In this document: positions 1 through 32,600 of the stretch, in pieces
Layout: every line of letters begins with the position of its first letter
How positions within the stretch are numbered: position 1 is the first letter of the stretch
Source of the DNA: Parcubacteria group bacterium GW2011_GWA2_48_9
GTDB taxonomy: Bacteria > Patescibacteriota > Patescibacteriia > UBA10025
Length of the DNA: 32,600 nt
Assembly: GCA_001003705.1 (NCBI GenBank)
Contig: LCPQ01000016.1
Coordinates: 1 to 32,600 of the forward strand
Direction of reading: 5' to 3'
Program-made: the position numbers and the translations under genes
The notes under the pieces: generated by a model
Database searches by the model: none
Seen by the model: only the letters and a program-made list of their open reading frames with translations
Told to the model about the DNA's origin: nothing

Positions 1-73
1 ATGAGCCTCTGGCTCAAAAGGCGCACCTCCGCCAGAGGCGTCATGCCAGAGGCAGATCCGCCTTTGGCATGAG
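1..73. repeat. Cluster of short inverted repeats
   Basis: Several imperfect palindromes are packed here. GCCTCTGGC at 5-13 is the complement of GCCAGAGGC at 31-39, and CATGCCAGAGG at 42-52 pairs with CCTTTGGCATG at 60-70 apart from one G-T pair. The unit is therefore partly repeated in both orientations. No T tract follows on either strand, so a rho-independent terminator is not well supported. It lies just downstream of the minus-strand tRNA-Ala gene and may be a processing or termination signal for it. No gene is seen in 1-91. Confidence 0.4.
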
Positions 74-91
74 GCGCAGAACCGTATGCCT

Positions 92-168
92 TGGTGGACC
101 GTGTGGGAGTTGAACCCACGACCTCCACATTGCAAATGTGGCGCTCTAGCCAACTGAGCTAACGGCCC
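92..168 (-). tRNA. tRNA-Ala (anticodon TGC)
   Basis: Read on the minus strand, the acceptor stem GGGCCGT pairs with ACGGTCC (one G-T pair), the D arm is GCTCAGTTGGCTAGAGC, and the anticodon stem CCACA/TGTGG encloses TTTGCAA, giving anticodon TGC. The T arm has the usual TTCAA loop. Discriminator A is followed by a genomically encoded CCA at 92-94. It is the last member of a minus-strand group with tRNA-Leu, tRNA-Val and a small membrane-protein gene. Confidence 0.95.
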
Positions 169-207
169 GGGTTTGCGACGAGAATAAACGCTGATTGCAG
201 CTTGCAG

Positions 208-471
208 CTACTTAACGCCGGGAATAAACAGTTTAACAAAGGAGAGCAGCACGCCCTCGATCAAGTTGGTCATAATAAGGAAGCCGACGATACTCATCAC
301 GATGCCGATCAGCTTGTAGGCGAGCCGCGCGCCGCCGGCGCCGAGATAACGCTCGGCATCGGCAAAACCGCCAAAGTTTTGGTAGAGCCACTCGCTCTTA
401 ATGGTGATGGTCGCGCCGGCCGCGACGAGGAATAATCCGAGAATGATTTTTCCCATAGAGCTCAAGTACAC
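208..471 (-). CDS. Small two-helix membrane protein
   Basis: An 87-residue protein of unknown function. It has two hydrophobic stretches long enough to span a membrane: about residues 8-23 (GKIILGLFLVAAGATI) and 50-68 (LAYKLIGIVMSIVGFLIMT), joined by a short polar segment with aromatic and glycine-rich residues. The start drawn here is GTG at 469-471; an ATG six codons in, at 454-456, begins MGKIILG and is an equally good or better start, since neither has a clear ribosome binding site. It lies between two tRNA genes and is probably co-transcribed with them. I do not recognise a named family. Confidence 0.6.
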   Translation of the reverse strand: MYLSSMGKIILGLFLVAAGATITIKSEWLYQNFGGFADAERYLGAGGARLAYKLIGIVMSIVGFLIMTNLIEGVLLSFVKLFIPGVK

Positions 472-472
472 A

Positions 473-544
473 TGGACGGTGCAGGGCTCGAACCTGCAAC
501 CCCTTGGATGTAAACCAAGTGCTCTACCATTGAGCTAACCGTCC
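473..544 (-). tRNA. tRNA-Val (anticodon TAC)
   Basis: Minus-strand cloverleaf with acceptor GGACGGT/ACCGTCC fully paired, D arm GCTCAATGGTAGAGC, anticodon stem CTTGG/CCAAG around TTTACAT (anticodon TAC) and T arm GCAGG-TTCGAGC-CCTGC. The discriminator A is followed by TG rather than CCA, so the CCA end must be added after transcription, as the CCA-adding enzyme encoded at 2168-3691 would do. Its 3' end adjoins the start of the small membrane-protein gene. Confidence 0.95.
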
Positions 545-552
545 TTATCAAC

Positions 553-613
553 ATTAACCATTAACCGTTGACCATTAACTTTTTTGTTGATCAGTTACCG
601 GTTAATGGTTAAT
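553..613. repeat. Perfect 15-bp inverted repeat between two tRNA genes
   Basis: ATTAACCATTAACCG at 553-567 is exactly complementary to CGGTTAATGGTTAAT at 599-613, with a 31-nt loop that contains another GACCATTAAC copy. It lies between tRNA-Val and tRNA-Leu, so in a co-transcript it would form a stable stem between the two precursor tRNAs. A processing, terminator or repeat role cannot be chosen from sequence alone. Confidence 0.6.
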
Positions 614-617
614 AAAG

Positions 618-700
618 TGCCCAGGGCGGGACTTGAACCCGCACGCTCTTGCGAGCCTAGGCCCTCAACCTAGTGTGTATACCAATTCCACCACGAGAGC
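618..700 (-). tRNA. tRNA-Leu (anticodon GAG), acceptor stem imperfect
   Basis: A class II tRNA on the minus strand. The D region TGGTGGAATTGG, anticodon stem CTAGG/CCTAG with loop TTGAGGG (anticodon GAG), a long variable arm (GCTC-GCAA-GAGC) and a good T arm GCGGG-TTCAAGT-CCCGC all fit leucine. The acceptor stem is odd: 5' GCTCTCG faces CCTGGGC, which gives four Watson-Crick pairs, one T-G pair and two mismatches (T-T, C-C). CCA is not encoded. Either the 5' strand has mutated, or the gene is edited, inactive, or mis-assembled. Confidence 0.85.
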
Positions 701-724
701 AAGAAACTTTATATAGTATGTCTT

Positions 725-753
725 AGTATACTGGACACATTCTCTGCATTCAA
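725..753 (-). promoter_or_regulatory. Promoter of the tRNA-Leu/Val/Ala group
   Basis: On the minus strand, TTGAAT (748-753) and TATACT (725-730) are separated by exactly 17 nt. Transcription would start near 718, shortly upstream of the tRNA-Leu 5' end at 700, and run through tRNA-Leu, tRNA-Val, the small membrane protein and tRNA-Ala. Confidence 0.65.
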
Positions 754-772
754 GGTAGCTGACGCAAAGATT

Positions 773-807
773 CCCGTATACTTGATACGGGCCCAATAAT
801 GCTATTG
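773..807 (-). terminator. Tandem hairpins downstream of rplS
   Basis: Two adjacent stems follow the rplS stop on the minus strand: CAATA/TATTG at 794-807 and the stronger CCCGTAT-ACTTG-ATACGGG at 773-791. The second is followed on the minus strand by AATCTTTG, a weak T-rich run, so it may terminate rplS transcription before the tRNA promoter. Confidence 0.4.
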
Positions 808-816
808 AGTCCTAGG

Positions 817-1203
817 TTACTTTGCTGCTACCTCTTTCAAGCGTTTTCCGTAATCACGCAGGTAGTAGAGTTTTGCGCGGCGTACTTTTATCTGCTTGAG
901 TATCTCAACCTTTTTAATGATCGGGGAATGCAGTGGGAAAATGCGTTCGACGCCTATTCCGTTGGAAATCTTCCGAACTGTAAATGTAGCACCCTGTGAG
1001 GTTCCACCGGATAAGGCAATGACCGTACCCTCGTATATTTGTATGCGCATTTTATCACCAGCTGGGACCAACTGATGTACACGCACAACCATTCCTGCGC
1101 GAAGCGCTGGTATCGGTTCACGAGCTATTGCTTGCGCATCAGGCTTTTGGGAGGCCTCTTTTGATGCATCACCTACGGCTTTTTTCTTGGATTTTTCTGC
1201 CAT
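817..1203 (-). CDS. rplS: Large ribosomal subunit protein bL19
   Basis: Structural protein of the 50S subunit, located near the interface with the small subunit. The 128-residue product has an about 30-residue lysine- and alanine-rich N-terminal extension, then the bL19 fold: [20 protein letters not shown], then [11 protein letters not shown], and the family signature [11 protein letters not shown] at about residues 83-93, ending with the basic [11 protein letters not shown] segment. Length is close to the family norm (about 115) plus the extension. The ATG at 1203 follows a promoter whose -35 box lies inside a repeat element (see 1236-1263). In many bacteria rplS is last in the rpsP-rimM-trmD-rplS group; here it is about 28 kb away from trmD in the window. 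Confidence 0.97.
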
Positions 1204-1235
1204 ACCTATTGTTTATAGTAAGATAAGTATATCGA

Positions 1236-1263
1236 AGTATAACGAAATACAGCGCGGTGTCAA
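1236..1263 (-). promoter_or_regulatory. rplS promoter, -35 box supplied by the repeat element
   Basis: On the minus strand TTGACA (1258-1263) and TATACT (1236-1241) are spaced by 16 nt, ahead of the rplS ATG at 1203. The TTGACA is the outermost part of the terminal inverted repeat CGGGGTTGAC of the element at 1259-1369, so the repeat provides the -35 box. Confidence 0.65.
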
Positions 1264-1369
1264 CCCCGTTAGAAAATTTACCGAAGCTCTCGATTACGAT
1301 TAAACGCTTCTCTACCTAGATACATTAGGGAGTATGATAGACTAGAGAAAATTTTCTAGCGGGGTTGAC
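1259..1369. repeat. 111-bp element with terminal inverted repeats (copy A)
   Basis: The left end at 1259-1279 begins GTCAACCCCGTTAGAAAATT and pairs with the right end at 1349-1369 at 20 of 21 positions, the exception being a G-T pair. Inside are two further small stems: GAAGC/GCTTC and CCTA/TAGG, around the conserved block TTCTCTACCTAGATAC. A second copy lies at 28541-28652 in the same orientation, with different bases in the first inner stem that still pair (AAGTGTT/AACACTT), so structure is kept. The left end provides the rplS -35 box; the right end supplies the last codons and stop of the pseudouridine synthase gene. It has no coding capacity and resembles a miniature inverted-repeat element. 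Confidence 0.8.
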
Positions 1370-2279
1370 CCATACGGATTTTCCGTAGAGAACCTAGAAT
1401 TCGCGAAAACTCATCTGGAAGCGGGGCAGAATATGACCTTAGCTTGCCGGTGATGTCCTGGAAAGAGATAGACGTGGCAGTGAGGAGGGGATGAGCGGCT
1501 CCCAGTTCATTTCGTCGCTTGCGAGCGTGATAGAGCGGATCGCCGACGATTGGCAGCCCAAAGGCATGTAAGTGGACCCGTATTTGGTGCATGCGGCCAG
1601 TCTTGGGCTTGATAAGGAGCAGTGTGTTTTGAGGGAAAGTTTCGATAACCTCGTATGATGTTACTGCAGCTTTTCCAGTGGCATCTGGCAGGGCGGCCAT
1701 GCGTCTGGGGCGACGCTTGGATCGACTTATTGAAAATGTAATGTCACCTTCTTCGCTGTTTGGGTGCCCATGAACGAGTGCTGTGTACTTTTTCTCAATG
1801 TTACGCGTTTTAAAGAGATCTTTAAGGTGTTCATACATTTCCCACGTACGTGGCACCAAAATGATCCCGCCTACATCTCTATCGAGTCGGTGCACGATTG
1901 CTGGTCGCGCCGGGTCTTCACCGAGTGATGCCAGCTCCGAATACTTAACAATAAGCTGATCGACTAGTGTTTCTTCTTCTGATGTCTCGGTTGGATGCAC
2001 GAGGAGTCCTGCGGGCTTGTTGACTACGACCAAGTCCCGCTCTTCCGATATGATACTGGCTTGCGGTACTGTGTTCTGCTGCCGCTTCTTTGCCGGCGGC
2101 TTCTTTGCAATAAACGAAATAGTATCCCCTGCCCGCACTGGCTGGTGAGCTATAGCCGGCCGGTTATTCAGAATAATAAGCCCATTTTTAATGTCCTTTT
2201 GTATAGAAGCACGAGATCGATCGGCAAAATACTCTGAAAGAAAAACATCGAGACGTTTTTTCCCCTGGTCAACCGTAAT
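1356..2279 (-). CDS. rluD: RluA/RluD-family 23S rRNA pseudouridine synthase, non-ATG start
   Basis: Converts uridine to pseudouridine in rRNA, probably helix 69 of 23S rRNA if it is a true RluD. The catalytic domain has the motif HRLDRDVGGI with the catalytic Asp, plus VNKPAGLLVHP before it and KPKTGRMHQIRVHL and GLPIVGDPLY after it. No ATG, GTG or TTG gives a full protein. The nearest GTG (2138) would remove the S4 RNA-binding domain, yet the same frame continues upstream and encodes a clear S4 domain (KRLDVFLSEYFADRSRASI, then GLIILNNRP) from about 2255. An ATT codon at 2277-2279 is the best placed start, with AGGA 11 nt upstream, giving 307 residues, the usual family length. The start region overlaps the end of the CCA-enzyme ORF out of frame by 112 nt. 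The final codons and TAG stop come from repeat element A. Confidence 0.88.
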   Translation of the reverse strand: MTVDQGKKRLDVFLSEYFADRSRASIQKDIKNGLIILNNRPAIAHQPVRAGDTISFIAKKPPAKKRQQNTVPQASIISEERDLVVVNKPAGLLVHPTETSEEETLVDQLIVKYSELASLGEDPARPAIVHRLDRDVGGIILVPRTWEMYEHLKDLFKTRNIEKKYTALVHGHPNSEEGDITFSISRSKRRPRRMAALPDATGKAAVTSYEVIETFPQNTLLLIKPKTGRMHQIRVHLHAFGLPIVGDPLYHARKRRNELGAAHPLLTATSISFQDITGKLRSYSAPLPDEFSRILGSLRKIRMGQPR

Positions 2280-3691
2280 CCAATAGTAGGTCCTGGCGGC
2301 ATGTGTAGTGTATGCATGACATCATTCCCATCCAGTAATGGTGGAACAGCAGCTTTTTTCCCTGTCTTTTTGATTTTACCTACACGCTTCAGTATTTTAC
2401 GGAAACTCGTAAAATCAGCCTTACCGTTTTGATGTATAGTCGCTGCGGTATCAGCATATTGCACTTTTATGAGACTTTCTGACGGGAAGAGCGGGTTTAC
2501 AAAATACTTTTCGACGGTAGTTTCCCGCATAACGTCAATATCGTTTCGATATCCTACGAGATGGTATCGTATAATCCAGGCAATTCTTTCCGGATCAATG
2601 TGTAGAAAATCATTTGTTTTCGGGAAAACTGAAAATGACAAACGCTTCATAATTGTTAGTGCCAGTTCTGCGCCCACCGTATCATGGTTATTAAACCTAA
2701 TGCGATCAGTTCCATCCTTTTTAGGAGTTTGAATAGTATAGGGTTTGCCAAGGTCGTGAAATAGAGTGCCGAATACTATTTCAGCGTTTACTCCTCCCAT
2801 TCCAAATTGCCGCCGGTAGACAGGCGAAGAAAGAATACTGAGTGCCAAGCGCGTATGTACCCAGACGTCGCCTTCCCGGTGAAAATTAGCAGGCTGTGGA
2901 CACTTCTTCATTTTTTCAAGTTCGGGCATGAGTTGATGCACTATGCCCATATCAGCTACGAGGTCGAACGCCCGAACGGGATCAGCGACAAACGCTTTAA
3001 TAATCTCATGAGCGATCATCTCCCGCGGTACGATAAATTTTCCGTCCCGTCGCTCTTTGAGGTGGTGTACCAGTTTCGGGATTGCTTTTAAAGTTTTTGG
3101 GTCTATGGCGAAATTAAGTTGGCAGGCAAAACGAATACAGCGGAGTATGCGGGTAAAATCCTCATGAAAGCGCTCGATTGGGTCGCCGACGGTTTTCAGC
3201 GTTTTCTTTGCGAGGTCAATAAGTCCGCCAGAAGGGTCAATAAGCTTTCCCGTTCCCAGATTGAGTGCAAGTGCGTTGACTGTGAAATCGCGACGGAGCA
3301 AATCATCTTCAATGGGCAACTGAGGGTTCGACTGCGTTTTCACGTCCCGATAACCACCTGTCCCGAAAGAATGGTCAGTACGCGGGAGGGCAATATCAAT
3401 CGGCTCATTGAGTAATGATCTTTTAGGTAAAAACTTAAGTACCCCAAAGGTTCGACCGACAAGATTTACCGTTCCCAGAGACTTCAATACTCGCTGCAAA
3501 GCCCGAAGTGGTATGTTCCTTACAACAAAATCGTAATCTTTTGAGTTACGCTTTAAGAGTGTATCGCGGATAATTCCACCCACGAGATACATCTCCGCAG
3601 ATGGGTATTTCTGCCGTAAAGCAGAGATAAATGCAAAATCCTTTTTCCGCCTGAGAGAAGCAGAGAGTGCGTCGATTCTTTTTGCCTTCAT
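2168..3691 (-). CDS. cca: CCA-adding tRNA nucleotidyltransferase with HD domain
   Basis: Adds or repairs the 3' CCA of tRNAs, needed here because tRNA-Val(TAC), tRNA-Leu and tRNA-Phe lack an encoded CCA. The 507-residue protein has the class II head: LVGGIIRD at 36-43, the metal-binding DYD at 52-54, RRDFTVNA at 133-140, and the neck motif ILRCIRFA. A C-terminal HD phosphohydrolase domain is marked by H279, HD at 312-313 and D414. Near the end GNDVM and PPGPTIG (465-471) match the family, but the following 36 residues do not; that DNA encodes the S4 domain of the downstream pseudouridine synthase in another frame. The true family C-terminal helix seems lost, and the ORF simply reads on to a stop at 2168. 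Start ATG at 3691, with no strong ribosome binding site. Confidence 0.93.
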   Translation of the reverse strand: MKAKRIDALSASLRRKKDFAFISALRQKYPSAEMYLVGGIIRDTLLKRNSKDYDFVVRNIPLRALQRVLKSLGTVNLVGRTFGVLKFLPKRSLLNEPIDIALPRTDHSFGTGGYRDVKTQSNPQLPIEDDLLRRDFTVNALALNLGTGKLIDPSGGLIDLAKKTLKTVGDPIERFHEDFTRILRCIRFACQLNFAIDPKTLKAIPKLVHHLKERRDGKFIVPREMIAHEIIKAFVADPVRAFDLVADMGIVHQLMPELEKMKKCPQPANFHREGDVWVHTRLALSILSSPVYRRQFGMGGVNAEIVFGTLFHDLGKPYTIQTPKKDGTDRIRFNNHDTVGAELALTIMKRLSFSVFPKTNDFLHIDPERIAWIIRYHLVGYRNDIDVMRETTVEKYFVNPLFPSESLIKVQYADTAATIHQNGKADFTSFRKILKRVGKIKKTGKKAAVPPLLDGNDVMHTLHMPPGPTIGLRLTRGKNVSMFFFQSILPIDLVLLYKRTLKMGLLF

Positions 3692-3871
3692 ATACTGTAG
3701 ACTATCCTAAAAACGGCCGGTTGTCATCCAATCTAGGTGGTGGGGAGTGGTAGACGATATTCGAACCTATGTCCGATCACAGTACCAACCCACCATGCCA
3801 TAGGGGAGGGTACATCGGGGAGAATTGCTTCGTCAATGGCCGGAGGCGGGTACGCAGCGACCCCCGACACC

Positions 3872-3900
3872 TTGACAGTATGGCTGATCCGTGATAAAGT
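3872..3900 (+). promoter_or_regulatory. Promoter of the small gene at 3963
   Basis: TTGACA at 3872-3877 and TAAAGT at 3895-3900 with a 17-nt spacer. The segment TCCGTGATAAAGT around the -10 box closely matches the purD promoter (TCCGTGATACAGT at 15764-15776). The rest of the intergenic stretch 3692-3871 shows no gene. Confidence 0.65.
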
Positions 3901-3962
3901 CCTGGGTCAAATAAAAAACATGATCTTGAAATAGTGCAATTCTAGCCAAAGGAGGCGAGTCA

Positions 3963-4208
3963 ATGGATGCTATGGTGCAAGAGGCAATGAAGTGCGAAAT
4001 CGCATTTCAAGCCCTGACGGAAGCAGCTGACCGCAAAAACGCGGAGATGCTGAAAGACGCCAGAACATGGCTGGAGTTGGAGGGTGTGGACGGTGAGACT
4101 CTGAATATCATCCTCGGCTACATTGAGGTTCAGTTTCAGGGACTCTCGAAGGCCCGTCAACAGATTCTCGGTTATATGAGGGAAAGACGCCAACGTGCAA
4201 CAGCTTGA
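3963..4208 (+). CDS. Small helical protein of unknown function, stand-alone unit
   Basis: An 81-residue protein, probably all alpha-helical, with alternating acidic and basic residues, one Cys (C11) and a basic tail (RERRQRATA). There is no signal peptide and no membrane segment. I do not recognise the family. The start is secure: AAAGGAGG at 3948-3955 stands 7 nt before ATG, the strongest kind of Shine-Dalgarno and far better than those of most neighbours. The gene has its own promoter and its own terminator within 390 bp and points opposite to the flanking genes. The same design recurs at 15324, 15846 and 24854, which suggests independently acquired or mobile single-gene units. Confidence 0.75.
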   Translation: MDAMVQEAMKCEIAFQALTEAADRKNAEMLKDARTWLELEGVDGETLNIILGYIEVQFQGLSKARQQILGYMRERRQRATA

Positions 4209-4226
4209 AACACAGCAAAGACATGG

Positions 4227-4256
4227 GAGCCATCCAACGGGTGGCTCTGCTTTTTT
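4227..4256 (+). terminator. Rho-independent terminator of the small gene
   Basis: GAGCCA (4227-4232) pairs with TGGCTC (4242-4247), followed by TGC and six T. It lies 18 nt after the stop codon. Confidence 0.85.
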
Positions 4257-4321
4257 GCATCAAAAAAACATAGGTGTTGACTTTGCTCCGATGGAACACA
4301 CATTACCGCGGGCGGGTATGG

Positions 4322-4398
4322 TGGTGGGCGGTAGAGGACTCGAACCTCTGACCTTCACAATGTCAATGTGACGCTCTAACCAACTGAGCTAACCGCCC
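4322..4398 (-). tRNA. tRNA-Val (anticodon GAC)
   Basis: Minus-strand cloverleaf: acceptor GGGCGGT/ACCGCCC, D arm GCTCAGTTGGTTAGAGC, anticodon stem TCACA/TGTGA with loop TTGACAT (anticodon GAC), T arm AGAGG-TTCGAGT-CCTCT. Discriminator A and CCA are encoded (4322-4325). It is the second valine tRNA in the window. Confidence 0.95.
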
Positions 4399-4410
4399 AA
4401 AAAATTTCTT

Positions 4411-4486
4411 TGGTGGGCATGGATGGGATCGAACCATCGACCCCCACTTTATAAGAGTGGTGCTCTAACCGCTGAGCTACATGCCC
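4411..4486 (-). tRNA. tRNA-Ile (anticodon TAT)
   Basis: Minus strand, acceptor GGGCATG/CATGCCC, D arm GCTCAGCGGTTAGAGC, anticodon stem CCACT/AGTGG with loop CTTATAA, anticodon TAT reading ATA codons, T arm GATGG-TTCGATC-CCATC, discriminator A and encoded CCA. A genomic TAT anticodon reads ATA directly, in place of the more usual lysidine-modified CAT type. No tilS gene is seen here. Confidence 0.93.
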
Positions 4487-4558
4487 CTTATGCAAGGGAG
4501 ACGCCCATTAGCGCTTTTTAGTGATACAGCCCCACATTATGCCTGTCAACAGTAAGAG

Positions 4559-5569
4559 CTACGCAGGCTTTTTGCCGAGGTACTCCGCTGCTTGCCCAAT
4601 GATTCGTAGTATTTTACTCGAACCCTTGTTCTCTACCAGCCTATGGAAGAAAATAGTCCAAGCTGCGTAACGGAACGTAGAGAACATAGCTCCAAAGAGA
4701 ATGATGGCGGCGGCGATTACGGAAACACCTGCGACAATAACGAGTGTAAGGCCTACGGGAGTGTAAAAGAGTAGTGTAAGGAATCCAAGGAGGATGAAAG
4801 GAACACTCGCAAACGCCAACACCACAAATAATCCTAGTGATCCGACGATGCCTATCAAGAAAATTATAAACGCCATTTCTACTGTACTCAGCATGTTGGC
4901 GGTGAAAAGGCGCCAACCTGCTCGCACTGCCTGGGAGAGTTCGTAGTCGTTCACGACGATATAGAGGGATGCGTATTTGCTCACAAACGCAATAATGAGT
5001 GCGAGAGGCACGAGGATCAAAAAGGAAAAAAGCACATACAAGAGAATACCCGTTTCAGTGCTTTTTAAAAGGAGTATCAGTACGATAGGTGCGCTGACAA
5101 TCACCAGAAGCCCGTATGTCACAATTCCAGAAATAACCGAAATGCTGAGGATTCTTCCGAAGTACTTCGCCCCAGAGCGATATCCCTGCGCCATATCAGT
5201 TTTTTTCTGTTTCAGAATACGCGTAATTCCATCATACAGGGCCCCCTGGGAAGTAATAATGAGCCACAGCGCGACTACGCCGACAGTGACGAAAATGAGG
5301 AAAAAAAGTATGGCTTCAATGGCCGATCGATCGAGAAAGTCTCGAAAGTTGACAAAAAGTACCCCAAGCAATCCGGTTGAGTACAAATTTTTCAGGCTCA
5401 GAAGTGTCGCAGGAGAATCCCCAACTGATGTCAGATTATTTAGTAATACTTGTAATTCGCCCCCATTGCCCAACAGTGCGGCGAAAAAACCAAAGAGCCA
5501 GAGAAACTTATACTTCCACATGATCTGCCATGACTGACGGATGATATCCCGGAAAAGTGTTGGTTCCAT
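4559..5569 (-). CDS. Polytopic inner-membrane protein of unknown function
   Basis: A 336-residue integral membrane protein with about six long hydrophobic segments: roughly residues 18-38, 86-108, 138-165, 175-200, 235-262 and 268-300. The N-terminus is cytoplasm-type (MEPTLFRDIIRQSWQIMWKY) and the C-terminal 30 residues are basic and soluble. It resembles in general layout the DUF-type multi-pass proteins frequent in Patescibacteria, in which short amphipathic loops (such as DYELSQAVRAGWRLF) sit between helices; no catalytic motif is visible. The start is well supported by AAGGAGG shortly upstream of the ATG at 5569. It is divergent from nothing and lies 30 nt downstream of ftsH, so it may be the last gene of an S1-ftsH-membrane protein transcription unit. 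Confidence 0.8.
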   Translation of the reverse strand: MEPTLFRDIIRQSWQIMWKYKFLWLFGFFAALLGNGGELQVLLNNLTSVGDSPATLLSLKNLYSTGLLGVLFVNFRDFLDRSAIEAILFFLIFVTVGVVALWLIITSQGALYDGITRILKQKKTDMAQGYRSGAKYFGRILSISVISGIVTYGLLVIVSAPIVLILLLKSTETGILLYVLFSFLILVPLALIIAFVSKYASLYIVVNDYELSQAVRAGWRLFTANMLSTVEMAFIIFLIGIVGSLGLFVVLAFASVPFILLGFLTLLFYTPVGLTLVIVAGVSVIAAAIILFGAMFSTFRYAAWTIFFHRLVENKGSSKILRIIGQAAEYLGKKPA

Positions 5570-5601
5570 ACGCGGTTCCTCCTTATGTAAGCGTATAATA
5601 A

Positions 5602-7428
5602 TTATGAAGATGCCGGAGTAAAGATCGCCTCGAACTCGGCCTGTTCGAGTGTTTCTTTCTCCAAAAGTTTATTGACTATGTCTTCAAGCCTTGGACGTAC
5701 CTTTGTAATGACGTCTTTAGCTACTATATATGCGTTGTGAATGATTTCCGAGACTTCTGCATCAATAAGTTTCGCTACGTGCTCGCTGTAATCACGTCGC
5801 TCGTGGATTTCTTTGCCCAGGAAGATCATTTCTTCCCGTTGCCCATATGTCCGAGGACCAAGTTTTTCACTCATCCCAAACTCTGTAACGATTTGCCGAG
5901 CAAGTTTTGTGGCCTCTTTTAGGTCATTGGATGCCCCCGTGGTGATATCATCGAAAACGATTTTCTCGGCAGCATGGCCTGCGAGCATTACGGAAAGATC
6001 ATCGAGGAATTCAAGTCGCGAATGCAAGTGTCGGTCCTCCGAGGGGAGTTTCAGCGTAAAGCCGCCAGCGCGCCCACGCGACACAATAGATACTTTTCGA
6101 ACCGGATCGGCATGCGGAAGTTCATGAGCGACCAGAGCATGTCCCGCTTCATGATAGGCGGTGATGCGTTTTTCTTTTTTTGATAACATATGGCTCTTCC
6201 GCTCGGGCCCCAAGAGTACCTTTTCGACGCCTTCGAAGCATTCATCAATCGTAATTTGTTTCTTATTCCTACGAGCAGTAAGGATCGCCGCCTCATTAAG
6301 CAGGTTGGCGAGGTCAGCGCCTGTGAACCCAGGTGTACGTTGGGCGACGGCTCGGAGATCAACATCTTTAGCAAGCGGTTTATTAGCCGCATGGACCTTC
6401 AGAATCGCCTCCCGATCACCAATATCCGGCATATCAATAAAGATTCTTCTGTCGAAGCGGCCAGGACGTAAAAGTGCTGGATCCAATACATCGGGCCGGT
6501 TCGTAGCAGCCAGGATGATAACATTCGTATGCGTGTCAAAACCGTCCATTTCTACGAGGATTTGATTCAATGTTTGCTCGCGCTCATCGTGTGATCCACC
6601 TAAGCCAGCGCCGCGTTGGCGGCCAACGGCATCAATTTCATCTATAAACACAATACAGGGGGCTGAACGCTTTGCGCGTTTAAAGAGATCCCGGACTCGA
6701 GCTGCACCGACACCGACGAACATCTCTACAAATTCAGACCCGGAAATATTGAAGAACGGCACATTCGCTTCCCCGGCTACTGCTCGCGCCAGTAGCGTTT
6801 TGCCTGTGCCAGGAGCACCGACGAGAAGGGCTCCCTTTGGTATGCGCGCACCGAGAGCAAGAAATTTGTCAGGTGAACGAAGAAATTCCACAACTTCCAT
6901 GAGCTCCTCCTTTGCCTCTTTCGCTCCAGCGACATCTTTGAAGGTGGTGCGTTTCTTCTTGTCTTCAGCGCGCACCTCCCTCGCCTGGCTTTGGCCGAAA
7001 GATAGCGCTCGAGTGTTGGCTCCCTGGGCCTGTCGCATCATAAACCAAAGGAACAACCCGATAAGTATGAAAGGAATTAAGAAAGGCAGTATCGAACCCA
7101 GCCAGAAAGCTGTTCCAGAAACATCTTTGACGTTAATCGCAACGTCCTTATAAATGGCAGGGTCTACACCGTAGTTTTTTAGCAGTGCACTCAATGAATC
7201 GGTAGGTTCTTTGCGGGATTCCAATTGATTGCCTTCCTTAAGAGTGACGGTCAGTTTATCCCCTTGCACGTCGATAGTTTGTACTTCCTTCTGGGTGATT
7301 TTTTCAACAATAGTCGCAATGCCGACTATTTCAGGCTTATTCAATGATGAATTGAACAAACTTAAAACGCCCATGATGACAACGATCACCAGGAAGAATA
7401 TGAGAAAGTTACGGGCGAGTGAGCGCAT
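5602..7428 (-). CDS. ftsH: ATP-dependent zinc metalloprotease FtsH
   Basis: Membrane-anchored AAA+ protease that degrades misfolded membrane proteins and short-lived regulators. The 608-residue protein has two N-terminal membrane helices (about 7-26 and 109-131) around a short extracytoplasmic domain, Walker A GAPGTGKT at 204-211, pore loop MFVGVG near 236-241, Walker [10 protein letters not shown] at 258-266, the second region of homology with RPGRFDRR at 321-328, and the zinc site HEAGH at 426-430, with a third ligand Asp near 502 in TTGASNDL. All key residues are intact and the length is typical. Start ATG at 7428 is followed by the expected hydrophobic segment. No strong ribosome binding site is seen. 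Confidence 0.98.
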
Positions 7429-7480
7429 GATAATAGGGGCGGCTTAAAAAAGCGTTTATGACGATTTGCACGATGACTCT

Positions 7481-7509
7481 AGTATCCCGAAAAATGGGGA
7501 AAAATGCAA
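7481..7509 (-). promoter_or_regulatory. Possible ftsH promoter
   Basis: On the minus strand TTGCAT (7504-7509) and GATACT (7481-7486) are 17 nt apart in the 93-nt gap between the S1 gene and ftsH. Both boxes deviate from consensus, so support is moderate. Confidence 0.4.
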
Positions 7510-7521
7510 GTCGCGCTTTTT

Positions 7522-8694
7522 TTACTCCTTAATAGCCGTTGGCTCGTCGACAACAGGGGGGACGGGTTGATTTTGATCGGGCGCAGTTTCAGGTTTTTCG
7601 AGTGCTTTAAGCGACAGGCCAAGCCGGTGGTATTCAGGTTCGATCGATATGATTTTGAATTTTTTCGTATCACCGATCTTTGCAATATCCGATGGTGATA
7701 AAATGTGCTTATTTGCAAGTTCAGAGATATGCGCTAACCCATGAATATCGTCATCGAGCTCAACGAAAAGGCCGTATGGATTTACTTTTAAAATCTTCCC
7801 GGAGACTACCTGCCCTACTGTATAGCGCTTCACCGCATCTTTCCAGGGGTCTTCTTTCAACGATTTCATAGATAGAGAGATTTTTGAACCTTCTATCGCA
7901 ATAATTTTTGCCTTTACCTCATCTCCCACTTTAACTATATCGCGGGGGTTGTCGATGCGTTGCCAGGCAAGCTCCGAGATGTGAACTAGTCCCTCGAGGT
8001 GTGGGCCAAATTCTACAAATGCCCCGAAGTCAACGACACCGGTAATTTTTCCTTCAACAGCATCCCCAACCTTGTATTGTGATAGGACGCCCTGTTGCTC
8101 TTCTTCCCATGCGGCTTTTTCTGAAACGATGAGCTTACTATCGTTTTCATTGATGTCAATTACTTTGACCCGCATAGTATTTCCAGTGAACTTCATCAGT
8201 AGTTCGAGAATTCTATTCTTGTCCCCACCCTCTACACGGGGGTAATGTTCGACAGTTAACTGTGACACTGGTAAAAACCCTTCGATCCGGCCTACACGAA
8301 CCATTAATCCGCCTTTATTTGCGTCAGTTACAGGCACATCAATAATAGTTCCGTCATGCATCAAGTGTTCGAGCCCGCCCCAAGCTTTTTGATGGCCAGC
8401 TTGGCGGAATGAAAGTTCCAGCATGCCTTTTTCATTTTCGAGATCAAGTACGGTAGCTTGCGCCACATTACCCACTTGCAGTTCTCCGGTACCTTCTGAT
8501 TCGTCAAAAATTTCCTTGCCACGTACTATCCCCATGAGTACGCCTTGAATATCAATAAAGACTTCATTTTTTGATACGCTAATGACCTTCCCCTCGACCG
8601 TATCGCCCACCTTAGGTAACTGGGGCTGGTCGGGCGTAGCGAGGAGCGTATCCATTATGGTATCTTTTTGTTTTCCTAAAACCTGTGTATGCAT
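7522..8694 (-). CDS. rpsA: S1-domain RNA-binding protein (ribosomal protein bS1 type)
   Basis: Binds single-stranded mRNA, probably on the 30S subunit during initiation. The 390-residue protein holds four S1 (OB-fold) repeats at about residues 27-97, 112-193, 209-279 and 294-366. The third and fourth are the most canonical (VGDAVEGKITGVVDFGAFVE with GLVHISELAW; VGQVVSGKILKVNPYGLFVE with GLAHISEL). Escherichia coli S1 has six repeats, so this is a short form as in many other phyla. The tail (residues 367-390) is proline- and acid-rich. Start could be the drawn ATG at 8694 or the later in-frame ATG at 8655 (MDTLLATPDQ). The upstream region forms a hairpin that may control translation. Confidence 0.93.
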   Translation of the reverse strand: MHTQVLGKQKDTIMDTLLATPDQPQLPKVGDTVEGKVISVSKNEVFIDIQGVLMGIVRGKEIFDESEGTGELQVGNVAQATVLDLENEKGMLELSFRQAGHQKAWGGLEHLMHDGTIIDVPVTDANKGGLMVRVGRIEGFLPVSQLTVEHYPRVEGGDKNRILELLMKFTGNTMRVKVIDINENDSKLIVSEKAAWEEEQQGVLSQYKVGDAVEGKITGVVDFGAFVEFGPHLEGLVHISELAWQRIDNPRDIVKVGDEVKAKIIAIEGSKISLSMKSLKEDPWKDAVKRYTVGQVVSGKILKVNPYGLFVELDDDIHGLAHISELANKHILSPSDIAKIGDTKKFKIISIEPEYHRLGLSLKALEKPETAPDQNQPVPPVVDEPTAIKE

Positions 8695-8739
8695 ATGTTT
8701 GTTTCTTAATAATTATGCGTCAAAGAGTTTCCCCTTGGG

Positions 8740-8761
8740 AGGTTTCCCCACGGGCAAACCT
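8740..8761 (-). promoter_or_regulatory. Hairpin in the rpsA leader
   Basis: On the minus strand AGGTTT pairs with AAACCT around a GC-rich loop, and a second GGGGAAAC follows about 11 nt later, so the GGGGAAAC block is repeated. It lies about 45-65 nt upstream of the S1 start codon. S1 genes are known to be autoregulated through structured leaders in proteobacteria; a similar role here is inference only. Confidence 0.4.
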
Positions 8762-8834
8762 TTTTCTAGCGTGTTCTACAGCCTACATCAGTAAGTATTT
8801 TTTTGCAAGACTGCCAGGAGCCTGTGTAAAAAAA

Positions 8835-8863
8835 TTGACAATTACACCGAAATTTGGTATATT
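8835..8863 (+). promoter_or_regulatory. Strong promoter of the gene at 8878
   Basis: TTGACA (8835-8840), 17-nt spacer, TATATT (8858-8863). The transcript would begin near 8870, only about 8 nt before ATG 8878, so the mRNA is almost leaderless. This also rules out the longer reading frame that starts at 8854, inside the promoter. Confidence 0.75.
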
Positions 8864-8877
8864 ATAGCAACAAAGAT

Positions 8878-9978
8878 ATGGCAAATGTATTTCGTCCGAA
8901 GATAAAAATCGATACTGTCCGCGATACGGCACGAAAAATGGCCGCAACTCAAACTGGAAAGCAAATCAGCCAAACGAAATTCAAGCAGTTCCTTAAAACG
9001 GACAAAAGTACGCGCGGCATGGTTTTACGCTCCGGCTCCATGCATATTACGAAGACCCAAGCGCAGAAGTTTATGGGGACTGTGGTGAAAAAAATTGACG
9101 AAACGAAAGGTATGAAGCTCAGTATGTATGCGCGGAAGATGGGGATAAAACAGGGCAATGTTACGCCAATCGGACTGAAGAAAGCCTATGAAGCTGGAGC
9201 ACGCGCGGAGATAAAGGCAGAAGCGCCCACAGGACCTTCGAAGGAAGAGCTTGCACGGCAGCAGCGCATAGAACGTGGACGGCAAATTCTAAGCCGCCGT
9301 GACCGTGCGGAAGAAATCAGGAAAGAATATCAGGCGAGGACATCGCCACGTCCCACCTCTCCCACATATCAGCCAACACAGCTTATGCATGGGAGCGGCG
9401 CTGCCAGAGCTGGGCAGAGTAATGTCAGCTTATCACGCGCATCTACACTCACTGGCCGTCAGCGACCGGGAACTTCTTTGCGTGCAGGAGGAGAGGATGA
9501 CGCTAATGCCGTTGTCCTTTCTTTCCATAGCAAAGCCCGGATGCAGGAATTGTCCCTTTTGGGTGAAAAATTGGAAGAAACACTCAGGCGCGCTTTGGCT
9601 TCTGTGCCAATCATTCACCTACTGTCGAAGGTGAAGTCCATGAAGGCTCTCAGAACATTAGGATGGGAGTCCGGCAATATAGTGACTTCAGAATTTGCGA
9701 AAAAAATTGGAACGCGGTTCAATATCGAATATATTTTCTTTGGGACTATCCAGCATCAGCCCATCGGCGCACATGTGGAACTTTTTCTTTTTCTCATTTC
9801 GGAAAATAGTCTTCTGAAAGTCGCTGATATTGTTGAAGACTACCAGCATACCTTTGAAATTGAGAAACGTCTCACATGGCAAGTACAGAAGTTTTTCGAG
9901 GAAAAAAGCGATGAAACTTCAACCGGTTCGGACGTATCAATACCTTCGCCAACCGAAGCGGAAGATCTTCCGATATAG
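8878..9978 (+). CDS. Uncharacterised protein with basic N-terminus, linker and C-terminal alpha/beta domain
   Basis: A 366-residue protein of unknown function. Residues 1-120 are strongly basic and rich in Lys, Thr and Gln. Residues 130-215 form a low-complexity Arg/Ser/Thr/Pro linker. Residues 225-345 look like a compact alpha/beta domain (LLSKVKSMKALRTLGW; later FNIEYIFFGTIQ and HVELFLFLI) whose pattern recalls the lipoprotein-associated FlgO/CsgG/TolB-N type of domain, but there is no signal peptide, so that resemblance is weak. The tail is acidic and Ser/Thr-rich. ATG 8878 was chosen because the promoter -10 box ends at 8863. No Shine-Dalgarno is present. It is monocistronic, with double terminators behind it. 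The basic N-terminus suggests nucleic-acid contact, as inference. Confidence 0.75.
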   Translation: MANVFRPKIKIDTVRDTARKMAATQTGKQISQTKFKQFLKTDKSTRGMVLRSGSMHITKTQAQKFMGTVVKKIDETKGMKLSMYARKMGIKQGNVTPIGLKKAYEAGARAEIKAEAPTGPSKEELARQQRIERGRQILSRRDRAEEIRKEYQARTSPRPTSPTYQPTQLMHGSGAARAGQSNVSLSRASTLTGRQRPGTSLRAGGEDDANAVVLSFHSKARMQELSLLGEKLEETLRRALASVPIIHLLSKVKSMKALRTLGWESGNIVTSEFAKKIGTRFNIEYIFFGTIQHQPIGAHVELFLFLISENSLLKVADIVEDYQHTFEIEKRLTWQVQKFFEEKSDETSTGSDVSIPSPTEAEDLPI

Positions 9979-10046
9979 CTTCTTTACAAGTTTTTCTCTG
10001 TCTGTTGTACCCTAGTGTGAGAAGCCTTCAAAAACACCCAATATAG

Positions 10047-10103
10047 GCCCATTTTTAGGGCTTTTTCTGTGAATGGAGGGGGTTTACGAGTACCCCGTTT
10101 TTT
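10047..10103 (+). terminator. Two tandem rho-independent terminators
   Basis: First stem GCCC-ATTTTTA-GGGC then five T (10047-10066); second stem GGGGT/ACCCC then G and six T (10079-10103). They end the gene at 8878 and isolate it from the next unit. The remaining gap to 10158 has no visible gene. Confidence 0.75.
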
Positions 10104-10158
10104 GCTACCATATACGTACACTCATGATGTCGCTCACTAACGCACTAATGCATGGCAT

Positions 10159-10803
10159 ATGATCATCACGTGGCTTGGACAAGCCTGTTTTAAAATCCAA
10201 GCAAAAGACGTTACTATAGTCATAGACCCCTATGAAAATATTGGTTTGAAGCTGCCCAGGGTGACGGCAGACCTTTTATTAATTACTCACGGACACGATG
10301 ACCATGCGAATCGAAAAGGAGTTACCGGCACTCCATTCGTTATTGATGGGCCAGGGGAGTATGAGATAAAGAAGGTATTTGTATACGGGGTAAGTGGATA
10401 TCACGACGAAGACCAGGGAAAAAGCAGGGGCTTAGTCACTATGTACCGGATAGAGTGTGAGGGTTTAACAGTCGCGCATCTTGGTGACATTGGGACAAGC
10501 GATCTTACCCAGGAGCAGCTCGAGAAGCTGGAAGATGTGGATATTCTCATGATTCCCGTCGGCGGCGTATACACGGTTGACGCCAAAGGGGCTGCCAAAA
10601 TAGTGAACCATCTCGAACCGCGAATAGTCATTCCGATGCATTATCAGATTCCAGGCCTTACGCTCCAAAAAAAGTTGGACACAATTGACGGTTTTAGAAA
10701 AGAAATGGGTGGTAAAGGAGAAATACTAGATAAATTTCGCGTAATGAAACGTGACGTACCGCAGGAGGACATGCAGGTGGTGTATCTCAAACCGTTACCC
10801 TAG
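10159..10803 (+). CDS. Metallo-beta-lactamase-fold metal-dependent hydrolase
   Basis: A 214-residue member of the beta-lactamase-like superfamily (UPF0173/L-ascorbate-lactonase-like branch). It has the metal motif THGHDDH at residues 43-49 (H44, H46, D48, H49), a further Asp in AHLGDIG near residue 110 and His162 in IPMHYQ. These ligands would bind two metal ions. The family contains many hydrolases of unknown substrate, so no specific reaction can be given. It starts at ATG 10159 without a strong ribosome binding site and is followed after 6 nt by a small membrane-protein gene and gyrA, which suggests co-transcription. Confidence 0.88.
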   Translation: MIITWLGQACFKIQAKDVTIVIDPYENIGLKLPRVTADLLLITHGHDDHANRKGVTGTPFVIDGPGEYEIKKVFVYGVSGYHDEDQGKSRGLVTMYRIECEGLTVAHLGDIGTSDLTQEQLEKLEDVDILMIPVGGVYTVDAKGAAKIVNHLEPRIVIPMHYQIPGLTLQKKLDTIDGFRKEMGGKGEILDKFRVMKRDVPQEDMQVVYLKPLP

Positions 10804-10809
10804 ACATCT

Positions 10810-11139
10810 GTGTCTGCTCGTACGCCAGCACAAGTTCGTGTCCCCTCCTCACCTTCCTCTAGCCAACATCTTGAAGTGAAGAAACGCCGCCTGTTTTTCT
10901 ATGTAAGTGGGACGCTCATCGTGATCATCTTGATTTGGCTACTCACGAATCCGTTCGCAACTAACGATTCTTCCGAGAACGGATTTAAGAAACTCTTCGG
11001 AGGTTTTAAAGATTTTTTTTCGACAATTGAGGAGTCATTCTCAAACCGTCCCGGGACTGATACGGATACCAATACAATACAAAACGATGAATACATCAAC
11101 AAAGTAGAGAATGATCTTTTTCCACAGTTTGAAGAGTAA
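10810..11139 (+). CDS. Small single-pass membrane protein upstream of gyrA
   Basis: A 109-residue protein from GTG 10810. Residues 1-25 are Ser/Pro-rich and basic near KKRR, residues 27-46 ([20 protein letters not shown]) are a membrane helix, and the remaining residues are polar, acidic and probably extracytoplasmic with a Thr/Asp-rich stretch. I do not recognise the family. Its TAA stop overlaps the gyrA ATG by one base (TAATG), indicating translational coupling with gyrA. No strong Shine-Dalgarno is seen for the GTG, so the exact start is uncertain. Confidence 0.65.
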
Positions 11140-13613
11140 TGCCTATGTTGGATAAGAAAAAAATTGAAGTGAATACTTTCGCGAAGGCTATTACCCAGCG
11201 TCCGATTGTGCTGGAGATGGAAGAGTCTTATCTCGATTATGCAATGTCTGTCATTGTGTCACGCGCATTGCCCGATGTTCGAGACGGCTTAAAACCGGTA
11301 CATCGGCGTATCCTGTATGCAATGTGGAATATTGGTTTACGCAATAGTGCAAAATTCAGGAAGTCTGCTACCGTTGTCGGCGAAGTACTGGGTAAATATC
11401 ATCCGCATGGCGATTCGTCAGTCTACGACGCGTTAGTTCGTCTCGCACAGGATTTTTCTATGCGGTATCCATTGGTTCATGGTCAAGGGAACTTTGGTTC
11501 AATGGATGGTGACGCAGCCGCCGCTATGCGATACACTGAGGCGAAACTGACGCGAATCGCTGAAGAAATGCTGTATGACATCGAGAAAGACACCGTTAAT
11601 TTCATGCCGAATTATGACGGCAACCAGAGGGAACCCCGTATTCTTCCCTCGAAGCTTCCAAACTTGCTCTTGAGCGGTACGGTTGGCATCGCTGTCGGTA
11701 TGGCGACTAATGTTCCTCCCCACAACTTATCCGAACTCATCGATGGCGTGATACACATTATCGATAACCCTGACGCATCCATTGAGGATCTCATGCAGTT
11801 CGTGAAGGGACCCGATTTTCCGACTGGCGGAATTATTTTTAACATTCACGATATACGCACTGCCTATGCGACAGGAAAGGGATCGATAGTCATGCGGGCA
11901 AAAACCGATATCCAGGAGATGCCAAACGGTTTTACTATTGTTGTTAACGAGATCCCCTATCAGGTCAATAAGGCTGACCTGCTGGCCAATATCGCCGAGT
12001 TAGTCAAAGACAAGAAAATAGATGGCATCAAAGATCTCCGCGACGAATCGGACCGGGACGGTGTGCGCGTTGTCATTGAGCTAAAAAGGGAGGCCTATCC
12101 GCGAAAAGTGCTCAACCGTTTGTTTCAGCTGACGAATCTTCAGACCTCATTCCATGTCAACATGCTTGCCCTCGTTGACGGGATCCAACCGCGAGTACTG
12201 ACCTTAAAGATGGCTCTTGAAGAACACTTGAAGCATCGCAAGGAAGTGATTAGGCGGAGGACGACCTATGATCTTGAGCGCGCGAAGGAGCGTGCGCATA
12301 TTCTAGAAGGCTTGCGTATTGCGCTCGTTAAGATCGATGCTGTCATCAAGACTATCAAACAATCCCGTGATCGCGATGAGGCGAAAACGAACCTCATAAA
12401 GCAATTCAAGCTTTCTGAGCGGCAGGCGATTGCGATCCTTGAAATGAAACTCCAGCAGTTGGCAAATCTCGAGCGGTTGAAAGTGGAACAAGAGTACAAG
12501 GAAAAACAGAAACTCATTCAAGATCTCCAGGCAATACTGAAAAGTGATAAACGAGTTCTGGGTCTCATTAAAGATGAGCTGCTTCAGCTGAAAGAACGCT
12601 TTGGTGACAGTCGCCGCACTGAAGTTCAAGCGAATCCGGTCGGCGAATTCTCACAGGAGGACTTAATACCCAATGAAGCGACTGTGGTTGTAGTCACCCA
12701 CGACGGATATGTTAAACGTTTAGCACCTGAGACGTTTAAACGCCAAGGCAGAGGCGGAAAAGGGGTTATCGGTCTGACGACGAAAGAACATGATGCCGTC
12801 GAGCAGCTCGTGGCTACCATGACGCATGCCGACCTATTGTTTTTCACCAGTAGAGGTCGCGTTTTCCAATTAAAAGCATATGATGTGCCTGTTGCTTCTA
12901 GGACGGCAAAAGGGCAGGCGCTGGTGAATTTCCTCCAGCTAGGTCCTGATGAGCGCGTAACATCCGTAGACTCACTTAAAGAGTTGAAAGAATACAAACA
13001 TCTTGCCATGGTGACGCTGAAAGGCGTCATTAAACGCGTCCATATTGAAGATTTCACTAATGTTCGCCGGTCAGGGTTAATTGCTATTCGTTTGCGGAAA
13101 GATGATACGCTCCAGTGGGTGCTTCCCACTACTGGAAATGATGATATTGCCATCACGAGCGCAAACGGGCAGGCAATTAGATTTAGAGAGCGACAGGTGC
13201 GTGTCATGGGACGAAATGCCAGCGGTGTCCGTGGCATTCGACTCCGGAAAGGCGACATGGTAGCTGGACTCGCGATCATAGAGGGCGGCAAGGTAAGCCA
13301 GGGTGAACAGCTTCTCGTAGTTATGAAAAACGGCTTTGGCAAACGCACGAATCTATCAAGCTATAAAGTCCAGGGCCGCGGCGGCTCAGGCGTTAAGACT
13401 GCAAAAACTACCCCGAAAACGGGTGCTATCATTGCGGCATTTACTGTGAATGCAAAACAAGAACAGGAAGACATCGTCATCATGTCAGATAAAGGGCAGG
13501 TGATCCGCTTACCACTGAAATCAGTTTCAGTATTAGGCCGTGCAACGCAGGGTGTGCGTCTCATGCGCTTTTCTGAGCCGGGGGACGGTGTTGCCACAGT
13601 GACATTTGTATAG
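11139..13613 (+). CDS. gyrA: DNA gyrase subunit A
   Basis: Breakage-reunion subunit of DNA gyrase, acting with GyrB (not in the window) to introduce negative supercoils. The 824-residue protein has the winged-helix region with [15 protein letters not shown], the catalytic tyrosine Y132 in [10 protein letters not shown], and a C-terminal six-bladed beta-pinwheel. The pinwheel contains a GyrA box QGRGGKG near residue 535, which separates GyrA from ParC, although its second residue is Gly rather than Arg. Residues equivalent to E. coli Ser83 and Asp87 are Ser93 and Asp97, the quinolone-sensitive state. ATG 11139 overlaps the preceding stop; a second ATG two codons later is also possible. Confidence 0.97.
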
Positions 13614-13645
13614 TAGGATCAACCGACCTACCTCTTACCAAGCGC

Positions 13646-13674
13646 TTATCAAACCATCTATAACCTTTTATACT
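13646..13674 (+). promoter_or_regulatory. rpmF promoter giving a near-leaderless mRNA
   Basis: TTATCA (13646-13651), 17-nt spacer, TATACT (13669-13674). The predicted start site near 13681 is about 4 nt before ATG 13685. Confidence 0.55.
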
Positions 13675-13684
13675 GCAAAGTGAT

Positions 13685-13921
13685 ATGGGATTACCAGCGA
13701 AACGCCGAACAAACCAGTCTAAACGCGAACGAGCTTCACATTTTGCGCTAAAACCTTTAACGCTCACGTCCTGTCCGAAATGCAAGAAACGCATCAAACC
13801 GCATCACGTTTGTCCGTACTGTGGGTATTATCGTGGGCATGACGTATTGAAGTTGGATACCAAAGCAGAGCGGAAACGAGCGAAGGAAAAGAAACGCGAG
13901 GACAAAGCAAAAAATCAGTAA
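13685..13921 (+). CDS. rpmF: Large ribosomal subunit protein bL32
   Basis: Component of the 50S subunit. The 78-residue protein begins with the family hallmark [18 protein letters not shown], has a zinc ribbon made by CPKC (about residues 30-33) and CPYCGYYRG (about 43-51), and ends in a long Lys/Glu-rich tail. All four zinc cysteines are present, so this is the zinc-binding form. It is usually about 57-60 residues, so the charged tail is an extension. It has its own promoter, then nusB follows after 17 nt. Confidence 0.96.
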
Positions 13922-13938
13922 TTACAGTCATTCCACAT

Positions 13939-14433
13939 ATGTCCAACCGCCATCTTGCTCGAACGATAGCTATGCAGTCGCTCTACGAGTGGGACTTTAA
14001 CCACTCTGCAGCGGAAGCGGCGGGTGAACTGGTAAAGCGAAACATTGTCGACTTTGCCGCTGATTTCGATGATAATGGTTTTGCTGAACGTCTCGTCAAA
14101 GGTGTCGTGAAGCACCTCGAAGAGATTAACAGTCTTATCATCGAGTACGCACCTGAATGGCCACTTGATCAGATTACGACGGTTGACCGTAATGTATTAC
14201 GGATCGGCATTTTTGAACTCAAATTTTCGGGCGGAGAGATACCTCCTAAGGTAGCTATCAATGAAGCCATCGAACTTGCTAAGACGTTTGGCGGTGAATC
14301 GTCAGGAAAGTTTGTGAATGGCGTACTCGGCACCATATATAAAAAGATGTTGGAAAAGGGCGAGGCAATCATTACCGAAGAAAAACATGGACAGCGCAAC
14401 GAACAGCCGCCCACGGTGTCCATGCCGGAGTAA
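13939..14433 (+). CDS. nusB: Transcription antitermination factor NusB
   Basis: All-helical RNA-binding protein that with NusE/S10 binds boxA in rRNA leaders and allows full rRNA transcription. The 164-residue protein shows the family pattern [17 protein letters not shown] at the N-terminus, [18 protein letters not shown] in the middle, and [30 protein letters not shown] in the C-terminal half. A polar extension of about 25 residues follows the core. It lies between rpmF and rnc, all connected with ribosome assembly and rRNA maturation. Confidence 0.95.
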
Positions 14434-14449
14434 TTAGAGTGATTTGACG

Positions 14450-15145
14450 ATGTTGGAGAAAGATTTTTCCCACTTAGAGCAAAAGCTCGGCGTAACATTC
14501 TCAAACAAGGACCTGCTGAATCAAGCGATGGTCCATCGTTCGTATTTGAATGAACATCCACGATTTGCATTGAATAATAACGAACGACTGGAATTTCTCG
14601 GCGACGCGGTGCTTGAGCTGGTGGTCACGGAGTATCTCTATCAGACATACCCAAACCCCGAAGGTGAACTCACCAATTGGCGGGCAAGTTTGGTAAATGC
14701 AAAAATGCTTGCGGAGCTCGCGCGGACATTTGACCTCGACCACTATCTCTACTTAAGCCGGGGTGAACAAAAGGACAAAAAAAGCAAAGCGCGGACATTT
14801 ATTCTCGCCGACGCATTTGAAGCGCTCATTGGCTCGATGTACCTTGACCAAGGGTGGCAGGTGACGCAGGAATTTATCGTCAAGCATTTAATTCCGCATC
14901 TGCGCGTCATTCTCGAAAACCATCTCTACGAGGATCCGAAGAGCCATTTCCAGGAGTTCGCACAGGAAAAAACGGGCATCACGCCTTCATATAGAGTGTT
15001 GCACGAATCTGGCCCCGATCATGCACGGAAATTCCGTATTGGCATTTATATCGGCGAAGAATTGATTGCTGAAGGCGAGGGCACGTCGAAGCAGGAAGCG
15101 CAGGTGCGGGCAGCGGAAAACGCGCTGGAAGTGAAAGGCTGGTAA
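14450..15145 (+). CDS. rnc: Ribonuclease III
   Basis: Double-strand-specific endonuclease that cuts rRNA precursors and structured mRNAs. The catalytic domain has the signature ERLEFLGDAV at residues 45-54 and the second acidic site DAFEALIGS at 121-129, so E48, D52, D121 and E124 are in place. A dsRNA-binding domain fills about residues 163-231 (DPKSHFQEFAQEK to GEGTSKQEAQVRAAENAL). Total 231 residues, the usual length. ATG 14450 is preferred; an in-frame TTG at 14444 would add two residues. It starts 16 nt after nusB. Confidence 0.95.
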   Translation: MLEKDFSHLEQKLGVTFSNKDLLNQAMVHRSYLNEHPRFALNNNERLEFLGDAVLELVVTEYLYQTYPNPEGELTNWRASLVNAKMLAELARTFDLDHYLYLSRGEQKDKKSKARTFILADAFEALIGSMYLDQGWQVTQEFIVKHLIPHLRVILENHLYEDPKSHFQEFAQEKTGITPSYRVLHESGPDHARKFRIGIYIGEELIAEGEGTSKQEAQVRAAENALEVKGW

Positions 15146-15235
15146 GTCACCAGAAGCAAAAGAGCATAAGAACCGAATAGATATCACCTATTGTGGCCCC
15201 GTTTGTTTTACCCCGGACCGCTTTGTTCAGGGGGT

Positions 15236-15264
15236 TTGACGTACTGCTTATCAAGAGATATTCT
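15236..15264 (+). promoter_or_regulatory. Promoter of the gene at 15324
   Basis: TTGACG (15236-15241), 17-nt spacer, TATTCT (15259-15264). The preceding bases are GGGGGT, loosely like the GGGGTTGACA seen at the repeat ends. Confidence 0.65.
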
Positions 15265-15323
15265 CCAACATAGAAAAAGCGAAACACAAAGGTGGTATTT
15301 GTCCCACCACAAGGGAGGGGTCG

Positions 15324-15692
15324 ATGTCAGAACGCAGTGGTATGGAAACTCTTGACGGCAAGGTTGTCGCTATGTTTCCACAGAAGGGATGCATTGCCGT
15401 GAAGTTGTTTGTAGGAACGCTCGTGCCGGGCGCAAAGCTGGACTTTTCGAAGCCGCGCACCTCCGGATCAGAGGGAGACTTCGAACTTCAGGCGTCCGTT
15501 GTCTCGATCGAAGTTGACCGCCGCCCGGTCAATGCAATTTGCGTCGTCCGGAACAAAGACGGCAGCAAACATGCAGAAGTGATTTTCCAAGGTTCGTGTG
15601 AGCCCACTCAACACAAGGATCGCAGATGCGGCATTCGCTTGAGTCGAGGGCCGTTACCACCCAACAATGCCAGTGTCTTACAGGCAAACTGA
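15324..15692 (+). CDS. Small beta-barrel protein resembling EF-Tu domain 2, stand-alone unit
   Basis: A 122-residue protein. The pattern LDGKVVAMFPQKGCIAVKL, then LVPGAKLDF, then FELQASVVSIEVDRRPV matches the translation-factor beta-barrel (EF-Tu domain 2-like) in short 'elongation factor-like' proteins that lack a GTPase domain. Function is unknown; RNA or protein binding is inference. The C-terminal 45 residues are polar with two Cys and do not match the barrel. Start is secure: AAGGGAGGGG at 15311-15320 precedes ATG by 3 nt. The unit has its own promoter (15236) and terminator (15714), and its base use is richer in G and C than the neighbouring rnc. Confidence 0.65.
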   Translation: MSERSGMETLDGKVVAMFPQKGCIAVKLFVGTLVPGAKLDFSKPRTSGSEGDFELQASVVSIEVDRRPVNAICVVRNKDGSKHAEVIFQGSCEPTQHKDRRCGIRLSRGPLPPNNASVLQAN

Positions 15693-15713
15693 ACATTTCC
15701 CGAACATATCGAT

Positions 15714-15744
15714 AGCGCGTCGACAGATCACGGCGCGCTTTTTC
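15714..15744 (+). terminator. Rho-independent terminator after the beta-barrel gene
   Basis: AGCGCG (15714-15719) pairs with CGCGCT (15734-15739), followed by a T-rich tract. The next promoter starts 5 nt further on. Confidence 0.8.
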
Positions 15745-15748
15745 TTAT

Positions 15749-15776
15749 TTGACATCAGCTACTTCCGTGATACAGT
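15749..15776 (+). promoter_or_regulatory. purD promoter
   Basis: TTGACA (15749-15754), 16-nt spacer, TACAGT (15771-15776). The -10 surroundings match the promoter at 3872-3900. Confidence 0.65.
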
Positions 15777-15845
15777 GAGGTTCTCAAAATCGAAATAACA
15801 TTGTTGCTTTGCCAATACTGTTAGCCAACCGAAAGTGAGGTAAGC

Positions 15846-17126
15846 ATGACAATCCTTGAAGTAGGGTCCGACGCGAGAACCCACATGTTAACTCGCAAAC
15901 TTCGAAGTGAGGGACACAGCGTAATCTGCGCCCCGGGAAATGATGGGATCTTCTATGAACCCGGTGTGGTAACCGCGGACGTGAAGCCGGAGGACCACGC
16001 TCGCTTGATCTCTCTGGCCGACATGACCAAGGCTGTCACCATCGTACTGCCTGAGGGGCCACTCGTGGCGGGCATCGGCGACGAATTCCGGGCAGTCAAT
16101 CGTCTTTTTTTCGGTCCATCAAGGGCAGGTGCCATGCTCGAAGGGAGTAAGGCGTATTGCTGTGAGACACTGGCGAAGGCCGGTGTTCCCATGGGGAAGT
16201 TCTGGATATTCGATGATCCGGAGGACGCGATTCATTTCCTCGAGAAGATCACATTTCCGATCGTGATTAAAGCCGATGGCCTATGTGCGGGCAAAGGAGT
16301 CCGTATATTGTGGTCATTGGAGGAAGGAATCCAGGCCGTCACTGCGTTCATGGTCGACAAGATCTTCAAAGAGTCGGGTGCACGGATTATTTTCCAGGAG
16401 TTCCTGAACGGCTACGAGCTCAGCATGTTCGCAATTCGCGACAAGAACGGGTTCGTCCTGTACACAATTTTCTCACAGGACCACAAGCCCGTGAACGATG
16501 GCAACAAAGGTCCGATGACTGGCGGTATGGGTGCCTTCGCTCCCGTGTCTTTGGCCAGTACGGAGCTCTGGCAGCTTGTCATCGACAGGATCTTCACTCC
16601 GACGTTCGAGGCAGTTGAGGACTATGAGGGCATCCTCTATGCCGGGCTCATGGTTACCGATTCGGGTCCGAAAGTGCTCGAGTACAACTGCCGATTCGGT
16701 GATCCTGAGACTGAGGTGGTTCTGCCGTTGTTGAAGACCAACCTTGGTGAAACGATCCAGGCGGCCGCAGAAGGAGAGCTGGAACGAATTGGCAAACTCG
16801 AATGGCACGATGGTGCCTGCTACTACGTCGGGATGACAGTTGAGGGGTATCCTGATGCTCCCGTTACTGGAGATGTGATCAGCGGCCTGGATGACCATGG
16901 CCAACTCGCTTGTCCTCCAGATCACGATGGTGAGATCTGGGTGCTACATGCCGGGACTGAACGAGTCGGCGGTGTCTGGAAGACCAAAGGCGGACGTGCA
17001 CTTGGTGTGGGCTGTAAAGCCCAGAATCACAAATTCGCCTTTGGGGGAGCCTATAAGGGTGTTGAGAGAATCTCTTGGCGCGGTGAACACCATCGTAATG
17101 ACATCGGTATTCACGCTGCGGCATAA
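15846..17126 (+). CDS. purD: Phosphoribosylamine-glycine ligase (GAR synthetase), lone gene
   Basis: Catalyses ATP + glycine + 5-phosphoribosylamine to GAR, step two of purine synthesis. The 426-residue ATP-grasp enzyme has KADGLCAGKGV (about residues 142-152), GPMTGGMGAFAPV (about 221-233) and YNCRFGDPETEVV (about 280-292), with a full C-terminal B-domain. The N-terminus deviates: the usual GxGGREHAL is replaced by VGSDARTHML, so the nucleotide-fold start is altered. No other purine gene is in the window. The gene has its own promoter, GTGAGG before ATG, and a terminator, and looks richer in G and C than the pyr genes, consistent with acquisition. Whether it feeds purine synthesis here or serves another ligase reaction is open. 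Confidence 0.88.
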   Translation: MTILEVGSDARTHMLTRKLRSEGHSVICAPGNDGIFYEPGVVTADVKPEDHARLISLADMTKAVTIVLPEGPLVAGIGDEFRAVNRLFFGPSRAGAMLEGSKAYCCETLAKAGVPMGKFWIFDDPEDAIHFLEKITFPIVIKADGLCAGKGVRILWSLEEGIQAVTAFMVDKIFKESGARIIFQEFLNGYELSMFAIRDKNGFVLYTIFSQDHKPVNDGNKGPMTGGMGAFAPVSLASTELWQLVIDRIFTPTFEAVEDYEGILYAGLMVTDSGPKVLEYNCRFGDPETEVVLPLLKTNLGETIQAAAEGELERIGKLEWHDGACYYVGMTVEGYPDAPVTGDVISGLDDHGQLACPPDHDGEIWVLHAGTERVGGVWKTKGGRALGVGCKAQNHKFAFGGAYKGVERISWRGEHHRNDIGIHAAA

Positions 17127-17157
17127 TTTTTTCCAGAGATCTATCGAAATTGTTCTT

Positions 17158-17188
17158 GACCTCGCTCTCCTTCGGGCGAGGTCTTTTC
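17158..17188 (+). terminator. Rho-independent terminator of purD
   Basis: GACCTCGC (17158-17165) pairs perfectly with GCGAGGTC (17176-17183), followed by TTTTCC. It begins 31 nt after the purD stop. Confidence 0.88.
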
Positions 17189-17231
17189 CTATTCGAAAAT
17201 AAAAGGGGCAGTTAGAATTTACCTGTTTCAA

Positions 17232-17260
17232 TTGCTCCTTAGCAATTTTTATTATATCCT
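17232..17260 (+). promoter_or_regulatory. Promoter giving a leaderless mRNA for the gene at 17267
   Basis: TTGCTC (17232-17237), 17-nt spacer, TATCCT (17255-17260). Transcription would start at or next to the A of ATG 17267. The -10 hexamer is identical to that of the pyr operon. Confidence 0.5.
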
Positions 17261-17266
17261 CCCGGT

Positions 17267-17917
17267 ATGGGTGAGACTACTCCTTCTTCTGAAGAGCATC
17301 GACCGGAGCAGCATATTCGATCCGTCGAAGATGAAGCTAGTTTGAGTAGAACAAACGAACAAGGCAGCGCAGAGACAAAAACTTCCGCCAAGGCGGAAAC
17401 CACTGACTCTAACTCGAAGGTCGCCACGTTGGTGTGCTCGCCTGGTCTTACTGAGGATCAATTTCTATCGTGGACTGACGGAGCGAAAGCCATTATTGTC
17501 GTGGCATACGCGACCGGCACAATGCCCGATCGCTTGGTCCCGGCGATCCAGCGGAGAATACAAGAAGGGATTCCAGTGTTTGTGCTTTCAGATAATCCCG
17601 GTGACCAACATGGAATTGTAAAAATCATGTATGCTGCCGGAAAAGGGGCATACGATGCCGGAGCAGTGCCGTTGGAAAAAGTAAATGTCAATCAACAAGC
17701 AGAGGTATTTGTTGCTATCACCGAAGCGCTCAATAGAGGTTTGAGCGGCCAAGCATTAGCTGATGCAATTAGGGATCGGTACGCGTATCATCAAGGAGAA
17801 ACAAAACCCATAGCCGAATGGGATGACCCTGCGTATATCCCTCCGCACCCGAGAACCAGAGTAACACGAGTGGGTGGCCTTACTGGTCAGAACGACAATG
17901 ATTCATCTCCGAAATAG
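17267..17917 (+). CDS. Orphan asparaginase C-terminal-domain protein
   Basis: A 216-residue protein. Residues 1-52 are polar and probably disordered (Glu/Ser/Thr-rich). Residues 52-150 match the C-terminal Rossmann-like domain of type I L-asparaginase and GatD: VATLVCSPGLTEDQFLSW, then GAKAIIVVAYATGTMPDRLV, IPVFVLSDNPGDQHG, and a final helix EVFVAITEALNRGLSGQALADAI. The N-terminal catalytic domain with its threonine motifs (TGGTI, HGTDT) is absent, and the ORF is preceded by a promoter, so this is not a simple frameshift of a full enzyme. Function is unknown; a binding or regulatory role for aspartate/asparagine is inference, attractive because pyrB, which uses aspartate, lies next. No Shine-Dalgarno. 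Confidence 0.7.
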   Translation: MGETTPSSEEHRPEQHIRSVEDEASLSRTNEQGSAETKTSAKAETTDSNSKVATLVCSPGLTEDQFLSWTDGAKAIIVVAYATGTMPDRLVPAIQRRIQEGIPVFVLSDNPGDQHGIVKIMYAAGKGAYDAGAVPLEKVNVNQQAEVFVAITEALNRGLSGQALADAIRDRYAYHQGETKPIAEWDDPAYIPPHPRTRVTRVGGLTGQNDNDSSPK

Positions 17918-17925
17918 GTTTTCGT

Positions 17926-17954
17926 TTGGTTATAGCGCATTTTTATGCTATCCT
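17926..17954 (+). promoter_or_regulatory. Promoter of the pyr operon
   Basis: TTGGTT (17926-17931), 17-nt spacer, TATCCT (17949-17954), with an extended -10 TG two bases before. The transcript would start near 17961 and give a leader of about 100 nt before pyrB. Confidence 0.6.
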
Positions 17955-17971
17955 TAGAAGCAGCAAGAGCT

Positions 17972-18043
17972 ATGCGAATTGCGGATCCACATTTTACCCA
18001 ACTCACCGGTGCTGTAAGCGCCAAGTATCGAATTCCCTTGTAA
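17972..18043 (+). CDS. Candidate pyr leader peptide (23 residues)
   Basis: ATG at 17972, 23 codons, TAA at 18041-18043. The stop lies in the loop of the terminator hairpin in front of pyrB, so a ribosome translating it to the end would cover the 5' arm and prevent hairpin formation. This is the arrangement of the pyrBI leader peptide of enteric bacteria, where close coupling of ribosome and polymerase at low UTP allows read-through. The only upstream purine-rich sequence is AAGAG, a weak ribosome binding site. The peptide itself need not have a function. Confidence 0.5.
   Translation: MRIADPHFTQLTGAVSAKYRIPL
18008..18022 (+). promoter_or_regulatory. Pause-type hairpin in the pyr leader
   Basis: GGTGCT, loop GTA, AGCGCC: a six-pair stem with one G-U pair, ending 8 nt before the terminator stem. 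Its position resembles the RNA-polymerase pause hairpin in the E. coli pyrBI leader. Confidence 0.5.
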
Positions 18044-18059
18044 TGAAGGGGATTTTTTT
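18031..18059 (+). terminator. Attenuator terminator in front of pyrB
   Basis: AATTCCCTT (18031-18039), a 6-nt loop, and AAGGGGATT (18046-18054) form a nine-pair stem with one G-U pair, followed by a run of seven T (18053-18059). The T tract ends one base before the pyrB ATG, so the terminator belongs to the leader. The 3' arm contains AAGGGG, the only ribosome binding site for pyrB, so the hairpin could also block translation. Confidence 0.75.
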
Positions 18060-18995
18060 ATGCCACAAAAAGCCACAGTAGGGTTCAAAAACCGTGATAT
18101 TATCTCCATCCACGACTTTTCGAAGGATGAAATCCAGCATATCCTAAAGGTTGCAAAGGTATATAAAGACCGCCCACACCCAGGCCTGTTAAAAGGAACC
18201 ATTCTCGCTTCACTGTTTTTCGAGCCGTCGACGCGGACGCGGTTCTCATTTGAGTCAGCGATGGAAAGGCTGGGCGGGTCGGTAATTTCACTTGCCGATG
18301 CCAAGTCAAGCTCGTCATCAAAAGGCGAGTCGCTGTCAGATTCGATCCGCATCGTTGAAAAATACTGCGATGTTATCGTCATGCGCCACCCTCTCGAAGG
18401 TGCTGCGCGGCTTGCAGCAGAAATTTCGAAGAACCCCGTGATTAACGGCGGCGACGGTGCGAATCAGCATCCTACCCAAACGTTTCTGGATCTTTTCTCG
18501 ATTCAGGAAACTCAGAAGAAATTGTCTGGGTTACACGTTGCCCTTGTTGGTGATTTGAAATACGGGAGGACGACCCATTCACTCGCGTACGCTTTAGCGC
18601 TCTTCGGCGCGAAGCTCTATTTCGTCGCTCCGCAGTCGCTCCAAATGCCCGACCATATCATGAGGAATTTGAAGAAAATCAAAGCGAAGTATTCGTTTCA
18701 CACCCACCCTGACCAATTGATGTCCAAGCTGGATATCTTTTATGCAACGCGCATCCAGCGGGAACGGTTCCCCGATCCATTGGAATACGAGAAGGTGGAA
18801 GGCATTTATGTTATTACGAATAAACTCTTGAAAAAGGTTAAGAAGAATTTTCGCATTCTCCATCCCCTGCCGCGCGTGAATGAAATCAACTATGAGGTTG
18901 ATGACACACCGTATGCGTACTACTTCGAGCAGGCGAATAACGGGCTGTACGTGCGCCAGGCACTCTTAGCATTAATCATGGGAAAAGCGTCATGA
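18060..18995 (+). CDS. pyrB: Aspartate carbamoyltransferase catalytic subunit
   Basis: Forms N-carbamoyl-L-aspartate from carbamoyl phosphate and aspartate, the first committed step to UMP. The 311-residue protein has the carbamoyl-phosphate site STRTR at 57-61, the 80s loop SSSSSKGES at 83-91, HPLEG at 110-114, HPTQ at 137-140 and the aspartate-site HPLPRVNEI near residue 265. Length is typical of the catalytic chain. With PyrI downstream it probably forms the allosteric holoenzyme. Start ATG 18060, with AAGGGG 8 nt upstream inside the attenuator. Its stop overlaps pyrI by four bases (ATGA). Confidence 0.98.
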   Translation: MPQKATVGFKNRDIISIHDFSKDEIQHILKVAKVYKDRPHPGLLKGTILASLFFEPSTRTRFSFESAMERLGGSVISLADAKSSSSSKGESLSDSIRIVEKYCDVIVMRHPLEGAARLAAEISKNPVINGGDGANQHPTQTFLDLFSIQETQKKLSGLHVALVGDLKYGRTTHSLAYALALFGAKLYFVAPQSLQMPDHIMRNLKKIKAKYSFHTHPDQLMSKLDIFYATRIQRERFPDPLEYEKVEGIYVITNKLLKKVKKNFRILHPLPRVNEINYEVDDTPYAYYFEQANNGLYVRQALLALIMGKAS

Positions 18996-19441
18996 GAGCA
19001 TTTCGCGTCTACGCCATTAAGCAGGGTACGGTGATTGACCACATCCCCGAAGGAAAGGGAGTGGAAATCATCGAATTATTAAGCTTACGTAAATGGAAAA
19101 AAGTTGTGACGCTCGGCATGGGATTCACGAGTCGAAAGCTTGGGGCGAAGGATATCGTAAAGATAGAGGAAAAAGAATTGAACCAGGATGAAGCAAATAA
19201 GATAGCGCTTATAGCACCGACGGCGACCATTAACATCATTCGTAACTTTAAACTGGTCAGGAAAACCCAGGTTAAAGTGCCACGTGTAATCGAAGGCATC
19301 GTGAAGTGCGCGAATCCTGCGTGCATCACTAACCATGACCATGTCCGCACCCGTTTCTACCTCGAGAAGGCGAAGCCACTTTTGGTACTGTGTCATTACT
19401 GTGAACGGTACTTCGACGAGTCTGCGCTGACGCTATTGTAA
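18992..19441 (+). CDS. pyrI: Aspartate carbamoyltransferase regulatory subunit
   Basis: Binds the allosteric effectors (CTP, UTP, ATP) and controls PyrB. The 149-residue protein has the N-terminal nucleotide-binding domain (KQGTVIDHIPEGKG, residues 10-23) and a C-terminal zinc domain with four cysteines: C106 and C111 in CANPAC, and C134 and C137 in CHYC, with the expected CITNHD after the first pair. All ligands are intact. ATG 18992 overlaps the pyrB stop, so the two are translationally coupled and probably made in equal amounts. PyrI is usual in enterobacteria and archaea and less common elsewhere. Confidence 0.97.
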   Translation: MRAFRVYAIKQGTVIDHIPEGKGVEIIELLSLRKWKKVVTLGMGFTSRKLGAKDIVKIEEKELNQDEANKIALIAPTATINIIRNFKLVRKTQVKVPRVIEGIVKCANPACITNHDHVRTRFYLEKAKPLLVLCHYCERYFDESALTLL

Positions 19442-19443
19442 CA

Positions 19444-20355
19444 ATGGACATCTCTGCCCGCATCGGTACTCTAACACTTGCTAACCCGACGATCTTAGCG
19501 TCGGGTATTTTGGGTGTTTCCCGCGCATCATTGAAGCACGTGTTTGATAATGGCGCTGGTGCCTGTGTGATCAAGTCAATCAGTTTAGAAGAGCGTGTCG
19601 GCCACCACGCGCCGAACATGATTACGTACGAAGGTGGCATGCTTAATGCTGTCGGATATTCGAATCCTGGAGTTGAAGAAGCACGCGCGGAATTTAAAGA
19701 TTTAAAAAACGTCGGCGGGCCCGTGTTTGCGAGCATTATCGGGCAAAATGCCGATGAATTTTCAGCGATGGCAGAAGCTCTTTTGCCGGGAGATTTTTCA
19801 GCCGTTGAAGCCGTACTGTCCTGTCCGCATACGCCCGGTTATGGCACTATGGCCGGTCAAGGAACGCCGAAGAGTACGGAGGAAATTACAAAAGCCATAC
19901 GAGCGAAAACAACATTACCACTTTTTATCAAGATATCCCCTGATAGCCAGCCTATCGGCGAAGTGGCGAAGGCCGCAGAGGCGGCAGGGGCAGACGGCAT
20001 CGTAGCCGTCAATACGATGGGCCCCGGCATGATTATTGACATACAGACTGGCCAGCCGATATTACATTTCAAAGTGGGCGGCGTATCAGGAACGGCACTG
20101 CGGCCGATAGCGGTTCGTTGCATCTACGACATTCGTAAATCGGTGAAGATACCCATTATTGGCGTTGGCGGCGTTACGACGGGTCGTGATGCTGTTGAAA
20201 TGATAATGGCCGGCGCAACTGCCGTCGGGATAGGAACGGGGATTTATTACCGCGGGATTGGTATTTTCAAAAAAGTCTGTGATGAAATGGAGCAGTGGAT
20301 GAAAAAAAACAAAGTTAAAAATCTGGGCGAGATATGGGGATGCGCGCATGAGTGA
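19444..20355 (+). CDS. pyrD: Dihydroorotate dehydrogenase, class 1B catalytic subunit
   Basis: Oxidises dihydroorotate to orotate with FMN; class 1B passes electrons through PyrK to NAD+. The 303-residue TIM barrel has the active-site cysteine in VEAVLSCPHTPGYG (about residue 126; the usual Asn-Pro pattern NxSCPN is slightly changed), FIKISPD with the FMN lysine, and the phosphate-binding GVGGVTTGRDAVEMIMAGATAVGIGT near the C-terminus. It starts 2 nt after pyrI and is followed directly by pyrK, the partner subunit. The presence of PyrK and of Cys rather than Ser at the active site fit class 1B. Confidence 0.95.
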   Translation: MDISARIGTLTLANPTILASGILGVSRASLKHVFDNGAGACVIKSISLEERVGHHAPNMITYEGGMLNAVGYSNPGVEEARAEFKDLKNVGGPVFASIIGQNADEFSAMAEALLPGDFSAVEAVLSCPHTPGYGTMAGQGTPKSTEEITKAIRAKTTLPLFIKISPDSQPIGEVAKAAEAAGADGIVAVNTMGPGMIIDIQTGQPILHFKVGGVSGTALRPIAVRCIYDIRKSVKIPIIGVGGVTTGRDAVEMIMAGATAVGIGTGIYYRGIGIFKKVCDEMEQWMKKNKVKNLGEIWGCAHE

Positions 20356-21063
20356 ATGCTGCAGAACAGAAATTGGATCCCACGAGTGGACGAGAAGCCC
20401 TTCAGCATTGCGTACGATGAACATAGCCGGCTGGGGTTGAGTGTAGCGAAAGTCGGCCGCTTCACTGAAAAGTTATTTGAGTACAATAAAGGCGATTTGG
20501 TCGGTATCCGTGGACCCTACGGCTCAACGTTTACGTTGCCAGACGGTGTAAAAAGGATATTGCTGGTTGGAGGCGGTTACGGCGTCGCACCACTTGCCAC
20601 GCTGGCGTCCCAAGCCATTGTCCGTGGCATAACGGTTGATTTCTGCAACGGCGCTCGCACGAAATCACAATTGTTATTCATGGACCGGCTCAAAGCGCTG
20701 GACATTAGTCCACATGTCGCAACTGATGACGGAAGTGAAGGCCGCAAGGGTTTCATCACTGACGTGGCGAAAGAGCTGTTAGAGACCAACTCATACGATT
20801 GCGCATACACGTGCGGGCCGGAACTAATGGAGCAGAAGGTTGTCGATGCAGCGGCGGGAAAAGGCACCGCATCCCAAGTAAGCATCGAGCGGTACATGAA
20901 GTGCGGTTTCGGCATATGCGGCGCGTGTTGTATCGACGATTCAGGGAAACGAATGTGTACAGAGGGACCAGTTGTTTCCGGTGAGTTTGCCCGCACGCAG
21001 AGTGAGTTTGGCCGGTTCCACCGCGTAGCAAGTGGCCATAAGGTCCCATTCAATGCGCACTAG
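20356..21063 (+). CDS. pyrK: Dihydroorotate dehydrogenase electron-transfer subunit, N-terminally shortened
   Basis: FAD- and [2Fe-2S]-containing partner that carries electrons from PyrD to NAD+. The 235-residue frame contains VDEKPFSIAYDE (FAD site), VGGGYGVAPL (residues 71-80, NAD site) and the cluster cysteines C183, C188, C191 and C201 in MKCGFGICGACC...CTEGP. Family members begin with about 35 more residues forming the first FAD-barrel strands and ending PGQF; these are missing. The frame starts essentially at WIPRVDEKPF. The ATG that overlaps the pyrD stop (20348) is out of frame. A deletion with frame change, a genuinely shortened subunit, or a sequencing error could explain it. FAD binding may be affected. 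Confidence 0.85.
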   Translation: MLQNRNWIPRVDEKPFSIAYDEHSRLGLSVAKVGRFTEKLFEYNKGDLVGIRGPYGSTFTLPDGVKRILLVGGGYGVAPLATLASQAIVRGITVDFCNGARTKSQLLFMDRLKALDISPHVATDDGSEGRKGFITDVAKELLETNSYDCAYTCGPELMEQKVVDAAAGKGTASQVSIERYMKCGFGICGACCIDDSGKRMCTEGPVVSGEFARTQSEFGRFHRVASGHKVPFNAH

Positions 21064-22219
21064 GATAGTAAATGCAACGCTGGCAAACGGGCTGAAAACA
21101 AGTATTGATATTGTTGATGGAAAAATAGCCGGTTTGAGTGTTTCCGGGGCACCTGATAAAACATATGATGCGGGCGGGAAGTATGTACTCCCCGGTATTA
21201 TTGATACACACGTGCATTTCAGAGAGCCGGGTGGGGAGCAAAAGGAAGATTGGACAACCGGTTCGCATGCCGCCGCCGCAGGAGGCGTGACGACAGTTCT
21301 CGACATGCCGAATACCACTCCCCCTACGATTGACGCCGGCACCCTCGAGCAAAAACGTCTGCTTGCAGCAAAAAGCATCGTCAATTATGGATTCCACCTT
21401 GGTGCGACGGCGAGCAATGCCGGAGAAATCGTTAAACTTCAAGGAAAAGTCGCCGGAGTAAAAATCTATGTCGGCTCTTCCACCGGGTCACTCCTCGTTG
21501 CCGAAGACAATGAACTACGGAAGCTTTTCTCACTCCCAGGCATTCTTTGGCTCGTTCATGCTGAAGACGAAACATTGATACAGAAAAACATGGGAGCGCT
21601 TGGCAGAGTCACCGACCCCGGGGTGCATTCATGGATCCGTAACTGGGAAGTGGCAATACGGGCCGTGAAGCGGGTCATCGCGTTGGCCAGTGAAACAGGC
21701 GCCCGCATCCATATGTGCCATATCAGCACAAAAGAGGAAATGATGCTGATAGAGCAAGCAAAAGCGGAAAGAGTGCGTGTCACGTGCGAAGTGAGTCCGC
21801 ACCACCTTTTTCTCGACGAATCCGCCTACGCAGCGCATTCAGCGTTCGTAAAGGTCAATCCGCCTTTGCGCACCCCTGAAGACCGGCTTGCCCTATGGAA
21901 GGGGTTGCATCATGGAGTGATAGATATCATCGCTACCGACCATGCCCCGCATACGGTGCAGGAGAAGCATCAACCGTACCCTCAGGCGCCGTCCGGCATA
22001 CCCGAGGTGCAGACGTCCTTGCCAATGATGCTTCAGGTAATTGGAAAAAAAGAGTTTACCTTAGAGTGGCTCGTTGACGTCATGTGCAAGAAGCCCGCCG
22101 AGATATTTTCTCTCAACCACAAAAGATGCATCGAAGTGACATTCGTAAACGGTAATCTCGTCTTTGACAATGGGAAGATTAACGAGGAAAATAAAGGAAA
22201 GGAAACCCACTATGAATGA
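21053..22219 (+). CDS. pyrC: Dihydroorotase
   Basis: Cyclises carbamoyl aspartate to dihydroorotate. The 388-residue amidohydrolase has the metal site DTHVHFREPG (HxH at 53 and 55), K137 in GVKIYVGSSTG, H169 in LVHAED, H223 in HMCHIST, and the catalytic D296 in DHAPHT, a class I (multifunctional type) pattern. After IFSLNHKRCIEV the usual return of the beta-sandwich (G..DADLVLVD... and TPFEG) is missing and the protein goes straight to VTFVNGNLVFDNGK, so about 40-50 residues seem deleted. ATG 21053, with AAGG 9 nt upstream, is preferred over an in-frame GTG at 21032. It overlaps the pyrK stop by 11 nt. Confidence 0.94.
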   Translation: MRTRIVNATLANGLKTSIDIVDGKIAGLSVSGAPDKTYDAGGKYVLPGIIDTHVHFREPGGEQKEDWTTGSHAAAAGGVTTVLDMPNTTPPTIDAGTLEQKRLLAAKSIVNYGFHLGATASNAGEIVKLQGKVAGVKIYVGSSTGSLLVAEDNELRKLFSLPGILWLVHAEDETLIQKNMGALGRVTDPGVHSWIRNWEVAIRAVKRVIALASETGARIHMCHISTKEEMMLIEQAKAERVRVTCEVSPHHLFLDESAYAAHSAFVKVNPPLRTPEDRLALWKGLHHGVIDIIATDHAPHTVQEKHQPYPQAPSGIPEVQTSLPMMLQVIGKKEFTLEWLVDVMCKKPAEIFSLNHKRCIEVTFVNGNLVFDNGKINEENKGKETHYE

Positions 22220-22844
22220 CGTAGCAACCATCCTTCTGAAAATACGGGCCGTAACGCTCAGTCCAAAAGAGCCGTACACATTCACTTCAGGACTGAAAAG
22301 CCCCATTTATTGTGACAATAGACTGCTCATGTCCTACCCAGAGTTTCGGAAAAGAGTTATTGATGAGTTTATCGCTGTTATTCAAAAGAATCATCTTACA
22401 TTTGATATTGTCGGAGGAACCGCAACGGCCGGCATTCCCCATGCGGCATGGATTGCCGATCGGCTCGAGAAACCGATGATCTATATTCGCGGGGCGTCGA
22501 AGGAACACGGAAAGAAGAATCAGATAGAGGGTAAACTCGGAAAAGACCAGAAAGTATTGATTATTGAAGATCTCATCAGTACGGGTGGAAGTTCCGTTTC
22601 AGCCGTTGAAGCTGTCCGTGAGGCAGGAGGTGTGGTCGGTGATTGTTGCGCAATCTTCACCTATGAGTTTGAAAAAGCAAAGCAAAAGTTTACTAACGCC
22701 ACGTGCAAATTGTTCACGCTCACCACATTTTCCGAACTTCTCACTGTGGCGGAAGAACAGAACTATATCACCTCTGAAGAAGAAGCAATCGCACGGGAGT
22801 GGAAAAGAGATCCGGAGAAGTGGGGTGAGCAGTTTAAATCATAA
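22212..22844 (+). CDS. pyrE: Orotate phosphoribosyltransferase
   Basis: Joins orotate and PRPP to form OMP. The 210-residue protein has the type I PRPP-binding motif VLIIEDLISTGGSS at about 115-128, the flexible-loop lysines in KEHGKKNQIEG (about 97-107), and the N-terminal substrate loop TFTSGLKSPIYCDNR (23-37). The ATG at 22212 overlaps the pyrC stop by 8 nt and has the purine-rich AAAGGAAAGGAAAC upstream, so it is preferred over an in-frame ATG at 22164 inside pyrC. PyrE and PyrF are next to each other, as the two halves of UMP synthase. Confidence 0.97.
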   Translation: MNDVATILLKIRAVTLSPKEPYTFTSGLKSPIYCDNRLLMSYPEFRKRVIDEFIAVIQKNHLTFDIVGGTATAGIPHAAWIADRLEKPMIYIRGASKEHGKKNQIEGKLGKDQKVLIIEDLISTGGSSVSAVEAVREAGGVVGDCCAIFTYEFEKAKQKFTNATCKLFTLTTFSELLTVAEEQNYITSEEEAIAREWKRDPEKWGEQFKS

Positions 22845-22853
22845 AATATTTGT

Positions 22854-23660
22854 ATGTCCCAAAAAGCGTCCTACTCACAGCGGATTGAGTCAGTGAGAAA
22901 TCCGGCTGCGAAGAAGCTACTTCAGCTGATGGAAGAAAAACAGTCGAACTTGGTTTTCGCCAATGACGAGACAGATCCCGAAAAGTTCTTAGAGATCACC
23001 GATAAAATAGGTCCGGAAATAGCGGTTTTCAAGACACACATTGATGTTATAGAAAACTTTACCCCCGCCATTATTGACCAGTTGCGTTCGTTGAAAAAAG
23101 AGCACCAGTTCATGATCTTTGAAGACAGGAAGTTCGCTGACATCGGCAACACCGTCATATTGCAATACGAAAAAGGCATATATCACATCGTCGAGTGGGC
23201 AGATTTTGTAAATGCGCACGTCGTGCCGGGACCGGGTATCATTGAAGGGTTACGAGAAGTGGGTATGAAGCAAAAAGAACCTCGGGGGCTGATTCTGCTG
23301 GTTCAGATGACCCCCGAAGGGAATTTAGCTACGGATGAATATATGCAAAAAGGGGTTGAGATGGCGAAGCAGTATGATGATTTCGTTGTCGGGTTCATCG
23401 GTAACGGTGGTGACGTCACTGAATTAAAAAAACTTTCTGCTCTATCTGATCCCCGATTTATCATTTTTACTCCGGGTGTGAAGATCGGGGGCGGAGGTGA
23501 TACTCTCAAACAGCGGTATACGACCCCTGCAGAAGTCATCGCCGCAGGTTCTGACTTGCTCATCGTTGGTCGTGGTATTTCATCGGCCGATGACCCTTTG
23601 GCGGCCGCGAAAGAGTACCGACGCATTGGCTGGGAAGCATATCGGGAGGCAGTAGCGTAG
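22854..23660 (+). CDS. pyrF: Orotidine 5'-phosphate decarboxylase of the eukaryotic Ura3 type
   Basis: Decarboxylates OMP to UMP, the last step. The 268-residue TIM barrel has K60 in FKTHID, the catalytic tetrad in FEDRKFADIGNTV (D91, K93, D96), then IVEWADFVNAHVVPGPG, KEPRGLILLVQM, FTPGVKIGGGGDTL and DLLIVGRGI. These blocks follow yeast Ura3 and the C-terminal domain of animal UMP synthase much more closely than the usual short bacterial PyrF with its DxKxxDIPNT motif. The catalytic residues are intact. The gene follows pyrE after 9 nt and ends the operon. A shared ancestry with eukaryote-type enzymes, or transfer, is inferred. Confidence 0.96.
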   Translation: MSQKASYSQRIESVRNPAAKKLLQLMEEKQSNLVFANDETDPEKFLEITDKIGPEIAVFKTHIDVIENFTPAIIDQLRSLKKEHQFMIFEDRKFADIGNTVILQYEKGIYHIVEWADFVNAHVVPGPGIIEGLREVGMKQKEPRGLILLVQMTPEGNLATDEYMQKGVEMAKQYDDFVVGFIGNGGDVTELKKLSALSDPRFIIFTPGVKIGGGGDTLKQRYTTPAEVIAAGSDLLIVGRGISSADDPLAAAKEYRRIGWEAYREAVA

Positions 23661-23691
23661 AAGTAGAGAGCAGAAATATTAGCAAAAAGTA

Positions 23692-23796
23692 TGTCATTCT
23701 GAGGGAGTCAGCGACCGAAGAATCTTTGTTACAATCCCCAGTGCGATGTTACCGAGATCCTTCGTTCGTCCCGCCACGGGACTCCTCAGGATGACA
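23692..23796. repeat. 105-bp inverted-repeat element
   Basis: TGTCATTCTGAGGGAGTC (23692-23709) faces GACTCCTCAGGATGACA (23780-23796), and a second inner pairing joins ACCGAAGAATCT to AGATCCTTCGTTCGT. The TGTCATTCTGAGG...CCTCAGGATGACA type is a dispersed non-coding repeat that I know from many unrelated bacterial genomes. Here it separates the pyr operon from the carbamoyltransferase gene and could also act as a transcription-terminating or RNA-stabilising stem. Confidence 0.75.
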
Positions 23797-23824
23797 AACT
23801 TAGTTAGTGATTACCGCATTGATT

Positions 23825-24760
23825 ATGAAACATTTTCTGCACTTAAAAGACTATTCCGTCGACGAACTGCGCTCACTGCTCTTCCGGGCGATTGAGATAA
23901 AAAAACAGCCAGAGCTGTATGGGGATGTTTTAAAAAACAAGACACTCGTTATGCTGTTCCAGAAATCCTCCACCCGCACGCGCCTGAGCTTCGAAGCCGC
24001 CATGACCCAGCTCGGCGGTCACGCCATTTTCGTCGACCAGAAGACCACGCAATTCTCACTCACCGATTTTAAGGATGAGATCCGCGCCGTCATGAGGTTT
24101 GGAGACATGCTCATGTTCCGAGCGCTCAAGTTCGCTGACGTTGAGACCGCTGCGTCGTTTAATCAGATTCCCGTTATCGACGCGTGTTCTGAGAAATACC
24201 ACCCATGCCAGGCGCTAGGCGATTTGCTCACCATGGCAGAGCATTCAGGGGGCCTGGAGAACGTTAAAAAGGTTGTCTGGCTCGGTATTGAAAACAATGT
24301 AAGCAATACGCTGAAGCTGGTTTGCGCTAAGCTCGGCATTGATATTTACTTAGTTACGCCAAAAGCGCACGAAATTAGTGTAGATAATGAGTTGAACCAA
24401 ATAGTTGAAGCTACTGGAAGAGTGCACAAGACGTTAGAACTTTCTGTAGCGATGAAAGACGCTGACTACGTGCATACCGATACGTGGATGGATATGGAAT
24501 TTTTCGAAAATGGCAAGGTAAAGCCGGTGTATCAGGATGAATATGATAGGCGCATTGCGCTCTTTAAGCCTTTTCAACTCAACGCCTCGGTCGTTGACTT
24601 AAGCGGCGGTAAAGCGAAAATCATGCACTGCATGCCGTGCCATGTCGGCTATGAGATTACCCGCGACGCGATTGATCATCCGAACTCGGTGATATTCGAC
24701 CAGGCGGAAAATCGCCTGCATGCGCAGAAGGCAGTTATTCTGCATTTGCTAGGAAAATAA
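23825..24760 (+). CDS. argF: Ornithine-type carbamoyltransferase, substrate uncertain
   Basis: Member of the aspartate/ornithine carbamoyltransferase family. The 311-residue protein has STRTR at 49-53 (carbamoyl phosphate), HPCQALGD at 126-133 and HCMPCH at 268-273, closest to the ornithine branch (HCLPAH). However the ornithine-site SMG motif is absent: the expected WVSMG region reads TWMDMEF (220-226), so the second substrate could be ornithine, a derivative such as N-acetylornithine, or a polyamine. No other arginine gene is present. Next to a pyr operon without carAB, it might run backward from citrulline to supply carbamoyl phosphate; this is inference. ATG 23825 is preferred to an in-frame GTG at 23807. 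Confidence 0.82.
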   Translation: MKHFLHLKDYSVDELRSLLFRAIEIKKQPELYGDVLKNKTLVMLFQKSSTRTRLSFEAAMTQLGGHAIFVDQKTTQFSLTDFKDEIRAVMRFGDMLMFRALKFADVETAASFNQIPVIDACSEKYHPCQALGDLLTMAEHSGGLENVKKVVWLGIENNVSNTLKLVCAKLGIDIYLVTPKAHEISVDNELNQIVEATGRVHKTLELSVAMKDADYVHTDTWMDMEFFENGKVKPVYQDEYDRRIALFKPFQLNASVVDLSGGKAKIMHCMPCHVGYEITRDAIDHPNSVIFDQAENRLHAQKAVILHLLGK

Positions 24761-24783
24761 TATATAAGAGTTTCTTCTTACCC

Positions 24784-24812
24784 TTGACAGGCATATGTGA
24801 GTATGCTAGTTT
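24784..24812 (+). promoter_or_regulatory. Promoter of the gene at 24854
   Basis: TTGACA (24784-24789), 17-nt spacer, TAGTTT (24807-24812), with an extended -10 in TATGCTA, a sequence shared with the pyr and smc promoters. Confidence 0.6.
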
Positions 24813-24853
24813 TTACTGTTTTGTACCTTCAGTCAAATGGGAAGGAGGACAGT

Positions 24854-25084
24854 ATGATTCGATCATGTATCGAATCAATCGGAGGAATCGGTTTCGTCGC
24901 TCTCGGCGCCGGGATTCTCGTACTCATCAAGAACCTCATGCCACATGAGGCTCCCATGACAAGCGGGATCTCACCCGAGTGCAGACCGTCTGAACCTCCG
25001 AAGAGTCATTTCTTGCTTGATACTGGCATTGTGGTGGCGACACTCGCTGTGATCGTCTTCGCTGTCAGCACGCTCACGAGATGA
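24854..25084 (+). CDS. Small two-helix membrane protein, stand-alone unit
   Basis: A 76-residue protein of unknown function. Two hydrophobic segments, about residues 7-27 (ESIGGIGFVALGAGILVLI) and 54-74 (LLDTGIVVATLAVIVFAVST), are joined by a polar, proline-rich loop with one Cys. ATG 24854 is fixed by AAGGAGG at 24842-24848, 5 nt upstream. Like the genes at 3963, 15324 and 15846 it has a strong promoter, strong Shine-Dalgarno and its own terminator and stands between unrelated genes. Confidence 0.72.
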   Translation: MIRSCIESIGGIGFVALGAGILVLIKNLMPHEAPMTSGISPECRPSEPPKSHFLLDTGIVVATLAVIVFAVSTLTR

Positions 25085-25132
25085 CATTCATCCCGCGATC
25101 TCGTACTCCTCCATTACCCCTCGATTATTCCG

Positions 25133-25164
25133 GCCGCCGTTTCTCACGATTCGGTGGCTTTTTT
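25133..25164 (+). terminator. Rho-independent terminator after the small membrane protein
   Basis: GCCGCC (25133-25138) pairs with GGTGGC (25153-25158, one G-U pair), followed by six T. Confidence 0.8.
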
Positions 25165-25179
25165 CTATAGTTTTTTCAT

Positions 25180-25208
25180 TTGATTTAATGCCTATTTTAT
25201 GCTACGAT
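25180..25208 (+). promoter_or_regulatory. smc promoter
   Basis: TTGATT (25180-25185), 17-nt spacer, TACGAT (25203-25208), with extended -10 TG in TATGCTA. The layout and surrounding ATTTTATGCTA match the pyr promoter. Confidence 0.55.
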
Positions 25209-25220
25209 GCACTTCTCACC

Positions 25221-25295
25221 ATGAGTCCACTTGATTCTTTTTTAATGTACAGATCAGCGCTAACCTCGCTTAGGTATTCGGAGCGGTTTTCTTAG
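25221..25295 (+). CDS. Possible 24-residue leader ORF upstream of smc
   Basis: ATG 25221 lies about 6 nt from the predicted transcript start, and the frame closes with TAG at 25293-25295, 3 nt before the smc ATG. An imperfect stem (CGCT ... AGCG) followed by GTTTTCTT overlaps its end. It could couple translation into smc. There is no ribosome binding site and no peptide similarity, so it may be chance. Confidence 0.25.
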   Translation: MSPLDSFLMYRSALTSLRYSERFS

Positions 25296-25298
25296 TAT

Positions 25299-27977
25299 AT
25301 GTATCTCGAAAAACTCGACATTCAGGGTTTTAAATCCTTCGCCACCAAAGTAACGCTTGAATTTAAGCGCGAAATGACAGCGGTGGTCGGCCCCAATGGT
25401 TCCGGAAAGTCAAATATTGCTGACGCTGTGCGGTGGGTGCTTGGGGAGCAGTCAATGAAACTTATTCGCGGCAAGCGGGCCGAGGATGTCATTTTTTCCG
25501 GGTCTGACAGAAAGTCAAAGCTTGGAATGGCGGAAGTGTCGCTATATTTGAATAATGAAGATCGTGACGCGCCGATAGACTACTCGGAAATCGTGATTAC
25601 CCGGCGCGTATACCGAGACGGCACCGGCGAGTATTTTATTAATAAAACCCAGGTTCGACTCCAGGATATCCTGTTGCTACTCGCGAAAGCAAATTTCGGC
25701 CAGCGGACATACAGCGTCATCGGCCAAGGTATGATTGATCAGGTGCTGATAGCTTCTCCGGCCGAGCGCTTGGAGTTTTTCGAAGAAGCCGCTGGGATAC
25801 GCCAATACCAGATTAAAAAGGAACAGGCGGAGCACAAGCTCGCGACAACGAGAGACAATCTCGGGCAAGCGGAAATGCTGGTACAGGAAATCGCTCCACG
25901 TCTACGCTCATTGACCCGCCAAGCCAAACGGCTCGAACAGCGCGAAGAACACGAGAAAAAACTTCATGAGCTGCAAGCCGAGTACTATTCGGGTCTCTGG
26001 TCTGATCTCACGACCCGACATGCCGACGTCAAGAAACACATGCACGAAGTAGATGCTGAGCGTACCGTAGCTGAAAAAGAAGTGACTGCACTGAATAAGA
26101 CTATTGAGTCATATGCAGCGAAGGAAGGACGGAGTGAAACTTTTGCCAAACTGGAACAGGAATATCAAATATTGTCTGACAAGAAAAATACTCTCTTGCG
26201 TGATCTGACAATAATTAAGGGTCGTGTCGATGTGGAGCGAGAGAAGCGTGGCGAGACGAATCTGGTGTGGCTCGAGCGCAGGCGAGATGCACTTACTGCC
26301 GATATCCGACGGGCGCAAGCAGATGTCGACTTAGCGCAACGTTCAATAAACGACGTAGGCGGTCGTTTTGGCGTTCAGCAGAAAGAGTATGAACACATAG
26401 GGCGGTCAATCACCGATCTCGAAATTGATTTGACCGCAGTGAAAAAAGGTTTCACCGCTGATCCGAGCGTTTCAGCGATGAATCTCCATGGTGAACTCAA
26501 ACGCATTGCGGCAGAACAGGAAGAATTCCTCCAAAAACTTCGGGAGACGAAAGAGCCTGGAGACATTCCAAAATTATCACAAATTGCCGAGCAAATCACT
26601 CGAGAATTGGGCCAATCCGTCGAGCGCAGTCGGAAACTGAGTGCAAAAGACCCTAATGCTCTTCTGCTTGTCCAAGAGAAGCTCGCGGAAGCGTTTCGTT
26701 CCCAGGATACTGTATTAAAGGATCTCACAGAGTTGACTGCCGATGTCCGTACAGCAGAAGAGCGGCAGCGAGGTGTGAAAGAACGGCTGAAAAAACTCGA
26801 GGAAGATTATTCAGGAATTGAACGTGACTTAACCCAGTTAGGAGGACGCGATCCTCAGCAGGTTGCCGCAGATCAACAAAAACTCGAAGATGATATTAGA
26901 CTGATTGATGGTCAGATTGCTTCTGCACAGGCGAAGCTGCTAGCTGTTGGCAAAGATCAATCAGCGCAGCAGCGGGAGCTTGTCGAAGCGCAGCGAATGC
27001 TTCGCGAAAAACAAAAACAACTCAACGATATTACTACGCGACTACATGAGATTCAGATCGATTACGCAAAACTCGAGACCCGCAAGGAGGATTTGGATAG
27101 AGAAATGATGGATGAAATGACTGATGAAGCTCGTGAACGCATCTACCAATCCAAACATCCGGCGCCGGTCAATGAAGGACTCGCACAAGAGATTCAGCGG
27201 GAGAAGCGCTTCCTGGAGCTCATCGGCGGTATCGACGAAGCCGTGCCTGAAGAATATCAGAAAACAAAAGAGCGGCATGATTTCTTAAGCACACAAATAG
27301 CCGATTTAACGAAGGCGCTCAAGGATCTCGAAGAAGCCATTGAAACTTTGAACCAAACAATCAAAAAACAATTTGACCTAGCTTTTGAAAAAATAAATCT
27401 TGAATTCGGCAAATACTTCAAAACACTTTTCGGTGGAGGGAATGCCAAGCTCAGTCTCGTCAGAGAAGAGGTACTACCACCTGTAGATGAAGAAGAGAGT
27501 GAGCAATCAAGTGATAATGAAGGTGAGGATGGTGATGACGAAGAGCGCGCTCCAGTGTCGCGCCCGGGTGAAAAAGTGCTGACCGGTGTGGAGATTTTCG
27601 CTACCCCACCTGGCAAGCGCTTAAAGAACATTACTATGCTATCTGGCGGTGAGCGTGCGCTGACGTCAATTGCGTTAATTTCAGCTATTATTTGTAACAA
27701 CCCATCCCCTTTTGTTGTACTCGATGAAGTGGATGCGGCCCTGGATGAGTCAAACTCTATCAGATTTGCTGAGATTGTCGGACGACTTTCCGAAAAAACT
27801 CAGTTTGTCACTATTACCCATAATCGTGCTACGATGCACAAGGCGCGCATTCTCTACGGCGTCACCATGGGCGATGATGGGGTTTCGCGTTTATTATCGG
27901 TAAAGATGGACCAGGCCGAGAAGGTTTTAGAATCTAGTGGCAGACGCAGGTTTGACCCTTCAGCAATTCCTCAATAA
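25299..27977 (+). CDS. smc: SMC-family ATPase without a recognisable hinge
   Basis: Chromosome organisation ATPase. Residues 1-165 form the N-terminal head lobe with Walker A GPNGSGKSN (about 31-39), VRWVLGEQ and the Q-loop/RQYQIKKEQAEHKL transition into a coiled coil. The C-terminal lobe has the signature LSGGERALTSIALI (about 778-791), Walker B PFVVLDEVDAALDE (about 802-815) and FVTITHNRATM. The protein is 892 residues, against about 1150-1200 for typical SMC, and the middle (about 170-690) reads as coiled coil without the glycine-rich hinge. An acidic insert (about 728-755, Asp/Glu/Ser-rich) lies within the C-terminal head before the signature. A Rad50/SbcC role is less likely as there is no CxxC zinc hook. 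No scpA/scpB is nearby. Confidence 0.9.
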   Translation: MYLEKLDIQGFKSFATKVTLEFKREMTAVVGPNGSGKSNIADAVRWVLGEQSMKLIRGKRAEDVIFSGSDRKSKLGMAEVSLYLNNEDRDAPIDYSEIVITRRVYRDGTGEYFINKTQVRLQDILLLLAKANFGQRTYSVIGQGMIDQVLIASPAERLEFFEEAAGIRQYQIKKEQAEHKLATTRDNLGQAEMLVQEIAPRLRSLTRQAKRLEQREEHEKKLHELQAEYYSGLWSDLTTRHADVKKHMHEVDAERTVAEKEVTALNKTIESYAAKEGRSETFAKLEQEYQILSDKKNTLLRDLTIIKGRVDVEREKRGETNLVWLERRRDALTADIRRAQADVDLAQRSINDVGGRFGVQQKEYEHIGRSITDLEIDLTAVKKGFTADPSVSAMNLHGELKRIAAEQEEFLQKLRETKEPGDIPKLSQIAEQITRELGQSVERSRKLSAKDPNALLLVQEKLAEAFRSQDTVLKDLTELTADVRTAEERQRGVKERLKKLEEDYSGIERDLTQLGGRDPQQVAADQQKLEDDIRLIDGQIASAQAKLLAVGKDQSAQQRELVEAQRMLREKQKQLNDITTRLHEIQIDYAKLETRKEDLDREMMDEMTDEARERIYQSKHPAPVNEGLAQEIQREKRFLELIGGIDEAVPEEYQKTKERHDFLSTQIADLTKALKDLEEAIETLNQTIKKQFDLAFEKINLEFGKYFKTLFGGGNAKLSLVREEVLPPVDEEESEQSSDNEGEDGDDEERAPVSRPGEKVLTGVEIFATPPGKRLKNITMLSGGERALTSIALISAIICNNPSPFVVLDEVDAALDESNSIRFAEIVGRLSEKTQFVTITHNRATMHKARILYGVTMGDDGVSRLLSVKMDQAEKVLESSGRRRFDPSAIPQ

Positions 27978-27996
27978 TTCTTGGAGCCGCTCAGGA

Positions 27997-28024
27997 TCAA
28001 CCCCGAGGGGAATCGAGGGGTTGA
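27997..28024. repeat. 28-bp mini form of the GTCAACCCC element
   Basis: TCAACCCC (27997-28004) and GGGGTTGA (28017-28024) form perfect 8-bp inverted repeats around 12 nt. The ends match those of the elements at 1259-1369 and 28541-28652, but the interior is missing. The right end continues into TTGACA, the -35 box of the rpsP promoter. Confidence 0.55.
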
Positions 28025-28049
28025 CACCGATCCCCAGAACGATTAAGAT
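28021..28049 (+). promoter_or_regulatory. rpsP promoter with repeat-end -35 box
   Basis: TTGACA (28021-28026), 17-nt spacer, TAAGAT (28044-28049). Transcription would start about 5 nt before ATG 28062. The sequence GGGGTTGACACCG is shared with the rplS promoter. Confidence 0.65.
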
Positions 28050-28061
28050 ATTCCTTACACT

Positions 28062-28496
28062 ATGTTACGCATCAGATTAGGCCGATTAGGAAAAAAGAAG
28101 CACGTCACTTACCGCATTATCGTGTCAGAAAAAGCAAAAGACACGCATGGCGATTTTTTGGAACAAGTTGGTACGTACGATCCACACACCTCGCCGGCTA
28201 CAGCGATACTGAATGCTGAACGCATTTCCTACTGGCTTTCAAAAGGTGCACAGCCTTCTGGCGTCGTGCATAATTTATTGGTTGATAAGGGCATCATTAA
28301 AGCCGAGAAAATCAGCGTAGCTAATATTAAAAAGAGCAAAGAAGAACCAACCGTTGCAGAAGCACCGAAACCGGCTGTAGTGAAACCAGAAGAAAAGAAA
28401 GAGACCCCGCCTGTCGAACCGAAACCTGAAGAAAAAACAGCACCAGAGATTCTTCCGGAAAAAACAGAGCCGAAAACAGAAGAGAAAGCATCATAA
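28062..28496 (+). CDS. rpsP: Small ribosomal subunit protein bS16 with long charged tail
   Basis: Structural 30S protein important for assembly. Residues 1-82 are canonical bS16: MLRIRLGRLGKKKHVTYRI, then FLEQVGTYDP, then ERISYWLSKGAQPSGVVHNLL. The remaining 60 residues are a low-complexity Lys/Pro/Glu tail with repeated EEK and KPE units, giving 144 residues against the usual 80-90. Such tails occur in Patescibacteria and are probably disordered. The mRNA should be nearly leaderless. It is followed by repeat element B and khpA. Confidence 0.96.
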   Translation: MLRIRLGRLGKKKHVTYRIIVSEKAKDTHGDFLEQVGTYDPHTSPATAILNAERISYWLSKGAQPSGVVHNLLVDKGIIKAEKISVANIKKSKEEPTVAEAPKPAVVKPEEKKETPPVEPKPEEKTAPEILPEKTEPKTEEKAS

Positions 28497-28540
28497 TTAC
28501 AGCATGAAGCATACTTGAGGCTACTCGAGATGTTTTGTAT

Positions 28541-28652
28541 TTGACCCCGTTAGGAAAATTTACCAAAGTGTTCGACTGCAATTAAACACTTCTCTACCTA
28601 GATACGCTAGAAGGTACGGGCTGATTTCAGAAAATTTGCTAACGGGGTTGAC
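28541..28652. repeat. 112-bp element with terminal inverted repeats (copy B)
   Basis: The left end begins TTGACCCCGTTAG and the right end finishes CTAACGGGGTTGAC; both carry an AAATTT block just inside. The inner hairpin AAGTGTT/AACACTT (around 28566-28591) replaces GAAGC/GCTTC of copy A with paired changes, and TTCTCTACCTAGATAC is identical to copy A. It lies between rpsP and khpA. The outward TTGACA at 28647-28652 may be used as a -35 box for khpA, with TATGTT 18 nt further. Confidence 0.8.
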
Positions 28653-28684
28653 ATTCGTTTTGGCGATATGGTATGTTTCTCACC

Positions 28685-28699
28685 GTGCAGTCTCTGCAC
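28685..28699 (+). promoter_or_regulatory. Perfect hairpin in the khpA leader
   Basis: GTGCAG-TCT-CTGCAC, a six-pair stem with a three-base loop, about 95 nt upstream of khpA. It lies in the transcript expected from the TTGACA at the right end of element B. The role is unknown. Confidence 0.35.
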
Positions 28700-28792
28700 C
28701 AGTGGGCAGTGGAGCATCCCCTTAAGCAATCTTAAAAGGTCGAACACGGATATCCCTGCAGCACAGTAAGTATTCAGTAATGTACTGTTTGT

Positions 28793-29152
28793 ATGGCAAA
28801 GACAGAAACTGACCAGGAGTTTGTAGAGTACGTAGTCAGGGCGTTGGTTGACAACCCAGATGATGTGAAATCAGATCGGACGGTTGATGAAATGGGCGTT
28901 CTCATTACGCTCAAAGTCAACCCACAGGACCTCGGCCAAGTGATTGGTCGACAGGGACAGACTGCCAAGTCTCTCCGCACACTTCTCCGCGTTGTCGGCG
29001 CAAAGAACCACGCTCGGGTCAATCTCAAGATCTACGAGCCAGAAGGCTATCAAAAGAGCCGCGGCCCGAGAATGGATAGACCAGCGGGTAGACCGATGGA
29101 CAGACCAATCGCTGAAGAAGATACTTCAGCAGTTGATGACTTGAAACTCTAG
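28793..29152 (+). CDS. khpA: KH-domain RNA-binding protein KhpA
   Basis: Small single-KH-domain protein that usually works with KhpB in RNA regulation and cell-wall growth control. The KH core is in residues 1-80, with the GXXG-type loop VIGRQGQTAKSLRTLL at about 50-65. A 35-residue tail rich in Arg, Pro, Met and Asp (RPAGRPMDRP) is an extension of the usual 75-80 residue protein. Its place between rpsP and trmD is the common bacterial order (rpsP-khpA-rimM-trmD); rimM is absent here. Confidence 0.93.
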   Translation: MAKTETDQEFVEYVVRALVDNPDDVKSDRTVDEMGVLITLKVNPQDLGQVIGRQGQTAKSLRTLLRVVGAKNHARVNLKIYEPEGYQKSRGPRMDRPAGRPMDRPIAEEDTSAVDDLKL

Positions 29153-29169
29153 GTTCCGAACTACAATAA

Positions 29170-29210
29170 ACGACAGACGACCGCGCATGTGATATACTCC
29201 CATGCGCGGT
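29170..29210 (+). promoter_or_regulatory. trmD promoter inside a perfect 10-bp palindrome
   Basis: ACGACA (29170-29175), 17 nt, TATACT (29193-29198) with an extended -10 TG. ACCGCGCATG at 29180-29189 and CATGCGCGGT at 29201-29210 are perfect inverted repeats, and the -10 box lies in the 11-nt loop. This may be a repressor operator, or an RNA hairpin terminating khpA transcription. Confidence 0.5.
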
Positions 29211-29230
29211 TGTTCATAGATACATAATGT

Positions 29231-29896
29231 ATGCGTTTTGATATTCTTACAATTTTTCCAGGAATGTTCGAATCGTTTATGCGGGAGACGCTCATTGCGA
29301 AAGCGATCAAAAAAAAGCGCATGGCTATCTACGTGCATAATATTCGTCGTGCAACGAACGACAAACATCATACTGTTGATGACCGACCATACGGCGGCGG
29401 ACCCGGGATGATTTTGAAAGTCGATCCAATCCTGAAAACATTACGTATGCTTCCAAAAAAGAAAAAGCGCCGTATTATTTTACTCTCTCCTCAAGGCACC
29501 CAATTCAGTCAGAAGGTTGCTCGCAGGCTTGCAGGGTATGAACAAATTATTCTGATCAGCGGACGGTATGAAGGGTTCGATCATCGGGTAACGAAATACG
29601 TCGATGAGGAACTTTCCATCGGTCCGTACGTTATGTCAGGCGGAGAGATTCCCGCAATGGTTGTTGTCGAAACGGTCAGCAGGCTGATACCCGGCGTAAT
29701 CGGGCATCCGGAGGCGACACGAGATGAGACATATTCCGGCTCGCCCGATTATGTCGAATACCCGCAGTATACCCGCCCACCCGTGTACCGCCGACAAAGT
29801 GTGCCAAAGGTGCTTTTAAGCGGGAATCACAAGGAAATACGGGCTTGGCGGCAGTTTCATAGCCGCAGGCGGAAAAGTGGTTCTCGCGCTGCTTGA
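29231..29896 (+). CDS. trmD: tRNA (guanine-37-N1)-methyltransferase
   Basis: Methylates G37 next to the anticodon, preventing frameshifts. The 221-residue SPOUT-class enzyme has MRFDILTIFPGMFE at the N-terminus, DDRPYGGGPGM at about 50-60, the S-adenosylmethionine knot with LLSPQGTQFSQKVARRL, SGRYEGFDHRV (about 110-120) and LSIGPYVMSGGEIPAMVV, and a C-terminal domain with SPDYVEYPQYTRPP. tRNA-Leu(GAG) in this window has G37, a known type of TrmD substrate. Start ATG 29231. Its TGA stop overlaps the rRNA -35 box. Confidence 0.97.
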   Translation: MRFDILTIFPGMFESFMRETLIAKAIKKKRMAIYVHNIRRATNDKHHTVDDRPYGGGPGMILKVDPILKTLRMLPKKKKRRIILLSPQGTQFSQKVARRLAGYEQIILISGRYEGFDHRVTKYVDEELSIGPYVMSGGEIPAMVVVETVSRLIPGVIGHPEATRDETYSGSPDYVEYPQYTRPPVYRRQSVPKVLLSGNHKEIRAWRQFHSRRRKSGSRAA

Positions 29897-29921
29897 CAGG
29901 CTTTTGGGCAGGAGGTACACT
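29893..29921 (+). promoter_or_regulatory. Probable rRNA operon promoter P1
   Basis: TTGACA (29893-29898), 17-nt spacer, TACACT (29916-29921), beginning within the trmD stop codon. It is the best promoter upstream of the 16S gene. Confidence 0.6.
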
Positions 29922-30334
29922 ATGGCATGCTCGGTAAGAAAGGCACGTAAGTTAATTTCTAACCGGCATAAGGCTTTCACCCTACAAGGAACTTAAAAAT
30001 TCAGCCAGTCGCACTCCCCGCTGAGCGGGGCGTGAAGAGAAAACAGGGGCGTCTACAAAAAACATGTTGGACCTCTCTGTTTTTTCTTCACCCAGAGTTC
30101 GAAAGCAGTGGAGAAAATGGACATTGACAACTTTGATGTGGTAAGGACACTTCGAGTGTTTGGCGGGGAAGAAAGAAGAGGTAGTGGGTACGTTTTTCCA
30201 ATATTGATCGCTCTTTACAGATCCATTACTTCTCTTCCTCCCTTGCCAAACAGGAGATTGTTCATAATTCATCAATTCAAATTAGAACAAATCACGGGCC
30301 GCCTTTGGCGGTCCGCGAGTCAGATCTTAAACTC
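29922..30334 (+). other. Non-coding rRNA leader region
   Basis: No protein gene is supported in these 413 nt. It contains the stem CCCCGC-TGA-GCGGGG (30016-30030), the 15-bp stem GTGAAGAGAAAACAG / CTGTTTTTTCTTCAC (30032-30046 with 30077-30091, one mismatch), a second possible promoter TTGACA at 30124-30129 with GACACT 16 nt later, a small stem ACACT-TCG-AGTGT, and GGCCGCC-TTT-GGCGGT just before the 16S gene. These are expected of an rRNA leader, with possible antitermination or processing functions. Confidence 0.6.
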
Positions 30335-31845
<1,511 letters not shown>

Positions 31846-32132
31846 CTAGGGAGATATAACCTAGACCGTAACCATTAGGTTACGGTAGGGTCGCGTGAAG
31901 CACTTCTTCATTCTTCGCGAAGGAAGAACTGCCTCACTTAGGTGCAGTGAAACTGCATAACAACCGATGAATATAGACACGTCCTTACCACGTCAAAGTT
32001 GCTCAATGAGCGTATTGCCTACAATAATATGTCTGCCCCTTTACTTGTTTACTCTCCGTAGAGGCGGTACACTGTGAGCTGTAGGTTTTTTTGATATTTT
32101 ACAAAGGTTTGGAAAAAGAGTGTATTTCTTAC
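31846..32132 (+). other. Spacer between 16S and the tRNA block
   Basis: No protein gene seen. A perfect stem CCGTAACC-ATTA-GGTTACGG is at 31866-31885, and a T-rich stretch follows GTGAGCTGTAGG near 32072-32096. It probably contains 16S 3' processing signals. Confidence 0.5.
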
Positions 32133-32136
32133 TGGT

Positions 32137-32158
32137 GGGCGCGTAGCTCAGGTGGTTA
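32137..32158 (+). pseudogene. 5' fragment of tRNA-Ile (GAT)
   Basis: GGGCGCGTAGCTCAGGTGGT plus TA is identical to the first 22 bases of the intact tRNA-Ile at 32235. After this the sequence switches to TCCCGCACC and a foreign hairpin. The preceding ACTGGT is complementary to the ACCAGT that follows the 3' fragment at 32415-32420, so the two fragments once shared one acceptor stem. Confidence 0.75.
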
Positions 32159-32197
32159 TCCCGCACCATGTCACTTCGTTCCAGGTACGGGACAAGG

Positions 32198-32217
32198 AGC
32201 GCTTACTGTGCTTTTTT
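32198..32217 (+). terminator. Terminator-like hairpin before the intact tRNA-Ile
   Basis: AGCGC-TTACT-GTGCT followed by six T. If functional it would stop rRNA transcripts before the intact tRNA-Ile. Confidence 0.5.
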
Positions 32218-32234
32218 AACAGAATTCCCTTGGT

Positions 32235-32311
32235 GGGCGCGTAGCTCAGGTGGTTAGAGCGCGTCACTGATAATGACGAGGTCGGAGGTTCGAGTCCTCC
32301 CGCGCCCACCA
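32235..32311 (+). tRNA. tRNA-Ile (anticodon GAT), intact copy
   Basis: Complete cloverleaf: acceptor GGGCGCG/CGCGCCC, D arm GCTCAGGTGGTTAGAGC, anticodon stem CGTCA/TGACG around CTGATAA (anticodon GAT), T arm GGAGG-TTCGAGT-CCTCC, discriminator A and encoded CCA. The acceptor pairing continues outward: ATTCCCTTGGT before the gene is complementary to ACCAAGGGAAT after it, giving an 18-bp perfect stem (32224-32241 with 32301-32318). This tRNA is typical of 16S-23S spacers. Confidence 0.96.
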
Positions 32312-32369
32312 AGGGAATGAAAGCGCGCCTGCCCCGCTAACTTCGAGCGATAGTGAGAAGTTGTGCGGG

Positions 32370-32418
32370 GTCACTGATAATGACGAGGTCGGAGGTTCGA
32401 GTCCTCCCGCGCCCACCA
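32370..32418 (+). pseudogene. 3' fragment of tRNA-Ile (GAT)
   Basis: These 49 bases, from GTCACTGATAATGACGAGG to the final CCA, are identical to 32263-32311 of the intact gene. The D arm and the 5' acceptor strand are absent. It is the counterpart of the fragment at 32137-32158. Confidence 0.8.
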
Positions 32419-32436
32419 GTGAGTGATATACCACGA

Positions 32437-32508
32437 GCCTGGGTAGCTCATCGGTAGAGCGCTGCCCTGAAGAGGCAGGCGTAGCCAGTTCGACTCTGGC
32501 CCCAGGCA
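32437..32508 (+). tRNA. tRNA-Phe (anticodon GAA)
   Basis: Acceptor GCCTGGG/CCCAGGC, D arm GCTCATCGGTAGAGC, anticodon stem CTGCC/GGCAG with loop CTGAAGA (anticodon GAA), T arm GCCAG-TTCGACT-CTGGC, discriminator A. CCA is not encoded. Confidence 0.93.
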
Positions 32509-32511
32509 TAT

Positions 32512-32586
32512 GCGGGAGTAGTTCAGCAGTAGAACGCTTCCTTGCCAAGGAAGAGGTCGCGGGTGCGAATCCCGTCTCCCGCTCCA
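32512..32586 (+). tRNA. tRNA-Gly (anticodon GCC)
   Basis: Acceptor GCGGGAG/CTCCCGC, D arm GTTCAGCAGTAGAAC, anticodon stem CTTCC/GGAAG with loop TTGCCAA (anticodon GCC), T arm CGGG-TGCGAAT-CCCG, discriminator T and encoded CCA. The T loop begins TGC rather than the usual TTC. It lies 3 nt after tRNA-Phe. Confidence 0.93.
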
Positions 32587-32600
32587 TCGAGCTCAGCGCG

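Follow-up and report, generated by a model that had tools for sequence, protein, structure and literature searches.

The Correia elements (CREE/NEMIS) of Neisseria are repeats of 100-150 bp, and the GIY-YIG nuclease family is known from repair, restriction and homing. To our knowledge, no kind of transposon has as its sole gene a GIY-YIG nuclease. The repeats described here, two of which lie in a window of 32,600 bp (the whole stretch of DNA that was analysed), resemble the Correia elements, which are MITEs with promoters at their ends, in size, in their terminal inverted repeats, in their intergenic position upstream of genes and in adjoining promoters (PMC10969869). They differ in that Correia elements carry their own promoter sequences, whereas here the -35 box appears to be a pre-existing sequence duplicated as the target, and neither the arms nor the duplication are like those of Correia elements. 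With other prokaryotic MITEs, such as MITEAba12 (PMC6382973), they share short length, lack of autonomy, inverted termini, target duplications and multiple copies; however, a search for PF01609 turned up no DDE-type insertion sequence from which they could derive, the parent appearing instead to be an element with a GIY-YIG gene, and insertion is at a -35 box. REPINs and their RAYTs (PMC3116915) are comparable as inverted doublets of ~100 bp, and compact single palindromes are found in one genome, G167, but the present repeats have 4-bp target duplications, and RAYT-type Y1 is absent from several element-rich genomes. Casposons (PMC4046053) likewise are a kind of transposon that takes its name from an unusual integrase not belonging to the classical families; the elements reported here, in contrast, are tiny, have 4-bp duplications and hold a GIY-YIG gene only, with no Cas1 or polymerase. 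The open literature searched, which does not extend to preprints and closed journals, gave no account of a GIY-YIG element that has terminal repeats and duplications. The newness of the system rests on this kind of element, and the repeats of the window taken without it would be a MITE.

The repeat family and its adjoining promoters

The genome to which the window belongs (G000; 1.26 Mb in 44 contigs) holds ~18 copies of a palindromic repeat of ~103 bp with the core CCCCGTTAGAAAAT...ATTTTCTAACGGGG, as found with a model built from the core alone, and the repeat adjoins TTGACA with a -10 box ~17 nt further on. The copies agree in their arms (9-16 bp) and mostly differ in their interiors. Nearly all of them have an end that faces a gene; the genes faced, named by reading their translations and by homology search, include rplS, khpA-trmD, secE-nusG-rplK, tuf, rpmE and infB, as well as genes for a response regulator, a pyruvate-phosphate-dikinase-like protein, a bactofilin-like protein and others. 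The two copies in the window are listed in Table 1 together with their promoters, both of which stand as the earlier note had described them. Copy A has inverted arms reading CCCCGTTAG at one end of its core and CTAGCGGGG at the other, and relative to the promoter the interior of copy B is inverted with respect to that of copy A.

Table 1. Positions of the repeats, promoter boxes and genes in the window
Feature	Position	Strand	Remark
rplS (ribosomal protein L19)	817..1203	-	start at 1203; gene behind copy A promoter
rplS -10 box TATACT	1241-1236	-	16-nt spacer from -35
rplS -35 box TTGACA	1263-1258	-	TTGA part taken as gene-side target duplication
Element copy A, core	1264..1364	-	101 bp; upstream of rplS; model match E 8e-12
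rpsP promoter GGGGTTGACA-N17-TAAGAT	28017..28049	+	no element arms
rpsP -35 box TTGACA	28021-28026	+	17 nt from -10
rpsP -10 box TAAGAT	28044-28049	+	
Left TTGA of putative target duplication, copy B	28541..28544	+	4 bp
Element copy B, core	28545..28647	+	103 bp
khpA -35 box TTGACA	28648..28653	+	putative right duplication copy TTGA plus flank CA
khpA -10 box TATGTT	28672..28677	+	18-nt spacer
khpA (KH-domain protein)	28793..29152	+	start at 28793; trmD comes next

The earlier note had counted three element ends in the window, the third being a 'mini form' of the element at rpsP. The rpsP promoter boxes and their spacing are as that note gave them, but the GTTAG/CTAAC arms are absent from the site and the covariance model of the element gives no match there; all that the site has in common with the element is the 10-mer GGGGTTGACA, which also occurs at other, unrelated places. 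The mini form was thus rejected, the window has two elements, and the rpsP promoter is treated, on its sequence, as an ordinary one. Elsewhere in the window, a tRNA-Ile gene is partly duplicated (32133-32418), the intact gene at 32235-32311 lying between direct partial copies of its 5′ part (at 32133 and 32231) and of its 3′ part (at 32263 and 32370).

The arrangement at rplS and khpA recurs throughout the family. A -10 box at 16-18 nt was found at 17 of 21 gene-facing ends, three of which are from the nearest relative, a sister genus (G001), and at 0 of the 21 opposite ends; the spacer is exactly 17 nt at 11 of the gene-facing ends. As background, 423 kb of G000 show such a -10 box for 61 of 467 intergenic TTGA sites and for 22 of 53 TTGACA sites, and against the intergenic TTGA background the enrichment has p ~8e-8 with a free choice between the two ends of each copy. 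The expectation that element ends would be enriched at gene promoters genome-wide was therefore borne out, and the ends adjoin real-looking promoters of highly expressed genes. Two copies, G000:C22:31609 (L042) and the one at rpmE of G001 (L381), have the promoter-side arm alone and appear to have lost the far one.

Flanking duplications and promoters without the repeat

In an alignment of the copies, a direct TTGA often stands before the left arm (TTGA-CCCCG...CGGGG-TTGACA), outside the repeat core. Since a longer palindrome would need the inverted TCAA at this position, the -35 box is not part of the repeat. The right TTGA is present in nearly all G000 copies and the left one in about half (p 0.015, a contrast that is partly built in because copies were oriented by the promoter), so that direct TTGA on both sides is still visible in about half of them; in copy C10c both flanks read TTGC. 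Against this reading, the left flank is not a direct TTGA in C16A (rplS), C4a and C4b, and on the far side of copy A (1365-1368) TTGA is read on the plus strand, i.e., inverted, without a clean direct duplication. Judged by these flanks, TTGA is a 4-bp target-site duplication. Public genomes were scanned with the pattern CCCCGTTAGAAA-N66..96-TTTCTAACGGGG, which gave more than 100 loci among the matches listed, in Patescibacteria, Syntrophaceae and other Deltaproteobacteria, Omnitrophota, Nitrospirae, Sedimentisphaerales and more. Among these listed matches, 67 of 119 distinct related copies, from many phyla, have an exact 4-bp direct repeat, and the duplicated tetramers (TTTA, TAAA, TTCA, TTGA, TGAA, TCAA and rarer ones) are mostly not TTGA. 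Direct repeats of such varied tetramers indicate that the element moves and that its target is roughly TNNA. Copy interiors, moreover, match one another in both orientations. A length of ~103 bp, lack of coding capacity, terminal inverted repeats, ~18 copies and a duplication of fixed length (4 bp) are all features of a MITE. The compact palindromes of G167 (L238, L295-L306, L310) are 28 bp long (CCCCGTTAGAAATAAATTTCTAACGGGG) and numerous; their flanks resemble one another (GCGGATTTAC / GTAGACGCGGAT), so that the minimal element sits within a larger repeat.

Empty sites in relatives, a further feature of MITEs, were found at four promoters. The khpA and secE-nusG promoters are without the element in all five genomes G001-G005, the rplS promoter in three (G002, G004 and G005) and the infB promoter in one (G001). 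Every one of these promoters has TTGAC followed by a -10 box after 17-18 nt, an arrangement that 1-10% of trials with shuffled upstream regions reproduce. At secE, the end of the upstream gene, the box and a GC-rich stretch downstream align with G000, minus the element and one TTGA, and at infB the -35 (TTGACG) and -10 (TACACTATA) are identical between G001 and G000, so that these two empty sites match on both flanks of the insertion point. Given that relatives have the same promoters without the repeat, the promoter is older than the repeat.

The repeats are thus very probably MITEs that landed in the TTGA of -35 boxes already in place; their mobility would come from a single-domain GIY-YIG nuclease. 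The arms, the direct duplications, the empty sites, the one-sided -10 boxes and the interiors in either orientation can be read from the sequences themselves. The element would enter the TTGA of an existing -35 box and duplicate its four bases; the gene-side TTGA, together with the untouched CA and the -10 box downstream, would then rebuild the -35 box and keep the promoter working, and the only change would be a shift of the upstream region by ~107 bp. A selfish element could in this way enter promoters of essential genes (rplS, tuf, infB, secE-nusG) harmlessly.

GIY-YIG elements and the source of mobility

In G037, the same arms enclose a single open frame, which encodes a GIY-YIG nuclease; this copy is ~285 bp long and has TATG on both sides. 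The GIY-YIG domain of full-length elements matches PF01541 with E 2e-14 (G037) and 2e-16, and an alignment shows the Y..Y, Y.G, R and E motifs in common. In addition, C28 of G037 was tried as an autonomous copy and rejected, being in reality separate elements around rsmH and not one long element. Of the 381 genomes of the class, 300 have GIY-YIG homologs, and 70 loci (L311-L380) from about 60 of its genomes were sampled. The termini of the MITE (CCCCGTTAGAAA) recur on GIY-YIG elements in other genomes of the class; most of the nearest homologs are bounded by arms identical or close to these (CCCCGTTAGAAA, TCCCGTTAGAGAAA). Among more distant homologs the arms differ (CCCGGTAGTGAAACTT, CCCGCCTAAATTTTTG, CCCTGTTAAATAATT), at a nearly equal element length of 277-311 bp. 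A terminal inverted-repeat score of at least 14 was reached by 26 of the 70 loci vs 0 of 400 random positions; 35 loci reached a score of 11 or more, and at 20 of these the 4-bp duplication is exact. The elements hold no gene other than that of the nuclease (~85 aa), whose frame often ends within an arm or on the junction. They fall into several arm families and have duplications such as TATG, TGAA, TGAG, ATGA and TAAA. Often they lie precisely on a start codon, and in several cases the start codon of the next gene is rebuilt by the duplication. A search gives six GIY-YIG homologs for G000. In the third of the genome that was read (423 kb), three of them have no flanking arms and no full-length partner element was found.

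Since elements of ~280 bp elsewhere have the terminal repeats of the MITE around such a gene, and have 4-bp duplications, we infer that a single-domain GIY-YIG nuclease confers mobility; the GIY-YIG elements would be autonomous and moved by their own nuclease, the activity of which is predicted. With moderate confidence, we propose a new class of transposon that is common in Patescibacteria. Its autonomous copies would have 277-311 bp, a GIY-YIG gene alone, terminal inverted repeats and 4-bp duplications, and would insert at functional tetramers (TTGA of -35 boxes, TATG of start codons, TAAA/TGAA of stop codons) that the duplication regenerates; the repeats of the window would be its non-autonomous form. 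It is possible, though rather unlikely, that the GIY-YIG gene is a passenger and that the elements owe their mobility to a conventional transposase, now lost or outside the families searched, as the search covered PF01609 and Y1, and GIY-YIG catalysis is predicted. This is opposed by the wide occurrence of the homologs in the class and by the small size of the GIY-YIG elements, with nothing else inside. It is likewise opposed by the transposase searches themselves, neither candidate being supported as mobilizer: DDE_Tnp_1 (PF01609) was missing in 9 of 11 element-bearing genomes, with no arms around it in the two that have it, and RAYT-type Y1 transposase (PF01797) was missing in 4 of 10 element-rich genomes, with no Y1 gene enclosed by arms. 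The GIY-YIG elements point to an unrecognised kind of transposon with one nuclease gene of ~85 aa across a large bacterial class, with non-autonomous copies in many other phyla, and, if this is true, they are among the smallest autonomous transposons known. If the GIY-YIG protein is the mobility enzyme, the nuclease family would have a further role and would offer a very small insertion tool to try, and the many GIY-YIG genes of CPR genomes would then be explained.

The role of the repeat at promoters and stop codons

Elements are found in both genera of the family at rplS and, as a one-armed remnant, at rpmE. The interiors of the rplS elements of G000 and G001 do not match, so that both may go back to one old insertion or the same box may have been hit twice. 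Their presence in both genera could also reflect retention for function, and together with the promoter-side remnants at C22 and at rpmE of G001 it speaks for a partial co-option after insertion, in which the promoter-side arm (AAATTTT, then CTAACGGGG) was kept as an upstream element. We regard such co-option as doubtful, given that the rplS interiors differ between the genera and that a comparison of arm mismatches in 14 gave 1.2 on the promoter side vs 1.3 on the far side (p 0.59). No selection on the promoter-side arm was seen in this comparison, and equal decay on both sides gives co-option no support.

The gene-side TTGACA with its -10 box, in 17 of 21 cases, would also fit a portable promoter, which the earlier note had suggested from the ends in the window, i.e., a repeat that brings an outward -35 box and makes new promoters on landing, like Correia elements. 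That proposal is now very improbable. The promoter hexamers do not lie inside the element, TTGA being by its flanks a duplicate of the target; the opposite ends have no -10 box at 16-18 nt; and promoters without the repeat exist at the same genes in relatives. In other lineages, copies with other duplications (TTTA, TAAA, TTCA) have no -35 box at their ends and lack a promoter. In other phyla, among the matches listed, a -10 box was present at 9 of 14 TTGA ends vs 8 of 124 TTTA/TAAA/TTCA/TCAA ends (p 9e-7).

A regulated promoter module was considered first, since the -10 spacing is so constant; it was rejected on account of the direct duplications, the mixed interior orientation and the empty sites. 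These same observations, the orthologous promoters being empty of the element in G002-G005 (related families), make it hardly credible that the repeat is a regulon operator with two inverted protein-binding sites ~85 bp apart, looped by a regulator upstream of translation-gene promoters. The arms are indeed conserved while the interiors are not, and translation genes (rplS, khpA, secE-nusG, tuf, rpmE, infB) are frequent among the targets, but both arms decay equally and other lineages have their elements at stop codons. Integron attC sites were rejected by eye.

The duplications in G000 are nearly all TTGA, although TTGA makes up only about a third of intergenic TTTA/TTCA/TTGA sites (p 2e-6), and we infer that the elements of this lineage prefer TTGAC as their target. 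Because an intergenic TTGACA is often a promoter, surviving insertions would lie in promoters; insertions in -35 boxes would survive because the duplication rebuilds the box, and those in genes would be lost. The promoter pattern may stem from either targeting or survival. The same logic holds, on the sequences, for stop codons elsewhere. In other lineages (L117-L234), elements of ~100 bp are found at gene stop codons: at 13 ends the stop codon lies exactly within the duplication (TAAA, TGAA, TAGA), and at 13 further ends the stop is a TAG inside the arm.
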